Part shown: positions 1 through 54,000 of the stretch, piece by piece
Numbering within the stretch: position 1 is the stretch's first letter
How the letters are laid out: the number at the start of each line of letters is the position of its first letter
IMG/VR virus record: IMGVR_UViG_3300042691_023213
Span: 1-54,000 of that record
Origin: a virus
Length of the DNA: 54,000 nt
Strand: one strand, 5' to 3'
Position numbers and translations under genes: made by a program
The notes under the pieces: generated by a model
Database searches by the model: none
What the model was told of the DNA's origin: nothing
Seen by the model: the letters and a program-made list of their open reading frames with translations, nothing else

Positions 1-107
1 TGGGCTGGCCGTGGTCCAAGCGTGCGACCGGCTGCGGCTGCCTGTCCGCCCCCAAGCGAGCACTCGCTGCCGTCACCAACACCTTGAGTGGGGGGAACAG
101 CAAGTGA
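1..107 (+). CDS. C-terminal end of a zinc-type phage protein (continues from the right window edge)
   Basis: An open frame enters from the left edge (complete codons from base 3) and stops at TGA 105-107. It encodes a Trp/Lys-rich stretch, a GCGC motif followed by LSAPKRAL, and ends TLSGGNSK. The TLSGG comes from a copy of the dispersed 16-bp repeat. Its stop overlaps the GTG start of the next gene as GTGA, so the two are translationally coupled. Joined to the open frame at 53592-54000 it makes one uninterrupted protein of 171 residues with an N-terminal Cys cluster (CP..., CERC) and this C-terminal GCGC segment. I recognise the general look of a small phage virion-module protein but no function. 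Confidence 0.6.
   Translation, partial: GWPWSKRATGCGCLSAPKRALAAVTNTLSGGNSK
80..95 (+). repeat. Dispersed 16-bp repeat, copy 1 (CACCTTGAGTGGGGGG)
   Basis: Perfect consensus copy. It lies in frame at the 3' end of the upstream gene (read as TLSGG) and ends 8 bases before the GTG start at 104, so it could also act as the ribosome-binding region of the glycosyltransferase. Confidence 0.9.
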
Positions 108-835
108 TCCAGAAGATGCTGCATCATGTGTGGCTTGGTCCCAACGAGATTCCTGAGAGGGATCTGGTGTGGATTGGAGCGGCCCAGCGGGCTGTCCGTC
201 GCAACAGCGAGGATTGGCAGTGCGTCTTGTGGGTCAACTCGAAGACCAACGCCAGTCGCTATTCTGATCTGGGGGCGTCGCTGGTGCCCGAGCTGTTCAA
301 CCAGCAGATGTTCAACGAGATCCCCACCTTGTTCAAGGGCAACACCGTCTATGTGGTGCAGTCGGACATCGTGAGGATGGAGATGATTTGTCGGTACGGG
401 GGTGTGTACATAGACACGGATGTTGAGCTGTTCAAGCCGTTGGGACCGCTGCTGGATGGCGTGGAGCTGGCGTACGCCAACGAGTGGGGTGAGAGTCCCG
501 GCAACTACTGCTTTGCAGCGAAGGCTAACCATCCGGCCATGTGGACGTGCCTGCGTGAATTGGAGGGGCACTTCAATCAGATGAAGCAGGGGGGTCGAGT
601 TCAGAAGGATGTGCTGGGGCTGGCGGGGCCGATCTACTTGAGCAGGCAACTGCTGAAGTATCAGCCGGTGATCTGGCCTCATCGGGTGTTCAACCCGCTT
701 TGCTACATGCAGAACCCGGACAAGGTGGTCAAGTGGCCTGAGTGCTCGTACGGCAACCATCGCTATGATGGGAAGTGGTACGAGCGGCAGAAGACTGATC
801 CCGCTGAGTTTCCACGCATGGAGTATCTGCCGTGA
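104..835 (+). CDS. GT32-family glycosyltransferase (Gly_transf_sug / OCH1-like)
   Basis: A 243-residue protein. It begins with the family's HHVWLGP strand and carries the hallmark block SDIVRMEMICRYGGVYIDTD at about residues 87-106, with the metal-binding DxD at D104/D106. GT32 enzymes transfer a sugar from a nucleotide-sugar donor; in phages such enzymes may modify virion or host-surface glycans. GTG at 104 is preferred because it overlaps the preceding stop (GTGA). ATG 116 is the alternative and would lose only four residues. Its own stop overlaps the next start in the same way (GTG 832). Its position inside the tail module suggests a substrate on the virion or cell surface, which is inference. 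Confidence 0.85.
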   Translation: MIQKMLHHVWLGPNEIPERDLVWIGAAQRAVRRNSEDWQCVLWVNSKTNASRYSDLGASLVPELFNQQMFNEIPTLFKGNTVYVVQSDIVRMEMICRYGGVYIDTDVELFKPLGPLLDGVELAYANEWGESPGNYCFAAKANHPAMWTCLRELEGHFNQMKQGGRVQKDVLGLAGPIYLSRQLLKYQPVIWPHRVFNPLCYMQNPDKVVKWPECSYGNHRYDGKWYERQKTDPAEFPRMEYLP

Positions 836-3456
836 GGACTCGCACGCTGGGCAACAGGGCTTGGGACTACTCGCTGACGGATGCGAACGCTGATCTGTCG
901 TCGAGCAGGACGGGGTGCAAGCCCGGCTTCGCGTCGAGGTTGGTGGGTGTCGATCCGATCGAGATGCGACCTTTCCACGGCTTCAAGTATTTTGCGGCAT
1001 TGGATTCGGGCAGCGGGACGCTGACGTTTGTGCGATCGGTCACAATTCGCACGGGCGCTCAGGATCTGACGGGTGGCTTTGTCTATCGCAAGGGCACGTC
1101 GATCTACTTCAAGCGGCTTGTGCCTACGGTCGCGGTTGGTGCCGTCGAGCTGAAGGCGGGAGTGAGTGCGACTGCTCAGATGGACGTGGCGGTCTACGGG
1201 CGGCTCGTCTACGTGTTCGTGCAGGGTGAGGAGCCGTTCCTTTTCTACTTCAATGGAACTACGCCGGTCGTGGTGTACGACACGGGTCCGGGGGCTAACC
1301 CCACACTGAACAGCCCGGATCAGACGGTGACGCTGGGTACGTTGACGGGTGAGGGTGGGCAGATCGTCCTGACGAATCAACGGCCCGATTCGTTTGTGAG
1401 CCCGCTGGGGCTGGGACAGAATCAGGCGGCGAGCGTGGTAACGGTGCGGTCGCTGTCGCCGGGCAACTACACCTTTGCGTACCAGCTCTACGATTCGAGG
1501 AGTGGGCGGTGGGGTCAGTTGTCGAAGGTGGCGGTCGCGGATTCGACGGCGTTCGGTCGCTATCAGACGACGGGCACGGTGGTCGGCTCGGGTGCTCCGG
1601 GGTCGGGCGGCGTGAATGCGATTACGAGCGTGACAGGGGCTGCTCAAGAGTCGCGGTTCGCTGCCATCGAGATCGCGTATGACACGGCCAAGTGGGACAC
1701 GGCCTACGTCTATCGGTCGGTTCGCACGGAGAGCGCGGGTGGTACGACTGCTGCTGCTCTGCTGCTGCTCGATCGGATCATCACGCTGTCAGCGTACCGG
1801 GCGTATGACTGGCCCACGTCGTCGGGCATCTCGGGCTTCGGCTCGGGCTCAGGTACGACGTACGGGTCAGGCTCGGGCCGTGTGAATGAGGGCGGGCTTG
1901 ATCGTGCAATCTACTGGTACGAGCTGGATGACAAGCAGCTTGTCGTCAAGGGGGACGTGTACGCCGATTCGCCCGATTTTCAGGCGGAGATGCCGCGAGG
2001 CGGATGTGCGTGCTTTTATGAGGGGTCGATGTTGGTCGGTGCGTTGAGGCAGGGCACCACGTCGTTTGACAGCAATTTGGGCGAGTTGCGGTGGTCGTCG
2101 CTCGTGCGACAAGGCCCCGAGTTGTTCAGCTCGCGGGCGAGCTACACGCCGTCGATTCCGAGTGCTGAGGTACTGCGGATTGTGCAGGTGGGGCCGAATG
2201 CGGTGGGGTTCGGACGTGACCGGCTGTTCATGGTGCGGAAGGAATCGACGTTCATCAAGGTGCAGGAGATGCACGAGGGCATCGGCATCATCAACCCCAA
2301 TGCGGTTGCAGTCTTTGCTAACTCCGCGTACTTCGTCAGCGACAAGGGGCTGAAGTTTATCGACTCGACCGGGCAGCTCGATGACGTGCGTGGTGTGGAC
2401 GATCCCATCTATGTGAAGTGGCGAAACACCCGAGCCAACGTGGTCTGCGGCTTCGATCCGACGCTGGGCGTGGTCGTTGTCCACAACCCTGACTACAAGA
2501 CGGGGCACACGCTGCTGTTGTGGACAGTTGGCAAAATCACCGAACTTGAGGACACCTCGGTCTTCAAGTTCATCGAGCAGGGGGCGTTTCCGGTTGACTG
2601 GACTGAGGCATCTCCTACGGGCTCGCTGACCCGTCGCTTGTTTTTTGTGACTGCTTCAGGCAACATCTATCTGGTGGACTCGCAGCGGTCCCGCTACACG
2701 GAAGGCACGACGAAATACACGGCGTCGGTTCTCATGCACCCGCCTGACTACTCACGGCTCGTGTGGCAGGCCGACGAAGACTTGTCCGCTGGCGACACTG
2801 TGGTTACGGTGATGGGGCAGTCGGGCAACCCACCGACTGGTTGGGATTTCTCCAACCCACGTTACGCCGACTGCTATCTCTATGTGTTGAGCGATCCGAC
2901 CAATCCTGCCAACGTAGGCAAGCGTGCTCGCATCACTGGAGCTACGAGTGGGCTTGGTGCGCTTGAAGTGGATACGGCGGCAGGGCTTACCCTGAGTGAG
3001 GGGGCGTGGGTCGGCATCAGTCCGGTGAAGGTGGTGTGGAATGGCCCGCCGCTCAGCGAGCAGATGGACAACGGAATGGAGGGGCAAGCCAACTTCGTGT
3101 CGCAGAAGCGGGTGAGCGGCATCAAAGTCGGGTTCGACACGCTGTTTGGCCCGTCGATCGGAGAGCCGTACGCTACCTACATGGGCGTGGTTTATCGCGG
3201 GGATCAGGAGGTTCCTGATGCGACGGGCCAGCCCATCTTGCGGTCGGGCAGCTATGCACCGGGAATTGCGGAGGCTGACGCGGGGTACACTGCGGTTCCC
3301 ATTCAGACGCAGGCTACGTCGGTGAGGGCGAGGCAGGGCGTGCAGGGCAGCAATCTGGTGCCGGGCTTTGAGGTGTACTGTCCGAAGACGGACTATACTC
3401 TGCTGGGCGTTCGAGTCGAAGGCGAGATGGTTGCCGACGATCGCAGCGCGGTGTGA
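832..3456 (+). CDS. Large tail structural protein, probable tail-tubular-protein-B-like (gp12 position)
   Basis: An 874-residue Gly/Ser/Thr/Val-rich protein with a beta-strand-rich look and no catalytic motif that I recognise. It starts at GTG 832, overlapping the glycosyltransferase stop. Across the circular seam it follows the tail-tube-A-like gene (51747-52664) with three small or medium genes between, and it precedes coiled-coil internal virion proteins. That matches the T7 order gp11, gp12, gp14-16, and the length is close to T7 gp12 (about 790 residues). The N-terminus (RTGCKPGFASRL) resembles the start of 'packaged DNA/tail tube B' type proteins, but the assignment rests mainly on position and size. 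Confidence 0.55.
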   Translation: MRTRTLGNRAWDYSLTDANADLSSSRTGCKPGFASRLVGVDPIEMRPFHGFKYFAALDSGSGTLTFVRSVTIRTGAQDLTGGFVYRKGTSIYFKRLVPTVAVGAVELKAGVSATAQMDVAVYGRLVYVFVQGEEPFLFYFNGTTPVVVYDTGPGANPTLNSPDQTVTLGTLTGEGGQIVLTNQRPDSFVSPLGLGQNQAASVVTVRSLSPGNYTFAYQLYDSRSGRWGQLSKVAVADSTAFGRYQTTGTVVGSGAPGSGGVNAITSVTGAAQESRFAAIEIAYDTAKWDTAYVYRSVRTESAGGTTAAALLLLDRIITLSAYRAYDWPTSSGISGFGSGSGTTYGSGSGRVNEGGLDRAIYWYELDDKQLVVKGDVYADSPDFQAEMPRGGCACFYEGSMLVGALRQGTTSFDSNLGELRWSSLVRQGPELFSSRASYTPSIPSAEVLRIVQVGPNAVGFGRDRLFMVRKESTFIKVQEMHEGIGIINPNAVAVFANSAYFVSDKGLKFIDSTGQLDDVRGVDDPIYVKWRNTRANVVCGFDPTLGVVVVHNPDYKTGHTLLLWTVGKITELEDTSVFKFIEQGAFPVDWTEASPTGSLTRRLFFVTASGNIYLVDSQRSRYTEGTTKYTASVLMHPPDYSRLVWQADEDLSAGDTVVTVMGQSGNPPTGWDFSNPRYADCYLYVLSDPTNPANVGKRARITGATSGLGALEVDTAAGLTLSEGAWVGISPVKVVWNGPPLSEQMDNGMEGQANFVSQKRVSGIKVGFDTLFGPSIGEPYATYMGVVYRGDQEVPDATGQPILRSGSYAPGIAEADAGYTAVPIQTQATSVRARQGVQGSNLVPGFEVYCPKTDYTLLGVRVEGEMVADDRSAV

Positions 3457-3475
3457 CCGCATGTAGGGAGCCGCC

Positions 3476-4504
3476 ATGACTGCATTCAACAATAACTGGT
3501 TTGCGAACTTGGCGAGTCCCAATCGCAACACGCCCGCCTTTCAGCCGCCCAGCCAGCCGAGGGTGACGGGTGGTAACGAGCGGACCTACATCCGCAGCAA
3601 CCCGGGCTTTTTGGCGGGCACGACCAACACGGACGGGTTCGGTCGGGTGCTCAACTGGGACTCGACGCAGACGCTGGCTGACGGGCAGCCCAACGCTTTG
3701 GGTCAGTTTACGAACACGCTGTTTGGGGAGATCGGGCAGAAGCAGGCCGCGGCAGACAGGCAGCGAGATCGCATGATGCAGGCTGGGCAGGGCATCGTGC
3801 AAGAGTCGGATGCCGGTGCGGCGGCGGTAATGGGGACGGCGGAGCGGACGGCTCAGCCGCTTGGGATGTTGGCCGATCAGTTCACGGCGAACATGGACCC
3901 CTCGAATCCCAACAGCATGTTGGGCCGTTCCAATCGGTTCGCTGATGAAGCGGTGGCCGAGAGTCGCCGAGCCCGTGATGAGTTTCAGGCTAACACGTTG
4001 GAAGACGAGAGCAACTTCGCTACGTCCATGAGCCGCCGGTTTCAGGATGAGATGACCAAACTCCAGAGTGAGTTTGGGCCGCTCGCCGTCAACGACGAGC
4101 AGTTTGAGAGCGTCAAGCGAGAGCGGCTTCGAGGGTTTGGTGCTGAGTTGAATCAGGGGCTCAATCAGATCCGATCGACGTTCAGGCAGAATGTCGCCGG
4201 GCTGACCAACCAGTTGTCGCAGACGATGCTTCAGGCGGGCAACATGGCCCAGTCAGGAGCGCAGGTGCAGCAGAACTGGGGCCAGCTCGCGCTTCAGTCA
4301 AGGCAGGCATGGGGCAACGTGCTCAACGCGGCGCAGGCCAATGCTATTCAGATGCGGTTGTCAGGGCGGGACCGGATGGCGGATATCATCCAGCAGAATC
4401 CCGAGTCCATCTTCTCGTATGCTGAGGGGCTGCTCGCCTCGATGAACGTGCGAGACGCGGGTTGGGGAGATCGTTCGGCGTTTAGCGTGAGGAGCAGTCG
4501 ATGA
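3476..4504 (+). CDS. Virion-associated coiled-coil protein (internal virion protein candidate)
   Basis: A 342-residue Gln/Asn/Arg-rich protein. It starts at ATG 3476 behind GGGAGCCGCC. The N-terminal 70 residues are Asn/Pro-rich and probably extended; about residues 75-320 are largely helical and polar, with heptad-like Gln/Met/Leu spacing. There are no membrane segments or enzymatic motifs. The stop overlaps the next start (ATGA at 4501-4504), so it is cotranslated with a second coiled-coil protein. Position after the tail-tube-B-like gene suggests a T7 gp14-like role in the internal core or ejection apparatus; this is an inference. Confidence 0.5.
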   Translation: MTAFNNNWFANLASPNRNTPAFQPPSQPRVTGGNERTYIRSNPGFLAGTTNTDGFGRVLNWDSTQTLADGQPNALGQFTNTLFGEIGQKQAAADRQRDRMMQAGQGIVQESDAGAAAVMGTAERTAQPLGMLADQFTANMDPSNPNSMLGRSNRFADEAVAESRRARDEFQANTLEDESNFATSMSRRFQDEMTKLQSEFGPLAVNDEQFESVKRERLRGFGAELNQGLNQIRSTFRQNVAGLTNQLSQTMLQAGNMAQSGAQVQQNWGQLALQSRQAWGNVLNAAQANAIQMRLSGRDRMADIIQQNPESIFSYAEGLLASMNVRDAGWGDRSAFSVRSSR

Positions 4505-6054
4505 GCCAGATGCCCAGCCAAGTCAGCAGCCCCGGCCTGTTCTCTGAGACGGGCAGCTTCTCTCTGCGCAACTTGAGCGACTACGCCCAGATGCGAGCCC
4601 AGAACGATCTGGCGAAGGCCCAGCTTGCGCTGGAGCGGACCAAGATGGATGCGATGAAGGATCAGTTTCAGCAGGAGATGACGCAGCGGCAGTCGGAGCA
4701 GGCGACTGGCGTGGCCGAGGCTGAGAAGAACCGCCAGTTCCAGATGCAGCAGGTGCAGCAGGGACAGCAGTTCCAAGCGGGACAGAATGAGCTGGATCGA
4801 CGGATGCAGGAGCAGCAGCTCAAGCAGGCCGACGAGCAGTTCTACACCATGCGTCAGTTTGAGATCGAGCAGATCAACGCCAAGTCGCGTGAGGCAATGG
4901 CCCTCGCTACTACGCAGGCTGAGCGTGAGGCTATCCAAGCCGCCACGCAGCGTGAGATCGAGCTGGCCGAAGCACGGATGGCAGCCGCCAAACTTCGCTT
5001 TGAGTCCAACGATCGCATGAAGGGGGAGGGATCTGCCGAGTTGATGGGTGCGGCAGCCAATATGGAAGCCGGTCGTTCGACTGCTACTGCCGCGATGGCT
5101 GACAGCCTCATCAAGCCTGTTCAAAACGCTGTCTTGCTCGCCGCCTACGAAGCCCGCAAGAAGAAGATGCTTCCGGGTATGCGAGAGACTCCTGAGCAGG
5201 AGGCATCTCGTTCTCGTATGGATCAAGAGATGGGCAACCGGCTGGTTACGTCGAGGGTGGCGGATGCGGTGGCCAGCTCGATTGGTAACACGCAGGGATT
5301 GGAGGGCGTGCAGGAGCAGGTCCGCGACTACATCTTCACGGCTCTTCAGGCGGCTGACATGCCGGACGACAAGACGGCCCAGAAGAATGCTAGCGAAGCC
5401 CTTAGCAAGCTGCTGAAGACGGGCCGGGTTGATGCGTATCAGGCTCGTGAGTTGCTGCGTGCGACCGCCGGCGCGATGTCCTTTAGCGACGGGTCCAAGA
5501 CCGACATGCAAATCCAGCAACAGGTCAGGGAACTGAACAAGGGTCTCTGGGATACGATGACTGACGCACTGCAAATTACGGGTACACCCGATCAGTTCGC
5601 GGACGAGTTTCTGAACAACAACGTCAAGAACTTGAACGAGCGTGCAGGTCGGCTTCGGTCGGCCAGCGGCTCGTTGTTCAATGGCAAGAGTGTCATTGAG
5701 CCCGGTATGTTGACGGCGACGTTTGCGGCGGGGCTCACTGACGGCAACCCAGACAACGATGGCCCCATCATCGCCCAGCTTCAGCAGTTTAGGGGTATGC
5801 CGGGTGGTGCTTCCTTCTTGCAGGCAGTTATCGCTAACACCACGAAGATCAACAAAGCAGCGGGCAAGCTGCTCCAAGCTGAACTCGAAATCAAGACGAC
5901 GGGCGAGGACATCGACCGCGTGAAGAAGAGCGAGATCGATCGGCTGGCCAACCTCGATGAGCGGAGCCGCAAGAGCCTGAGCGAAGTGCTCGACCAGAAC
6001 GAGAAGAATCTCGGACGTGCGATGGGCGATCGCGGCAATCGGAAGGAGAAGTAA
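4501..6054 (+). CDS. Gln-rich coiled-coil virion protein (internal core candidate)
   Basis: A 517-residue protein. About residues 20-160 form a long Gln/Glu/Ala/Arg-rich helix (for example QQVQQGQQFQAGQNELDRR) typical of an extended coiled coil. The remainder is mixed helical without recognised motifs. It is coupled to the previous gene by an ATGA overlap and followed after 3 bases by the next start. Size and placement fit an internal virion or ejection protein of a short-tailed phage. No homologue is identified with confidence. Confidence 0.5.
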   Translation: MSQMPSQVSSPGLFSETGSFSLRNLSDYAQMRAQNDLAKAQLALERTKMDAMKDQFQQEMTQRQSEQATGVAEAEKNRQFQMQQVQQGQQFQAGQNELDRRMQEQQLKQADEQFYTMRQFEIEQINAKSREAMALATTQAEREAIQAATQREIELAEARMAAAKLRFESNDRMKGEGSAELMGAAANMEAGRSTATAAMADSLIKPVQNAVLLAAYEARKKKMLPGMRETPEQEASRSRMDQEMGNRLVTSRVADAVASSIGNTQGLEGVQEQVRDYIFTALQAADMPDDKTAQKNASEALSKLLKTGRVDAYQARELLRATAGAMSFSDGSKTDMQIQQQVRELNKGLWDTMTDALQITGTPDQFADEFLNNNVKNLNERAGRLRSASGSLFNGKSVIEPGMLTATFAAGLTDGNPDNDGPIIAQLQQFRGMPGGASFLQAVIANTTKINKAAGKLLQAELEIKTTGEDIDRVKKSEIDRLANLDERSRKSLSEVLDQNEKNLGRAMGDRGNRKEK

Positions 6055-6057
6055 CCA

Positions 6058-7518
6058 ATGGCCGATCTCAACAATCTCCATGCGTTGAAGATGCGTGCTC
6101 GTGTAAAGCTGGCTGAGCGACTTGCCAAGGTCAAGAAGATCAGCGAGGCTCAGGCGAGCAACGAGGGACGTGCCCTTCTAGATAAGCTCACCAAGCAATT
6201 CGGTCAGACTGGTGATGACGAGCAGAAGTTACTTGAGATGGTGGCTAACGACCCCGATCCCGTTATCAAGAAGTTCGCTGGAACTTCGACCCCTGCCGCG
6301 ACCAAAGTCGCTCCGGCGACTGCTCCGGCTGCTGCGAAGGTAGCCAAGCCTAAGAAGGTGGCGGCTCCTGCTTCAATTGCAGAGGTGGCCAAGCCTGCCG
6401 TTGTTCCGACTGACACGCCCGCCCCGAAAGCTCCAGCGAAGCCGAAGTCTGCGGCAGTGAAAGCCCGAACGAAGCCGACGGTTCCCGCTTCGGCGACTCC
6501 TGCTGCGAAGCCCGAGACGGCTCCGAAGGCAGCGGTGCAGCGAACTCGTAAGCCCAAGACGGCCCCGACTACGCCTGCGGTAGTGTCCGACAACCCGCCC
6601 GCCACGCTGACGGGCACTCAAACTCCGCTCGGTCCCCGTGCAGTGAGTGCAAGTCGCCCTTACGCTCTGGAGGAGATTGTGCAGATGAGGTCCAGATCGG
6701 GGCTTCCTACTCCGGCTGAAGGGCCGAGGGGTGCGCCTACCAATCCGGGTCAGATGCCGTTTCAGCAGCGTAGCTCGTCTGGAGCAGCGGCTCGGAGTAG
6801 CCGTACGCCTCGCCCGAATCCGGGTGTGCCGGAAGTGGCGGTGTCGCCGGAGGCTGCGTTGAACGAGAGGGCTGCGCGGCGGGCTGCGGCGAAGGCGGCG
6901 AACGCTGAACGGTTCTCCAAGACTCCGGCATTCCGTTCTCGTCCAGCGGCTAAGGCGCAAGAGGCAGTGGGTCAGTGGGCGAAGGCAGCGGACGCTGCTG
7001 AGGAGGCTGCGGCTGGCTACTCGGGTGCGAGGTCGGTTGCGAGTACACGAGCGGCGGCTGGTGCGAGAACGGCGGCTGGGGTTGCTGATGCTGCGGGCAC
7101 TGCTGCACAAGTTGCGGGAAAGGGTGGCAAACTGGCGGGACTTGCAAAGGTGGCGGGCCGCGTCGCATTGCCGATCGGTATCGCGCTGACGGCGTGGGAA
7201 CTTGGTAGGTATGGGTATGGGCTGGCGACGGGCAACCGGCGAGAGGGCGAGCAGCGAGGGTTGCAGTCGCTGGGCGACTACCAAGAGAACACGCGGCAAG
7301 AGATGGAGATGCAGAACTCTGAGCGGCTCAACAGCCAGCTTCGTCGGATTGAGTCCGATCGGGACTTGATGATGAGCCGCATGATGAGCGAGCGTGAGGA
7401 ACGGATCACCGAGCTGGCTGGTGTGGTCATACGCAATGAGGGTTCAATCAGGGCGGCTGCCGTGCCGAGCAGGCCCGGGTTCGCTGAGATCTACGCTCAG
7501 ATGAAGGGAGGCATGTGA
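6058..7518 (+). CDS. Ala/Lys/Pro-rich virion protein with a membrane-type helix
   Basis: A 486-residue protein. About residues 75-190 are a low-complexity Ala/Pro/Lys tract resembling histone-H1 or linker tails (runs such as KAPAKPKSAAVKARTKPT), which could bind DNA or act as a flexible spacer. Around residues 340-390 an Ala/Gly-rich stretch ends in VALPIGIALTAWELG, which could span or insert in a membrane; the C-terminal 90 residues are charged helix. In the ejection module this combination would suit a protein that leaves the head with the DNA and inserts in the host envelope. That role is inferred from composition and context only. Confidence 0.45.
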   Translation: MADLNNLHALKMRARVKLAERLAKVKKISEAQASNEGRALLDKLTKQFGQTGDDEQKLLEMVANDPDPVIKKFAGTSTPAATKVAPATAPAAAKVAKPKKVAAPASIAEVAKPAVVPTDTPAPKAPAKPKSAAVKARTKPTVPASATPAAKPETAPKAAVQRTRKPKTAPTTPAVVSDNPPATLTGTQTPLGPRAVSASRPYALEEIVQMRSRSGLPTPAEGPRGAPTNPGQMPFQQRSSSGAAARSSRTPRPNPGVPEVAVSPEAALNERAARRAAAKAANAERFSKTPAFRSRPAAKAQEAVGQWAKAADAAEEAAAGYSGARSVASTRAAAGARTAAGVADAAGTAAQVAGKGGKLAGLAKVAGRVALPIGIALTAWELGRYGYGLATGNRREGEQRGLQSLGDYQENTRQEMEMQNSERLNSQLRRIESDRDLMMSRMMSEREERITELAGVVIRNEGSIRAAAVPSRPGFAEIYAQMKGGM

Positions 7519-7943
7519 TGCTACCTGCTGCTGCGGCTGCTGCCGCTTTTGCACTGCCTACGGGTCAGTTTCTAGGGGAGAACATCGTTGATCCGGTTGC
7601 GAGTGCGGCGGCTCGCAGCTTGGGTTGGAAGCGGGACGAGAGCGAGTTGGCCAGCCTGAGCGAGTCGTTCAGGCAGGAAGACATGGCGAGAGCGGTTGTA
7701 CTCCGTGAGCAGCGGCTCATGCGAGCCGACATGGATAACGCCGAGCGTCTCGCTCGAATCAACCCCGGACTGGTCAAGCAGATTTTGGCGGGGCGACGAT
7801 TGCCCCGAGGGGCTGTCGTCATTGGGGGTAAGCCCCGGACTGACGCACTGATGGAGCTGGCACGCGCGATGAGTCAGGGTGCCTATACTGAACAACCGAA
7901 AGATCCCCTGCTCGCATTGGCGCAGAGCGGGGTTGCACAGTAA
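7518..7943 (+). CDS. Small Ala-rich virion-module protein
   Basis: A 141-residue protein. ATG 7518 is chosen because AGGGAGG at 7505-7511 sits at ideal spacing; GTG 7515 is too close to it. The start codon overlaps the previous stop. The N-terminus MLPAAAAAAAFALPTG is hydrophobic and signal-like or membrane-inserting; the rest is charged helix. It sits between the membrane-helix protein and the small beta-rich protein. Function unknown. Confidence 0.5.
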   Translation: MLPAAAAAAAFALPTGQFLGENIVDPVASAAARSLGWKRDESELASLSESFRQEDMARAVVLREQRLMRADMDNAERLARINPGLVKQILAGRRLPRGAVVIGGKPRTDALMELARAMSQGAYTEQPKDPLLALAQSGVAQ

Positions 7944-7964
7944 CTTCTGCATTGGAGCATTCAC

Positions 7965-8444
7965 ATGGCCGGTCAACCCATCACTGTCATCGACGTTCTT
8001 CCTCGCATCGACCAGTTCTCCACCATCGGCCCCCTGGCTGCTGCGACGGCTGGCGACGGTCCCTTGTCGTTCCCGCAGGTGCCTCGCAGCAACGGCATCA
8101 GCGCGTTTATTGACCAGATCAGCTACAGCATCAACACGCGGGCTTCTGACGCGGCTGCGAACTTCCGCATCCTGCGTGTGCCGTTCGCGGCTGGCGGCTA
8201 CGCGAACGTGGCTGCGATGGTGTCGGCAGGGCTTCCCGTGACTACGGCGGGTGCAACTCCGGCGACGGGTGCTCTTGGCGCGGCTACGGGTACGCTGGAG
8301 ACGGGCCGCGTTTATGACGTGACCGTGCTGACTGACCAGAACGAGATCGAGCCGGGCGACATTCTGCTGCTGGACACCAGCGGCACGCTGACCAATCTGG
8401 CCGGTCTTGTTGTGACGATTCGCTACTCGACGCGGCGTAAGTGA
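7965..8444 (+). CDS. Small beta-rich structural protein of the virion module
   Basis: A 159-residue Ala/Gly/Thr-rich protein with alternating short beta-type segments (for example VYDVTVLTDQNEIEPGDILL) and no Cys or catalytic motif. This resembles small head-decoration, fibre-base or tail-associated proteins, but no family is recognised. It is the last gene before a strong terminator (8509-8540), so it closes a transcription unit and may need high dosage. Start ATG 7965; the gap to the previous gene is 21 bases. Confidence 0.45.
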   Translation: MAGQPITVIDVLPRIDQFSTIGPLAAATAGDGPLSFPQVPRSNGISAFIDQISYSINTRASDAAANFRILRVPFAAGGYANVAAMVSAGLPVTTAGATPATGALGAATGTLETGRVYDVTVLTDQNEIEPGDILLLDTSGTLTNLAGLVVTIRYSTRRK

Positions 8445-8482
8445 TCCCCACCACAACGCGATCTACATGATGGCTTGAGGGT

Positions 8483-8500
8483 CAGCACTGGGGAGTGCTG
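8483..8500 (+). other. Perfect 7-bp hairpin upstream of the terminator
   Basis: CAGCACT at 8483-8489 pairs perfectly with AGTGCTG at 8494-8500 around a GGGG loop. It directly precedes the T-tailed terminator and may be a 3'-end stabiliser or part of a tandem terminator. Confidence 0.6.
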
Positions 8501-8508
8501 GGCACGGG

Positions 8509-8540
8509 GCGGGCAGTCGCAAGTCGGCTGCCCGCTTTTT
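8509..8540 (+). terminator. Rho-independent terminator
   Basis: GCGGGCAG (8509-8516) pairs with CTGCCCGC (8528-8535) and is followed by TTTTT (8536-8540). It separates the small structural gene from the large ejection-type gene at 8559. Confidence 0.85.
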
Positions 8541-8558
8541 ACTTGACTAGGATGAGCC

Positions 8559-11500
8559 ATGAGCCAAGCCCCCACTCAAGGTGCGTTGCCCGGCCAAGCT
8601 GGGTTTGACGTGTCGCCCTTCGGTTACGAGTCGATCTACTCGGCACCCCGTAACATCGTCTCCTCGCTGCTCGAAGGTGAAGCCACCTTGAGTGGGGGGA
8701 TGGCTGCGATGTTCGCACAGGATCGGCTCACTCCGGCTGAGCGTAGCAGCACGATCAGGCAGCGGCTTGAGGCGACGACGGGCGATTCATCGGTGAGCAA
8801 GGCGTTGTGGGGTGTGGTCACGAACCCGTGGGTGTGGCTGTTTGCGGTTACGTCGCCTATTGGAGGCCGAGCGGCCAGTGAGATGTTTAGGTCGGCTCCC
8901 AAGTATGTGAGTTGGGTGTCCGATCGGTTCTCCGTGTTCAAGATGCTGGGTCTCACCAACATCCGATCGCAGCTCGGTGAGCGTGTCAACCAGATGGCCC
9001 ATCGGGTGGGGGCGGTTCACGACGAGGTACTCAACCGGCCAGAGGTCAAGCGGGTGTTCGACGCTGAGACTGCCCTCATCAAGCAGCACGGCCTCGACCC
9101 CAAGATTGGGCTCAACTGGCGGGAGTACACGGATGGCGATCTGCGGAAGACTGTGGCCCGCGACATCAGCACCCTGCTCCACGTACACAGGGACGGGATG
9201 CTCACGAATGTCTCGCCCACTCGACTCATGATCGACAAGCAGACCGGCAAGCTGGCCCTTGAGACGAGGAAGGAAGTACCTGCGCTGCTGACCAACAAGG
9301 AGAACTTTGGACGGTTGGTTCAGCAGTATGGGGTTGACGAGTACATCAAGGCGGTCGATGGGCTGTTCGACATGACGGCCAAACGAATGACCGATGATCC
9401 GAAGTGGTTGTTCCGCATGGCACGCGGCACGGGCAGTGCGAACGATGCGTTCAAGGACATCCATCAGCTTGTGAAGCCGAAGGACAAACTGACGAAGGCT
9501 CTGTTTGCTCGTATCAAGCAGATGGACCCTAACAACCCCGACGACGTGCGGGAGTTGAGCGAGACGTTCGTGCGTCGGTTCATCGAAGATAAGCACTACA
9601 TGCCACGCAACACCCGTGAGTTGTACAGGAACGGGGAGGTACTGGATGGTAGAGCACTCAGTCAGGAGAAGAATGTCAGGCCGTCGGGACTGGTGTTTGA
9701 GCGGTCGAGGAGCAAGGTTCCCTACCACCCCGAAGACTTGGCGTACGCAGCACGATTGATTGATGGGGTTGATCTGCCACAGCTCGCATCGCAGGCTGGC
9801 GACAAACCTGCGCGGTTGGTGCGGATGTATAAGGAGGGCAACCGGCAGCTCAAGGGGTTGCAGGGTGAGCCGGGTGCCGTCTACAGGATCGACTCGGCTC
9901 GCTCCATTGATCGCTACGTCAAGGACTACGCGCACAATGAGGCGATGTACATGACAGATGTGGGTGATCTGGTGCGGGCTGCTGACCAGCAGTTGTGGGG
10001 CAACCTCAAGAAGAGCGGTGCGGTTGTTGAGACGAAGGAGACGTTCGGCGACGGTGTGTCGTATGCGTTGCCGCTTGATGAGGTGGAGAAGCAGCTCAAG
10101 GGCGGAGTGAGTATCGCTGACTTGCTGGGTCAGGAGTACGTGCTGGCCAAGGGTCAGTACAACAGAGATCTCATCTCGCATGTGGTGGTGCCACACCTGA
10201 TGGGTGTGCAGGAATCGCACAGCACGGCGGCTCGCGGAGCGGTGCTCTTCACGAAGCAGCTGGCTCGGAACTTTAGCGAGGGCGTGATTGGTGATGGGAT
10301 CAGGAAGACGGGCGAGTGGGGTCGTCGCTTTGTGGAGAAGATGGGGCAGTACGGCAACTCGACAGATGCGGCGGGCGTGGCTCGCACGGCCTCCGAACTT
10401 CAGTACCGCGTGAGTCAGACGCTCTACTCGTCGCACCTCGGTATCCCTAATGTGGGTTCAGCCCTCATCAACCTGACGCAGCCGATGCTGTTTGCGGGCT
10501 CGTGGGTCGGCTACGGTGACGTGCTGGCTGGGTACGGCGCGGCGTTCAAGCGGCTGGGTGGCTACTTCTCTGACCGCATGAAGATGGGGGCAAAGGTCAT
10601 CAGCGAGACTGAGCGTAACCAGCTGATCGAGAAGCACTTTGGCGATCTGACGAAGTTCAGGGTGGGCAACGAGACCCGCGATCTGCTGGAGATCGGAGAG
10701 TCAGGGCTTCAGTTGTACGAGGGCGTGGGCATGGGCCGCCGTGCGTCTGCGGCTGCTGAGACGACGTGGGACAAGTTCTTTCACGGGACCATGAGCCTGT
10801 TCCAGAAGGCGGAGTGGGTCAACCGCGTGACCACGGCAGAAGCAGCCTTGCGTCTGGCTAAGAGGCAGGGACTTGGTGCGGCGGACACTGCGCTGTTTGC
10901 GGACAGGGTGGTGAAGACCACCCAGTTTGGTGGGCACTGGATGGACCAGCCGCTGGCGTTCTTGGGTGGTAGCCAGAAGGTTGAGGGTGTGGCACGCATC
11001 ACGTCGTTGGCACAGAATCCACTGCTGCGTCAGTTGCTGTCGTTCCCCACTCGGACGCTGGTGACGGCGTTTGAGACGGTGCCTCGGCTGGGAGGGCGTG
11101 AGGGACTGACGGGGTTCACGGGCTTCCTCAACGACATGGGCCGAGCAATGGCCATGAGTGCGTTGATGTGGGAGGTGGGTAAGGAGACGCTGGGCATTGA
11201 TCTGGCGAGGGCTGGCATGTTCGCCGCCACCACCGACGCGATGCCCTTCATGTCACAGGGCAGAGTGGACACGCGAGATTCGGTGCTGCCTTTGCCTCCG
11301 ATCATCGACATTCCGGTGGCGGGCATCAAAAAGCTGTATGAGGATGGGACGGGAGCGGCGATCGCGGAGACGTTGCCAAGGCTGGTGCCGGGTGGTATCG
11401 GCTTCCAACGCATGTTCAACGTTGCACCGGAATTGCCGGGGCCGCTTCAGGCGGTGCTGGGCCAGAAGCAATTTGCCGACTGGAACAACCGTGCGGCAGA

Positions 11501-12011
11501 TGGGTCGGTGCCCATCTACCGAGAAGATGGAACGCTGCTCCGGTTTGAGGAGCCCAAGCGGATGGTGTACCGATCGTTGGGTGTCGATCTGGGTGCGTGG
11601 AACCAACCCAGCCAGCTCGACAACTGGCTCGTGAAGAACCGCGATCAGATCGTGGGCTATCAGCACGAGTACATGCGCAAGATGCTGGGTAATGACCCGG
11701 GCGGGGCTGAGGGGGTGGCTCGTGAATTCGAGCGGCGTTATAGGTTGCCGCTCACTGTGACGAGGGATCAGTGGCGATCCTTCATCGACGCACGAACCAC
11801 CCCCCGTACTGGTCGTGTACTCGAACGTGTCAACCCGCAGATCCGAGCACAGTTCCAGCAAGCCGCCAGCCAACTCAACCCGCTCAATCTTCAGGCTGAT
11901 CCTGACCCAGATCTGCGTCAGGCTGCGATTCAAGGGATGGCTCCCCATCAGGCGTACGAAGCGATGACTGCCTACGGGGCTCAGCCCAACGGCGGAGCGG
12001 GCCAGCCATGA
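8559..12011 (+). CDS. Very large internal virion / DNA-ejection protein candidate (1150 aa)
   Basis: The largest gene in the window. It starts at ATG 8559 behind AGGATGAGCC, just after a terminator. The protein is mostly long charged helices; a hydrophobic patch near residues 85-105 (LWGVVTNPWVWLFAVTSPIG) and several Ala/Gly-rich segments at about 640-690 could be membrane-active. It ends the late tail/ejection block, the slot held by the huge gp16 ejection protein in T7-like phages. I see no convincing lysozyme or transglycosylase active site. Two copies of the dispersed repeat are read in frame in the first 50 codons, in opposite orientations (PTQG and TLSGG). Confidence 0.55.
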   Translation: MSQAPTQGALPGQAGFDVSPFGYESIYSAPRNIVSSLLEGEATLSGGMAAMFAQDRLTPAERSSTIRQRLEATTGDSSVSKALWGVVTNPWVWLFAVTSPIGGRAASEMFRSAPKYVSWVSDRFSVFKMLGLTNIRSQLGERVNQMAHRVGAVHDEVLNRPEVKRVFDAETALIKQHGLDPKIGLNWREYTDGDLRKTVARDISTLLHVHRDGMLTNVSPTRLMIDKQTGKLALETRKEVPALLTNKENFGRLVQQYGVDEYIKAVDGLFDMTAKRMTDDPKWLFRMARGTGSANDAFKDIHQLVKPKDKLTKALFARIKQMDPNNPDDVRELSETFVRRFIEDKHYMPRNTRELYRNGEVLDGRALSQEKNVRPSGLVFERSRSKVPYHPEDLAYAARLIDGVDLPQLASQAGDKPARLVRMYKEGNRQLKGLQGEPGAVYRIDSARSIDRYVKDYAHNEAMYMTDVGDLVRAADQQLWGNLKKSGAVVETKETFGDGVSYALPLDEVEKQLKGGVSIADLLGQEYVLAKGQYNRDLISHVVVPHLMGVQESHSTAARGAVLFTKQLARNFSEGVIGDGIRKTGEWGRRFVEKMGQYGNSTDAAGVARTASELQYRVSQTLYSSHLGIPNVGSALINLTQPMLFAGSWVGYGDVLAGYGAAFKRLGGYFSDRMKMGAKVISETERNQLIEKHFGDLTKFRVGNETRDLLEIGESGLQLYEGVGMGRRASAAAETTWDKFFHGTMSLFQKAEWVNRVTTAEAALRLAKRQGLGAADTALFADRVVKTTQFGGHWMDQPLAFLGGSQKVEGVARITSLAQNPLLRQLLSFPTRTLVTAFETVPRLGGREGLTGFTGFLNDMGRAMAMSALMWEVGKETLGIDLARAGMFAATTDAMPFMSQGRVDTRDSVLPLPPIIDIPVAGIKKLYEDGTGAAIAETLPRLVPGGIGFQRMFNVAPELPGPLQAVLGQKQFADWNNRAADGSVPIYREDGTLLRFEEPKRMVYRSLGVDLGAWNQPSQLDNWLVKNRDQIVGYQHEYMRKMLGNDPGGAEGVAREFERRYRLPLTVTRDQWRSFIDARTTPRTGRVLERVNPQIRAQFQQAASQLNPLNLQADPDPDLRQAAIQGMAPHQAYEAMTAYGAQPNGGAGQP
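8569..8583 (-). repeat. Dispersed repeat, copy 2 (5-G form, inside a coding region)
   Basis: CCCCCACTCAAGGTG on the + strand. It is read in frame as PTQG at codons 5-8 of the 1150-residue protein. Confidence 0.85.
8684..8699 (+). repeat. Dispersed repeat, copy 3 (inside a coding region)
   Basis: Perfect 16-base consensus read as TLSGG in the same gene, 100 bases from copy 2 and in inverted orientation to it. Confidence 0.9.
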
Positions 12012-12528
12012 TCTTGATGTAGAGCACCAGCACATCGTCAGTGAGAAGCCACGCACCCGGGTACCGCCCCTCCCTGAGCAGAAAGGAGAGGCGGTCAGCC
12101 TGCTGCGTGCCGAAGGTGCGGGTCCAGCTGGTGCAGAGTTCGGGCGTGGTGGAAAGCCGCAAGGTGCGAACCCACTTGTCGTTGCCTTTGTCTCGCTGGC
12201 TCATGTTGAGCGTGACCATCTCGTTGAACCACATCACCCTCGCTTGCCCTTCCACCGACACAAACAACTCGGCACAACGAGGGGCAGTGATCGGTTGACT
12301 CGGCTTGAGGAGGGGCGGGCCGCACCACACCAGATAGCCGTTGTGGGCGAGCGATGGTGCCCACCCCAGCAGGCCCTTGGTCTTCACGGCATCCAGACGC
12401 TGCCACGGCACCACCTCCTCGGGTGGTGGCCCATTGCGCCAGGTGAGGGTGACAGGGACGAGATCGGGTGAGCGGCTCTTGCGTCTGAGCGTCACCGTCA
12501 TTTGACCGATCGCTTGTCGCTTGCTCAC
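11884..12528 (-). CDS. Hypothetical protein; 3' end antisense to the ejection-protein gene
   Basis: A 214-residue basic protein. GTG 12528 overlaps the stop of the gene upstream (GTGA), which supports this start. The region 12012-12528 is otherwise unoccupied and codes for a plausible globular sequence rich in Trp, Leu and Arg. The frame stays open for a further 128 bases beneath the 3' end of the + strand gene ending at 12011, so the last 42 or so residues are read antisense to another gene. Either the genes truly overlap tail to tail or the original stop was lost. No family recognised. Confidence 0.5.
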   Translation of the reverse strand: MSKRQAIGQMTVTLRRKSRSPDLVPVTLTWRNGPPPEEVVPWQRLDAVKTKGLLGWAPSLAHNGYLVWCGPPLLKPSQPITAPRCAELFVSVEGQARVMWFNEMVTLNMSQRDKGNDKWVRTLRLSTTPELCTSWTRTFGTQQADRLSFLLREGRYPGAWLLTDDVLVLYIKIMAGPLRRWAEPRRQSSLRTPDGEPSLESQPDADLGQDQPED

Positions 12529-13088
12529 GACAACCCTCCCTCAGCCTCGTCATCGGGGTCGGGCGGGAACGACGCAGGATCGACCATCTCACTCTTGATG
12601 AGTTGACCTGTGGCTTCCAACATAGTTTGCTGCTGGGCAGGTACGACCCACGAGCGATGCACTTGCACCATCGCCAGCATGATGCTCCTGAGTGCCCTGA
12701 GCAGCTTCTCATCATCGCTCATGTTCTCGAAGGTCATCTCGGTGGTGCTGTGCCGAAGCGGGCTGTCCTTGTAGGGCAGCTTGGCCCAGCTTCGAGCTGT
12801 CTCCAGCACAAGGCCCTCCGCTGATTCGATGATGGCTCCAGCCTTCTCCATGCAGCGGATGGCGGATGCGGTGGTCTTGTCGTCGTGCGGATCGTCGAGC
12901 ACGGTCGCCTGCATCTTCTGGATGAGAGCAGCCATGAGGCCGAGGCCCATGCCGCACATCTCAGCGATGGGCTGCACGTAGGCAGTGGGCAGTTTCTTGA
13001 AGTCGCCGCTCCCCGTGAAGTGGGAGTGAGCTTGATCGGAAAGCGACTCAAACCTTGCCATCTTCAACCTTATATTGTTGTCGTCCAT
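12525..13088 (-). CDS. Hypothetical helical acidic protein
   Basis: A 187-residue protein starting at ATG 13088 (MDDNNIRLKM). The repeat copy at 13093-13108, read on the minus strand, supplies AAGGTG four bases before the ATG, which fixes the start. It is mostly helical, with Met-rich and Ala-rich segments around residues 45-70 and an acidic Pro-rich C-terminus (PPDPDDEAEGG). It is coupled to the next gene by a GTGA overlap. Function unknown. It might be a terminase-small-subunit-like or accessory protein, but nothing specific supports that. Confidence 0.55.
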   Translation of the reverse strand: MDDNNIRLKMARFESLSDQAHSHFTGSGDFKKLPTAYVQPIAEMCGMGLGLMAALIQKMQATVLDDPHDDKTTASAIRCMEKAGAIIESAEGLVLETARSWAKLPYKDSPLRHSTTEMTFENMSDDEKLLRALRSIMLAMVQVHRSWVVPAQQQTMLEATGQLIKSEMVDPASFPPDPDDEAEGGLS

Positions 13089-13092
13089 AAAG

Positions 13093-13108
13093 CACCTTGA
13101 GTGGGGGG
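13093..13108 (+). repeat. Dispersed repeat, copy 4 (serves as ribosome-binding site of the minus gene at 13088)
   Basis: Perfect 16-base consensus. On the minus strand it reads CCCCCCACTCAAGGTG followed by CTTT and the ATG, so its AAGGTG end is the Shine-Dalgarno sequence. Confidence 0.9.
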
Positions 13109-13121
13109 AATGAACACCGGA

Positions 13122-13155
13122 CACAAAGAAGCCCGCACCATTCCTGATGCGGGCT
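13122..13155 (-). terminator. Rho-independent terminator for the DUF6321-like gene
   Basis: On the minus strand AGCCCGCA (13155-13148) pairs with TGCGGGCT (13137-13130) and is followed by a T-rich run (TCTTTGT). It lies about 45 bases after the stop of the gene at 13199. Confidence 0.75.
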
Positions 13156-13198
13156 CCACGGAAGAGAGAGATGTTCTGCCGTTGATCGTGTGATCGCC

Positions 13199-13447
13199 TC
13201 AGCACTTCCAAGCGCGGAGGGCTTTGTTGATGCGGCTGTTCGGGTCTCGGGCTGTCTTGGCTGACGTGAGCTTCCTCTTCATGCCAAGCATCCTCGCACA
13301 GAAGGATGCCTTGCGAGGCCCGCCTCCCGGTTGAGGAGCCTTGAGATTGCCACCAGTTGCTTTGTTGTAGGCTGAACGCCCAGCGGCGTTCAGCCCACCA
13401 TTCGGATTCTTGTGCTTGGCCTTGAACGCGAACTTCGGCTTAGCCAT
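13199..13447 (-). CDS. Small basic phage protein of the DUF6321-like type
   Basis: An 82-residue protein, highly basic. It carries the conserved pattern NPNGGLNAAGR, then Y..ATGGNLKAP, then RKASFCARMLGM, and ends RAWKC. This pattern is known from small proteins of many tailed phages (the DUF6321 family, from memory); its biochemical role is unknown, though position and charge suggest DNA or capsid association. Start ATG 13447 has AAGGGG upstream. A terminator follows at 13122-13155. The MAK- start and -KC end are shared with the 13-residue micro-ORF immediately upstream. Confidence 0.7.
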   Translation of the reverse strand: MAKPKFAFKAKHKNPNGGLNAAGRSAYNKATGGNLKAPQPGGGPRKASFCARMLGMKRKLTSAKTARDPNSRINKALRAWKC

Positions 13448-13505
13448 AGGTGACACCCCTTAGCAACCTGCATCTTGCCTGTGCTGTTGCGATCATGGGG
13501 AGTGG

Positions 13506-13547
13506 TCAGCACTTGCCGCCCTTGCCCTTACCTTTGCCCTTAGCCAT
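13506..13547 (-). CDS. 13-residue Lys/Gly micro-ORF with a full-length Shine-Dalgarno match
   Basis: ATG 13547 to TGA 13506 encodes MAKGKGKGKGGKC. It would be ignored as noise except that the 17 bases before its ATG are the exact complement of the canonical 3' end of bacterial 16S rRNA (see 13548-13564), the strongest ribosome-binding site in the window. The peptide is extremely basic and ends in Cys, like the 82-residue gene 59 bases downstream, which also begins MAK and ends KC. It could be a translated antimicrobial- or nucleic-acid-binding peptide, or a ribosome-loading leader for the downstream gene. Translation is inferred, not shown. Confidence 0.55.
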   Translation of the reverse strand: MAKGKGKGKGGKC

Positions 13548-13564
13548 TGGATCACCTCCTTTCT
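13548..13564 (-). promoter_or_regulatory. Ribosome-binding site complementary to the complete 16S rRNA tail
   Basis: The + strand reads TGGATCACCTCCTTTCT, identical to the usual 3' end of 16S rRNA. The minus-strand transcript therefore contains its full complement, with GGAGG 7 bases from the micro-ORF ATG. Confidence 0.8.
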
Positions 13565-13630
13565 GAGTTGAGGTGCGAGCCACAAAGCTTCCTGAATAGT
13601 GGGGAGGCTGGTGGTGTTCCAAGCCTCCCG

Positions 13631-13646
13631 CACCTTGAGTGGGGGG
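13631..13646 (+). repeat. Dispersed repeat, copy 5 (after a stop codon)
   Basis: Perfect consensus in the spacer 20 bases past the stop of the minus gene at 13667. It is not adjacent to a start codon. Confidence 0.9.
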
Positions 13647-13666
13647 TCAGATTCTAGGCCCGACGA

Positions 13667-14257
13667 TCAAGCCTTGGGAGCGACGGCCACGCCCTGCACC
13701 AGCCGGTTGATGTAGACGTTCCGGTTGGTGTACTCCTTGCCGTTCTTGGCCGTGGTCTTCTTGCTGGCGCAGCTCACGTCGAGCTGGATGGCGGTGCCAG
13801 AAGAGTTGGCGGTGTCCATCAGATCGAGCACAGTCTGCACGTCGTTCTGGAGGGAGGCCGACGCTTCCTGCCCAGTGAGGTGCTGGTAGAAGCCCTTGAA
13901 CTGGCTGAGGTTGATGCGGATGTTGGTCTGCTTACCGTCAGGCAGCTTCTTGACCTGATCGGGAGCCAGAGCGGGAAGCCGCATCGTCGAGCCCGTGAAC
14001 TCCATGCCGCTGATGGCGGGGTCGGCGTGCTCGGGGATGATGTAGTGGGGGGTGATGTCGAAGCAGGGGACGGTGGGGCCATCCTTCTGATCGGACAACT
14101 GGAACTTGTCGATGCCCGTCTCGATCTTGGTGAGGACGACCGTGTACACGCCGTCCGGCGGGAAGCGACGGCCAGCGTCGGCCTTAGCCTCGGCGTACGC
14201 CTGAGAGATGGCGTTGAACTGGGACTGGAACTGAGCAAACGCAGAATCTGAAGACAT
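13667..14257 (-). CDS. Single-stranded-DNA-binding-like protein of the recombination module
   Basis: A 196-residue protein starting at ATG 14257 behind GGAGTTTTT. It has alternating beta segments (GVYTVVLTKIE, PCFDITPHYIIP, TNIRINLSQFKGF, AIQLDVSCASKKT, NRNVYINRL) compatible with an OB-fold, flanked by helix at the N-terminus. This shape, and the position directly after a Sak4-like ATPase and near a RecB-type nuclease, matches the SSB or DUF669-like partner often found in phage single-strand-annealing modules. No diagnostic residues prove it. A copy of the dispersed repeat follows the stop. Confidence 0.5.
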   Translation of the reverse strand: MSSDSAFAQFQSQFNAISQAYAEAKADAGRRFPPDGVYTVVLTKIETGIDKFQLSDQKDGPTVPCFDITPHYIIPEHADPAISGMEFTGSTMRLPALAPDQVKKLPDGKQTNIRINLSQFKGFYQHLTGQEASASLQNDVQTVLDLMDTANSSGTAIQLDVSCASKKTTAKNGKEYTNRNVYINRLVQGVAVAPKA

Positions 14258-14286
14258 AAAAACTCCGTGCCTTGCGGCAAAGTGCG

Positions 14287-15234
14287 TCAGGTCGCTGACG
14301 CGGGTGAGGGTGAAGCAGATGCCGACACGGTATCTGCAACGCACTTGTCATAAATCTTGAGGAACTCGGTGAACGCAGTGTGGTCGTTCGGCACGTCGAA
14401 CTGATCAGGCAGCTGGACGCGACGACCGAACACCTTTTCGAGTCCGGGCTGGCTAGCCTGAACTCGCAAACGTGACTCGATCCTCACGTCCGACTTCTTC
14501 ATCTTCGTGCCGTTGGCCAGCGTGATCTCGCGGGTGATGGGGGTGGAATGGTCGAAACAGGAGATGCCCATCATGAGGTCGGCGAGCGGGAAGAGCCGCT
14601 TGTAGAGGCCGTCGGTGATTGCCACGTCGAGCCGCTGGGCGGTCTTGCCGCCGTCGTCGATGGGGATGTTGATGTAGGTGAGGTGGACCACCACCCCCAC
14701 ACCGTAGCCCGCGTTCTTGAGGCTGTTGAAGATGCGAATCAGCTCTGAGTACGCCGCCTCATAGGCGCGACGAGATTCGGTGATGTCTTGGAAGGTGGGG
14801 AAGTTGAGCTTGGTAGCGACCCACTGCTTGACCATCTCGTAGCAGGTGGTGAGTGAGTCGAAGTGGACGACGCGGGGCCGAGGACGCTTATTCTTGGCAG
14901 CGTCCAACAGTTGAGTTTCGAGTTCCCTGATAGAATCCCACGAAAAGTTGAAGGGAGAACCCGTAGATGTGATGGGGCCGGGCCGCTCAGGGTCGGTAGA
15001 CATGTGCGGCCACACCTGACAGCGGGGGTGGTACTGCGGCCCCAAGTCCGAGTTGATGATGAGCGCACCTTCGTAACCCTGAAGGAAGCGGGACTTGCCC
15101 TGCTTAGGCAATCCGCAATAGAGCACGATCGAGTTGAGCGGCGTGTTGAAGTGTGCAGTGCCAGTCGCCCCGAACGATCCGTAGATCTGCTGGATCGACT
15201 GGCCTGCTGCAAGTGTGTGCGTGGCTTGACTCAC
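14287..15234 (-). CDS. Sak4-like RecA-fold ATPase (phage recombinase)
   Basis: A 315-residue protein. The Walker A motif GLPKQGKS is at about residues 41-48 and a Walker B-type strand RVVHFDSLTT at about 121-130, followed by a RecA-core arrangement including VGVVVHLTYI. Such AAA24/Sak4 proteins drive phage homologous recombination together with an SSB, which is the likely product of the next gene. Start is GTG 15234 with AAAGGATG upstream; it lies 11 bases from the preceding stop. The C-terminal 25 residues are Ala/Ser-rich. Confidence is good for the ATPase fold and moderate for the recombinase role. Confidence 0.75.
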   Translation of the reverse strand: MSQATHTLAAGQSIQQIYGSFGATGTAHFNTPLNSIVLYCGLPKQGKSRFLQGYEGALIINSDLGPQYHPRCQVWPHMSTDPERPGPITSTGSPFNFSWDSIRELETQLLDAAKNKRPRPRVVHFDSLTTCYEMVKQWVATKLNFPTFQDITESRRAYEAAYSELIRIFNSLKNAGYGVGVVVHLTYINIPIDDGGKTAQRLDVAITDGLYKRLFPLADLMMGISCFDHSTPITREITLANGTKMKKSDVRIESRLRVQASQPGLEKVFGRRVQLPDQFDVPNDHTAFTEFLKIYDKCVADTVSASASPSPASAT

Positions 15235-15245
15235 GAGTCATCCTT

Positions 15246-15797
15246 TCAGTGAGTGATGTTGTTGATGCCCGCGATCCCTGCGGTCGCGTAGACCGGCACC
15301 TGATCGGGCTGACCGTCGAGACCGGCGAAGAGGTTGTCGGGCAACGTAGGCTGAACTCCCTCGCTCGGAGCCCGCACGTCGAGAGGCAGGGCAGTCTGCG
15401 GCTCGGGCCACTGCTGCTGAACCGGGTCTTCCTGCTGCATGATCGGTGAGCGGGGAGTGGGAACAGGCTGAGGCTGGGGGACGAAGGCGGTCTCGGCGAC
15501 GAAGGCGCGGCGGGTGGTGATACCGAGGGCAGCGATCCACCGCTTCCACATCGTGGGCTTCACCCGGATGGAGAAGCCCCGATTGGCGAGGGCCTTGTTG
15601 AACCGGGTCAACCCCCCACTCAAGGTGTTGTCTCCGCTGTTGATAGCAGCCAGCACATCGGCGCGAAGGTGGTCGATGATGCCGAAGCGGGGGTGCTCGA
15701 TGTAGGGGAGCAGAGGATGGCTGGCGGGGAGCAGCCCGGTCAGCTTGCTGGGGCGAGAGCGGTTTGACTTGCGAGCACGAATCTTCTTGCGAGGCAT
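15246..15797 (-). CDS. Basic hypothetical protein in the recombination module
   Basis: A 183-residue protein. ATG 15797 has GGAG at 6-base spacing; an upstream GTG inside a repeat copy (15821) is possible but less likely. The N-terminus is very basic (MPRKKIRARKSNRSRPSK), then a compact helical region of about 70 residues with WKRW, then a Gln/Pro-rich tail. A copy of the dispersed repeat (15612-15627) is read in frame as TLSGG in the middle of the helical region. DNA binding is plausible from charge alone. No family recognised. Confidence 0.5.
   Translation of the reverse strand: MPRKKIRARKSNRSRPSKLTGLLPASHPLLPYIEHPRFGIIDHLRADVLAAINSGDNTLSGGLTRFNKALANRGFSIRVKPTMWKRWIAALGITTRRAFVAETAFVPQPQPVPTPRSPIMQQEDPVQQQWPEPQTALPLDVRAPSEGVQPTLPDNLFAGLDGQPDQVPVYATAGIAGINNITH
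15612..15627 (-). repeat. Dispersed repeat, copy 6 (inside a coding region)
   Basis: CCCCCCACTCAAGGTG on the + strand. Read as TLSGG in the minus-strand gene. Confidence 0.9.
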
Positions 15798-15818
15798 GGT
15801 GTTCTCCGTGTCTTGCGA

Positions 15819-15834
15819 CACCTTGAGTGGGGGG
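15819..15834 (+). repeat. Dispersed repeat, copy 7 (leader of the gene starting at 15797)
   Basis: Perfect consensus 21 bases before the ATG of the minus-strand gene. Here a separate GGAG closer to the ATG supplies the ribosome-binding site. Confidence 0.9.
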
Positions 15835-15874
15835 AATCCACAGAGCCGAGCGGCTCAAGACGTGGGGTCTGGGG

Positions 15875-17131
15875 TTACTTTTCGTCGGTAGCGTCGCGTG
15901 GGCTGATGATGAGGTTGTTGTCGCTCATCACCTTGGGCCAAGCGATGGGGGATGAGAGGTAGAAGGCGGCATAGGGAGAGAGGCCAGACTGGTGAGACCA
16001 GCAGCCGTCGTGGAACTGGGGGAAGAAGGCGGGTTCGGCAGGCATCGTCGCATAGTGGTTGATCTGGTCAATGGACTTGTAGGTCTGGGCGATGACGTGA
16101 TCCTGCTCGAAGTAGGAGGCAGAAGTGTAGGAGATGTTGACGACAGGGCAAGTCTCTCGTTCAAGTTTTTCGGTGACGTATTCACCTTCTGCGGTGTACC
16201 AGTCACGCACTCGTTTGAGGTAGTTGCCGAGCACGGGGTCGCCATACATCTTGCTGGTTAGGCGGACTACACCTTTGTCGGGTCCACGAGTCAGAGTCTT
16301 CTCGATGGTGACAGTGTTGCGGTCTTTGCCACTGAAGCGGATGGACGGCTTCTGGACGCAGATGTGCGTCATGCCACCATAGGTGGTGTCGGAGGGCAGG
16401 CCGTACTCTTCCTGTAGGGTTTGAGTGCGGAGGGCCTCCATGATGGCGATGCTGTAGAGGCGGGTCTGAAACTCCAAGGGGCACACCTGAGCCCGCTCGG
16501 AGGGCTTCTTGGTGGTGGTCTTGTAGTCGATGATGAAGAGCCGCTTCTTGATGCTGTCGTAGAGAAGGGCGTCGGGCACGATGCGTACGGCGGTGGTCAC
16601 GCCGCTGAGCTTCACGGTGATGGCGGGTTCGCAGGCCACGACGGAAAGGCCGGGCTGCGTGAGGTAACGACGGATGGAGAAGCCGGTCGTTGAGATGGGG
16701 GTGTCGAGTGCGCACTGAGCCCAGACGCAGGCTTCGAGGCATCGCTTCTTCTCGTCGTCGAGCATGAGTTGGATGGAGCCGGGAGATTGGCCGAACAGTT
16801 TACCGTAGTCGGTGAGTTCGGTCAGGCGGTGGTCGAGACACGCCTTGACGAAGGGCGAGTCGAGTTCGTCGGGGGAGCCGGGCTCGGCGTTGGGCTGCCA
16901 CCCTTCCATGTACTTGTGGAACCACGAGCCGTGTGAGAGGGCTTCGGAGTTCTTGATGGCAGGCACGATGGAGAGCCGCCGGACGAGGTAGTAGAGGAAG
17001 GGACAGTTGCGGACAAGGGAGGAGTCAGAGGAGCGGATGAGGGGGGTGCGAGCGACGAGGCCGTTGTGAGCGAGCCAGTCGGACGCGTCATAGAGGGAAG
17101 TGAACTGGGGAGTGGGGGTGGGGGGTGGCAT
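15875..17131 (-). CDS. PD-(D/E)XK nuclease, RecB/Cas4 type
   Basis: A 418-residue protein with the motifs of the family in order: SSLVRNCPFLYYLVRRL near residue 40, the HGSWFHKYMEG motif (catalytic-type H72), PDALLYD with D187, the core IDYKT (D202, K204) and motif IV FQTRLYSI (about 221-228). Phage enzymes of this type are 5'-3' exonucleases that produce single-stranded DNA for annealing recombination, consistent with the SSB- and Sak4-like genes downstream. Only a single Cys is near the first motif, so the Cas4-type iron-sulfur cluster is probably absent. Start ATG 17131 overlaps the preceding stop (TGATG). Confidence 0.8.
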   Translation of the reverse strand: MPPPTPTPQFTSLYDASDWLAHNGLVARTPLIRSSDSSLVRNCPFLYYLVRRLSIVPAIKNSEALSHGSWFHKYMEGWQPNAEPGSPDELDSPFVKACLDHRLTELTDYGKLFGQSPGSIQLMLDDEKKRCLEACVWAQCALDTPISTTGFSIRRYLTQPGLSVVACEPAITVKLSGVTTAVRIVPDALLYDSIKKRLFIIDYKTTTKKPSERAQVCPLEFQTRLYSIAIMEALRTQTLQEEYGLPSDTTYGGMTHICVQKPSIRFSGKDRNTVTIEKTLTRGPDKGVVRLTSKMYGDPVLGNYLKRVRDWYTAEGEYVTEKLERETCPVVNISYTSASYFEQDHVIAQTYKSIDQINHYATMPAEPAFFPQFHDGCWSHQSGLSPYAAFYLSSPIAWPKVMSDNNLIISPRDATDEK

Positions 17132-17346
17132 CAGTTGGGCTTCTTTCCGGTTCGCTTGTCGAAGGCAGCGAGGAACTTCCCACTGTCGAAGTTGGCGTTC
17201 GCCTCACGGACCTTCTGACAGGTGATGTTGAGGATGGCGGCACGGGTGCGGTCTGCGACAGACAGGGGCATGTCGCGGTCTGAGCTGATCCTGCGGTCGA
17301 ACTCTACGAGGATGTCAACGAGCACGTCGTAATCTTTGCGAGTCAT
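17131..17346 (-). CDS. Small hypothetical protein coupled to the nuclease
   Basis: A 71-residue helical protein, ATG 17346. Both ends share bases with the neighbouring genes (TGATG overlaps), so it is translated as part of the nuclease operon. The sequence is charged, with the C-terminus FDKRTGKKPN. Small proteins like this are common next to phage exonuclease genes. Function unknown. Confidence 0.6.
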   Translation of the reverse strand: MTRKDYDVLVDILVEFDRRISSDRDMPLSVADRTRAAILNITCQKVREANANFDSGKFLAAFDKRTGKKPN

Positions 17347-17627
17347 CAGGGGCTTTCTGGTGCTGAGGCACCTTCACGGAGGGTCTGGATGGCTGCACGC
17401 CAGCCATCATCGAAGCCCTCCCTGTAGCGGATGGTTCGTTCTGCGTCGTCAAAAGAGTCGTACCAGTCTTTGCACCGCTCGGCCACCTTGCGTCGGTGGA
17501 GCGGGTCTACGTCTTCGTCCCTGCCGTTCTCGCGGAAGCTGAACCGGATGAGCGAGATCAGCTCGTCGGCAAGCTGCCCGAAGAAGTGCTCAGCAGGCAG
17601 ATCATCTCTGTACTTGGTCTTCTCCAT
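17346..17627 (-). CDS. Small acidic hypothetical protein, first gene of the nuclease operon
   Basis: A 93-residue Asp/Glu/Arg-rich helical protein. ATG 17627 is preceded by AAGGAG at 5-base spacing, supplied by a repeat copy at 17633-17648. The stop overlaps the next ATG. The segment YREGFDDGWRAAIQTL is of a type often seen in short phage accessory proteins. No function assigned. Confidence 0.6.
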   Translation of the reverse strand: MEKTKYRDDLPAEHFFGQLADELISLIRFSFRENGRDEDVDPLHRRKVAERCKDWYDSFDDAERTIRYREGFDDGWRAAIQTLREGASAPESP

Positions 17628-17632
17628 GTGAA

Positions 17633-17648
17633 CTCCTTGAGTGGGGGG
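17633..17648 (+). repeat. Dispersed repeat, copy 8 (AAGGAG variant acting as Shine-Dalgarno)
   Basis: CTCCTTGAGTGGGGGG. Compared with the consensus the first bases are CT instead of CA, which on the minus strand converts AAGGTG into the stronger AAGGAG. Confidence 0.9.
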
Positions 17649-17650
17649 TC

Positions 17651-17723
17651 AATCCCTCGGGCCGGAGTCGAACCGGCTATCTCGATGAGGCTTCCCGGTG
17701 GTATAGCATCACAACGTGCCCAC
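17651..17723 (-). tRNA. tRNA-like sequence, probably degenerate; inside a 328-base gene-free stretch
   Basis: On the minus strand a textbook T-arm is visible: GCCGG TTCGACT CCGGC, followed by CCGAGGG. A 5' segment TTCTCG can pair with CGAGGG (two G-U pairs). A normal D-arm and a 5+7+5 anticodon arm cannot be drawn, so it may be a tRNA remnant or a tRNA-like element. The gene-free stretch runs 17628-17955. Beyond this element I see only a weak minus-strand frame ending at 17820 (ending PPELQQAAQANS) that has no clear start. Confidence 0.3.
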
Positions 17724-17955
17724 ACTATCGAGAAGGAGGCCAGCACGGCTGGCTTTCTTGGCTTGCCTGCGTGTCACTGTCCACGCCGCCGAGGGGAAGT
17801 GCCCGTGCTCTCCGGGCTGTCACGAGTTTGCTTGCGCCGCCTGTTGGAGTTCAGGTGGCCCCTTGGGAACCAGAATCTCGTTCTTGGTCAGGAGGTCCGC
17901 GTCACCATAGGTGTAGGATGGTGACGCACAGCGAGGGAGCTGCGCTGCATTGGAA

Positions 17956-18246
17956 TCAGGGAGGGGGGAAGGTGAGGGATTGGGTGGCAGGGGTAGGGCC
18001 GGAGTCGGTGATCCACTCGGCGGGGTCGTAAGTGATCCATGTTCCGGCGCGGAGGGAGGCGCGAGAGCGGACGAGTTTGCCGGTGGAGGGATCGGGGGTG
18101 AAGACGGTGACACCGTGGAGGTCTTCACCGAGGCGGACTGGGATCGTTGGGGGGACGAAGATTGTTTCGGTCTTGACGCAGCCGGTCGAGGATGCGGCGA
18201 TGGCGAGCAGCGTCGTCAGCAGTAGGAGTCGCGGTGCGTGCTTCAT
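17956..18246 (-). CDS. Small lipoprotein, outer-spanin (Rz1-like) candidate
   Basis: A 96-residue protein starting MKHAPRLLLLTTLLAIAASS and continuing TGC: a lipoprotein signal peptide with the lipobox Cys at residue 23, so the mature protein should be lipid-anchored. The mature part is short, with several Pro and beta-type segments. Its start lies inside the preceding gene in another frame, the overlapping arrangement typical of Rz/Rz1 spanin pairs, and it follows a two-helix holin-like gene. Outer spanins bridge to the inner spanin to disrupt the outer membrane during lysis. Family membership is inferred from architecture. Confidence 0.6.
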   Translation of the reverse strand: MKHAPRLLLLTTLLAIAASSTGCVKTETIFVPPTIPVRLGEDLHGVTVFTPDPSTGKLVRSRASLRAGTWITYDPAEWITDSGPTPATQSLTFPPP

Positions 18247-18328
18247 CGGGGTTCTCTTGACGCCAACGTAGCCCGGACTCTATGAGCCGGGCTATGAGGT
18301 TGAGCAGGAATGTGAGGAAGGCTGGCAT
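18125..18328 (-). CDS. Small membrane-anchored protein, inner-spanin (Rz-like) candidate
   Basis: A 67-residue protein with one N-terminal hydrophobic helix (MPAFLTFLLNLIARLIESGL) followed by a charged, Arg/Asp-rich helical tail. The downstream lipoprotein gene starts within its 3' half in a different frame. Short for an inner spanin, but the topology (N-in, periplasmic coil) and the neighbours fit. ATG 18328 lies 3 bases after the holin-like stop. Confidence 0.5.
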   Translation of the reverse strand: MPAFLTFLLNLIARLIESGLRWRQENPDEARTATPTADDAARHRRILDRLRQDRNNLRPPNDPSPPR

Positions 18329-18331
18329 GGG

Positions 18332-18562
18332 TCACGAGTTGGAGGGTGGCGTCAGGTCAGCGCGGGAGTTGACGCGGAAGTAGATGGCGGAGATGCCACC
18401 CACGACGACAGCCAACCCTGCACCGATCTCGGTGACGGACGTGCGAATCGCGTCGGAGGCTTCAGGCGAGAGCTTGAAGAAGAGGGTGAGTCCGCCGCCG
18501 ACAACGGTGGCAATGGAGGCCCAAACGGTTCGAGACGAGAGGATTTGGACGATGCGATTCAT
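18332..18562 (-). CDS. Holin-like two-helix membrane protein
   Basis: A 76-residue protein with two hydrophobic segments (about residues 10-30, WASIATVVGGGLTLFF, and about 46-63, IGAGLAVVVGGISAIYF) separated by a short charged loop, with a polar C-terminus. The size and topology match class II holins, which permeabilise the inner membrane at the end of infection. ATG 18562 (MNRIVQIL) has AAAGG upstream. It sits between a single-helix membrane protein and the spanin-like pair, forming a lysis cassette in which I could not find an endolysin. Confidence 0.6.
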   Translation of the reverse strand: MNRIVQILSSRTVWASIATVVGGGLTLFFKLSPEASDAIRTSVTEIGAGLAVVVGGISAIYFRVNSRADLTPPSNS

Positions 18563-18573
18563 GGGAGTGCCTT

Positions 18574-18921
18574 TCACTCTGAGGGACGGGAAGTCTCGTT
18601 GGAACGCTCCAATCGAGACACGGTACGTTCAAGTGTGGTCGCAGTGACACGGTTCAGCTCGGCGATCAGGCGGAGTTCGCTGGTGATCTGCTTGATCGGG
18701 TCGTGTACGGAGTTCATGACTCCGGTGACGGCGGTTTCGATGTCGCGTTCACGCTGCTCGCGGGCTTCGCGGTTGATCTCTTTGACGGCCAGCATTGTTG
18801 CCTTGAAGAAGTGCAGCATGACAAACACCACCACCACAACGCAGGCCAGCCCAAAGCCGTAGGGGCCGTACCCACTGACGAGGGAAGAGACGGAAGGGAG
18901 GTCAGCCGCCAAGAACAACAT
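18574..18921 (-). CDS. Single-TM coiled-coil membrane protein of the lysis cassette
   Basis: A 115-residue protein. A hydrophobic segment at about residues 20-40 (GFGLACVVVVVFVMLHFF) is followed by a long charged helix (about 45-115). This fits a bitopic membrane protein with a periplasmic or cytoplasmic coiled coil, possibly an antiholin or an alternative inner spanin. ATG 18921 has GGAG at 7-base spacing. It directly follows the tailspike gene (3 bases between stop and start). Confidence 0.5.
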   Translation of the reverse strand: MLFLAADLPSVSSLVSGYGPYGFGLACVVVVVFVMLHFFKATMLAVKEINREAREQRERDIETAVTGVMNSVHDPIKQITSELRLIAELNRVTATTLERTVSRLERSNETSRPSE

Positions 18922-18924
18922 AGA

Positions 18925-21078
18925 TCAGCTCCGAGAGAAGGGCGTGTTGGTAGGACGATTGAAGGTGCGGAAGCGGGTGCTCGGACGAGAAGGGAAGTTG
19001 CTGCCGTAGGGGCCGACCACGTTCACAGGGAACGGGTCGCCGTAAAGGTTGACTTGGGGGCGAAGCCACGGAAGATGGGGCTCGGCTGCGGGAATGATGG
19101 TGTTGGGACCGAAGGGAGCAGAGAGGGTAGTGGGCGAGCCGGTGAGGTTGTAGCCCAAGAAGTCGACGGTGTCGATTTCGCGGATGCCGAAGAAGGCGCA
19201 GCCTCGGGCACCGCCCGTATCGCCCCCGACGATGTTACGGTTGGTGAGGCCGAGCATGTTCTGGGCGGGGTTTTCGTCACGCTGGTTGACGACAGAAAAG
19301 GCGGTGTTGAGCAGGAAAGAGCGGGTGGTTTGCGTGGTACGGAACCTGCCGAACAACTCGAAGAAGTGATTGGCTCGCCCGTCGAGGATGATGTCGCAGT
19401 TCGCAAAACCGATGAACACGCTGGTCTGAGCCTTGTTGTCGCCCACAGAAAAACAGCCGCCGATGAAGCGGTTGTTTTGGATGGCAGAAGTGAACAGGCG
19501 GCGGCTGCTCATCTGAAGTCGTGAGCCAACAAACAGGATGTTGTTGGTATTGGCAGGTAACGGGTCCGCGTCAGCCTGTGCGTTGAAAAGCAGGTCGTTT
19601 GCGGGGTTGGTGGAGATGTTGATGTCGCAACCGCTGTAGCAGCAATCGACACCCAGCCCAGATGCGAAGGAGAGGGGGCCGTCCGGGATGGAGCACTCGA
19701 TGAAGACGCAGCGTTGCCACGTAGCTTCGGCCTCGTGGTCAGGGCGGGCGTTCACACCGCGAGCCTCACCACTTCCGAGGAAGACCGTGGAGCCTCCGTC
19801 GTTCACCGCGTCTTGGGCTACGGTGCAACGGTAGCCGATGAGCAAGTCGAAGGGGGCACCAGATGCTCCCGAGTGGCCGTAGATCATGTTGCAGTGGCCG
19901 GTCGCGGTTCCTGTTGTGAGTGAGGTGCCGGAACCGGAAGGCCCTGCATTGACCGAGCGGATGTTGCCGAAGGGAAACTGGCAGTAGCTGACGATACCCT
20001 CGTGCCCGCCGTTGTTTGAGTAGGAGACGTGAGGCGTGGAGTTGCCTCCCGTATCCCCCTGACAGAAGCCGATGACGCAGTTGTGGAACAGGACCGAGCC
20101 ACCACCACCGCTCGTCTGCAAGTGGCCAATAGCGTGGTGCCCTGAGTAGGCAGTGACGCAGTTCTCAACAACTGCTTTCTGCGTGCCGCTGCACGAGACG
20201 TGAATGCAGTACCGCTGCTTCACGCCGTTGTCTGCGTCCATACCGAAGCCGACGGCGGCGATGTTGCGGATGCAGTGATTGTCCGCAAGTCCCAGTTCAA
20301 CACCCGCATTCTGAGAGATAGAGGCTTCGAGGATCGCGTCGGTAGCGGCGTTCGTACGACCCGTGCGGAACCTCACATAGAGCCGCTGGTTGGTCGTGTC
20401 GTAAACGGCGGAGTCCTGAGTAGGAGCATTATTCATCGCCGTCAGTGCGGTGGTGAGGTTGGCACCGACAGGCAGCCGCCCATACCAGCGGAAGGTGTTG
20501 GGCGAGAGGCCGAAGGCGAGGCCGTCGATGGGGTCGAGGTGCGAGTACCAGACGTGGTAGACGGTCTGGGTAACGGCGCGAAACTGAAGATTGGTGTAAG
20601 TCCCGTCGGCGGTCCAGCCGCCAGAGCCGACTTGAATGGAGCCGAGCAACAGGGCGGAACGGGCGAGTCTGCCGTTGCTGCTGGTGTCTGCGGTGTAGGT
20701 TCGGGAGTAGGTGTTGAGTGTCCAGTTGGGCAGGGAGGGGAAGACAAGCCACGAGTTGGCGATGTTGCCGGTGTCAGGACGGAACACGTCGCCCGAACGG
20801 AGCAGAATCTCGGTGTTCGCCACTTGCGGAACAAAGGAGTTGTTGACCATCAACGAGCGGAGGTCGGCAAGGTGCCGCACCAGAAACGGGCTGGCAAATG
20901 TACCTGCACCGCTGCCGCCGGTTGCGCTGCCGGAGCCGGACTGGGCAATGAACCAGCGGTTAGTGCGGGTGGAGCCGACCGCGCTGCGCATGAGTTGGAT
21001 GCTGGACTCGACCCACTCGTTCTCACCAGCGGAACGGGGAGCAGGCTTCGGGCCAAGCGAGTTGATGATGAACCCCAT
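18925..21078 (-). CDS. Tailspike / receptor-binding protein with a beta-helix core
   Basis: A 717-residue protein starting at ATG 21078 (MGFIINSL), with GGAG at 8-base spacing. About residues 260-640 are short beta strands separated by Asn/Gly/Ser turns with repeated His, Cys and Asn (for example GHHAIGHLQTSGGGGSVLFH), the look of a right-handed parallel beta-helix as in pectate-lyase-type tailspikes. The N-terminal part probably attaches to the tail. Tailspikes bind and often cleave surface polysaccharide. The catalytic residues cannot be picked from sequence alone. Position next to the lysis genes is common in podoviruses. Confidence 0.65.
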   Translation of the reverse strand: MGFIINSLGPKPAPRSAGENEWVESSIQLMRSAVGSTRTNRWFIAQSGSGSATGGSGAGTFASPFLVRHLADLRSLMVNNSFVPQVANTEILLRSGDVFRPDTGNIANSWLVFPSLPNWTLNTYSRTYTADTSSNGRLARSALLLGSIQVGSGGWTADGTYTNLQFRAVTQTVYHVWYSHLDPIDGLAFGLSPNTFRWYGRLPVGANLTTALTAMNNAPTQDSAVYDTTNQRLYVRFRTGRTNAATDAILEASISQNAGVELGLADNHCIRNIAAVGFGMDADNGVKQRYCIHVSCSGTQKAVVENCVTAYSGHHAIGHLQTSGGGGSVLFHNCVIGFCQGDTGGNSTPHVSYSNNGGHEGIVSYCQFPFGNIRSVNAGPSGSGTSLTTGTATGHCNMIYGHSGASGAPFDLLIGYRCTVAQDAVNDGGSTVFLGSGEARGVNARPDHEAEATWQRCVFIECSIPDGPLSFASGLGVDCCYSGCDINISTNPANDLLFNAQADADPLPANTNNILFVGSRLQMSSRRLFTSAIQNNRFIGGCFSVGDNKAQTSVFIGFANCDIILDGRANHFFELFGRFRTTQTTRSFLLNTAFSVVNQRDENPAQNMLGLTNRNIVGGDTGGARGCAFFGIREIDTVDFLGYNLTGSPTTLSAPFGPNTIIPAAEPHLPWLRPQVNLYGDPFPVNVVGPYGSNFPSRPSTRFRTFNRPTNTPFSRS

Positions 21079-21099
21079 GACACACTCCAAGTAGGGAGA

Positions 21100-21717
21100 T
21101 TAGCAGACGAAGCGGCCAACCACCATCGACTCGTTGCCGACCGTCGAAGCCGTCTGAACGGTGACGAGGACGCGGGTGGCACCGGAAAGGAAGAAGGAAC
21201 GGCGAGCGGTGAGCTTGAAGGCGATGCTCGTAGCACCGGGAGTGGGCAGCGTAGGTACGTCAATAGGAGGCGTGTTGTTCGTGATCGCCTGATCGACAGC
21301 AGCGGACGAATCAAACGTCACGAGCAGCGCGTCGGTCAGGTGCTCTTGCAAGGGAATCCACATGCCGCTGAGAGCAGGGAACGCCGAAGAGAGAGTGACG
21401 GGGAGGTTGGCGTTCGCGTCGCGGGACGTGACGAAGGGCACCCAGCCGTAAACTCGGACGAAGGGGGCCGTACCATCCGCACCCCGGTAGAGGTGGTAGA
21501 GGTCGAGGAAGTTGGCTCCCGTGTTCACGACGGAGGGGCAGCACACCATGTCAGCCGCAGCAGTGGAGGTGATCGTGGCGTAGGGGTTGCGGGGCAGGGT
21601 CGTCACCTGCTTTGCATCAGCGTGCAGCACAAACAAGGGAGAACCCGAAGTTCCCGACTTGATGGTGGCAAACTGGTCGTTGAGCTGGGGGATGACGTTT
21701 GAGAGTTCGCGTGCCAT
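21100..21717 (-). CDS. Probable virion structural protein
   Basis: A 205-residue protein rich in beta-type segments (PLFVLHADAKQVTTL, ATSIAFKLTARRSFFL, ATRVLVTVQTAS). ATG 21717 has GAGG upstream. It lies 21 bases before the tailspike start, so it may be a tail-fibre adaptor, capsid decoration or tailspike partner. No family recognised; structural role inferred from composition and neighbours. Confidence 0.45.
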   Translation of the reverse strand: MARELSNVIPQLNDQFATIKSGTSGSPLFVLHADAKQVTTLPRNPYATITSTAAADMVCCPSVVNTGANFLDLYHLYRGADGTAPFVRVYGWVPFVTSRDANANLPVTLSSAFPALSGMWIPLQEHLTDALLVTFDSSAAVDQAITNNTPPIDVPTLPTPGATSIAFKLTARRSFFLSGATRVLVTVQTASTVGNESMVVGRFVC

Positions 21718-21759
21718 GTGCTGCCTCCGATGAGTGCCTCATCATAGCACACCACCAGA

Positions 21760-21774
21760 CCCCCCACTCAAGGT
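21760..21774 (-). repeat. Dispersed repeat, copy 9 (overlaps a stop codon)
   Basis: CCCCCCACTCAAGGT on the + strand. Its TCA at 21768-21770 is the TGA stop of the minus gene 21768-22097, so the repeat begins in the last codons of that gene. Confidence 0.85.
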
Positions 21775-22097
21775 CGAGGCTGGCAGGTGTCGAGGTAGGT
21801 TTGGGCGGCTTGACGGGTAGGCCACAGGCCGAGGCAGATGAGGCGACCGTTCTGCCGGGTAGCCTCAAAGACAGGCTCGAAGTCCTCTGTTTCGCTGTTC
21901 CACAACCCGAGGATAACGTCACCCTCGCCCTTGTAAGAGCGGTAGGCGATCAAGCCGTGCTCGGGGCAGACGTACCAGTCGTCGCACTCCTGAACTTCTG
22001 CGGGGCTCGCCCAGTTGGTGCGGATGAGGAAGACGGGGCCTTCGTGGGCGGCTACGGGAGTGGTACCGTCGTGGAAGTAGATGTCAGTGATCTTCAC
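21768..22097 (-). CDS. Small hypothetical protein
   Basis: A 109-residue protein if started at GTG 22097 (VKITDIYFHDG), which has TAGGA upstream; an in-frame ATG at 22154 is the alternative. The sequence is globular, acidic and aromatic (CDDWYVCPEHGLIAY contains Cys and His that could bind a metal). The C-terminal segment (ICLGLWPTRQAAQTYLDTC) looks like an added short helix. Unrecognised. Confidence 0.5.
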   Translation of the reverse strand: MKITDIYFHDGTTPVAAHEGPVFLIRTNWASPAEVQECDDWYVCPEHGLIAYRSYKGEGDVILGLWNSETEDFEPVFEATRQNGRLICLGLWPTRQAAQTYLDTCQPRP

Positions 22098-22172
22098 GGG
22101 TGGGGTTCCTAGGGGGGAAGCCCGCGCGACGCGGTGTGCGGCGTGCGGGTGCATCGAGTTGGATCGGAGGGA

Positions 22173-22715
22173 TCAGAGGTCGTCGTCATCGCCGTTGTTG
22201 GGGATGGAGAGGCGGACGGGCTTGATCTCGCGGATGGCAGAGCCGGATGGGCCGCAGTCACAGGACGCTGTGCAGGACGGTGGAGTGGACTCGATGTACA
22301 GCTCGCCGCCGAGGTTGTTGAACCAGCTGTCGATCAGACGAGGTGATGTGAGGTAGTCGCCGCAAGGAGCACCCGAGAGGCGGGTGTGGACGCTGGAGTT
22401 GGGAGCGATGGGTACATAGGTGTCATGCGAGGGTGCGGAGGGGAGGTGGGTCTTGATTGAGGCTGCGAGTTCGTAGCTGTTGCTGGTTTGCGCTCGGGCC
22501 TCATCGTGGGTTGAACGGAGGATGTTGAGGATGGTGTTGAGGAAGGCGGCGCGGTAGGCAGGGGAGTTGTCGCTGGCGAGGGCGAGTTGGAGGATGCGAG
22601 TCGCGTCCTTCAAGTGGGTGGTCTCGTTGTGAGCGAGGTGGAGGCGATGATTGCGGATGGAGTCGAGGAGGTAAGAGGGGAGCTGGGAGAAGATGGAGTC
22701 AGAGGGGGTGGTCAT
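22173..22715 (-). CDS. Hypothetical protein with a Cys-rich C-terminus
   Basis: A 180-residue, mostly helical protein (about residues 10-110) with a late cluster CTASCDCG and an acidic end NNGDDDDL. The ATG at 22715 overlaps the end of the upstream gene by 17 bases. No clear Shine-Dalgarno is seen, so it may rely on translational coupling. Unrecognised. Confidence 0.5.
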   Translation of the reverse strand: MTTPSDSIFSQLPSYLLDSIRNHRLHLAHNETTHLKDATRILQLALASDNSPAYRAAFLNTILNILRSTHDEARAQTSNSYELAASIKTHLPSAPSHDTYVPIAPNSSVHTRLSGAPCGDYLTSPRLIDSWFNNLGGELYIESTPPSCTASCDCGPSGSAIREIKPVRLSIPNNGDDDDL

Positions 22716-22968
22716 TGGAGGTGCTTTCGGGGTTGGGGGAGTGGGAGTCGAGAAGGGAACGGACGGTGATGAGGAAGTTGGGACGGTTGATGGGGACGTG
22801 GATGAGAAACTTCACCTCATCTGAGGTGGTGAAGCCGGTGAACTTGTAGGGAGAACTGACGAAGCAGGCGAAGTCGAGAGACCGGGATCGGAGTTCTCGG
22901 ATGAGTTCGGCGGTTGTGGCGTAGGCGAGGTTGACAGCGGGCTGGTCACGAGCACGTCGCTTGGGCAT
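22699..22968 (-). CDS. Small hypothetical protein
   Basis: An 89-residue protein. ATG 22968 is preceded by AAGGAG at 5-base spacing, supplied by repeat copy 10. The first 75 residues look globular (basic N-terminus, then FACFVSSPYKFTGFTT and VKFLIHVPINRPNFLITV). The upstream nuclease frame runs through its 5' half in another frame. Unrecognised. Confidence 0.55.
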   Translation of the reverse strand: MPKRRARDQPAVNLAYATTAELIRELRSRSLDFACFVSSPYKFTGFTTSDEVKFLIHVPINRPNFLITVRSLLDSHSPNPESTSNDHPL

Positions 22969-23477
22969 ACAAACTCCTTGAGTGGGGGGTACTGGTGCAG
23001 GAGAAGGAGGCGGACAACGAGTTCGCCTGCGGCCTTGCGTCCTGCGTCGGACTTGGTGTCGATGAAGAAGAGGGAGATGCGGCGAGTTGAGAGTTCATGG
23101 ATTAGGTGGTCGAAGGCGGGGCCGGGGTTGTGGGTCCAAGGAGCGGCTGGCTTGAAGAGGATGGAAGAGTTGCATTCGAGGAGGAGGATGGGGACGGGAA
23201 AGGCGGAGAGACGGTCGAAAGCGGCGAGGGTTCGGGCTCGGTCGTCAGTGAGGAGGTTCTTGCAGAGTTCGGAGGGGGAGCCTTTTCGCTCGATGATGCA
23301 GCGGGGAGCGGCACAGGAGAGCGAGTAATCCCCGGTCGGAAGCGTGCGAACGAGTTTGTGGATGCGGATGACCCGACCTTCGGACGAGCGTGAGCCGGAG
23401 ATTGTGTGGATCGTGGAGGGGAGGGGGAGCGGGTGCTGCTCACGCGAGTCGATGAGGATGGTGTGCTCGGCTGGCAT
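22812..23477 (-). CDS. ERCC4-type (XPF/Mus81-like) nuclease
   Basis: A 221-residue protein with the ERCC4 core: ILIDSREQ (D10, R12), LPTGDY (D50) and CIIERKG (E63-R64-K65), followed by a helical domain to about residue 160. These residues form the metal-dependent active site of structure-specific endonucleases that cut flaps and branched DNA, so a role in phage replication or recombination is likely. After about residue 163 the frame passes through a repeat copy (PPLKE) and continues for 50 Ser/Pro-rich residues beneath the next gene; that tail looks like read-through rather than domain. ATG 23477 lacks a clear Shine-Dalgarno. Confidence 0.75.
   Translation of the reverse strand: MPAEHTILIDSREQHPLPLPSTIHTISGSRSSEGRVIRIHKLVRTLPTGDYSLSCAAPRCIIERKGSPSELCKNLLTDDRARTLAAFDRLSAFPVPILLLECNSSILFKPAAPWTHNPGPAFDHLIHELSTRRISLFFIDTKSDAGRKAAGELVVRLLLLHQYPPLKEFVCPSDVLVTSPLSTSPTPQPPNSSENSDPGLSTSPASSVLPTSSPASPPQMR
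22974..22989 (+). repeat. Dispersed repeat, copy 10 (Shine-Dalgarno and coding at once)
   Basis: CTCCTTGAGTGGGGGG. It supplies AAGGAG for the gene at 22968 and is simultaneously read in the upstream nuclease frame as PPLKE. Confidence 0.9.
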
Positions 23478-23956
23478 GGGCGTTGTCGCTTGTAGGGAAT
23501 AGGGGGAATCGGCTGGTTGGCAAGGGCGGCTTCGTATTGAGAGAGCACGAACTTGAGACCGTACTGCCTGATCCGATAGTAGACCGCTTGAACCTTGAGC
23601 GAGAGGGTGGCGGCGATGAGGGGGATCTTGGAGCGACGTCGGCGAGAGGAGGTGATGCGAGAGACGCGAGGAGGTGGGCTGTCGGGGTCTTCTGAGGAGG
23701 AGGCGGCGAGGAGGGTGCGGTTGTTGTCGTAGCAGGAGGAGCAGCGGAGCCGGTTGTTACGGCGTGCGATGCAGAGGGAGGAGGCGGAGCGGACGAGGAT
23801 GGTGCCGCAGCAGGTGGCCCGGACGTTGAAGAAGTTGTTGTTGAGATGGCGGGCGTGGAAAGAGAGAACGACGAAGGGACCGAATTGCTGGTTGATGTAG
23901 GTGGTCTGGGGCTTGTGGGAGAAGTCAGGTGGAGGCGTGGATGGTGCATTCGGCAA
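23102..23956 (-). CDS. Zinc-type DNA-binding protein (HNH/AP2-associated fold), start uncertain
   Basis: The unique part, 23478-23924, encodes QFGPFVVLSFHARHLNNNF, then ATCCGTILVRSASSLC and CSSCYDNN, the layout of the phage 'FG.L.V...C.CG......L..G...SCGC' zinc domain often found in HNH/AP2 homing-type or regulatory proteins. A basic stretch (SSRRRRSKIPL) then resembles a recognition helix region, followed by VYYRIRQYGLKF. Possible starts are TTG 23956 or codons further inside the polymerase gene. The frame stays open 376 bases into the nuclease gene as a Ser/Pro-rich tail. It shares a 23-base exact repeat with the polymerase gene. Confidence 0.45.
   Translation of the reverse strand: MPNAPSTPPPDFSHKPQTTYINQQFGPFVVLSFHARHLNNNFFNVRATCCGTILVRSASSLCIARRNNRLRCSSCYDNNRTLLAASSSEDPDSPPPRVSRITSSRRRRSKIPLIAATLSLKVQAVYYRIRQYGLKFVLSQYEAALANQPIPPIPYKRQRPCQPSTPSSSTRVSSTRSPSPPRSTQSPAHARPKVGSSASTNSFARFRPGITRSPVPLPAASSSEKAPPPNSARTSSLTTEPEPSPLSTVSPPFPSPSSSSNATLPSSSSQPLLGPTTPAPPSTT
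23708..23730 (-). repeat. 23-base exact direct repeat A, copy 1 (encodes DNNRTLL)
   Basis: Identical to 25074-25096. In both places the minus-strand gene reads DNNRTLL, although the two proteins are unrelated. Confidence 0.75.
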
Positions 23957-26036
23957 CGAGAGGGACGTAGTGTCCGTAGTGCTCGCAGATGTGGGACCAA
24001 TAGCCCGTAGTCGCAATGCGTTCAACCGCATCTTGATAGAGGGCGAGGTAGGCCGAGAGGGCTGAGGGGTGGCAGTCGGTGTAGCAAGCGTCGTGGACAT
24101 CGAGGAAGGGAGCGATGAGTCCGTGAGAGAGGAGGGAGCGGGCTTCTTTGGATGAGAGTGCTGCATGTTCGATGGCTCGCTGGACGGTGGCAGCTGTCGT
24201 TTGGATGGGGCAGTTTAGGACTTCGGAGGTGATGTAGGCTTGGTCTTCGTTAGTGGGATCGAAGTCGGTGAAGGAGCGGCCTGCGCCGGTGAAGGGCAGG
24301 GTGATGTGGCCAAGACGGCGGGTGTCGGCGATGAGGCGGCACTGCCAATCGTAGAGAACGGGGCGGAGGGTGGGGCGGGAGCGGACAATGGAGAGGAAGA
24401 AGTCGAAGGGGAAGAGACGGCCTGTGTCCTTGAGCATGGAGGCTTGCATCCGCTTGGCGAACGCCCAGTAGAGGTCGGAGAAGTTCAGCTTCTTGGCCCA
24501 CTGGCGAGGGTCCTTGCGCATGTCGCCGCACTTGAAGTCGGGTGAGGACAGGATGGAAGGGCCGAAGACGAAGACCGCGCGTTTGGTGTGGAGGTCCGGC
24601 TTGGGAAGCTGGTACTCGGTGATGAGGGTGGGCTCACCAGAGAGCACGCCGGGCACGCGAAGCTCAATCTGGGAGAGGTCGTGCGAGACGATGGAGCCGC
24701 CACGGTAGCGGGAGCGGAGGCACTTCTTGACGACGGGCGGGAAGGTCTGGGCGGCGGGCTTCTTGAAGGAGAGCCGGACTTGGGACTGACCGCCGCTGTC
24801 ACCTGCTGTCGAGTCTTTGCCCTCCTGCGAAGGGGTGACGAAGATGGAGGGATAGGCGAGCAGAACGTCCGGGTCATAGCCCCCAGCAAACACACCTTGA
24901 GTGGGGGGTTTGATAGCGACGGAAGTGGTGTCGCGCGAGCCGTCGGAGCGTGGGTTGCGTGAGCCGTGGAGGAGGGGGTAGAGGTAGGTGGAGATGACTT
25001 TGTTGAGGCGGGAGCAGGAGGTCCACTCGGTGAAAGCGGGACGGAGTGGCGAAGTGGGAGAGAGGAGGGAGAGGAGGAGGGTGCGGTTGTTGTCGTCGGT
25101 GGAGACTTTGCCGGTGCCAGTGCGGTTGATGAGACGGTGAGAGAGGATGGTGGGGAGGTTGAGAGAGGAAAGGATGTCAGGAGAGGAGTCGATCTCGTCG
25201 ATGGCTCGGTCGATGAAGGATTGGCGGGAAGCGGTAGAGCCTTCGCCATTGAGGGTTAGGCCGTGGGTGAGGGTGGCGGCAGCGGCTGCGTCGGCCCGAG
25301 TGAGGTGGTCGGAGAGGGTGGAGGAGAGGGCGGAGGCAGAGAGGGGTATGCCGGACTCGATGAAGGTGAGGGCGATGTCGAGGGTGGCGGAGTAGAAGGA
25401 GGCGGCAGATGCTGAGAGTTTGGGGGAAGAGGGGCCATGCTTGGAGATGATGGAACGGGTGAGGGCGCGAGCGAGGAGGACAACGTTGTGGGAGTCTTGG
25501 GCGCAGTAGTGTTGAGCTTCAGGCGAGTGAGGAGAAGGGAAGCGGGAGCCGGAACGAAGAGTGGAGTCGGAGTAGGAATAGATGTTGAAGACAGGGCCGA
25601 GGTCCTTGAGAGAGCGTTCGGGGCGAGCGTCGTTGTCGAGGTAGTTGAGGATGGTGGTGTCGATGATGGGAATGCCGAGGGGCAGGCAGGAGCGGAGTCC
25701 GAAGTAGCGGAGGAAGGAGCGGTCGTAGTTGATGTTGTGACCGAGGAGGTGGGTGGCACGGGAGAGCCACTCGCGGAGCCAGCGAACGTGGGTGGGATTG
25801 TGGAGAAGGAAGAGGCGGGTGTCGATGGGCTCGATGCTGGCGAGCCACTCGTAGCCGGGGGCTGGATCAGCGCGAACGAGGGTGACGGAGATGAGGGGGA
25901 CGGCACGGGCGAGGGTGCTGATGCCGGATTGGCCGTGGATGCGGGCGGGGTGGAAGTGGTCGGAATGGGGGAGGGGGCGGTTGAAAGCGTCTCGCTCAAA
26001 GGCTGAGCTGGTTTCGCAGTCGATGGAGAGGACCAT
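23925..26036 (-). CDS. PolA-family DNA polymerase with 3'-5' exonuclease domain
   Basis: A 703-residue replicative polymerase. The exonuclease domain has SIDCETS (D6, E8), HNINYD (D105) and YCAQDSHNV (D181). The polymerase domain has TGTGKVS at about 306-312, motif A SHDLSQIELR (D453), motif B RKDPRQWAKKLNFSDLYW (R507-W524, where the usual YG is YW) and motif C LDVHDA (H648, D649), where the usual Glu after HD is Ala. A repeat copy (24893-24908) is read as PPTQG at residues 377-381, between the thumb and motif A. ATG 26036 is set by the conserved exo I start. The C-terminus contains WSHICEH (shared repeat). Confidence 0.9.
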   Translation of the reverse strand: MVLSIDCETSSAFERDAFNRPLPHSDHFHPARIHGQSGISTLARAVPLISVTLVRADPAPGYEWLASIEPIDTRLFLLHNPTHVRWLREWLSRATHLLGHNINYDRSFLRYFGLRSCLPLGIPIIDTTILNYLDNDARPERSLKDLGPVFNIYSYSDSTLRSGSRFPSPHSPEAQHYCAQDSHNVVLLARALTRSIISKHGPSSPKLSASAASFYSATLDIALTFIESGIPLSASALSSTLSDHLTRADAAAAATLTHGLTLNGEGSTASRQSFIDRAIDEIDSSPDILSSLNLPTILSHRLINRTGTGKVSTDDNNRTLLLSLLSPTSPLRPAFTEWTSCSRLNKVISTYLYPLLHGSRNPRSDGSRDTTSVAIKPPTQGVFAGGYDPDVLLAYPSIFVTPSQEGKDSTAGDSGGQSQVRLSFKKPAAQTFPPVVKKCLRSRYRGGSIVSHDLSQIELRVPGVLSGEPTLITEYQLPKPDLHTKRAVFVFGPSILSSPDFKCGDMRKDPRQWAKKLNFSDLYWAFAKRMQASMLKDTGRLFPFDFFLSIVRSRPTLRPVLYDWQCRLIADTRRLGHITLPFTGAGRSFTDFDPTNEDQAYITSEVLNCPIQTTAATVQRAIEHAALSSKEARSLLSHGLIAPFLDVHDACYTDCHPSALSAYLALYQDAVERIATTGYWSHICEHYGHYVPLVAECTIHAST
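23979..24000 (-). repeat. 22-base exact direct repeat B, copy 1 (encodes WSHICEH)
   Basis: Identical to 32318-32339. Both copies are near the 3' end of their gene and read WSHICEH. Confidence 0.75.
24893..24908 (+). repeat. Dispersed repeat, copy 11 (inside the DNA polymerase gene)
   Basis: Perfect consensus. Read on the minus strand as PPTQGV, in a variable stretch before motif A. Confidence 0.9.
25074..25096 (-). repeat. 23-base exact direct repeat A, copy 2
   Basis: Identical to 23708-23730. Encodes DNNRTLL at about residues 315-321 of the polymerase. Confidence 0.75.
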
Positions 26037-26076
26037 GTGAAGTCCAGCAGAGAGAGGAGGTTGGGTTCGAGGAGGG

Positions 26077-26511
26077 TCAGTTCGAGGCAGAGGGCAACGG
26101 CGAGGATGGGGCAGGGGGCGACGGCGGAACGGTAGTAGTCTCCGTTGATGACGTAGGTGGCGTGGAAGAGGCCGCGTTGGTGTCCGAGAGGCGAGCACGC
26201 ACCGACGTCAAGAAAGGTAGCAGGGAGGCACGGAGGTCGCGGGGTGTCTTGAGGACCGAGTAGTTGAGGATCGTTGATATGGCGGCGAGGTCTTCGGGAC
26301 ACAGGAGAGCCTTGTGGGTCTGAAGGAAGGCGACGTCGTCCATGAACGCGAGATAGGTGGGCAGGACGCTGGCGAGTTCGGCGAGGGAAGAACGGGTGAG
26401 GTGAATGGAGGAGTGCTGGGACTCGCCTTCGGGGGTGAAGCTGGAAAAGTGGCAGGCCAGCAAGGGGTTGGGGGAGGTGAAGGTGCTGACGAAGTGGGCG
26501 TTGAAGTTCAT
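26077..26511 (-). CDS. Hypothetical protein upstream of the polymerase; frame near the 3' end uncertain
   Basis: A 144-residue protein starting at ATG 26511 (MNFNAHFVSTF) with AAAGGACC upstream. Residues 1-105 look globular (LLACHFSSFTPEG, LAAISTILNYSVLKTPRDL). The last 35 are Ser/Thr/Pro low complexity. In the same stretch another minus frame reads GLFHATYVINGDYYRSAV and LELTLLEPNLLSLLDF, which looks more protein-like, so a frameshift or a second small gene ahead of the polymerase is possible. Unrecognised. Confidence 0.45.
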   Translation of the reverse strand: MNFNAHFVSTFTSPNPLLACHFSSFTPEGESQHSSIHLTRSSLAELASVLPTYLAFMDDVAFLQTHKALLCPEDLAAISTILNYSVLKTPRDLRASLLPFLTSVRARLSDTNAASSTPPTSSTETTTVPPSPPAPSSPLPSASN

Positions 26512-26645
26512 GGGCGGTCCTTTCGGCGGGTGTGGAACCACTCGCGGATGCGAGCGTCGAGGTCGGAGATGCGAGGGCCGATGTCGGATTTGGGTGTGTT
26601 GCTCATGCCACGATATATCGAACTCGCGGCGATATCGTGCATCGT

Positions 26646-26855
26646 TCAATTTCGTGGCGAAATCGACGCGACTCTCCTACACGCCCCCGCCGCCAACTCC
26701 AAGCACGTCGGACACAAGCCGCCGCCGTAGACCGTTTCCCGCTCGCACGCCTCGCACGGGCCGGGCTGGTTGCACTTGGCGCGGTCCGTGGCGGTTGCCC
26801 GCTCCTGACGGGCGAATGCGTCTAGTATCGCAGCGATGCGGGTGTAGACGGTCAT
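26646..26855 (-). CDS. Small zinc-finger protein (two CxxC)
   Basis: A 69-residue protein. ATG 26855 overlaps the upstream stop (ATGA). An N-terminal helix is followed by CEACERETVYGGGLCPTC, two CxxC pairs 12 residues apart, a classic small zinc-ribbon. It is the last gene of a five- to six-gene block in which every junction is a 4-base overlap and whose base composition differs from the neighbours. It could act as a transcriptional or protein-interaction module; nothing more specific can be said. Confidence 0.6.
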   Translation of the reverse strand: MTVYTRIAAILDAFARQERATATDRAKCNQPGPCEACERETVYGGGLCPTCLELAAGACRRVASISPRN

Positions 26856-27250
26856 TCGCCAGCCTCCTGCTTCGCCGCCAACGCTGCCAGAAGGTAGCGG
26901 TCGCGGGTTTCGTCGTTGGTGTCGGGGCACTTGGCAAGTACGCGGTACCCCCATTTCTCTTTCTTCACGGCTCGCCATTCAAGCCAGATGCCAGATGCGC
27001 ACCCAGTTTCAACGAGACACGCCCTGACCCCCTCCGGCATCGCGGACGCGGCATCGTCGAGGGTGGGCGGGAAGGGGTGTGTTGCCTGTCCACGGCTCCA
27101 TCCGCCATAGAGAAGACGACCCAGCCGATCCCGTTTTGTCCATTCGACGTTTGCAGGAGCGTCGGGATTGGTCTTTGGTGCGAACCACCCCGCCCGCTCT
27201 GCGTGCCAGTCGCAGAGTTGGGCCGTGGTCATGGTGTGGAGGTTCTTCAC
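26852..27250 (-). CDS. Hypothetical protein of the inserted small-gene block
   Basis: A 132-residue protein. GTG 27250 is chosen because AAGGAGG lies at 7-base spacing and the codon overlaps the previous stop (GTGA). The sequence is globular and Trp/aromatic-rich (MTTAQLCDWHAERAGWFAPK, RACLVETGCASGIWLEW). The stop overlaps the next ATG. Unrecognised. Confidence 0.6.
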   Translation of the reverse strand: MKNLHTMTTAQLCDWHAERAGWFAPKTNPDAPANVEWTKRDRLGRLLYGGWSRGQATHPFPPTLDDAASAMPEGVRACLVETGCASGIWLEWRAVKKEKWGYRVLAKCPDTNDETRDRYLLAALAAKQEAGE

Positions 27251-27420
27251 TTCTTCCCCTCCTTCCGCCCCGCCCTGCGACCGGCGAGGTAGCCCGCGAG
27301 GTAGCCGTCCTTGTACTCTTCCTCGTGGGTCGGCAACAGGCCCACCATGTTGTTCCACTTTTTCGCGGCCTTGTCTCTGATCTGCTTCGACGTGAGCGGC
27401 TTGGGGTGCTTCTTCTTCAT
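27247..27420 (-). CDS. Small Lys-rich hypothetical protein (57 aa)
   Basis: Starts MKKKHPKPLTSKQIRDKAAK and ends RRAGRKEGKK, basic at both ends. The C-terminus has a direct internal repeat, GYLAGYLAG, within an EEEYKDGYLAGYLAGRRAGR segment. Translation is supported by ATGA/GTGA overlaps with both neighbours, and its 3' end provides the Shine-Dalgarno of the next gene. Unrecognised. Confidence 0.6.
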   Translation of the reverse strand: MKKKHPKPLTSKQIRDKAAKKWNNMVGLLPTHEEEYKDGYLAGYLAGRRAGRKEGKK

Positions 27421-27596
27421 GCCTTCTCCTTATGCTCTTTCCAGCGGGTGTACGGGTCTAAGTTCTTTGGTCGGTTACTCTCATTCCATACTAAACAACA
27501 GTCACGGCAGGCGCAAAGCGAAGAAGGCGGATCTCTCCAATAGGCAACGATGATCTTGACCGACCGGCACTGCGGGCACGTCATGCGGTCGGTCAT
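27417..27596 (-). CDS. Small zinc-ribbon protein (59 aa)
   Basis: Starts MTDRMTCPQCRSVKIIVAYW and contains CACRDCC, so a CPQC...CxxC type zinc ribbon followed by a basic tail (YTRWKEHKEKA). Such short ribbons in phages can bind nucleic acid or modify host transcription. It is coupled on both sides by ATGA overlaps and lies in the same operon as the other zinc protein at 26646. Confidence 0.65.
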   Translation of the reverse strand: MTDRMTCPQCRSVKIIVAYWRDPPSSLCACRDCCLVWNESNRPKNLDPYTRWKEHKEKA

Positions 27597-27940
27597 GCCT
27601 TCTCCTCTCTTGCCGCTTCGGCGGCTTCGGGGGTGGAGTAGCAGTCGGACACGGGGCAGTAGAAGAACTTCTCCCCCTCTTCAATCTCGATTGAGAACCC
27701 ATCTTCGGGGTGTTCGATGAAACACTCACTCGGCTTGGCGTGCTTCGGGTGCCAGACCTTCATGCCGAGCCGTGCGAACTTCCCGTCCCTCGTGATCTGG
27801 CCCGCCGCCTTCGCGTCGGCCTCGATCTGGCGTAGGCGGGTGAGTTCCGCGATGGCACGGTCGCGGATGAACCCCGCGCTCGTAACGTTTCGCCCGAGCA
27901 GCATCCGCAGTTCCTCGATCAGATCGGGTAGTTTGTTCAC
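27593..27940 (-). CDS. Hypothetical protein of the small-gene block
   Basis: A 115-residue protein. The N-terminal half is helical (LIEELRMLLGRNVTSAGFI, IAELTRLRQIEADAKAAG); the C-terminal half holds KVWHPKHAKPSECFI, then FFYCPVSDCYSTPEAAE. The single CPVSDC pair with nearby His could bind zinc. ATG 27940 overlaps the preceding stop. Unrecognised. Confidence 0.6.
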   Translation of the reverse strand: MNKLPDLIEELRMLLGRNVTSAGFIRDRAIAELTRLRQIEADAKAAGQITRDGKFARLGMKVWHPKHAKPSECFIEHPEDGFSIEIEEGEKFFYCPVSDCYSTPEAAEAAREEKA

Positions 27941-28368
27941 TTGCTGTTCTCCTGTGCCCTTGCCGCTTCGATCGCGGCGCGGGCGGTGGGGTTGGCGTTC
28001 ACGGCGTCAATATCCGAATAGCCCATGCGGTTCACGTCCTCGACATCGTGCCGCTTTCGCCAAGTGTGGCATTCCTTCGCCAACACCCTCACGGCCTCGC
28101 GGAGTTCGGTGATCTGGGTTCGCATCTCGTCGGCGGTGCGATAGGCAGACAGCACAAGGCTGTGGCCGACAAACTGCCGAAGCGGTGCAATCTCCGCCTC
28201 CAACTTCCTGATCCTCGCGTTCGCGGCTTCGAGCGGGGCGGCGAGGGCTGAGATGACGCCAGTATCGACGAGTAGGCCGCCGCTTTCTGCGCCGTTCGTC
28301 CAATCCAGCCGCCGGAAATCAACCATGATCGCGTCCATCTGTTCGTACTCGGGGGTGGGGTCGGTCAT
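27937..28368 (-). CDS. Coiled-coil hypothetical protein, first gene of the small-gene block
   Basis: A 143-residue protein with a central coiled coil (about residues 45-105; NARIRKLEAEIAPLRQF, MRTQITELREAVRVLAKE). ATG 28368 has AAGGAG at 7-base spacing inside CCCCCCGCAAGGAG, which resembles a shortened copy of the dispersed repeat. It starts the block 26646-28368, where each stop overlaps the next start by 4 bases and codon use is balanced rather than pyrimidine-rich. Unrecognised. Confidence 0.6.
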   Translation of the reverse strand: MTDPTPEYEQMDAIMVDFRRLDWTNGAESGGLLVDTGVISALAAPLEAANARIRKLEAEIAPLRQFVGHSLVLSAYRTADEMRTQITELREAVRVLAKECHTWRKRHDVEDVNRMGYSDIDAVNANPTARAAIEAARAQENSK

Positions 28369-28389
28369 TGCGGGGCTCCTTGCGGGGGG

Positions 28390-28842
28390 CTAGAGGTCGG
28401 CGTTGGTGGTGTTGAGGGCAGAGGCGATACAGGCGGCGCGGAAGGTCGCGGCGTCCTTGTTGCTTGCGCGCGCAGAAGCGACGCACTTGTCGCCAGCGGT
28501 GAAGATGTCACAGATCCAGTTTGCGCATTCTGCGTGTGCTAATCCGATGTAGTATTTCTGGGGGGTGCCGACTGGTTGGGCTTTGATGCAGAGGGCACGG
28601 AGTTCGCGTTGCTTTTCAGCGGCGAGCACGGCCCATGCCGAGGCTGCGGTGGAGTAGAGGCGGGACATGGCGTAGCGGGTGGTGGTGGCGTGGGAGATCA
28701 TCCAGTCACCGCTGGGTTGGGTGATGATGTCCCAGAACGTGATCTTGCGGACCTCGTCTTTGTCGATGTAGAAGAGGGGGTCGCTGGGGGAGAGGGAGGA
28801 GAGTTTGGTGCCGCAGGCGAGGGTGACTTCGGAGAGTTTCAT
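28390..28842 (-). CDS. Hypothetical protein with several Cys
   Basis: A 150-residue protein starting MKLSEVTLACGTKLSSLS. Helical, with conserved-looking Cys at ALCIK, HAECANWICDIF, KCVAS and AACIAS, possibly disulfide or metal-binding. ATG 28842 overlaps the preceding stop (ATGA) and has AAGG upstream in a C-rich leader. Unrecognised. Confidence 0.55.
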   Translation of the reverse strand: MKLSEVTLACGTKLSSLSPSDPLFYIDKDEVRKITFWDIITQPSGDWMISHATTTRYAMSRLYSTAASAWAVLAAEKQRELRALCIKAQPVGTPQKYYIGLAHAECANWICDIFTAGDKCVASARASNKDAATFRAACIASALNTTNADL

Positions 28843-29123
28843 GGGTGGGCCTTGGGGGGAGGGAGGGAGAAGCGGCGGGTGGGCGTTTGGGGACCGAGCG
28901 AGACGGAGAAGGCGGACATGCGAGCGAGCCAGTTGGTCAGGGCGTGGAGGTGGCGGAGTTCGGCTCGGGTGGGTGGTTGGGGTTTGATGGAGCGGGAGCG
29001 GTATTCGAGGGAGTAGGAGGAGTGGAGGAGCTGGAGTCCAGCGATGACTGAGGAAGTGAGGACGGGGCAGCGAGGGTGGGAGAAGTAGTGGACTCGGGGC
29101 TTTCGTCGGGCTGGGCTGGGCAT
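28839..29123 (-). CDS. Small basic hypothetical protein
   Basis: A 94-residue protein starting MPSPARRKPRVHYFSHPR, basic at the N-terminus, then a helical segment (ELRHLHALTNWLARMSAF). Its end is coupled to the next gene by ATGA. The frame of the upstream gene (28937-29299) covers much of the same DNA, so only one of the two overlapping stretches may be under selection; the N-terminal and helical parts here look genuine. Confidence 0.4.
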   Translation of the reverse strand: MPSPARRKPRVHYFSHPRCPVLTSSVIAGLQLLHSSYSLEYRSRSIKPQPPTRAELRHLHALTNWLARMSAFSVSLGPQTPTRRFSLPPPKAHP

Positions 29124-29299
29124 GTGTCCTCGCTGGAGAGGAAGGTGAGATAGCGAAGAACGTCGCTCAGGTCACGAGATTGAGCGGACGTGGGCATCGA
29201 ATCAGGGTCGGGCAAGATGGATACGAGCCAACCGATCTTGCGCCGGAGCTTCTGGGTGAGACGGGGCCGGTAGTTGTGTGGAGTAGGTGGGATGAGCAT
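28937..29299 (-). CDS. Hypothetical protein with low-complexity tail
   Basis: A 120-residue protein starting MLIPPTPHNYRPRLTQKLRR. The first 65 residues look globular (KIGWLVSILPDPDSM, DLSDVLRYLTFLSSEDTC). The last 55 are Ser/Pro/Thr-rich and overlap the next gene by 187 bases. Same 'overlapping tail' pattern as several other genes here. Unrecognised. Confidence 0.45.
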   Translation of the reverse strand: MLIPPTPHNYRPRLTQKLRRKIGWLVSILPDPDSMPTSAQSRDLSDVLRYLTFLSSEDTCPAQPDESPESTTSPTLAAPSSLPQSSLDSSSSTPPTPSNTAPAPSNPNHPPEPNSATSTP

Positions 29300-29325
29300 A
29301 GGTGGGTGGGGGTCAGATGTAGTGC

Positions 29326-29649
29326 TCAGCGTGAGAGGATGTCGGCAGCGAGGCGACGCATGTCGATGAGGATGCGGCGGTCGTAGGTGGTGGGGCAGGT
29401 GGTGGGGCGGAAGGAGAGGGAGTGGGCGGAGCGGAGCGAACGATAGGACTTCAGGAGGGAGGACGAGAAGCGGAGGCGATCGGGAGGCAAGGTGCGGATG
29501 GAGCGGGTGTAGCCCTTGACACGGGACCTGCTGAGGAAGGAGGTGGCACGGGAGACATCATCGCGGAGTTGGTCGGACAGGGTGCGTAGGTCGGAGAGCG
29601 AGTAGCGGGGCTTGACGGGCTTACGGGTGGGGGTGGGGGTGCGTGGCAC
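29326..29649 (-). CDS. Small Ser/Arg-rich basic protein
   Basis: A 107-residue protein with strong positive charge (MPRTPTPTRKPVKPRYSLSD, then FLSRSRVKGYTRSIRTL), with predicted helices in the middle. It begins 3 bases after the stop of the 55-residue gene. Could bind nucleic acid or capsid; unrecognised. Confidence 0.5.
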   Translation of the reverse strand: MPRTPTPTRKPVKPRYSLSDLRTLSDQLRDDVSRATSFLSRSRVKGYTRSIRTLPPDRLRFSSSLLKSYRSLRSAHSLSFRPTTCPTTYDRRILIDMRRLAADILSR

Positions 29650-29652
29650 GGG

Positions 29653-29820
29653 TTACTCCGGGGTGAGGGATTCGCGGGCGGTGAGTTCCGCCTTGAACTG
29701 GCGGAAGGGGATGGCTTTGAGGACGTGGAACTTGCGGGTGGTGCGATAGTCGCCAGCGTTAGCTTTGACCCTGACTGAGACAAGTTTGTTCTGGCGGGGT
29801 GAGCGTCTTGTCTTACCCAT
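29653..29820 (-). CDS. Small basic protein (55 aa)
   Basis: ATG 29820 to TAA 29653. Starts MGKTRRSPRQNKLVSVRVKA and continues NAGDYRTTRKFHVLKAIPF. Basic, with two beta-type segments. The 21-base gap to the upstream gene is almost entirely a copy of the dispersed repeat, whose AAGG provides the ribosome-binding site. Unrecognised. Confidence 0.55.
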   Translation of the reverse strand: MGKTRRSPRQNKLVSVRVKANAGDYRTTRKFHVLKAIPFRQFKAELTARESLTPE

Positions 29821-29826
29821 GTGAAT

Positions 29827-29841
29827 CGCCTTGAGTGGGGG
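29827..29841 (+). repeat. Dispersed repeat, copy 12 (fills the gap between two genes)
   Basis: CGCCTTGAGTGGGGG. The stop of the upstream gene (29842-29844) and the ATG at 29820 flank it, so the intergenic spacer is essentially the repeat. Confidence 0.85.
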
Positions 29842-30081
29842 TTAGCCGACGGAGTTGATGCGGAAGGAACCGTGTATGACGTAGGGGGTTTGCCGCATGA
29901 TGTATTCGCTGAGGTCGGGGGAGACGCATCGCAGATCTCCAGCGAGGTCAATGAGTGCAACGCCGGACACCATGACGACGTAGGGGCTGCCTTCGACGGT
30001 GACGACGGTGTTGGGCGGGAGTTCGCTGACCTTGCGCTTGTGGGGAGAGGTGGGCCGATGGTCGGTACAGACGATGTGCAT
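29842..30081 (-). CDS. Small beta-rich hypothetical protein
   Basis: A 79-residue protein starting MHIVCTDHRPTSPHKRKVSE. Beta-type segments (NTVVTVEGSPYVVMVSGVAL, PYVIHGSFRINSV) suggest a small barrel or sheet. ATG 30081 has AAGG from a degenerate repeat copy about 8-12 bases upstream. Both flanking spacers are repeat copies. Unrecognised. Confidence 0.55.
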   Translation of the reverse strand: MHIVCTDHRPTSPHKRKVSELPPNTVVTVEGSPYVVMVSGVALIDLAGDLRCVSPDLSEYIMRQTPYVIHGSFRINSVG

Positions 30082-30088
30082 GGGTTAG

Positions 30089-30322
30089 TTACCTTGAGTG
30101 AGGGGTGGATGCGAGGAGGGCACGAGCACGAACATAGAGGCAAGTGGGCTCGTGCTCTACGGTTATACCTGTGATATAGCCAAAATGCACCTTGGCCCGG
30201 CAGAAGAAGCACTCGTGACCTTCTACGTTCCCGTAGCGAGTAACTGGTACCATCCAGTCATCCATCTCGGCGAGTTCACGAAAGAGGGAGAAGGGCGTAT
30301 CGGGAGCAGGCTTGTCGCTCAT
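30089..30322 (-). CDS. Small zinc-type protein (CxxC...HxxxC)
   Basis: A 77-residue protein starting MSDKPAPDTPFSLFRELAEM. It has HECFFCRAKV and, 17 residues later, HEPTCLYVRARALL, a CxxC-H-C zinc pattern common in small phage proteins (ending '...C.yvrARaLL'). ATG 30322 has AAGGTG at 7-base spacing supplied by a repeat copy and overlaps the previous stop. Its own last residues come from a degenerate repeat copy. Function unknown. Confidence 0.65.
   Translation of the reverse strand: MSDKPAPDTPFSLFRELAEMDDWMVPVTRYGNVEGHECFFCRAKVHFGYITGITVEHEPTCLYVRARALLASTPHSR
30090..30105 (+). repeat. Dispersed repeat, copy 13 (one mismatch)
   Basis: TACCTTGAGTGAGGGG. On the minus strand it encodes the end of the upstream gene (PHSR then stop) and lies upstream of the ATG at 30081. 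Confidence 0.75.
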
Positions 30323-30987
30323 TGTGAAGCACCTTGAGTGGGGGGTGGGCCGGGTGGGACGATGGTGGGTGTGGAGATGGCGGGTGGTGAGCCGGAGAGG
30401 TGGGTGGAGAGGAGGGAGAGGTGGGAGAAGGCGGTGGACTTGCGCTCGGGGCGGAGGAGGATCTCGGCGGGGTCGAGCGTAGCGAAACGTTGGATGGAGA
30501 AGGGGGTGGAGGGGAGCGGGAAGACGGAGCCTTGAGTGGAGAAGGCTTCGGCTTGGGAGCAAGGAGAGTGGAGGAGAGAGTGGAGGGAGCGGACGGCTGG
30601 CGCGCCGATGCAGAGGATGGGGGTGGGGGTGGGGGGAAGGTGAGGGAGAAGGGAGAGGAGGGTGGGGAGGAGGTGGGTTCGAGAGCAGGTGGTGTAGAAG
30701 GCGGGCTTCACGCGGGAGGGGGCGGTGACGACGCAGCGGAGGATGGGGATGAAGATGGGTGAGATGGGGGGAAGGAGGGGAATGAAGGCGGAGGAGACGA
30801 GACGGTAGGTGCGAGAGGCGAGGATGGAGCCGGAGCGAGAATCGGTCGAGGGGGCGGGGAGCAGGATGATGAGAGGGGGGTGAGTGAGGGAGGAGGGGAG
30901 GATGGGAGGGACGGGATTGAAGAGGGCGGTCTCGTGCTGGGGACAGGAGGTGCAGGGTGCGATAGGCAGGGGAGTGGGCTCACGCAT
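30319..30987 (-). CDS. Uracil-DNA-glycosylase-superfamily-like protein
   Basis: A 222-residue protein starting MREPTPLPIAPCTSCPQHET. The layout resembles family-4/5-type UDGs: CxxC near the start, a strand LIILLPAPSTDSRSG in the place of GEAPG, ILCIGAPAVRSLHSLL, and the C-terminal block FATLDPAEILLRPERKSTAF, like the 'T.HPa.lLR.p' end of the family. The catalytic water-binding residues of known UDGs are not clearly conserved, so it may bind rather than cleave DNA. The start overlaps the upstream gene; the end holds a repeat copy. Assignment is by pattern only. Confidence 0.5.
   Translation of the reverse strand: MREPTPLPIAPCTSCPQHETALFNPVPPILPSSLTHPPLIILLPAPSTDSRSGSILASRTYRLVSSAFIPLLPPISPIFIPILRCVVTAPSRVKPAFYTTCSRTHLLPTLLSLLPHLPPTPTPILCIGAPAVRSLHSLLHSPCSQAEAFSTQGSVFPLPSTPFSIQRFATLDPAEILLRPERKSTAFSHLSLLSTHLSGSPPAISTPTIVPPGPPPTQGASQ
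30330..30345 (+). repeat. Dispersed repeat, copy 14 (C-terminal codons of one gene and Shine-Dalgarno of the next)
   Basis: Perfect consensus. Read as PPTQG at the end of the UDG-like gene, while its AAGGTG precedes the ATG at 30322. Confidence 0.9.
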
Positions 30988-31219
30988 GGGTGATCTCGAA
31001 GCGACGGTCGAGTTCAAAGCGGAGGGAGAGGTATTCGTCACGGCTGAGAGAGATGTAACTTTCCTGCTTTATGAGAGGGGTGTCGAAGCCGCCGATCTCA
31101 ATCTGTACCCAGACACGGTAGGAACAGGCGGTGTTGGGAGGACAGGGTTCGATGAGGATCTCACGAGAAGCGTGGGTGATGCCGGTGACGGACTTGTTGA
31201 TGTGTACGATTTCACGCAT
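30980..31219 (-). CDS. Small beta-rich protein downstream of the E1-like gene
   Basis: A 79-residue protein starting MREIVHINKSVTGITHASRE; ATG 31219 has AAGGAG at 6-base spacing. Predicted strands (EILIEPCPPNTACSYRVWVQ, then IEIGGFDTPLI) and a C-terminal helix with EYLSLRFELDRRFE. It lies 11 bases after the E1-like gene and overlaps the UDG-like start. Its size and beta content make it worth testing as a partner of the conjugation cassette, but nothing in the sequence shows that. Confidence 0.55.
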   Translation of the reverse strand: MREIVHINKSVTGITHASREILIEPCPPNTACSYRVWVQIEIGGFDTPLIKQESYISLSRDEYLSLRFELDRRFEITHA

Positions 31220-31229
31220 GGTGTGCTCC

Positions 31230-32207
31230 TTAGGAGGGGAGGTCGGTGGGGATTTGGGGGAGGGGACCGCCACGGGTGCGTTCGAGGAAGCCGTGGGGGT
31301 TGGAGGCGTCCTCCTCCGTGCGGGAGAGGATGCTGGGACGAGACTGGAGGTTGTGTGCCGGGTTGGCACGGGACATTGCGGCTTCGATGGAGGGGGTGAT
31401 GCGGACGGCCCGCACTTCACTAAGGTAGTGCTCGGTGTTGGGGTCGTGGGGGATGGTGTCACGGCGAGCGGGTGGGGTGGGCGGGGTGACAGTGACTGGA
31501 GAGCGTAGTGTGTCTTGGTCGGCTTCTTCGTGGAGCCAGCAGGCAGGCGGGGTGTGGAAGGAGCGTTGAGCGTAAGTGATGACAGGGAAGCCGGTGAAGC
31601 GGCGACGGATATTGTCGAGCATCAAGCAGGCGAGAGCGGTGTTGCCGTAGAGGGTGGTGGGCACGCCGCATGAGCCGGGCTCGGGAGGGACGGCGGAATC
31701 GGGGAAGTGAGCGGAGAGGTAGGAGGCGTAGGAGGGGGCGTCGAAGATGGAGCGGAGGACGTAGTCGATGGCGCGGACACGGGGGGAGAGGTAGAGGTAG
31801 GGATCTGGACGATTTTCCAAGTGGGGGATGAGCTTGGAGGCGATGAAGGCGTCGGTGTCGCGTGAGTCTACGCAGGAGCAGACGATGGGGGTACAGGAGC
31901 GGAGGTCGTGGGCGGCGGACCAGCGACGGGCGTGGTAGGTGATGGAGATGGAGGGACGGGCGATGCGGAGTTCGGAAGCGAGAGCTTCGACCTTGAGGAG
32001 GCCGAGCTGGGCAGCGGACCAGCCTTGGGGGCCGAGGTTGTGCGGCTCGATGGTGTCGAAGTCGATGAGGGTGAGGTGTGTGAAGCCGGTGTAGGCGAGT
32101 TGGCGGGCGAAGGCTGCGCCGGTGCCGCCGCAACCGATGATGGTGACGGGGAGGGAACGGATGGAGGGAGGGAGGAGGGCGGCGAAGCGGGTGTCGTCGA
32201 TGGTCAT
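31230..32207 (-). CDS. ThiF/E1-like adenylating enzyme of a ubiquitin-like cassette
   Basis: A 325-residue protein. The nucleotide-binding motif VTIIGCGGTG is at residues 21-30, the acidic strand LTLIDFDTIEPHNLG at about 46-59 (D49, D51, N57), a conserved Lys at 72, and CVDSRD (D114): the ThiF/MoeB/E1 Rossmann core that adenylates the C-terminus of a ubiquitin-like protein. GSCG at 179-181 offers a candidate thioester Cys (C180). The C-terminal 90 residues are Arg/Pro-rich. ATG 32207 overlaps the stop of the JAB gene (ATGA), so both are co-translated. It would act with the E2-like and Ubl-like products encoded upstream in the same transcript. Confidence 0.8.
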   Translation of the reverse strand: MTIDDTRFAALLPPSIRSLPVTIIGCGGTGAAFARQLAYTGFTHLTLIDFDTIEPHNLGPQGWSAAQLGLLKVEALASELRIARPSISITYHARRWSAAHDLRSCTPIVCSCVDSRDTDAFIASKLIPHLENRPDPYLYLSPRVRAIDYVLRSIFDAPSYASYLSAHFPDSAVPPEPGSCGVPTTLYGNTALACLMLDNIRRRFTGFPVITYAQRSFHTPPACWLHEEADQDTLRSPVTVTPPTPPARRDTIPHDPNTEHYLSEVRAVRITPSIEAAMSRANPAHNLQSRPSILSRTEEDASNPHGFLERTRGGPLPQIPTDLPS

Positions 32208-33778
32208 GAGTACAACTCCTGCTGGGTGGTGGTCTTGAGGGCGGTGAGGGAAGTGACGAGTTCGTCGAAGACTTCTGTGAATGCAGTGTCGAGAGCGTCG
32301 GACTCTGAGAAGGTACTGTGCTCGCAGATGTGGGACCAAGCGAGTTCGTAGCGAAGGAGGCAGCCGACGGCGAGGATGGATTGGTCGGGGTTGAGAGTGA
32401 GGAGGAGGGTGTTGATGCGGGACACGTCGGAGGGGGTCCACTCCCACTCGTCACGGGCAGCAGACCACGAGATGCGGAATGCGCCGGTGGATTCGTCGTA
32501 CTGGAAGACGCGGGAGTCGGCGATGAAATCCTTGATGTCGGAGACGGAGATGGGAGAGGAGTGGGGTCGCCACTCGATGGCGTAGAAGGCTTCGTACCAA
32601 GTGTCCTCGGGGTTGGTGGGGTTGAGGCTGGGGTTGAAGATGGGGAGCAGGGTGGGGAAGGTGGAGGGGGTGAGCATGGCACGCCACTTAGAGAAGGAGG
32701 TGGCACGCTTGTACTGGACGAGGGGGCCAGAGTCAGATTGAGACTTGGATTGAGCGAAGTAGGGGGTGAGGGAGGAGGCGAGCCATGTGGCAACAGGGGT
32801 GAGGAGGGTGCCCATGAAGGACTGCATGTTGCCGATGAAGTCGTGCCACGCTTTGCGGATGACGGGGGCAGCGTCGGGGTGAACGAGGTAGGGGAAGGAT
32901 TCGGAGTCGGGAATGAGCCACGACTGGTTGACAGCTTCGGAGAGGGGGATGTAGCCGAGGGAGCGGGCGTGCTGAGAGGTGACGGATTGGAAGGGAGGGT
33001 GAACGAAGGAGGAGAGCTGGGCGTAGAGGGAACGCTTGAGGGCTTCGTTCTTGGATTCGGACTGGGTGTGCCAGTTGGTGGTGAGGTTGTGGGAGTAGAT
33101 GGTGGCGGGAGTGATGGTGGGTGCGCCGGGATTGGCGGCGAGGGCGGACTGGAGGAAAGCGAGACGATCGGCGGGGGAGAGGGGGAAGGGTGTGCCATCT
33201 TCGAGGAAGGCACGGAAGGGGCAGTAGTAGAGGAGCTTGGCCGGGCCGTCGTAGACGGGAGGGGAGGAGGCGAGAGCGGGGAAGCCGGGGATGACGGCGG
33301 GGCCAAGGGGATAGCGGACGCGGAGAGAGAACTCGGGGAAGGCGGTGGGTGAGGTGGGGCGACCGAAGATGAGCATCATGGCGAAGGGGCCAGTCGATTG
33401 GACGGTGCGCCAGTTGGAGTCGTCGCCGCCGGAGGGGGTGGCGGACTCGCCGGGGTGGGTGTGGAAGATGAGGTTGGTGCAGCAGGGGAGTGCGTTGGGG
33501 GAGGTGTCGAAGACGGAGAGCGAGTCGGTGGGGTCGATCTCGAAGGAGGCTGCGGTGGATTGTTGGCGGGGGACGAAAATGTCGATGATCTTGAAGGGAT
33601 CGGCGGGGTCGGGTATGAGGAGAGCGGCGGTCTCGCGGGTGCGGAGCGGGTTGGGCTCGTCGTTGGAGATGGAGGGAGCAAGGGCGAGCAGGTGGAGTTT
33701 GAGGTAGGCGAGAGCGGAGAGGGTGACGGTGGGCTGGACGGTGGGATGGTCAGACGACGGCGGCTTGCGATTCGACAT
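32204..33778 (-). CDS. JAB/MPN+ (JAMM) metalloprotease with a long C-terminal extension
   Basis: A 524-residue protein. The JAMM signature is complete: E49 in TRETAALLI, then HTHPGESATPSGGDDSNW with zinc ligands H106 and H108, S116 and D119 (H-x-H-x7-S-x2-D). JAB proteases of this type process or remove ubiquitin-like proteins. The domain covers about residues 15-170. Residues 170-524 are a distinct region of unknown fold with several Trp and a C-terminal WSHICEH, from a 22-base repeat shared with DNA polymerase. ATG 33778 has GGAG at 7-base spacing and overlaps the E2-like gene by 29 bases. The stop overlaps the E1 start. Confidence 0.8.
   Translation of the reverse strand: MSNRKPPSSDHPTVQPTVTLSALAYLKLHLLALAPSISNDEPNPLRTRETAALLIPDPADPFKIIDIFVPRQQSTAASFEIDPTDSLSVFDTSPNALPCCTNLIFHTHPGESATPSGGDDSNWRTVQSTGPFAMMLIFGRPTSPTAFPEFSLRVRYPLGPAVIPGFPALASSPPVYDGPAKLLYYCPFRAFLEDGTPFPLSPADRLAFLQSALAANPGAPTITPATIYSHNLTTNWHTQSESKNEALKRSLYAQLSSFVHPPFQSVTSQHARSLGYIPLSEAVNQSWLIPDSESFPYLVHPDAAPVIRKAWHDFIGNMQSFMGTLLTPVATWLASSLTPYFAQSKSQSDSGPLVQYKRATSFSKWRAMLTPSTFPTLLPIFNPSLNPTNPEDTWYEAFYAIEWRPHSSPISVSDIKDFIADSRVFQYDESTGAFRISWSAARDEWEWTPSDVSRINTLLLTLNPDQSILAVGCLLRYELAWSHICEHSTFSESDALDTAFTEVFDELVTSLTALKTTTQQELYS
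32318..32339 (-). repeat. 22-base exact direct repeat B, copy 2
   Basis: Identical to 23979-24000. Read as WSHICEH near the C-terminus of the JAB protein. Confidence 0.75.
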
Positions 33779-35813
33779 TGGACGGCTCCGGGATGGGGTG
33801 CGAGTTGATGGCAGCGAAGTGGTCTGCAACGATGCGGTCCACTTCGTCTTGAGTGCTGGCTTGAGCGATGAGGGTGTCAGCGATCTGAGAGAAGGGAGGG
33901 CAGACGATGACACGGAAGAAGTCGGAGAGGCGAGAGATGGTGGTGGGCAGGTCGGTGGGAGATGACGGGTTGTCTATGGGGGAGGGATCGAGCAACAGGA
34001 TGGGGCGTAGATGCGGGGGCAGCTCGTTGAGCCGCATGAAGGTGCGACCTGCCCGGGCGGCGGTGATGGCAGTGAGGAATGTGTCGTATCGCCAGAGAAA
34101 CTTGTCGATGGCAGCAGCGTTGGCAAAGTAGATCTGTTCGTGGAGGGGAATCGAGAAAGCGTAGCGAGTGTGGGTTGAGCCGGAGAGGGTAGCTGGAATC
34201 TGCTCCGTAATGGGGTCGCAAGTGAAGAGGTGGTAGAGGGGGAGGTGGTTGGAGATGAGGGTGGCGGGGAGGGGAAGGGGCGGGGAAGGATCGCCGAAGG
34301 AGGGAGTGGGAACGGAGAGGTGAGGGGTGAGGGTGCGGACGAAGCGAGCTTGGAAGTGGTGGGAGAGCGGCTTGTGTTGGCCGGGAGTGGTGATGGTGTC
34401 GCGGATAGCGGAACGGACGAAGGCTGAGATGGAGTGGGAGTTGATGGTGTAGGTATGATGCGAGAAACAGTAGTCGTCAAGGAAAGAAGGGGTGATGTGG
34501 AGTGGGCAGTTGTCGGTGTCGTCGTAGCCGTAGTTGGGATCGGCTGTTGTAATGCGGAGAGAGGGTAGTTCGTAGGAGTCGGTGAGGGTGGTGGGGTTGT
34601 GTAAGAAGTGGGTGTGGAAGCAGGGGACAGGGACAAGGCAGGGGGCGTGGTGAGGGTCAGGGTCTCTGCGGATGGCGGTTGGAGTGACGCGGGAGATGGG
34701 GCGTATGCCGGAGGTGGCGGGGTCGTAGGACTCGTTGCAATGGGGGCAGACGGTGATGGGACCGGAAGCGGAGATGTCGGAGAGTTGGAAGTAGGGGGAG
34801 CCGGGGTTGTAGGTGGAGAGGACGGAGAGTGTGTCGGCGATGAGCGAGTAGTAGTCGCCGTTGTAATAGCGAGAGGCGCAGGTTTCTTTGTAGTGGTTGG
34901 AGTGGCAGATGGTGGCGTAAGGAGAAGAAACGCGGGAGCTGGAGATGTGGGGGTGGCGGAAGGAGTGAGGGAAGGTCGAGCCGGGGCGGGGGCGGGTGGA
35001 ATGGGTGCGGATGGAGTAGGGTTGGAAGAATTCAATCTGGCGGTTGGACATATAGAAGGAGTTAGATGCGTCGGGAGAGTTGGCGTAGGGAGTGGTGCGG
35101 GTGAAGTCGTTGAGGGAGAGATGGAGGGGGAGGATGCCACGGACAGCGGGGAGGAGAAGGTACTGGCCGAGATTGTCGGAATCGCAGGTGAAGTTGGGGA
35201 GGAAGCCTTCGAGGAACCGCATCTTGATAGGGTGGGTCTGGAAGTAGAGGGTCCACTGAGAACTGGAGTGGTTGAGTACGAGGTAGGAGAGGGGGAAGAA
35301 GTGACGGGCGGCGGAGACGAGGTTGTCGAAAACGGAGAGCCAGTGCAGGGGGTGGCTGCGGTTGGGCTTGAGAGGGTTGAAGGGAACGGGTGGGACGAGG
35401 GAATCGAGGTAACTAATGGTGGTGGAGGCGGTGGCGGCCTGGGAGAGGCGGGTGAGCGAAGCGCGGAAGCGGTGGAGGCGAGCGGAGGTAGGGCTGGCGA
35501 GGAAAGTGGAGGCGCGGGAGGAGAGTTCGCGGGCAGTGAGGAGGAGGCGGATTGCTTCGCGGCGAGAGGAGAAGGAGGGGGCGGGATCTAGGGCGCGGTG
35601 GGCGTAGCGGGAGAAGACTCGGCGGGCGGCGGCAATGTCAGAGTCGGAGGAGAGGGAGTAGGCGACGAGGTTGGAATGGCGGGTGAAGACGGGACCGGGA
35701 GCCGTGAAGTTGGGGTAGGAAAAGGTCGAGCCGTCGAAGTTGATTGGGTCGGGACTTTCGTAGGGGAGAGGGGGGAAGAGGTCGGTGAGGGTGGCGTGCG
35801 GGGAGACGGGCAT
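33750..35813 (-). CDS. Large protein with an E2 (UBC)-like domain
   Basis: A 687-residue protein of otherwise unknown type. Residues 254-340 follow the E2 plan: a strand RQIEFFQPYSIR, a Pro-rich step, then FRHPHI (287-290, in place of HPN), a longer loop, ATICHSN with a candidate catalytic Cys at 303, then LIADTLSVLSTYNPGSP (324-340), which matches the 'L..I..LL..pNp..P' helix-turn after the E2 Cys. CPHC at 356-359 may start a zinc-binding segment; N- and C-terminal regions are unassigned. Start ATG 35813 has AGGAG at 8-base spacing, from a repeat variant. It lies between the Ubl-like and JAB/E1 genes, which strongly supports the E2 reading. Confidence 0.6.
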   Translation of the reverse strand: MPVSPHATLTDLFPPLPYESPDPINFDGSTFSYPNFTAPGPVFTRHSNLVAYSLSSDSDIAAARRVFSRYAHRALDPAPSFSSRREAIRLLLTARELSSRASTFLASPTSARLHRFRASLTRLSQAATASTTISYLDSLVPPVPFNPLKPNRSHPLHWLSVFDNLVSAARHFFPLSYLVLNHSSSQWTLYFQTHPIKMRFLEGFLPNFTCDSDNLGQYLLLPAVRGILPLHLSLNDFTRTTPYANSPDASNSFYMSNRQIEFFQPYSIRTHSTRPRPGSTFPHSFRHPHISSSRVSSPYATICHSNHYKETCASRYYNGDYYSLIADTLSVLSTYNPGSPYFQLSDISASGPITVCPHCNESYDPATSGIRPISRVTPTAIRRDPDPHHAPCLVPVPCFHTHFLHNPTTLTDSYELPSLRITTADPNYGYDDTDNCPLHITPSFLDDYCFSHHTYTINSHSISAFVRSAIRDTITTPGQHKPLSHHFQARFVRTLTPHLSVPTPSFGDPSPPLPLPATLISNHLPLYHLFTCDPITEQIPATLSGSTHTRYAFSIPLHEQIYFANAAAIDKFLWRYDTFLTAITAARAGRTFMRLNELPPHLRPILLLDPSPIDNPSSPTDLPTTISRLSDFFRVIVCPPFSQIADTLIAQASTQDEVDRIVADHFAAINSHPIPEPSNVESQAAVV

Positions 35814-35820
35814 GATGGGA

Positions 35821-35834
35821 ACTCCTGAGTGGGG
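35821..35834 (+). repeat. Dispersed repeat, copy 15 (one-base deletion, Shine-Dalgarno of the E2-like gene)
   Basis: ACTCCTGAGTGGGGG. One T of the core is missing, giving CAGGAG on the minus strand. Confidence 0.65.
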
Positions 35835-35845
35835 GAATGGAAAGA

Positions 35846-35871
35846 GCAGGACAGCCGATAGGCCATCCTGC
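35846..35871 (-). terminator. Weak terminator or attenuator between the Ubl-like and E2-like genes
   Basis: On the minus strand GCAGGA pairs with TCCTGC, with an inner GCC/GGC extension, followed by TCTTTCC. It could make the Ubl-like transcript more abundant than the enzyme genes. Confidence 0.5.
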
Positions 35872-35894
35872 CCGAGTCAGCACGGTGAGTCACT

Positions 35895-35910
35895 GACCTT
35901 GAGTGGGGGG
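35895..35910 (+). repeat. Dispersed repeat, copy 16 (one base after the Ubl stop)
   Basis: GACCTTGAGTGGGGGG directly past the stop codon of the Ubl-like gene. Confidence 0.85.
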
Positions 35911-35911
35911 A

Positions 35912-36166
35912 TCAGTTGCCCTTCTGCTGGGTGAAGGTGGCGAACACGTCGGACATGTCGGTGACGACCGTGTTGTTGATCCCATCCGGCGTGAGGGCGG
36001 TGATGGTGGAGGTGCCCGCCGCACGGTAGGTGATGGCGTACCCCGACTCGCTGAAGGGGACACCAGCAGCGGTGAGGACGGCAGCGACGGTGCTGCCCTC
36101 GGGAACCTCAAAGACGCGGCGGGTGTTGTTGCGAGAGTCGGTGACGCGAACGTTGGTAACAGCCAT
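35912..36166 (-). CDS. Small beta-grasp, ubiquitin-like protein candidate
   Basis: An 84-residue protein. The predicted order, strand (TNVRVTD), strand (RRVFEVPEG), helix (STVAAVLTAAG), strand (GYAITYRAA), further short strands (TITALTP, TVVTD), fits the beta-grasp fold. The length is right for a ubiquitin-like modifier. The C-terminus is QQKGN: no GG, but a Gly followed by one residue that a JAB protease could trim. ATG 36166 has AAGGAG at 7-base spacing. It heads the cassette Ubl, E2, JAB, E1, the composition of bacterial ubiquitin-like operons such as PRTRC (known family context). Fold and role are inferred. Confidence 0.5.
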   Translation of the reverse strand: MAVTNVRVTDSRNNTRRVFEVPEGSTVAAVLTAAGVPFSESGYAITYRAAGTSTITALTPDGINNTVVTDMSDVFATFTQQKGN

Positions 36167-36321
36167 GTTTTGCTCCTTGTTGGAGGGGTTGACCCCATCA
36201 CACACAGCGGCAGCACACGCTGCACGTACTGAGTGGGAGTGGGGGTGTGTGCATGGCACGGCACACGAAACCGAGCACGCCCCGTGAGAGACGCACCCGG
36301 CCATCAGGAGGGCGGTGAGAG

Positions 36322-36648
36322 TTAGCGAATGACACTGACACGGCCACCCGGCCAGACGACGCTGATGCTGAAGCCAGCGGCAGGGCGAGCGTCGGGGTTG
36401 TTGGTGCCATTGGGGACGAGGCGCTTGGCAGTAATGAGGGCTTGGATACGAGGGGCACCGTGAGCGTTGATCTCTCGGGCCATGCGCTTGGCTGCGGCGT
36501 AGATGGTGTTCTTGGTGCTGTTCTCGTAGTAGGAGCCGAGCTGGTAGGAGAGGACAGCGGAGGCGGTGTCGCGGGTGTCGCGGGTGTCGCGGGTGTCGGA
36601 GGGGAGACGACCCATGACAATGAGAGTGGGGAACGGGGTGGTTGACAT
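36322..36648 (-). CDS. Small hypothetical protein with a DTR tandem repeat
   Basis: A 108-residue protein starting MSTTPFPTLIVMGRLPSDTR. Three and a half tandem 9-base units encode DTRDTRDTRDT near the N-terminus. The rest looks like a small alpha/beta domain (NTIYAAAKRMAREINAHG, RIQALITAKRLV, GFSISVVWPGGRVSVI). ATG 36648 uses AAGGA from a repeat copy. It lies upstream of the Ubl-like gene; whether it belongs to the cassette is unknown. Confidence 0.55.
   Translation of the reverse strand: MSTTPFPTLIVMGRLPSDTRDTRDTRDTASAVLSYQLGSYYENSTKNTIYAAAKRMAREINAHGAPRIQALITAKRLVPNGTNNPDARPAAGFSISVVWPGGRVSVIR
36566..36598 (-). repeat. 9-bp tandem repeat inside a coding region
   Basis: Unit GTGTCGCGG on the + strand, about 3.7 copies, read as DTR repeats. 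Copy number may vary between isolates without changing the frame. Confidence 0.85.
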
Positions 36649-36652
36649 AAGG

Positions 36653-36668
36653 ATTCCTTGAGTGGGGG
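36653..36668 (+). repeat. Dispersed repeat, copy 17 (fills the 20-base gap between two genes)
   Basis: ATTCCTTGAGTGGGGG between the stop at 36669 and the ATG at 36648. Confidence 0.85.
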
Positions 36669-36932
36669 TCAGGTGGTGCGGGGTGCGGGCGGGAAGATGG
36701 CGCGGACGAGGCGGAAGATGATGACGCCCACTACGTATGCGAGGAGGGACAGCCAGAAGGCTTGCGAGAAGGTGATTGTGGAAGCGGACGGCCACGAGAA
36801 GACAGCGGCCACAGAGTCACGAGCGAAGTACCAGATGACGGCGACGATGAGCGGTGGTGTGCCTATCAGCACGGGGATGAACGCGAACGTGAGGATAAGG
36901 ACGATGAGTCTTTCGAGAGGCGACGACTTCAT
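36669..36932 (-). CDS. Small membrane protein (two to three TM segments)
   Basis: An 87-residue protein: hydrophobic segments at about residues 8-33 (LIVLILTFAFIPVLIGTPPL, continuing to VAVIWYFA) and 56-76 (FWLSLLAYVVGVIIFRLV), with a short polar loop. ATG 36932 has AAGGC from a repeat variant. Neighbour of a second small membrane protein. It might be an accessory holin or superinfection factor; no family recognised. Confidence 0.6.
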   Translation of the reverse strand: MKSSPLERLIVLILTFAFIPVLIGTPPLIVAVIWYFARDSVAAVFSWPSASTITFSQAFWLSLLAYVVGVIIFRLVRAIFPPAPRTT

Positions 36933-36937
36933 GCAGG

Positions 36938-36953
36938 GTGCCTTGGGTGGGGG
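36938..36953 (+). repeat. Dispersed repeat, copy 18 (one substitution, fills a 21-base gap)
   Basis: GTGCCTTGGGTGGGGG between the stop at 36954 and the ATG at 36932. Confidence 0.7.
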
Positions 36954-37178
36954 TCAGTGGAGGAGCCACACCCAGAAGTCGGGCGGGTACTGGGCGAGCG
37001 GGACAAAGCAAAGGGTGAGGTAGAGCAGGAGCACGACGACGGTGAGGGTGATGTCGAGAGGGGAAGTGGGCATACGGGTGCCGTAGTTACGGAGACGGAA
37101 GCGTGCGGTGCTGAAGAAGAGGATGGTGGTGGCGACGAGCCAGTTGAGGAGGAGCGGGAGCCAGTAGTCAAGGAACAT
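36954..37178 (-). CDS. Small membrane protein (two TM segments)
   Basis: A 74-residue protein starting MFLDYWLPLLLNWLVATTIL, with a second hydrophobic segment LTVVVLLLYLTLCFVPLA, separated by a basic loop (ARFRLRNYGTRM). Topology suggests an inner-membrane protein. The stop is directly followed by a repeat variant. Unrecognised. Confidence 0.6.
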   Translation of the reverse strand: MFLDYWLPLLLNWLVATTILFFSTARFRLRNYGTRMPTSPLDITLTVVVLLLYLTLCFVPLAQYPPDFWVWLLH

Positions 37179-37186
37179 GGGTGGGC

Positions 37187-37426
37187 TCACTTGATGGGGA
37201 GGTCGAACTTGAAGGGACGAACACGCTTGCCATCGTCGAGTGCGTTGATGAACCTCGTTACTTGAGGAGTGGTGCTGATGATACGACGATTAATCGTAAG
37301 GCACCATGCGTGCACTTTAATTCTGCTGCGGGGGAAGCGACGGCGGATGGCACGGGCGATGGGGCACGACTGTTTAGAGCAAGGGATGCCGAGTTTGATG
37401 TCGCGGGCGGTGACGTTTATGAGCAT
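37187..37426 (-). CDS. Small Cys-containing protein, paralogue of the next gene upstream
   Basis: A 79-residue protein. It shares with the 78-residue gene at 37430 the pattern V.T..DI..G......CPIA.AIRR...R, then FI...D...RV.PF.F.LP. The motif CSKQSCPIARAIRR recalls small phage and bacterial proteins with a CPxA-helix; function is not known. Tandem arrangement with a 3-base gap indicates duplication. Confidence 0.6.
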   Translation of the reverse strand: MLINVTARDIKLGIPCSKQSCPIARAIRRRFPRSRIKVHAWCLTINRRIISTTPQVTRFINALDDGKRVRPFKFDLPIK

Positions 37427-37429
37427 GGG

Positions 37430-37666
37430 TTATTCCGTGGGGAGGGTGAAGGTGAAGGGCATGACGGGGCGGGCGGCATCGAAGTCGTTGATGAACTTGC
37501 AGGCAGGTTCGGGTGTGGCGAACCGCCGATCATCAATGCGGATGGTGTGATTTGTGACACCGACACAGCGCGGAGCGAGACGTCTGATAGCGAGAGCGAT
37601 CGGGCATGAACAAGCGGAGAGACGGCGACCACGGGTGATGTCTTCGGGTGTGACGGTGACGATCAT
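37430..37666 (-). CDS. Small Cys-containing protein, tandem paralogue
   Basis: A 78-residue protein starting MIVTVTPEDITRGRRLSACS and continuing CPIALAIRRLAP, ending PVMPFTFTLPTE. Paralogous to 37187-37426 over the full length. ATG 37666 has AAGGACA upstream. Function unknown; the pair may form a heterodimer or have diverged specificities. Confidence 0.6.
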   Translation of the reverse strand: MIVTVTPEDITRGRRLSACSCPIALAIRRLAPRCVGVTNHTIRIDDRRFATPEPACKFINDFDAARPVMPFTFTLPTE

Positions 37667-37675
37667 GGGGTGTCC

Positions 37676-38155
37676 TTAGTCTGCGCCGGACCAGTCGTAG
37701 TTGAAGCGGTCGGGCTTGGTGAAGTCGAGATGCTCGTCGAATGCAGCCCGCTCGTCGGGGGAGAGGGGACGCTGGCCGTGGTTGTTGGCGGCGTCGAGGA
37801 TCTCGGGGTCGACGTCGTCATCGGGATCGGAGGTGGGATACAGGGGGGTGAAGGGTCGGTTCTCGAACACGGGATCGATGAGGCGAGTGCGGATCTCGTC
37901 CCACCACTGGGGCTGCTGGGTGATCTGGAAGTACAACTGGTCGGACTCGTTCTCGCAGAAGAGGAGGTGGAGGCGGGCGACGAGGGCCTCGGCGGTATCG
38001 ACGGGGTGCGCCATGACGGGTTCAGCGGGGATGGTGATGGTGGCGACGTGCGTGTCGGCAAGGGGACAGCCGCCGGACGGGTCGCCAGAGGTCGTCGTGT
38101 CGGACATGTCTGTGGAACGGTAAAGGACGATGATGAGCGGAACGGACTTGGACAT
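37676..38155 (-). CDS. Acidic hypothetical protein
   Basis: A 159-residue protein starting MSKSVPLIIVLYRSTDMSDT. Acidic overall (SDPDDDVDPEILDAAN, DERAAFDEHLDF), with a helical middle (AEALVARLHLLFCENES). ATG 38155 is preceded by CAGGAGG in a leader very similar to that of the gene at 38842. Strong negative charge is a feature of DNA-mimic proteins, but nothing further supports such a role. Unrecognised. Confidence 0.55.
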   Translation of the reverse strand: MSKSVPLIIVLYRSTDMSDTTTSGDPSGGCPLADTHVATITIPAEPVMAHPVDTAEALVARLHLLFCENESDQLYFQITQQPQWWDEIRTRLIDPVFENRPFTPLYPTSDPDDDVDPEILDAANNHGQRPLSPDERAAFDEHLDFTKPDRFNYDWSGAD

Positions 38156-38179
38156 GGGAACCTCCTGTGAATGGGGAAA

Positions 38180-38210
38180 GAGGGCTCGTCCCGGGTGGGG
38201 AGGAGCCCTC
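38180..38210 (-). terminator. Rho-independent terminator (minus strand)
   Basis: GAGGGCTC (38180-38187) pairs perfectly with GAGCCCTC (38203-38210). On the minus strand it is followed by TTTCCCC. It separates the 38.3-38.8 kb genes from the operon starting at 38155. Confidence 0.65.
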
Positions 38211-38241
38211 GATGGGGAATATGGGGGAATTGGGGGTGGAG

Positions 38242-38247
38242 TTACAT
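38242..38247 (-). other. Minimal ATG-TAA start-stop site behind a good Shine-Dalgarno
   Basis: On the minus strand AAGGAGCACCC is followed by ATGTAA. A ribosome would initiate and terminate at once, between the terminator at 38180 and the gene ending at 38299. It may be a ribosome-holding site or the relic of a lost gene. Confidence 0.4.
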
Positions 38248-38298
38248 GGGTGCTCCTTTCCTGTGAGAGGAGTGAAGGTGAGCCCCCCGAACGTGGTG

Positions 38299-38574
38299 TC
38301 AGTGGGAGCGGCGGAGGCGGGCACGGCGGGAGGCGGTGCGCCGGGCCTTGCCGAGGGACGGCGGGGTGGGGTCGAGAGAGAGGGTGTAGGGAGGCGGGGA
38401 GGGGGCGAGGGCGGGGGTGGGTCCGCCACGCTGAACGTAGACGCCGTGGCCGTAGGGACAGGGGAACTCCCGCAGTGAGCGGGGGTACACGTTGCTCATG
38501 ATCTGATGGCGGAGGCGGGCGTCGGCGCGGCGGGTGGCGGCGGCGACGATCTTGGGGTCGAACGCATCATGCAT
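38299..38574 (-). CDS. Small basic hypothetical protein
   Basis: A 91-residue protein starting MHDAFDPKIVAAATRRADAR. The N-terminal 50 residues are helical with REFPCPYGHGVYVQRGG (a Cys/His pair); the C-terminus is Arg-rich and basic (RRTASRRARLRRSH). Its start overlaps the end of the upstream gene by 8 bases. Unrecognised. Confidence 0.5.
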   Translation of the reverse strand: MHDAFDPKIVAAATRRADARLRHQIMSNVYPRSLREFPCPYGHGVYVQRGGPTPALAPSPPPYTLSLDPTPPSLGKARRTASRRARLRRSH

Positions 38575-38842
38575 GGGCGGGTTCCTTGGGCATATGAGTG
38601 AAACAGCAACCGCCGTTCACCCACGCCTCGGTGGGGCGAGCGATGTTGCGGGCTTGGTGGAGAGAGAGCGAACCGGGCTCAATGGAAGCAGAGTCGTGAT
38701 AGCGAGGGTTGGAGGTGGGGTAGCGATAGGACCAGACAGAGGCAAGGATCCGGGCGGCACCGAGAGTGTCACGAGTCTGAACCTCAATGACCGAACAGTC
38801 ATTGGTGTTGCAGTCGTGACGATGACGAGAAACGGTGTACAT
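38567..38842 (-). CDS. Small His/Cys-containing hypothetical protein
   Basis: A 91-residue protein starting MYTVSRHRHDCNTNDCSVIE. It has CNTNDC at the N-terminus and NGGCCFTHM near the C-terminus, with AARILASVWSYR between, which could be a small metal-binding domain. ATG 38842 has CAGGAGG upstream. Likely the first gene of this minus-strand segment after the hairpin at 38892-38919. Unrecognised. Confidence 0.55.
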   Translation of the reverse strand: MYTVSRHRHDCNTNDCSVIEVQTRDTLGAARILASVWSYRYPTSNPRYHDSASIEPGSLSLHQARNIARPTEAWVNGGCCFTHMPKEPAHA

Positions 38843-38891
38843 GGGAACCTCCTGTGGGGACGGCCGCACGACGGGTGCGGCGTGGGGAAAG

Positions 38892-38919
38892 CCCGCTCAC
38901 CCGGTGAAGGGGGAGCGGG
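38892..38919 (-). terminator. Hairpin, possible terminator ahead of the 38.8 kb gene
   Basis: CCCGCTC (38892-38898) pairs with GAGCGGG (38913-38919). On the minus strand it is followed by GCTTTCCCC. Confidence 0.5.
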
Positions 38920-39548
38920 GGATGGTTGGGTGTGCCCCCACGAATCGGTGGAGATTGAACGTGCTACATGGCTTGGCAGGTGAGCAAACACCTACCGTGC
39001 GGTGAAGCCGCACGGCGCATGTACCGAACCTATGGCGACCGAAATGGAGTGGGGTGATCAGGGTAACCCTTGATCTGGGGGCGCATTCCCTGGAGGAGGG
39101 GGTCGCGTCCTACGGGTGATCGGTTGCTAAACCGGCCCGCACATTGGCGACGACGCTCGATGCGCACGAGTCGTATTGGAAGATAGATGGGGCGAGAACA
39201 GCATGTCAGGGGGATCAGGCCCTGCCTCGCGGGGAGGATCATGCCTTTGCCGATACCCGGTCTAGGCCGTGGCCCGGACAGATATGGGGCGCTGCGAACG
39301 CCACCCGCCGTCTACTTCGCTCCGCATACAGGATATGCGGCCCAGTTGGGGCTATCCCCTAGGGGCTGGTTCCACCCGGCTACCCCCTGATTGGCGCAGG
39401 GATAGCCTCTTGTGCCCTAGCAGTGCCCACGCGCGTCATGGGTGTATCCCCTTACTAAGCCGTGGCTCGGCAAAGAGAGGCTAGGGAATACCGTACACAC
39501 CCGGTAGGGCGTGGTACGGTGTTGGATGGTAGGGGGAAGGTAGGGTGA
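38920..39548. other. Hairpin-rich non-coding region
   Basis: No credible gene is found in about 630 bases, but stable inverted repeats are dense: 38995-39015 (CCGTGCGG/CCGCACGG, perfect), 39056-39075 (GATCA-GGG.../CCC-TTGATC), 39150-39174 (ACGACGCTCG/CGAGTCGT), 39322-39340 (CCGCATA/TATGCGG, perfect), the CCCCTAGGGG palindrome at 39356-39365 and an ACCGTAC/GTACGGT pair at about 39490-39520. The base composition lacks the strong purine/pyrimidine asymmetry of the flanks. It is transcribed, if at all, leftward from the promoter at 40173-40201. A structured RNA, a tRNA-like cluster too diverged to read, or part of a replication origin are all possible. Confidence 0.55.
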
Positions 39549-40067
39549 TTAGCCGAGAGTCTTTGTCGCGCACCGGGTCAGGTGCATGGTGGCGCGATTC
39601 TCGCCCCGGATCTGCGCTTCAAGCGCCTTCAGAGCTTGGCCGATGGTCAGGGAACGGGCGTACATCTTCACGCCCCGGAGCATGGCGAACCGAGCCGCCG
39701 CTTCTCCCTGCACGTCATTGAACAGCGCTTTTTCGGCCCGCAAGGCCTCGATTCGAGACAGCAAAGAGCCGATCAATTCGCCGCGGCGCTTGTCGCAATA
39801 CGCCTTGCGTTGGGCCTTTTGGTCGGGGGTTGCGTCCCGGTCGGGGATGCCAAGCGCAAGGCCCGACTTGCGCCATGCGGTAGCGGGATCAAACCAGTTA
39901 CCATCCGAGAAGACGGTACCGATCACCAACCGCATCTTGTCGCGCTCTGTCAGGGGAGTGCCCACGTTCTGCACGGGGGCATCGCCGACCGGGGCGTTGT
40001 TCGCCGGGGCGGGGGGCGCGGCCGCGCTAGACACGGGGGCGGGGGCGGGGGCGACGATTGCATTCAT
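39549..40067 (-). CDS. Hypothetical protein under a sigma70-like promoter
   Basis: A 172-residue protein. The first 40 residues are an Ala/Pro/Val-rich linker (NAIVAPAPAPVSSAAAPPAP); the rest is helical and charged (LTERDKMRLVIGTVF, then RKAYCDKRRGELIGSLLSR). ATG 40067 has AAGGAAG upstream. It is isolated between two large non-coding regions, has its own well-formed promoter, and uses codons typical of a balanced high-GC genome rather than the skewed neighbours, so it may be a recent acquisition or an early-expressed regulator. Unrecognised. Confidence 0.6.
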   Translation of the reverse strand: MNAIVAPAPAPVSSAAAPPAPANNAPVGDAPVQNVGTPLTERDKMRLVIGTVFSDGNWFDPATAWRKSGLALGIPDRDATPDQKAQRKAYCDKRRGELIGSLLSRIEALRAEKALFNDVQGEAAARFAMLRGVKMYARSLTIGQALKALEAQIRGENRATMHLTRCATKTLG

Positions 40068-40172
40068 GGGAACTTCCTTGGGTCCGTCGGACCCGGTGAT
40101 CCCCGTTCACGCGGGGGCGGTCGCGGTCAGCGGACCCCGCGCCAGCGTAGGCTGGGGATCGGCAAGCCAAGA

Positions 40173-40201
40173 ACAATAGGCATTCTGTCCGATCGGGTCA
40201 A
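40173..40201 (-). promoter_or_regulatory. Sigma70-type promoter (minus strand)
   Basis: On the minus strand TTGACC (40201-40196) and TATTGT (40178-40173) are separated by exactly 17 bases. It lies about 105 bases upstream of the ATG at 40067. It is the clearest host-type promoter I can see in the window. Confidence 0.65.
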
Positions 40202-40676
40202 GTTTGCGAGGGTATAACTTGCATGCGTCTTACCCCTAGCCCATCTAGGTTACAGTGGGGGCAAGCAGGCGGCCCGGGCGGGTGGCACACCCCCCGGCTC
40301 GCGGCCTTGCGGCGAGCGGAAACACCCCACCCCTCTCAAAATTCCTACCCTAACGACTCGTTCTCCTTCCGTTAGTACCCCTGCCTCCCCATTCCTCCCT
40401 TTTCGTGCCTCCCTGGCTTGGGGAGGGAAGCCCATTTAGGGAGGCAGATTTTCGCTCCTTCCGCACTCCCTCCCCGCCACGTTCGCCTCAGTTACCCCCC
40501 TCACACCCCCACAATCGTCACAAATCGCCACACGTTCTCTTTGGGGAGGGACTCCCTCCCCAACTACAACTCGTTTTTTTGACACCTGAAAAATATATAT
40601 AAGGAAGTTGTGGCCCGCCTTCCACCTCCCCGTCCCTCCCCACCCTCTCCCGCACCCTAACGCCCTCAACGAAAAA
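40202..40676. other. Non-coding, pyrimidine-rich region with AT-rich island (origin or control-region candidate)
   Basis: No supported gene. The + strand is strongly C/T-rich. A nested hairpin lies at 40407-40445 (GCCTCCCT/AGGGAGGC with inner GGCTT/AAGCC). At 40570-40612 is the most AT-rich stretch of the window, TTTTTTTGACACCTGAAAAA followed by TATATATAAGGAA, flanked by ACAACT and AGTTGT inverted repeats. TTGACA is present, but TATAAG follows at 13 rather than 17 bases, so a sigma70 promoter is not well formed. The AT-rich, hairpin-flanked layout is compatible with a DNA-unwinding element. Confidence 0.45.
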
Positions 40677-40739
40677 CCCCCACTCAAGGTGCTGGTTGCC
40701 TGTCACAAGACAAGCCACCAACAAACCTTGAGTGGGGGG
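40677..40739 (-). terminator. 63-base hairpin built from two inverted copies of the dispersed repeat (copies 19 and 20)
   Basis: CCCCCACTCAAGGTG at 40677-40691 and ACCTTGAGTGGGGGG at 40725-40739 are inverted copies. The DNA between them also pairs: TGGTTGCCTGTC with GACAAGCCACCA, 10 of 12 bases, with an ACAA loop. It lies 22 bases past the stop of the helicase gene, where it could stabilise or end the transcript, although no T-run follows. Confidence 0.7.
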
Positions 40740-40761
40740 TCTCCCTATCCACCAATCCACC

Positions 40762-42165
40762 TCACTCCTGCCCATCCGCCTTCATCGCCAGCCCCACATA
40801 GAACATCCGCCCGTTCACCTTCCTCCTACCCAGTGCCCAACTGGTTGTCTTCATGAACCCCTTGTGGAACCTGTTCTCGCTCATGACAGGCCCCCTCTCC
40901 CTCCTGAACACCTCCCACATCGTCGCAGCGGCCACCATCCCGCTCCCCACCTTCACAAACCACTGGCACAGGAAGTCATCCGCCTCATTCACCTCCCTCT
41001 GGAAATCCTCTACCTCCTCGCGTCCCAGCTCCACGTCAAACTTCTTCGCACTGTCCGGCTCCCTCAGCACCCGCCCCAACGCCTCCACCGCCTTCCTCGC
41101 CACCCCCGCCAGCTCCGCCTCCAGCTTCTCTTCCAGCCCCGGATCTTCTTTGCCCGCCCAACTCCTGTTGAACGGCAGCACCCTCAGCTTGCTGCTGATG
41201 GCCCTCGCATGGTCCGGCAAGTTAGGGATCGTGTTGCCGACCATCAGCACAGTCGCATTGATCTGCGTCCGCACCGGCAACTGCCACTTCCCATTGAGCG
41301 TCAGCACGTCCCGTCCCACCACCTTCTTCACCACGCTACCTGCCGTCTCTGCTTGACTCTTCCCGAGCTTGCTCACCTCCTCAACCACGATCACTCCCGC
41401 CACCTGCGCACCCCACAACCCATACTCGCTCGTCAGACTCTTCACGTCCGTCATAAACGCCCCCGCTCCCTTCAGCTTCTTCACCAACCTGCTCGTCACC
41501 CCCTTCCCTCCTCTCGTCAGACCCTCCAGCACCCCAATAACCCCTAACCTCCGCTCATTCCCCACTGCCAGTCCCATCAGCCTCCACCACATCTCCACCC
41601 ACCTCTCCTGCCCCTCACCCCACTCACTCACCGTCCGATCCATCAGGGGGCATTCCGCTCGTCCACTGGCCCACGCCACCGGCAGCACACCGACATCCAC
41701 CCAATCCTGAGTCCGCTCCCACGTCTCCCCCGTCCTCGCATTGACCACCACATCCTCAAACCCTACACACTCCCACTCTTCCACACCCTGCGGCTTCCTC
41801 AGCCACACCGGCAGCGTCTCCGCCTTGAACAAGCTGAAGCCCTTGACGGCATCCATCACATCGTCCACCATCCGCTTATCAACCCTCACCCGCGTCGTCA
41901 CCGTGGTCATCTCATCCTCTTGCTCCTCAGTCACGCACACACTCAGAAACTCCCACAACGCAGCCCTCATCTCCGTCTCGTTCACCCCCACCTCCCACCT
42001 TCCCACACCCGGACTCGTCTCGCGCCACATCAGCCACGTACCCTTCCACCACAACAGCCCCCGCTTGCTCGCCGTGCAACCCCACACCACAGCCATCGCC
42101 CGCCTCGCCAGATCCGCTGGTGCATCGCTCTCAACCACAACCCTGACTGGTGCTGACCCGGACAT
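40762..42165 (-). CDS. SF3/D5-type phage DNA helicase (P4-primase C-terminal family)
   Basis: A 467-residue protein. Walker A GLTRGGKGVTSR is at about residues 215-226, the Walker B-type strand GVIVVEEV at 257-264, the sensor-1 Asn in LMVGNTIPNLPD (N311) and an arginine-finger region ISSKLRVLPFNRSW at about 323-336. This order matches superfamily 3 / D5-like replicative helicases. The N-terminal 190 residues show no clear primase motif, so priming may be done elsewhere. ATG 42165 has GAAGGAT at 7-base spacing. Unlike the other minus-strand genes, its codons are G-rich. Confidence 0.8.
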   Translation of the reverse strand: MSGSAPVRVVVESDAPADLARRAMAVVWGCTASKRGLLWWKGTWLMWRETSPGVGRWEVGVNETEMRAALWEFLSVCVTEEQEDEMTTVTTRVRVDKRMVDDVMDAVKGFSLFKAETLPVWLRKPQGVEEWECVGFEDVVVNARTGETWERTQDWVDVGVLPVAWASGRAECPLMDRTVSEWGEGQERWVEMWWRLMGLAVGNERRLGVIGVLEGLTRGGKGVTSRLVKKLKGAGAFMTDVKSLTSEYGLWGAQVAGVIVVEEVSKLGKSQAETAGSVVKKVVGRDVLTLNGKWQLPVRTQINATVLMVGNTIPNLPDHARAISSKLRVLPFNRSWAGKEDPGLEEKLEAELAGVARKAVEALGRVLREPDSAKKFDVELGREEVEDFQREVNEADDFLCQWFVKVGSGMVAAATMWEVFRRERGPVMSENRFHKGFMKTTSWALGRRKVNGRMFYVGLAMKADGQE

Positions 42166-42209
42166 CGTGCTATCCTTCTCTGGACCCTCTGGCCCTTTGG
42201 AGTTCCCGC

Positions 42210-42665
42210 ATGAAACCCACGATCGGCACACTGTCCGACCGCTCCTTCAACAACTACCTCTCAATCCTCGAAGGCTCGTCCAAACTCTCCCCCGCCACCC
42301 AGCTCTCCATCCTGCACTCCATGCGGCACAACTTCCGTGCCCAAGACTTCGCAGCCATCACCCAAGACATCGCCCAGAAGGCCAAAGCCACCGGGAGCAA
42401 CCGGAGCAGCCGCGACATCCTCATGACCCCCACTCAAGGTGTGGGCCGAGGCCGCTCTTCATCTTCAGTTGTGCCTGTTGCGACCGCCGCAAGGAGAGCT
42501 TCAACTCAATCCGTTATGCCAGTTCAAAAGCCTGTGCGCGGTGGTCGCCAACTTGATCCCACCATCCTATCATCTCGTACCGCCGCCATCAACCCCCTGT
42601 CCGATTTCCCCCTCACGCTCGGCTCAGCCAATGCCCCCCTCGTCTTCACGCCCCCCGTCCTCTGA
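42210..42665 (+). CDS. Hypothetical protein at the start of the rightward late region
   Basis: A 151-residue protein. ATG 42210 (MKPTIGTLSDRSF) has TTTGGAG at 9-base spacing, and only 44 bases separate it from the divergent helicase start. Residues 1-70 are helical; a repeat copy is read as PTQGV at about 74-78, followed by an Arg/Ser-rich linker and a Pro-rich C-terminus. It overlaps the next gene by 35 bases. Unrecognised. Confidence 0.5.
   Translation: MKPTIGTLSDRSFNNYLSILEGSSKLSPATQLSILHSMRHNFRAQDFAAITQDIAQKAKATGSNRSSRDILMTPTQGVGRGRSSSSVVPVATAARRASTQSVMPVQKPVRGGRQLDPTILSSRTAAINPLSDFPLTLGSANAPLVFTPPVL
42427..42441 (-). repeat. Dispersed repeat, copy 21 (inside a coding region)
   Basis: CCCCCACTCAAGGTG on the + strand. 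Read as PTQGV. Confidence 0.85.
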
Positions 42666-43530
42666 CCCTCCCCCTCCCAACGCCTTGAGTGGGGGGGATG
42701 ACTCGGTGCATTATGCACCGCCCGGTGTCTACCATCGCAACGCCAAAGACCCCTCCGCCTTCACGACCCAGACCGACTCGCCTGTCGCGGACTACGTGTC
42801 GTTTGGGCCGGGCCTCCGCTTCTACTCGCTCCGCTATCTGCACCGCACGCTCGCACCGACGGGCTTCACTGTGGAAGCCCTCGCCCACCTCTGCACCCTC
42901 TACGGAGTTCCCCTTGTCTACTTTCACCCAAGACACGCCTTCGTTGAGTTCGACACCTTCAAGCTCGTACTTCGATCACTCGTTGCTCCGGGGGGTCACG
43001 GCATCCCAGCATCCCTCCCCGACGTTGCCCCTTCATCTCACTTCGACCGTCTACGCGACACTGCCCGACTTCTCGTCAGTGAGCTGTACGCTCTTCGCAA
43101 GCTCAACCAGCTCCCCGCGCCCGCTGACCTGAAAGCCTCGCTTGACACCGCAGCCTCCACACTCGCTCTTCACGCCATGCAGATTCGAGATGTGGCAACC
43201 TTCGAGCGAGCGATGCAGGCTCGCAAGCAGGCGGCTATACTCTTCGAGGACGAGCCCGAGTCGATAACGACCTACTTCGATGTGGATGAGGAGGCCCAGC
43301 AGTGCCACCCGAACTTTCAGGACAATTGCCCCAGCTCCCCCGGCCTCGCCGAAACGCTGTGGTCCATTCCAGCGGAGCAGAAGTCGCAGCCTCCTTCTTC
43401 AACCCCGACGGGTTCGGAACGTCGTGCGTCGAAAACGGCTTCGACCAAGCGGAACTCGTCAATACGCTCATCACCCACGTCCGCTCCCCCGACCCCGCCG
43501 TCTCTCTCCGAGCCATCCCCCTCTTCCTGA
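42631..43530 (+). CDS. Hypothetical protein upstream of the terminase genes
   Basis: A 299-residue protein starting at ATG 42631 (MPPSSSRPPSSD). A repeat copy is read in frame as ALSGGD just after a Pro-rich leader. About residues 30-220 look globular (FGPGLRFYSLRYLHRTLA, LCTLYGVPLVYFHPRHAFVE), with helices to about 205. From about residue 225 the frame runs for 229 bases beneath the next gene as a Ser/Pro/Thr-rich tail. No clear Shine-Dalgarno. The segment 'LCTLYGVPLVYF' with preceding helix could be a small-terminase-type DNA-binding domain; unproven. Confidence 0.5.
   Translation: MPPSSSRPPSSDPPPPNALSGGDDSVHYAPPGVYHRNAKDPSAFTTQTDSPVADYVSFGPGLRFYSLRYLHRTLAPTGFTVEALAHLCTLYGVPLVYFHPRHAFVEFDTFKLVLRSLVAPGGHGIPASLPDVAPSSHFDRLRDTARLLVSELYALRKLNQLPAPADLKASLDTAASTLALHAMQIRDVATFERAMQARKQAAILFEDEPESITTYFDVDEEAQQCHPNFQDNCPSSPGLAETLWSIPAEQKSQPPSSTPTGSERRASKTASTKRNSSIRSSPTSAPPTPPSLSEPSPSS
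42681..42697 (+). repeat. Dispersed repeat, copy 22 (7-G form, inside a coding region)
   Basis: CGCCTTGAGTGGGGGGG. Read as ALSGG. Together with copy 21 it forms an inverted pair 240 bases apart. Confidence 0.85.
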
Positions 43531-43787
43531 GCACCGCCGCTAAGTCGCTTGAGGCCGCTGGTGCCGTCAAGCAGGCCACCCAAACCACACGCACCCCAGA
43601 CGGTCGTGTCACCACTCTCACCGCTACCCGCATCATTTTGGAGTCTCCTGATGTCGATCAGCAACGCGACCCTCAATGCGAACGCAACCTCCTTCCAGCC
43701 TCATTCGGGTCCGCCGACTTGGCTGCCCCATCAGCAGAGGCTCTTCAGCGACATCCGCAAAGTGATTCTTCAGAACGAACCGCGTGA
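43302..43787 (+). CDS. Small protein of the packaging module
   Basis: A 161-residue protein. GTG 43302 is preceded by GAGGAGG at 7-base spacing, a strong ribosome-binding site inside the previous gene. Residues 20-105 appear globular (ASFFNPDGFGTSCVENGF, AIPLFLSTAAKSLEAAGA, TTLTATRIILESPD). The last 45 residues overlap the next gene. Possibly terminase-associated, by position only. Confidence 0.5.
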   Translation: MPPELSGQLPQLPRPRRNAVVHSSGAEVAASFFNPDGFGTSCVENGFDQAELVNTLITHVRSPDPAVSLRAIPLFLSTAAKSLEAAGAVKQATQTTRTPDGRVTTLTATRIILESPDVDQQRDPQCERNLLPASFGSADLAAPSAEALQRHPQSDSSERTA

Positions 43788-44331
43788 CTGCTTTACGTGG
43801 TTGTTGCGTGGTTTCAAGAGCCTTGGTCTCATGAATCCGTGCAACCGCTCCTCTCACAACGACGTGTACTGGGGCGGTCTCTTCATGAAGGTCGTCGATC
43901 TGTGGACCGCTCAGGCATTGCCGCTTGAGTGGCAGATCCCCATCAACGAAGCCGTCTGTGAGTCGCAGATCGACGAAGCCTGCACGTTCCTTGGCAAGTG
44001 CCACGTTATGGTGGCGATGGCCGCGTACGCCATCCACGTCAATCCCAACCTTCTTGCCACGTCGGAGTCCGTGTCATGCCGCCCGCAGTCGTCCAAGTCT
44101 CACGGCTCAACAATCCCTACTACCCACTCCCCGCTGACTACCCCGAGCTTGACGACGACGGACAGCGGCTCGCCCGAGTCAACGCCTGCCGTCAGTGGCT
44201 CGTCCACGCAGCCGACCCTACCGTCCAGTCTGACCTCTACGCAGCCTCAGTCAACTTCTTCAACCGCTACTACCTCTACCCCGACCCCGCCGACGACTTC
44301 GATCCGTCGTTCTACCAAAACGGCCTCGTAA
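43651..44331 (+). CDS. Terminase small subunit candidate
   Basis: A 226-residue protein starting MSISNATLNANATSFQPHSG; ATG 43651 has TTTTGGAG at 7-base spacing. About residues 30-140 are helical and aromatic (DCFTWLLRGFKSLGLMNP, VYWGGLFMKVVDLW, EACTFLGKCHVMVAMAAY). The C-terminal 85 residues are Ser/Thr/Pro-only low complexity and lie beneath the terminase gene in another frame. Directly upstream of TerL, the usual slot for TerS, but no helix-turn-helix motif is obvious. Confidence 0.45.
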   Translation: MSISNATLNANATSFQPHSGPPTWLPHQQRLFSDIRKVILQNEPRDCFTWLLRGFKSLGLMNPCNRSSHNDVYWGGLFMKVVDLWTAQALPLEWQIPINEAVCESQIDEACTFLGKCHVMVAMAAYAIHVNPNLLATSESVSCRPQSSKSHGSTIPTTHSPLTTPSLTTTDSGSPESTPAVSGSSTQPTLPSSLTSTQPQSTSSTATTSTPTPPTTSIRRSTKTAS

Positions 44332-46097
44332 AGTCCGCTCCGGCCCACTTCAGTCTGCTGCGTGTGTGGGGCCGCTCCACCTTTCGCCCCTCTGCGTTCG
44401 ATCGCCGCCACTACTCGCAGGAGGCAGCATCCATCATTGTGTGCCCGCGTGGCTTCTCGAAGTCCACGCAGGTTCGCATCACCAACTTGATGCACTGCCT
44501 CACATACCCCGGCTGGTCCAACACCTACTACACCAGCAGCAACGACAACGCCATCGACAACGGCATTCGCATCAAGGCTCAGTGTACCGAGAATCGTCGC
44601 ATTTTCGACGACTTCACTCCGCTGCCTGAGTTTGGCGGTCGCATCCAACCCAAACGCGGCGAGCGTCCTTGGGGTGACGCGTTCTTCTTCCTGACCAACG
44701 GTTCCAACGTCCGCTCCGGCTCTGTCGAGTCGCGGATGCGTGGTCGTCGTCCCATTTCCATCGACATCGACGACGCTGAGTACGAGGGCACTTCCTCCAC
44801 TTCCATGTACGATCGTCGTGCCAACTTCGAGGACATGCTCTTCTCGCGTGTCCTGCCCATGATCCAGATCCCCGGCGCATTCATCCGCTGGATTGCCACC
44901 TTCATCTCCCGCCGCCACTACGCCTGGCGCGCGATGCAGACGATCGAATCGCCCAACGGCCCACTCGCTCTCGACTCCCGTTTCAACTACTGGAACCGGC
45001 TTGTCATCCGTGCCGCCTACAACGATGATGCGGGCAACCTCGTGTCGGCATGGCCTGACATGTGGCCCGTCTCTGAGGCCGACATCCTCGCCAACCCCGA
45101 GCTGCGTGGCCGCTTCTCACTTGAGCGCATCCGAGCCACGATCGGCACTCCCTCATTCGAGGCCGAGTACATGGCACGGCCCGGTACCGGCTCCCGTGCC
45201 TTCTTCCCCTCCCTCACTGAAACCCAATCGCCACTCTCTTACTGGTTCTCGGCCATTGACGGTAAACTTCAGACCGACCCTCGCGGCTCGCTCACTCGCG
45301 TCCACACCATCCGCGACGGCACCGAGCATTCGATGACGCTGACCAACCTGTTGGCGACCAGCCGCCTCTTCATGACGGTCGATCACGCCTACACCGAGAA
45401 CGCCAACTCGGACTTCAAGGTGTGCTGCTTGATGGCGTATACCCCGCTCAACGAGTTGTACGTCCTCGACCTCTACTGCGGCAAGCCCTCACTCGACAAG
45501 TTCTGCGTCGAGATCCTTGCTATGGCCAAGAAGTGGGGCTGTCGCTCCATCCACGTTGAAGCGATCAAGGAGTCGCTGGTTCTCTACAACCAGCTCCGCT
45601 CCCTCGTCAACGTCTACAGCCGCACCTCCACTTCCGACCTCGGCTCGCTGCCTGCCATCCACAAACTCAGCGGTATGGGCACCGCCTCCAAAAACGCCAA
45701 GATCTCGACGCTCCAACACCGCTTCAACCACAACCTCATCAAGCTTCCCGTCTTCTATCGCAGCCAGCCCAACTGGTCCATGCTCTTTGAGCAGCTCGAC
45801 GGCTTCAACCCTGAGCGAGACGACGGCGGGCTGGAACACGACGACGCACTCGATGCAGTGTCGATGTCCTCATTCGTCATCAAGTCGGGTGTTCGTGCTC
45901 TTCGTCCCGCTGATGCACCCGAAGCGATCGACCTCACCAAGATGGTTCAGCAGGGGCGTATGCTTCACCCCAAGACCGGACTCCCCCTCATCTCGTCACT
46001 CGATCAAGTGACCCCGGAGATATTCGATGCTGTTCTCACAAACGCCGCCAAACGCTACAAGCCCAACTCCTCCCGCGTTGGAGACGCTCTCGTCTAA
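44076..46097 (+). CDS. terL: Terminase large subunit (DNA-packaging ATPase/nuclease)
   Basis: A 673-residue protein. The ATPase Walker A-like motif is CPRGFSKST (about residues 122-130), a diverged form; the Walker B region is SIDIDDAEYEG (about 226-236). The nuclease domain has an acidic strand TVDHAYTENANSDF, a middle VEAIKES, and the C-terminal EHDDALDAVS, giving the usual RNaseH-like acidic triad. It pumps DNA into the prohead and cuts it. ATG 44076 is chosen for GGAG at 8-base spacing. The portal gene follows, after a small gene. Confidence 0.85.
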   Translation: MPPAVVQVSRLNNPYYPLPADYPELDDDGQRLARVNACRQWLVHAADPTVQSDLYAASVNFFNRYYLYPDPADDFDPSFYQNGLVKSAPAHFSLLRVWGRSTFRPSAFDRRHYSQEAASIIVCPRGFSKSTQVRITNLMHCLTYPGWSNTYYTSSNDNAIDNGIRIKAQCTENRRIFDDFTPLPEFGGRIQPKRGERPWGDAFFFLTNGSNVRSGSVESRMRGRRPISIDIDDAEYEGTSSTSMYDRRANFEDMLFSRVLPMIQIPGAFIRWIATFISRRHYAWRAMQTIESPNGPLALDSRFNYWNRLVIRAAYNDDAGNLVSAWPDMWPVSEADILANPELRGRFSLERIRATIGTPSFEAEYMARPGTGSRAFFPSLTETQSPLSYWFSAIDGKLQTDPRGSLTRVHTIRDGTEHSMTLTNLLATSRLFMTVDHAYTENANSDFKVCCLMAYTPLNELYVLDLYCGKPSLDKFCVEILAMAKKWGCRSIHVEAIKESLVLYNQLRSLVNVYSRTSTSDLGSLPAIHKLSGMGTASKNAKISTLQHRFNHNLIKLPVFYRSQPNWSMLFEQLDGFNPERDDGGLEHDDALDAVSMSSFVIKSGVRALRPADAPEAIDLTKMVQQGRMLHPKTGLPLISSLDQVTPEIFDAVLTNAAKRYKPNSSRVGDALV

Positions 46098-46314
46098 CCA
46101 ACCGACTATCCACCCCTCGCACGTCGTCATCCCCCTCTCTCTCTTCCGACTGCTTGCCGAAGCCTACTACCGAGGGCAGCCCCCCACTCAAGGTGCAGGG
46201 ACAGGAGCGAGGAAGCCGGAAGATGCGGACTGGCTGCGAGCATATAGTGAGCAACGGAGCCAGAACCCGATGCTGTGGCAGGATGCGGATGAAGGCGGAG
46301 CGGATCAAGAGTGA
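46027..46314 (+). CDS. Small protein between terminase and portal
   Basis: A 95-residue protein. ATG 46027 has GGAG at 7-base spacing inside the end of terL (71-base overlap). A helix (VVIPLSLFRLLAEAYYRG) is followed by an in-frame repeat copy (PPTQGA) and an acidic C-terminus (QDADEGGADQE). Small genes in this slot are often head-assembly accessories; unrecognised. Confidence 0.5.
   Translation: MLFSQTPPNATSPTPPALETLSSNQPTIHPSHVVIPLSLFRLLAEAYYRGQPPTQGAGTGARKPEDADWLRAYSEQRSQNPMLWQDADEGGADQE
46180..46195 (-). repeat. Dispersed repeat, copy 23 (inside a coding region)
   Basis: CCCCCCACTCAAGGTG on the + strand. Read as PPTQG. Confidence 0.9.
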
Positions 46315-46335
46315 TCGGATTAGCTGGGAGCGAGT

Positions 46336-48339
46336 ATGCACGTTGCGTTGCCTGACAACCCGGAAGCCCTCGCAGCCCTCATCGAGGAGCATGTGCAGCA
46401 GCAGCTCACGGCGTTCTCGTACCGTCGTCTCATCTGGAATCTGGTTTACCACTACCTGAACGGGTGCCGCCGCTTCGACGTGTTCGATCCCAAGTCGAAC
46501 ACGATCAGGCCCTACGAGCTGGACGAGCAGGGCCGGTTGGAGTTGCAGGGACCGGAAGTCGTCCGCAAGATCGACCAAGTGACCGGACTGCTTGCCTCTC
46601 TTGACTTCAGGCCGAGGGTGGGTCGCACAGGTTCGTCGCTGCGGTCGATGCGTGAACGAGCCGGCGCACAGGTGATCGTGGACAACATCATCAACGACAA
46701 CACCATCAGGCCGTTCAAGGTGATGGCCGCGCACGTGCTCGCCTCGCTGGGATGTGTGGGCATTCAGGGTCACGTCAAGGACTTGCCGGTCGTGGGGCTC
46801 ACGGGTCATCTTGAGGTGATTCACCCCCGCGAGTTGCTGCCGTTCCCTGCCGCCACGACCGACTACACCAAGCAGCAGTCGTTCATCCGCATCCAAGCGT
46901 TTCCCCTGAAGATGCTCGAAGAGAAGCTCGACCGAAAGCTGACGGAGAAGGAGCTTCAGGGCTGCAAGAAGTACAGAAGGCGAATCGGCGACACGCTCGC
47001 ACCCGATCACCACGAAGCCAACTCCTATCCGCACTCGCCCAGCCGCTCAAGCGGAAGCACCTTGAGTGGGGGGTCGGGCAAGGCGCGAGATGAGATGTTT
47101 GAGGATGTGATTCTTACGCGGCAGTTGTGGAACATCGGGCACGGCGGGTTGGTCCATGACTTTGTAGTCAGCAGTGGGCGATCCATTCTGCTGCATCAGA
47201 AGGCAGAGGGCGTGCCGCTCTATCCCAGCATCGGCATCGCACGGTTCATCGAGAACGGGTCGTTCTACGGTATCGGTGCGTTTGACATCGTGTTTCACTA
47301 CGCGAGGTCGCTGGAGAAGATGGTCAAGCTGATGTTGCAGAACATCAGCGACATGGACTCGTTTGGGTGCGTGGTGTTGCCGCAGACGATGGACGCGAAT
47401 GCCACGCTCAAGCAGGTGGGTCCGGGGCTCAAGGCGTTGTTCCATTCGCCCGATCCCTCCCTTTACGAGTCGAACTTCAGACCGTTCCCCATCACGCCGT
47501 TCAACACGGGAGACGCGGCAGGTCGAGGTGCGGCGTTTATTCAGGGGCTCATGCAGACGGTCGATCCGTATCCTGACTTGGCCAGAGAGAAGGGTCGAGT
47601 GGAGAGTGCAGCTGGGTTGCGGATGCTGGACGACAAGTTGAAGTCGGGCACTGTGACGGGCACGACCAATCTGACGGCGGCTTGTGCGGTCGTGTATCGC
47701 TCGATGCTTATTGATGCTGCGAGCATGTTGTTGACTAGTCCGCGACCGATCCCGGTGTCGAGGTTGACGCTTGATCTGGCGGGTGTGAGCATTGACACGG
47801 ACACCATGCAGGTGCAGTTCAATGACAACCCGCTGCCCAACGTCAATCTGTTGACGGTGGACCTGACTGAGGGTTCTCCCCAGAATCCGCTGGTGGCCAA
47901 GATGGAGGCGGTTGAGCTATTGAAGCTCGGGGTGAACACGCCTGAGTCGTTCAAGCGGTACTGCATCAAGCAGGGCATCGACTTGGCTGCGGACATCGAC
48001 GGTGAAAAGGCGGCACAGGAGACAGCGGTGATCCGCATCCTGACCATTTTCAACGATGGCAAGTCGCCGGGCGAGGTGGTGCTGACGCAGTACAACACGC
48101 GGCCCGATGTGGAATTGGCGTTGCTCAGTGACTTCTTGCCGAGTCCCGTCGTGCAGTTTGCGTCACCCGATGTGCAGAACGCGCTGGGTGATTATCGAGA
48201 TGCGCTGATTCAGTTCTCGGGTCGAACGCTGCCTGAAGCGGTGCCTAGCCCGGTGGACATGGCGACGCTCAATCAGGGTCCGATGAATCCGCTACAATCG
48301 GCTGGCGGGGCCGTGGGTGCTCCGCCGATGCAGATGTGA
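46336..48339 (+). CDS. Portal protein
   Basis: A 667-residue protein between terminase and scaffold, the portal slot. ATG 46336 has GGGAGCG upstream. The sequence is mixed alpha/beta with a segment FSYRRLIWNLVYHYLNGCRR near the N-terminus and a Gln/Asn/Met-rich C-terminus (ATLNQGPMNPLQSAGG), as in podoviral head-tail connectors, which form the dodecameric ring for DNA passage. A repeat copy (47058-47073) is read as STLSGGS in a surface-like linker around residue 243. Function by position and length. Confidence 0.75.
   Translation: MHVALPDNPEALAALIEEHVQQQLTAFSYRRLIWNLVYHYLNGCRRFDVFDPKSNTIRPYELDEQGRLELQGPEVVRKIDQVTGLLASLDFRPRVGRTGSSLRSMRERAGAQVIVDNIINDNTIRPFKVMAAHVLASLGCVGIQGHVKDLPVVGLTGHLEVIHPRELLPFPAATTDYTKQQSFIRIQAFPLKMLEEKLDRKLTEKELQGCKKYRRRIGDTLAPDHHEANSYPHSPSRSSGSTLSGGSGKARDEMFEDVILTRQLWNIGHGGLVHDFVVSSGRSILLHQKAEGVPLYPSIGIARFIENGSFYGIGAFDIVFHYARSLEKMVKLMLQNISDMDSFGCVVLPQTMDANATLKQVGPGLKALFHSPDPSLYESNFRPFPITPFNTGDAAGRGAAFIQGLMQTVDPYPDLAREKGRVESAAGLRMLDDKLKSGTVTGTTNLTAACAVVYRSMLIDAASMLLTSPRPIPVSRLTLDLAGVSIDTDTMQVQFNDNPLPNVNLLTVDLTEGSPQNPLVAKMEAVELLKLGVNTPESFKRYCIKQGIDLAADIDGEKAAQETAVIRILTIFNDGKSPGEVVLTQYNTRPDVELALLSDFLPSPVVQFASPDVQNALGDYRDALIQFSGRTLPEAVPSPVDMATLNQGPMNPLQSAGGAVGAPPMQM
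47058..47073 (+). repeat. Dispersed repeat, copy 24 (inside the portal gene)
   Basis: Perfect consensus. Read as TLSGG within SSGSTLSGGSGKAR. Confidence 0.9.
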
Positions 48340-48387
48340 CCGTCCCTTCCCCCCATGTGAGCTACGCAAGTAGCCTGAAAGTGAACC

Positions 48388-49344
48388 ATGAATCTGAAGA
48401 TCAAGCTGTTTCCTGACGCGGATGGTGCTGGTGCTGGTGCTGGTGGTACTCCTTCGACTCCGCCCGCTCAGCCTGCGGCTCCGAGCCAGCCTACTACCAT
48501 CGAGATTGGTGGAAAGGCGATGTCCATTCAGGACATTCAGGCTGCGCTTGCGGCACGAGATGAGGCGGTGCAGACGGCTCAGCAGTTGCTCGATGGGTCG
48601 CTGCCGGAGAACCAGCAGCGGGACGCGGCGACTCGTGCGTTGAAGATGGCCGGGTTGAGCACGGCTGAGATCGAGGCGAGGCTGTCGTCCATCTTTCAGG
48701 CTGAGGCCGATGACCAGAGCAGAGTGGGCGTTGAGTCGAACGCCGGGGGTACGTCGGCATCGAGCGGTGATGCGAATGTGACGGTTACTGATCTGATGCA
48801 GCAGATTGCGGCGTTGAAGGCTGAGCAGGCTGAGTTGAAGCGGCTGGCGATGGTTCGCTCAACTGAGCGGATTGAAAGCACGTTCAACAGTGTGCTGGAG
48901 CAGTCGATCAAGGCGCAGGATGGTTTGGGTCAGATCGAGGGGCTGCTCAAGAAGGCCAAAGCCGGACAGGACGCAGGCAAGGTCCTTGATGGGGTGAAGG
49001 AGTCGATCCGCAAGGAAGCGATTCAGACGCTCCTTGAGGTCAAGAACCGGGATGGCGTGGTGACTGAGGCTGCGGTGGCCAAGGCTGTGAAGGACGCTTC
49101 GGCCAAGCAATTGGACACGATCAAGCCGCTGTTGTCCGCGTTGAAGTCGTTGGGTGCGAGCCCGGCCAGCGGGGTTTGGGAAAGCGTGCTCAACAAGCCG
49201 ACGGTCAAGCCGCCGGAGAAGTTTGTCCCGGGCCGCGACAACATGGGCACGGTTTCCACTCAGCTCAATCAGTGGGCGGCTGACGTGCTGTCGAAGCAGA
49301 CGGCTCGGAATATGATTGAGCGTGAGAACGCACGGGTTCTTTGA
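48388..49344 (+). CDS. Capsid scaffolding protein
   Basis: A 318-residue acidic, Ala/Gln/Glu/Lys-rich protein between portal and major capsid. It has an Ala/Gly/Pro-rich flexible N-terminus (residues 10-35) and long predicted helices (about 45-130 and 140-260), ending in a positively charged C-terminus (KQTARNMIERENARVL) like the capsid-binding end of other phage scaffolds. No catalytic motif, so it is probably not a protease. Confidence 0.65.
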   Translation: MNLKIKLFPDADGAGAGAGGTPSTPPAQPAAPSQPTTIEIGGKAMSIQDIQAALAARDEAVQTAQQLLDGSLPENQQRDAATRALKMAGLSTAEIEARLSSIFQAEADDQSRVGVESNAGGTSASSGDANVTVTDLMQQIAALKAEQAELKRLAMVRSTERIESTFNSVLEQSIKAQDGLGQIEGLLKKAKAGQDAGKVLDGVKESIRKEAIQTLLEVKNRDGVVTEAAVAKAVKDASAKQLDTIKPLLSALKSLGASPASGVWESVLNKPTVKPPEKFVPGRDNMGTVSTQLNQWAADVLSKQTARNMIERENARVL

Positions 49345-49358
49345 CTTGCCTACACTAG

Positions 49359-49374
49359 GGGAGTAGTAACTCCC
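49359..49374 (+). other. Small hairpin between scaffold and capsid genes
   Basis: GGGAGT (49359-49364) pairs with ACTCCC (49369-49374) around AGTA, 35 bases before the capsid start. It could process or stabilise the capsid message. Confidence 0.5.
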
Positions 49375-49408
49375 TTCTCGAACTTCGACACCTTGATGGA
49401 GAACAACC

Positions 49409-51055
49409 ATGTCCTCTTTTCCGAACACTGGTGCTGGCAACCCGCTGATTGATCGTCGGGTTCAGTTCCAAGAGATCATCAACACGGCCATCGACACCTT
49501 TCTGCCTGCTCAGGAGCCGATCTTCGGCGACATCCTGAACGGGATGCCGACGGGTGACATCAGCGGCTTTGGCCGTGACCTTGTGATCCGCAAGCTGTAT
49601 CAGGGTGGCCTGAGCGGCGTGATCGAGGGTGCGCAGGCACGCAACCAGTTTGGTCTGATTGGTGACACCGATCAGACGGGTCTGGTGGATACGGGCAGCA
49701 ATATCCGGGCTCGTGGCCGGGGCCAGTACACGTTCCCCTCGGCGGTTGGTCAGGCTGAGAACACCACGTACGGGCTGGCGATTCCGATGCGTGGTATGAC
49801 GGGCAACATCCGCTTCAACATGGCTGAGGTGCTGGCTGAGCAGAACCCCGCGTTCGTCGGTCAGATCATCGCTCCCAAGTTGACGGGCTGGGCTCGCAAC
49901 ATCAGCCGCACGCTAGCCTTCTACCTGATTGCCAGCCAGAACGACAACTACCGGCTGTGCAACGTGGCCAGCGTCGGCACCAACACCCAGATTGGTGCGA
50001 CGACTACGTGGGTCCGCACGATGGAGACGGACAACAAGACGGTTCGCCGCCTTGCTCCGGGTATGCAGGTTGACGTGTACGCCCCTGCAACGCCGGGGCC
50101 TCTCGCTCGTCGAAACGACTCGCAGGCTGCGCTGGGGAATCAGACGCCGCTGACCCGCCTCAACATCATCGTCAGTTCGGTGGACTATGTGACGGGCACG
50201 TTCCGGCTCATGGGTTCGCAGGCTGCACTGGCCAACATCGCCAACGGTGATGCGGTTGTGCTGGCCAACACGATGAACGCGAATGCGACTGGCACGAACT
50301 CCGGGTTGCCGTTCATGGGCATCGCGGGTATCAACAGCTTCATGAAGTTCGGTGCTGTCAATCCGGCTAGCGTGGTTCCGAACCGGGATCAGTTGCTGGG
50401 TGCTGAGGCGGTGAATGATGGTGGGCCATTCGGCGGCATCATCAACGTCAACAACTACCCGCAGTTCAAGTCGCTCCGGTATACGAACGTGGGCGTGCTG
50501 ACTGAGGCGAAGCTGACGGGATATCTCGACAAGTTCAATGAGGCGCACGATCAGCACGGCTGGATGCTCGACACGTTTATTGCGAGCCGTGGCGTGTGGC
50601 GCAGCTATGCGAACCAGCAGATCAACTCGTTCACTCGTGAGCGTACGGGTCAGACGCAGAACCTCAACAGCGAGGGCGTTCGTCCGGGCTTCACGTTCGA
50701 GCACGAGGGCAAGACCTACCGTGGCGTGACCAGCTACTGGGTCGAGAACAACACTGTGTACGGCCATCGCATTCAGGGTAACTTTGTGCGGTACGTGCCG
50801 CCTGCCCTGATGAACAGCCAGATCGCACCGGGTGCGGAGCCGTCGGCTGGGTTTGAGCTGGTTGCTCCGCTCCTGACTGGCACGGGCAGCGATCGGATCA
50901 ACGTGACGCAGGGTGTGAACGGTGGTGACAACCTCATCACTGATGCGTGGGAGCACCCCGCCATCCTCCGCACGCAGTTTGTGCCGGATGCGCAGCCGGT
51001 CGGTATGCGGCTTGAGGGTGTGGACGAGTACCGCCTTGAGCCGGTCGGCGGCTAA
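49409..51055 (+). CDS. Major capsid protein
   Basis: A 548-residue protein with a well-formed ribosome-binding site (GGAG at 8 bases), directly after the scaffold gene and followed by a terminator, the pattern for the most abundant virion protein. The sequence is beta/alpha mixed and Asn/Thr/Gly-rich, consistent with an HK97-type capsid of the larger podoviral kind, but the fold is not provable by eye. The spacer before it contains CACCTTGATGGAG, similar to the first half of the dispersed repeat. Confidence 0.75.
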   Translation: MSSFPNTGAGNPLIDRRVQFQEIINTAIDTFLPAQEPIFGDILNGMPTGDISGFGRDLVIRKLYQGGLSGVIEGAQARNQFGLIGDTDQTGLVDTGSNIRARGRGQYTFPSAVGQAENTTYGLAIPMRGMTGNIRFNMAEVLAEQNPAFVGQIIAPKLTGWARNISRTLAFYLIASQNDNYRLCNVASVGTNTQIGATTTWVRTMETDNKTVRRLAPGMQVDVYAPATPGPLARRNDSQAALGNQTPLTRLNIIVSSVDYVTGTFRLMGSQAALANIANGDAVVLANTMNANATGTNSGLPFMGIAGINSFMKFGAVNPASVVPNRDQLLGAEAVNDGGPFGGIINVNNYPQFKSLRYTNVGVLTEAKLTGYLDKFNEAHDQHGWMLDTFIASRGVWRSYANQQINSFTRERTGQTQNLNSEGVRPGFTFEHEGKTYRGVTSYWVENNTVYGHRIQGNFVRYVPPALMNSQIAPGAEPSAGFELVAPLLTGTGSDRINVTQGVNGGDNLITDAWEHPAILRTQFVPDAQPVGMRLEGVDEYRLEPVGG

Positions 51056-51091
51056 GTCGGGTGAGAGTTGGACAAGTGAAGCACACGACGA

Positions 51092-51125
51092 GGGGCTGGC
51101 CTATGATGGCTGGCCCCTTGTTTTT
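51092..51125 (+). terminator. Rho-independent terminator after the capsid gene
   Basis: GGGGC..GCC pairs with GGC..GCCCC (51092-51117, two internal mismatches), followed by TTGTTTTT. Confidence 0.75.
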
Positions 51126-51143
51126 CACTCCCCGGAGGCCGTC

Positions 51144-51740
51144 ATGTCTGCGATTGTCGATCAGCTTTATGAGTCGTCGTCATGCACTCGGTATAGGGCA
51201 GACTGGCATCAGGTGCTGCCCACGAGCCCTTCGATGGAGTCGCTCGACAGGGCGGTCAACACAAAGGGCCGGTTGTTCCTGATGTACCACCGCAAGGCTA
51301 AGCGGTTCTCGATCGGGGTGTGGGTGTTCCTGCCGCCTCATCTGAGGGGTCAGGGCATAGACCATTCGGGTGGGGAGTTTGGGCCGGGCCTCTTCCGCGA
51401 GTTGACCAGTTTCGATTGCCATCCGTTTCAGGAGGGGTCAGACTTCAACTTCAGGGCCTGGATCGAGCGGATGCGGGGACCGAGTGCTCATGAGCAGCTT
51501 GAGCGGAAGTTGCAGTCGCAGGAGAAGGAAGAGCTGGACTCGCTGGTGCGGTCGGAGGAGTTCAGGAAGCAGCAAGTGCGATCGCTCAAGCAACGCAACA
51601 TGTACGAGGCCGCGAGAGCGGTCGAGCAGCAGCCGGGTGTCTACATGGACCCCAACATGCTGGGTAGCGATCAAGTGCGGCAGATCAACGAGAATTGGCA
51701 CAGCAAGGGCAAGGTCTCTGTGACCAAAGACGTGGAGTGA
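51144..51740 (+). CDS. Hypothetical protein between capsid and head-tail adaptor
   Basis: A 198-residue protein. ATG 51144 has GGAGG at 6-base spacing. The N-terminal half is globular (RLFLMYHRKAKRFSIGVWVF, GGEFGPGLFRELTSFDCH); about residues 110-170 form a charged coiled coil (LERKLQSQEKEELDSLVRSE). Possibly a head-completion or minor capsid protein, from position only. Confidence 0.55.
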   Translation: MSAIVDQLYESSSCTRYRADWHQVLPTSPSMESLDRAVNTKGRLFLMYHRKAKRFSIGVWVFLPPHLRGQGIDHSGGEFGPGLFRELTSFDCHPFQEGSDFNFRAWIERMRGPSAHEQLERKLQSQEKEELDSLVRSEEFRKQQVRSLKQRNMYEAARAVEQQPGVYMDPNMLGSDQVRQINENWHSKGKVSVTKDVE

Positions 51741-51746
51741 TTGAAC

Positions 51747-52664
51747 ATGAGTCCCAGTCTGTCGTATCTTGAGACGGTGCTTGAGCGGGCGTGGTCCATC
51801 ATCAATCGCTCCACCAGCGAGGGCGAGCTGACCGATGACTACGTGATCCGACACTTCATCTTGCCTGCTCAGGAGGAGGTGGTGTCACGTTGCACGGGCA
51901 TCAGCACCCTCAACTACGTGGGCAGTCTCCAGTTCACGACCACCGCAGGTCAAGCGAGCTTTGTGCTGCCGCCCATCATTGCCACCGTCTTGCGGCTGGT
52001 CGAGCTGGATACCAGCGGCAACGAGTACATCGACTGGATGCCCCGCTCGCTCACGGCACCGAGCGGGCCGGGTTGGCGGCTGTCGGCGAACACGCTCGTC
52101 TTTGATCCACCGCTTACAGATGCGAAGACGTTTGTGTTGAGGTTTGTGCCGAGCGGCGATTTTGTGCCGCACTACGCCCACCACTCTCATGGTTGTACGG
52201 TGGCGGCTGACGGCAAGACGGTGACGATGGGCACGCCCCAACTGGGCTACGTCGATCGACGGCCCAACTCGCTGGTCGGCCAGATGTTCAGGATGATCCC
52301 AACATCCGGCCTCATTCAAGAGCGGCTGATCGTTGTTCACGATGCAGCCGCCTCCACTATCACTCTGGGTGATGCCCTTTCGGGCACCTTCAATGGTGTG
52401 ACGAAGTACGCTTACGAGGTGGCTCCGCCCATCTCGCAAGCCTTCTTGCAGGCGGTCGCCTATCGGGCTGCGATCGGGATGGGGACGCGGGCGCGGATGC
52501 CCGAAGGCCAGCTCGAACTGATCCGTCGCAGCTATGCGGATGCGGTCAAGACGCTGCGTGACCGGGCGCAGGGGGCACAGGGGCGAACCCCGCCTCGCTT
52601 CGATCGGAATACCGTGGACAACCCGGATGTGCGGATGGCAACTGGCGTTGCTTGGCGGCTCTGA
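51747..52664 (+). CDS. Head-tail adaptor / tail tubular protein A-like (gp11 position)
   Basis: A 305-residue protein starting at ATG 51747 (MSPSLSYLETVLERAWSIIN). N-terminal helices (about residues 5-45), a beta-rich centre (TTTAGQASFVLPPIIATVLR, KTFVLRFVPSGDF), and a C-terminal helical region (FLQAVAYRAAIGMGTRARM, IRRSYADAVKTLRDRA). This helix-sheet-helix layout and the position after the capsid genes match gatekeeper/tail-tube-A proteins of short-tailed phages. It links to the tail-tube-B-like gene across the circular seam. Confidence 0.6.
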   Translation: MSPSLSYLETVLERAWSIINRSTSEGELTDDYVIRHFILPAQEEVVSRCTGISTLNYVGSLQFTTTAGQASFVLPPIIATVLRLVELDTSGNEYIDWMPRSLTAPSGPGWRLSANTLVFDPPLTDAKTFVLRFVPSGDFVPHYAHHSHGCTVAADGKTVTMGTPQLGYVDRRPNSLVGQMFRMIPTSGLIQERLIVVHDAAASTITLGDALSGTFNGVTKYAYEVAPPISQAFLQAVAYRAAIGMGTRARMPEGQLELIRRSYADAVKTLRDRAQGAQGRTPPRFDRNTVDNPDVRMATGVAWRL

Positions 52665-52667
52665 ATC

Positions 52668-53582
52668 ATGCCCTTCGACTCTTCCAATTTCGGCTATCGA
52701 ACGCTCCCGAGCTGGCTGCAAGACTTTGTGGCGGGCATGGGTCCGTCCACCATGTCCAACCTCCGCCAAGGCTTCCAGCAGGAGACTGTGCGTCCGGGCG
52801 TTCGCATCAACTTCGACCGCGAGTTCGCCAACCGCAACGCCTCCATGTCCGAAGTCCTCTCCCAAGTCTTTACGCAGCCCGGCCAAAACGCCCTGACGCC
52901 CGGTCGCACCTTCAACCCCATTCAGCAGAACAACCCCGAACCACCCATTCCCCCGCTCATTCCGGTGCCTCCCGGCGAACCAACCAGCCCCCCGCCTCCC
53001 AGCGGCGGCTCCGGTGGCTCCGGCTCCGGCGGCTCAGGCGGCAGCGGCTCCGGCTCCTCCGTCGCTTTCTGCGACCCGCTCGGCCCCTTCGGCTCCATCT
53101 GCGACCCCGACTGTCTTGACGTGCCTTGCTCTGACTACTTTGGCGAGCCGATGGGAGTGAGCCCGCCCGTGACAGGGCCATCCGCTTGCGCAACTGTTCA
53201 AGTTGATTCTCAAGGAAACATGTATCCTCTCTGTGGTTGCTCTATTTGGTATGGAACCTGCAACTACTACAGTTGGGATGGCGATGCTTGCTATGAGACT
53301 CGTCAGTTGTTCCCTATCAGGATTTCGTTCTGTTGCTATGAAGGACTGGGAATCAGCGGGTTTTCGTCTGCGTACGGTGCTGGGACTCCGATTCAGTATG
53401 TGCAGCATCAGGTGATCGGTACTCCTGTCGCATTGGACGTGTGTGAGACGTACCGGGAGTTCATCGAACTGGCCTACCCGAACGGAGTGTCCGGCCTCGG
53501 ACTATGTGGTCCTTGGACCACCTGCGTTGGAGATCCTGAAGTCTGTGAAGCTGTGCCCAATGTTTCTAAGTTCTGTCCGTGA
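52668..53582 (+). CDS. Virion protein with Gly/Ser linker and Cys-rich C-terminal domain
   Basis: A 304-residue protein. Residues 1-95 look like an anchor (NFGYRTLPSWLQDFVAGMGP); 96-135 are Pro then Gly/Ser-only linker (GGSGGSGSGGSGGSGSGSS); residues 136-304 carry more than 15 Cys in a compact domain (FCDPLGPFGSICDPDCLDVP, ISFCCYEGLG). The DNA changes at about 53140 from C-rich to noticeably AT-richer, suggesting the Cys-rich domain was acquired separately. An anchored, disulfide-stabilised surface or receptor-binding domain is plausible. Unrecognised. Confidence 0.55.
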   Translation: MPFDSSNFGYRTLPSWLQDFVAGMGPSTMSNLRQGFQQETVRPGVRINFDREFANRNASMSEVLSQVFTQPGQNALTPGRTFNPIQQNNPEPPIPPLIPVPPGEPTSPPPPSGGSGGSGSGGSGGSGSGSSVAFCDPLGPFGSICDPDCLDVPCSDYFGEPMGVSPPVTGPSACATVQVDSQGNMYPLCGCSIWYGTCNYYSWDGDACYETRQLFPIRISFCCYEGLGISGFSSAYGAGTPIQYVQHQVIGTPVALDVCETYREFIELAYPNGVSGLGLCGPWTTCVGDPEVCEAVPNVSKFCP

Positions 53583-53591
53583 GGAGCAGCC

Positions 53592-54000
53592 ATGAGTGAG
53601 ATGATGGGGAAGTGTCCGATGAGGAGGCCGCAGTCGTGCGGACTGCTCGATGTGCAGTTGGGGTTTGTGCTGGGTGTGGACGATGTGTTCTGTGAGCGGT
53701 GCCACGAGTTGGGACCGGGCACCCAGCAGGCTCTTGAGGTGAGGACCGGGCTGGTCCAGTTGACAGTGGACCAGATGAAGCCGAGGTGGCCGAACATCGG
53801 GCACCCCGGCCTACGCGATCTGGTGGGCAAGGCCATGAGCGACGGAGAGCGGGCGGCTGCCGCGAGCAAGCCCACGCCGACACGGGCGGGTCCAAAGAAG
53901 ATGAAGTGGCTGGGCCTGACGTGGGAGGGTGTGCCCTATCCGTGGCTGCTGGGCGTGGCAGTCGTCAAGGGCGTGCGGACGCTGTGGGCGGAGGTCAGGC
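53592..54000 (+). CDS. N-terminal part of a zinc-type phage protein (cut by the window end)
   Basis: ATG 53592 lies 9 bases after the previous stop, behind GAGGAGCAGCC. The frame is open to the last base (136 codons plus one base). It starts MSEMMGKCPMRRPQSCGLLD, with CERCHEL 25 residues later: CP...C...CxxC, a likely zinc-binding head domain. The last codons (LWAEVR) continue in frame into base 2 of the window and stop at 107. Confidence 0.65.
   Translation, partial: MSEMMGKCPMRRPQSCGLLDVQLGFVLGVDDVFCERCHELGPGTQQALEVRTGLVQLTVDQMKPRWPNIGHPGLRDLVGKAMSDGERAAAASKPTPTRAGPKKMKWLGLTWEGVPYPWLLGVAVVKGVRTLWAEVR

Follow-up and report, generated by a model that had tools for sequence, protein, structure and literature searches.

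In bacteria, conjugation of ubiquitin-like proteins (Ubls) is known as a host defence against phages, both in CBASS (PMC10097602) and in Bil, for which PMC13373217 cites Hor et al. 2024. The BilABCD system is defined by a double Ubl, a two-module E1, and a CEHH motif in the E2 (BilB) (PMC11354881). Closest in logic to the genes described here is the plasmid PRTRC system (type 6d of Iyer 2006), whose genes follow the order Ubl, F, E2, JAB, and ThiF with short overlaps. A phage with its own modifier, E1, candidate ligase, and protease would use this chemistry for itself.

Such a set lies in the window, which is the whole stretch of 54,000 nucleotides analysed (positions 1 to 54,000 of IMG/VR record IMGVR_UViG_3300042691_023213). 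The window is phage DNA, as indicated by its large terminase (PHROG 38, 8e-37), and the phage is represented by a metagenomic source only. A second IMG/VR contig, 99.6 per cent identical to the window in the longest aligned block, connects position 54000 to position 1 and yields a circular map; it ends at 30653, shortly before the operon. This otherwise near-identical contig diverges from the window at 53057–53598 (about 540 bases). When the window terminase was used as a single-protein query against IMG/VR, this contig was the sole match. Elsewhere in the window are a glycosyltransferase gene with a DXD motif (11–835, plus strand; Pfam PF04488, 1e-11) and minus-strand genes with matches to a Sak4-like annealing ATPase (14287–15234) and an exonuclease (15875–17131), which may be a recombination pair.

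The operon consists of four minus-strand open reading frames (ORFs) at 31230–36166, in the order Ubl, a 687-aa protein, JAB, and E1. Every one of the four starts is preceded by an AGGAG-like or GGAG ribosome-binding site, and in the annotated frame only, codon usage is genome-like, in agreement with the genes for terminase and exonuclease. The JAB gene starts at 33778, so that its first 29 nt lie within the 687-aa gene; the E1 gene starts at 32207, forming an ATGA overlap with the JAB gene. The original prediction had the ORFs, their coordinates and order, and the residues named in them right, and the ORF coordinates bear out the ATGA junction that it described.

Two of the four assignments made there, E1 and JAB, were upheld, and we regard both as firm on the strength of profile matches and intact catalytic residues. 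The E1 gene (31230–32207, minus strand) encodes a 325-aa ThiF-family adenylating enzyme with a single adenylation domain (Pfam PF00899, 1.1e-20), which in PDB matches MoeB, UBA5, NEDD8 E1, and SUMO E1. It retains the ATP-site residues of the GxGGxG, DxD, and Lys pattern, namely the nucleotide-binding loop GCGGTG (32118–32135, minus strand), D49, D51, and K72. Additionally, its Cys180 (GSCGVPTT; 31668–31670, minus strand) aligns with a cysteine in the E1s of crAss-like phages (TICSYKQTT) and of the gut element L007 (SACGIVQG); judged by eye, this SC[SG] motif is also present in PRTRC ThiF (PSCSxxEAL). In a profile search the window E1 was similar to defence E1–E2 models, and in the E1 tree it sits on a long branch whose placement has no resolution. 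The JAB gene (32204–33778, minus strand) encodes a 524-aa JAB/JAMM metalloprotease (Pfam PF14464, Prok-JAB, 1.2e-7) with the JAMM motif HTHPGESATPSGGD (33422–33463, minus strand). Its active site, of the form E...HxH(x7)SxxD, is complete (E49, H106 and H108 of HTH, S116, and D119), and it is followed by a C-terminal extension of about 390 aa with no recognised fold. Neither E1 nor JAB found relatives in IMG/VR as a single-protein query. A DNA pattern for the E1 returned no viral loci and 85 genome loci, of which the 80 examined were mostly multi-ubiquitin type E1s with a JAB–E1 fusion.

The first gene of the operon (35912–36166, minus strand; ribosome-binding site AAGGAG) encodes an 84-aa predicted beta-grasp protein that ends in QQKGN, with the Gly of its Lys-Gly-Asn terminus penultimate rather than last. 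It had no family match above the cut-off in Pfam, PHROGs, NCBIfam, or PADLOC. The structure model (pLDDT 58) follows b-b-a-b-b-a-b, which is the ubiquitin order, and the 50 PDB fold matches listed are by name all ubiquitin-like or other beta-grasp proteins (prob 0.93–0.99), including Raf RBD, FERM F1, PB1, RA, DIX, ferredoxin, and ubiquitin variants. Because the alignment behind the model was built with crAss-like and L017 Ubl sequences, mostly from crAss, the model supports the beta-grasp fold rather than proving it. HMM comparisons of the protein with the Ubls of crAss, L007, and PRTRC were marginal at best: against the crAss Ubl profile, hhalign gave only P = 0.009, and the hmmsearch score was not above that of shuffles. 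The 84-aa protein is probably a beta-grasp Ubl, as had been proposed: the predicted order of elements agrees with the proposal, whereas the low confidence of the model and the absence of a sequence match in those libraries weigh against it.

The gene in the E2 position (33750–35813, minus strand), identified as a coding frame, encodes a 687-aa protein with an HxH..Cys motif. The candidate E2 site comprises HPH at residues 287–289 (34947–34955, minus strand) and the candidate catalytic Cys303 (34905–34907, minus strand). On the 3' side of this site, the sequence contains a possible zinc module, CPHC...HHAPC....C (C356, C359, C392, and C398; 34620–34748, minus strand), with a sub-threshold match to the Pfam FmdE treble clef (E = 0.015, residues 350–366). 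The protein gave nothing above the cut-off in Pfam, PHROGs, NCBIfam, PADLOC, or PDB sequences, single-protein scans of IMG/VR and GTDB yielded no relatives, and HMM comparisons with the crAss gp78, L007, and PRTRC counterparts were not significant. An interpretation of the protein as a fusion of PRTRC F and B was rejected, as it resembles neither. From gene position and motif it is plausible that the 687-aa protein is an E2. The HPH and Cys303 on which the original prediction based this call are indeed present, but the protein has no homologue in the searches above, and the pattern HP[HN]x6-20C arises in 7.8 per cent of shuffles of its sequence.

Weak E1 matches in annotated phages led to the crAss-like phage cr128_1, in which a Ubl gene, an uncharacterised gene, a JAB gene, and a ThiF gene occur in this order. 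The uncharacterised protein belongs to the gp78 family. In the collection, 74 phage records contain relatives of it, and these include Bacteroides phages, Flavobacterium phages, and uncultured phages. In crAss001, gp79 is the Ubl, gp78 the HxH..Cys protein, gp77 ('metalloprotease') the JAB, and gp76 ('ThiF') the E1, and these genes lie between those for DNA primase and uracil-DNA glycosylase, as they do in DAC15 and other Steigviridae. The same order (Ubl, HxH..Cys protein, JAB, and E1) also occurs in cr111, in Flavobacterium phage Fpv1, and in the gut elements L007 (MT835544) and L017 (IMG/VR), and all four genes are present in 12 of 20 IMG/VR loci from the scan, with most of the others cut at locus ends. 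The cassette loci in our set are L009 (4211–8621, crAss001 gp79–gp76), L010–L016, and L023–L042. The view that a phage-borne set is exceptional needs revision, since crAss-like phages, Fpv1, and both gut elements have sets in the same order.

Several of these loci have features of their own. In Fpv1 (L011, 5857–8149), the JAB gene is broken near HxH by an apparent homing-endonuclease element on the opposite strand. A reverse transcriptase-like gene with a YADD motif directly follows the E1 gene in L007 (6954–8291) and L017 (9455–10687). The 595 kb phage LR756511 (L006, 6681–8606) carries a JAB-like gene, a 214-aa gene, and a ThiF gene.

In the paper collection searched, nothing relevant linked crAss-like phages to ThiF, JAB, or ubiquitin, and we claim no priority; neither the genome description of crAss001 (PMC6235969) nor a survey of crAss-like phages from 2021 (PMC7886860) mentions ThiF, JAB, or ubiquitin. 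Apparently, the Crassvirales cassette of Ubl, HxH..Cys protein, JAB, and ThiF between primase and uracil-DNA glycosylase is undescribed.

In the alignment of crAss Ubls, an invariant Ser-Gly separates a beta-grasp-like domain from a C-terminal tail, an arrangement that fits a modifier matured by cleavage. In cr106_1 (L013, 3705–4908), an HNH gene lies at the point where the Ubl is split, and the Ubl frame ends in KKIKSGKF, two residues past the Gly. Matches of the crAss Ubl profile to SipD were discarded as chance or compositional, as they fall in the helical tail outside the beta-grasp part. The crAss gp78 family has HSH and, 16 residues later, a Cys in all 19 aligned sequences, and its model (pLDDT 80) consists of a helix, four strands, HSH, Cys, and two helices, with a helical insertion following strand 1. 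In the model this order of elements is that of an E2, and we predict that gp78 is one. A Foldseek comparison of the model with PDB matched no solved E2, and that with BFVD returned chiefly its own family.

As far as sequence comparison goes, only the E1 and JAB of the window and crAss sets belong recognisably to the same families, with gene order alike. At the same level, the Ubl and the 687-aa protein of the window are unusual in their divergence, having no sequence relative in anything searched. Most interesting is that several lineages share this gene order, with parts that are highly diverged. Laboratory tests of the idea that a phage uses this chemistry for itself are already feasible, because a set in the same order occurs in phages that are cultured and sequenced, namely crAss001 (Bacteroides intestinalis), DAC15 (B. 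thetaiotaomicron), and Fpv1 (Flavobacterium psychrophilum).

We hypothesize, with moderate confidence, that the window carries a phage-encoded operon for Ubl modification, functioning in the manner of the sets of four (Ubl, E2, JAB, and E1) found in bacteria. A role of the phage set in Ubl activation and removal is likely, and full conjugation is somewhat more probable than its opposite. In the proposed cycle, the terminal Asn of the Ubl would be trimmed, probably by the JAB, exposing Lys-Gly; the E1 would then adenylate the trimmed C-terminus; the 687-aa protein would take the Ubl onto a cysteine, for which we propose Cys303, and pass it to a substrate; and the JAB, besides maturing the Ubl, would strip it from targets. 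Of these elements, we infer the maturation step, the E2 activity, and the beta-grasp fold of the Ubl, the last from its model. Because the crAss-like cassette lies among genes for DNA primase, helicase, and uracil-DNA glycosylase, we suspect that the system acts early in infection, with proteins of the phage or the host as its targets. The wider proposal, that several unrelated phage lineages, including the abundant crAss-like gut phages, run a complete Ubl conjugation cycle of their own during infection, using E2 classes outside the family libraries searched, we put at slightly below an even chance.

The Ubl might instead be activated without any E2-type conjugation, either as a sulphur carrier or for modification of a small molecule or peptide in the style of ThiS, MoaD, or MccB, with the 687-aa protein bearing a zinc site and serving as a partner or substrate. 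The single-domain, ThiF/MoeB-like E1 would suit this role, as would a 687-aa protein that lacks an E2 match in the libraries searched, whose HPH..C is reproduced in about 8 per cent of shuffles, and in which a sub-threshold CxxC...HxxC....C pattern follows. However, no sulphur-transfer or biosynthetic gene was recognised among the operon neighbours tested, and the gene order recurs in crAss-like phages with an invariant HxH..Cys partner, so we consider this explanation unlikely, if deserving of some weight. A counter-defence decoy is more doubtful still. Here, the phage Ubl, E2-like protein, and JAB would disturb conjugation by host Bil, Bub, or type II CBASS, with the JAB removing host Ubl or the phage Ubl serving as a false substrate, for example. 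Bacterial use of Ubl conjugation against phages and the similarity of the window E1 to defence models speak for such a role, but a decoy would need neither a matched JAB nor an E1 that is intact in every ATP-site residue, and a set of the same order is retained in phages of Bacteroides and Flavobacterium, which are very different hosts. That the phage carries the set to ward off competitors, in the way that plasmids or prophages carry Bil, is very improbable: its four-part gene logic does resemble Bil (PMC11354881), but the crAss-like cassette occupies a conserved position in a replication gene block, unlike mobile defence cargo, and no defence-type regulator or effector was recognised beside the window operon.

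As a proposed phage-encoded Ubl modification operon, the window set can be compared with each of the known systems. The tail-associated Ubl of lambda I/K is located beside a JAB-NlpC protein and lacks an E1, whereas the window has an E1 and a JAB without a recognised NlpC domain. With the multi-ubiquitin operons (type 6e) and CBASS Cap2/Cap3, the window set shares an E1 adenylation domain and a JAB, but in type II CBASS and types 6a–6c and 6e, JAB and E1 or E2 and E1 are fused, whereas the window genes are separate. BilABCD likewise has separate genes for Ubl, E2, JAB, and E1; in contrast to its defining features, the window has one 84-aa Ubl and one adenylation domain, and the context of C303 does not contain the C-x5-E-x-H-x4-H of BilB.

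Among phages and related elements, L007 and L017 have a 76–78-aa Ubl-like protein, a JAB (PSGxD), an E1, and a large protein with a PHI..C motif. They differ from the window in a Ubl that does not have the C-terminal Gly, in an E2-like protein that is not homologous to that of the window (hhalign), and in the reverse transcriptase gene after the set. The Steigviridae gp79–gp76 set resembles that of the window in gene order, overlapping middle genes, the JAMM HxH..SGxD, a single-domain E1, and an HxH..Cys protein, but its Ubl and E2-like protein are not detectably homologous to those of the window, its Ubl has a long C-terminal tail, and its gene neighbourhood is unlike that of the window.

The differences from PRTRC are several. 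The window ThiF scores 29.4 bits against the TIGR03736 cut-off of 144.75, and none of the window Ubl, E2-like protein, and JAB aligns with its PRTRC counterpart (C, B, and A, respectively); specifically, the E2-like protein and PRTRC B, which has a conserved Cys and a downstream His, gave an hhalign P of 0.3. PRTRC C has a conserved C-terminal Gly, whereas that of the window Ubl is penultimate (KGN), and the window E2 candidate has the upstream HPH, whereas 6d E2s have no upstream His. The window also has a JAB with a long C-terminal extension, and no separate F/E gene was found in it, whereas in PRTRC an F gene separates Ubl from E2. Because PRTRC C, B, and A do not align and the E1 falls far below the cut-off, we do not assign the window set to PRTRC. 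Nevertheless, its logic is closest to that of PRTRC, with which it shares the succession of Ubl, E2, JAB, and ThiF genes with short overlaps, a Ubl ending in or near KG, the SC[SG] motif of the E1 as judged by eye, and an E1 that matches PRTRC ThiF in hhalign (P = 3e-8).
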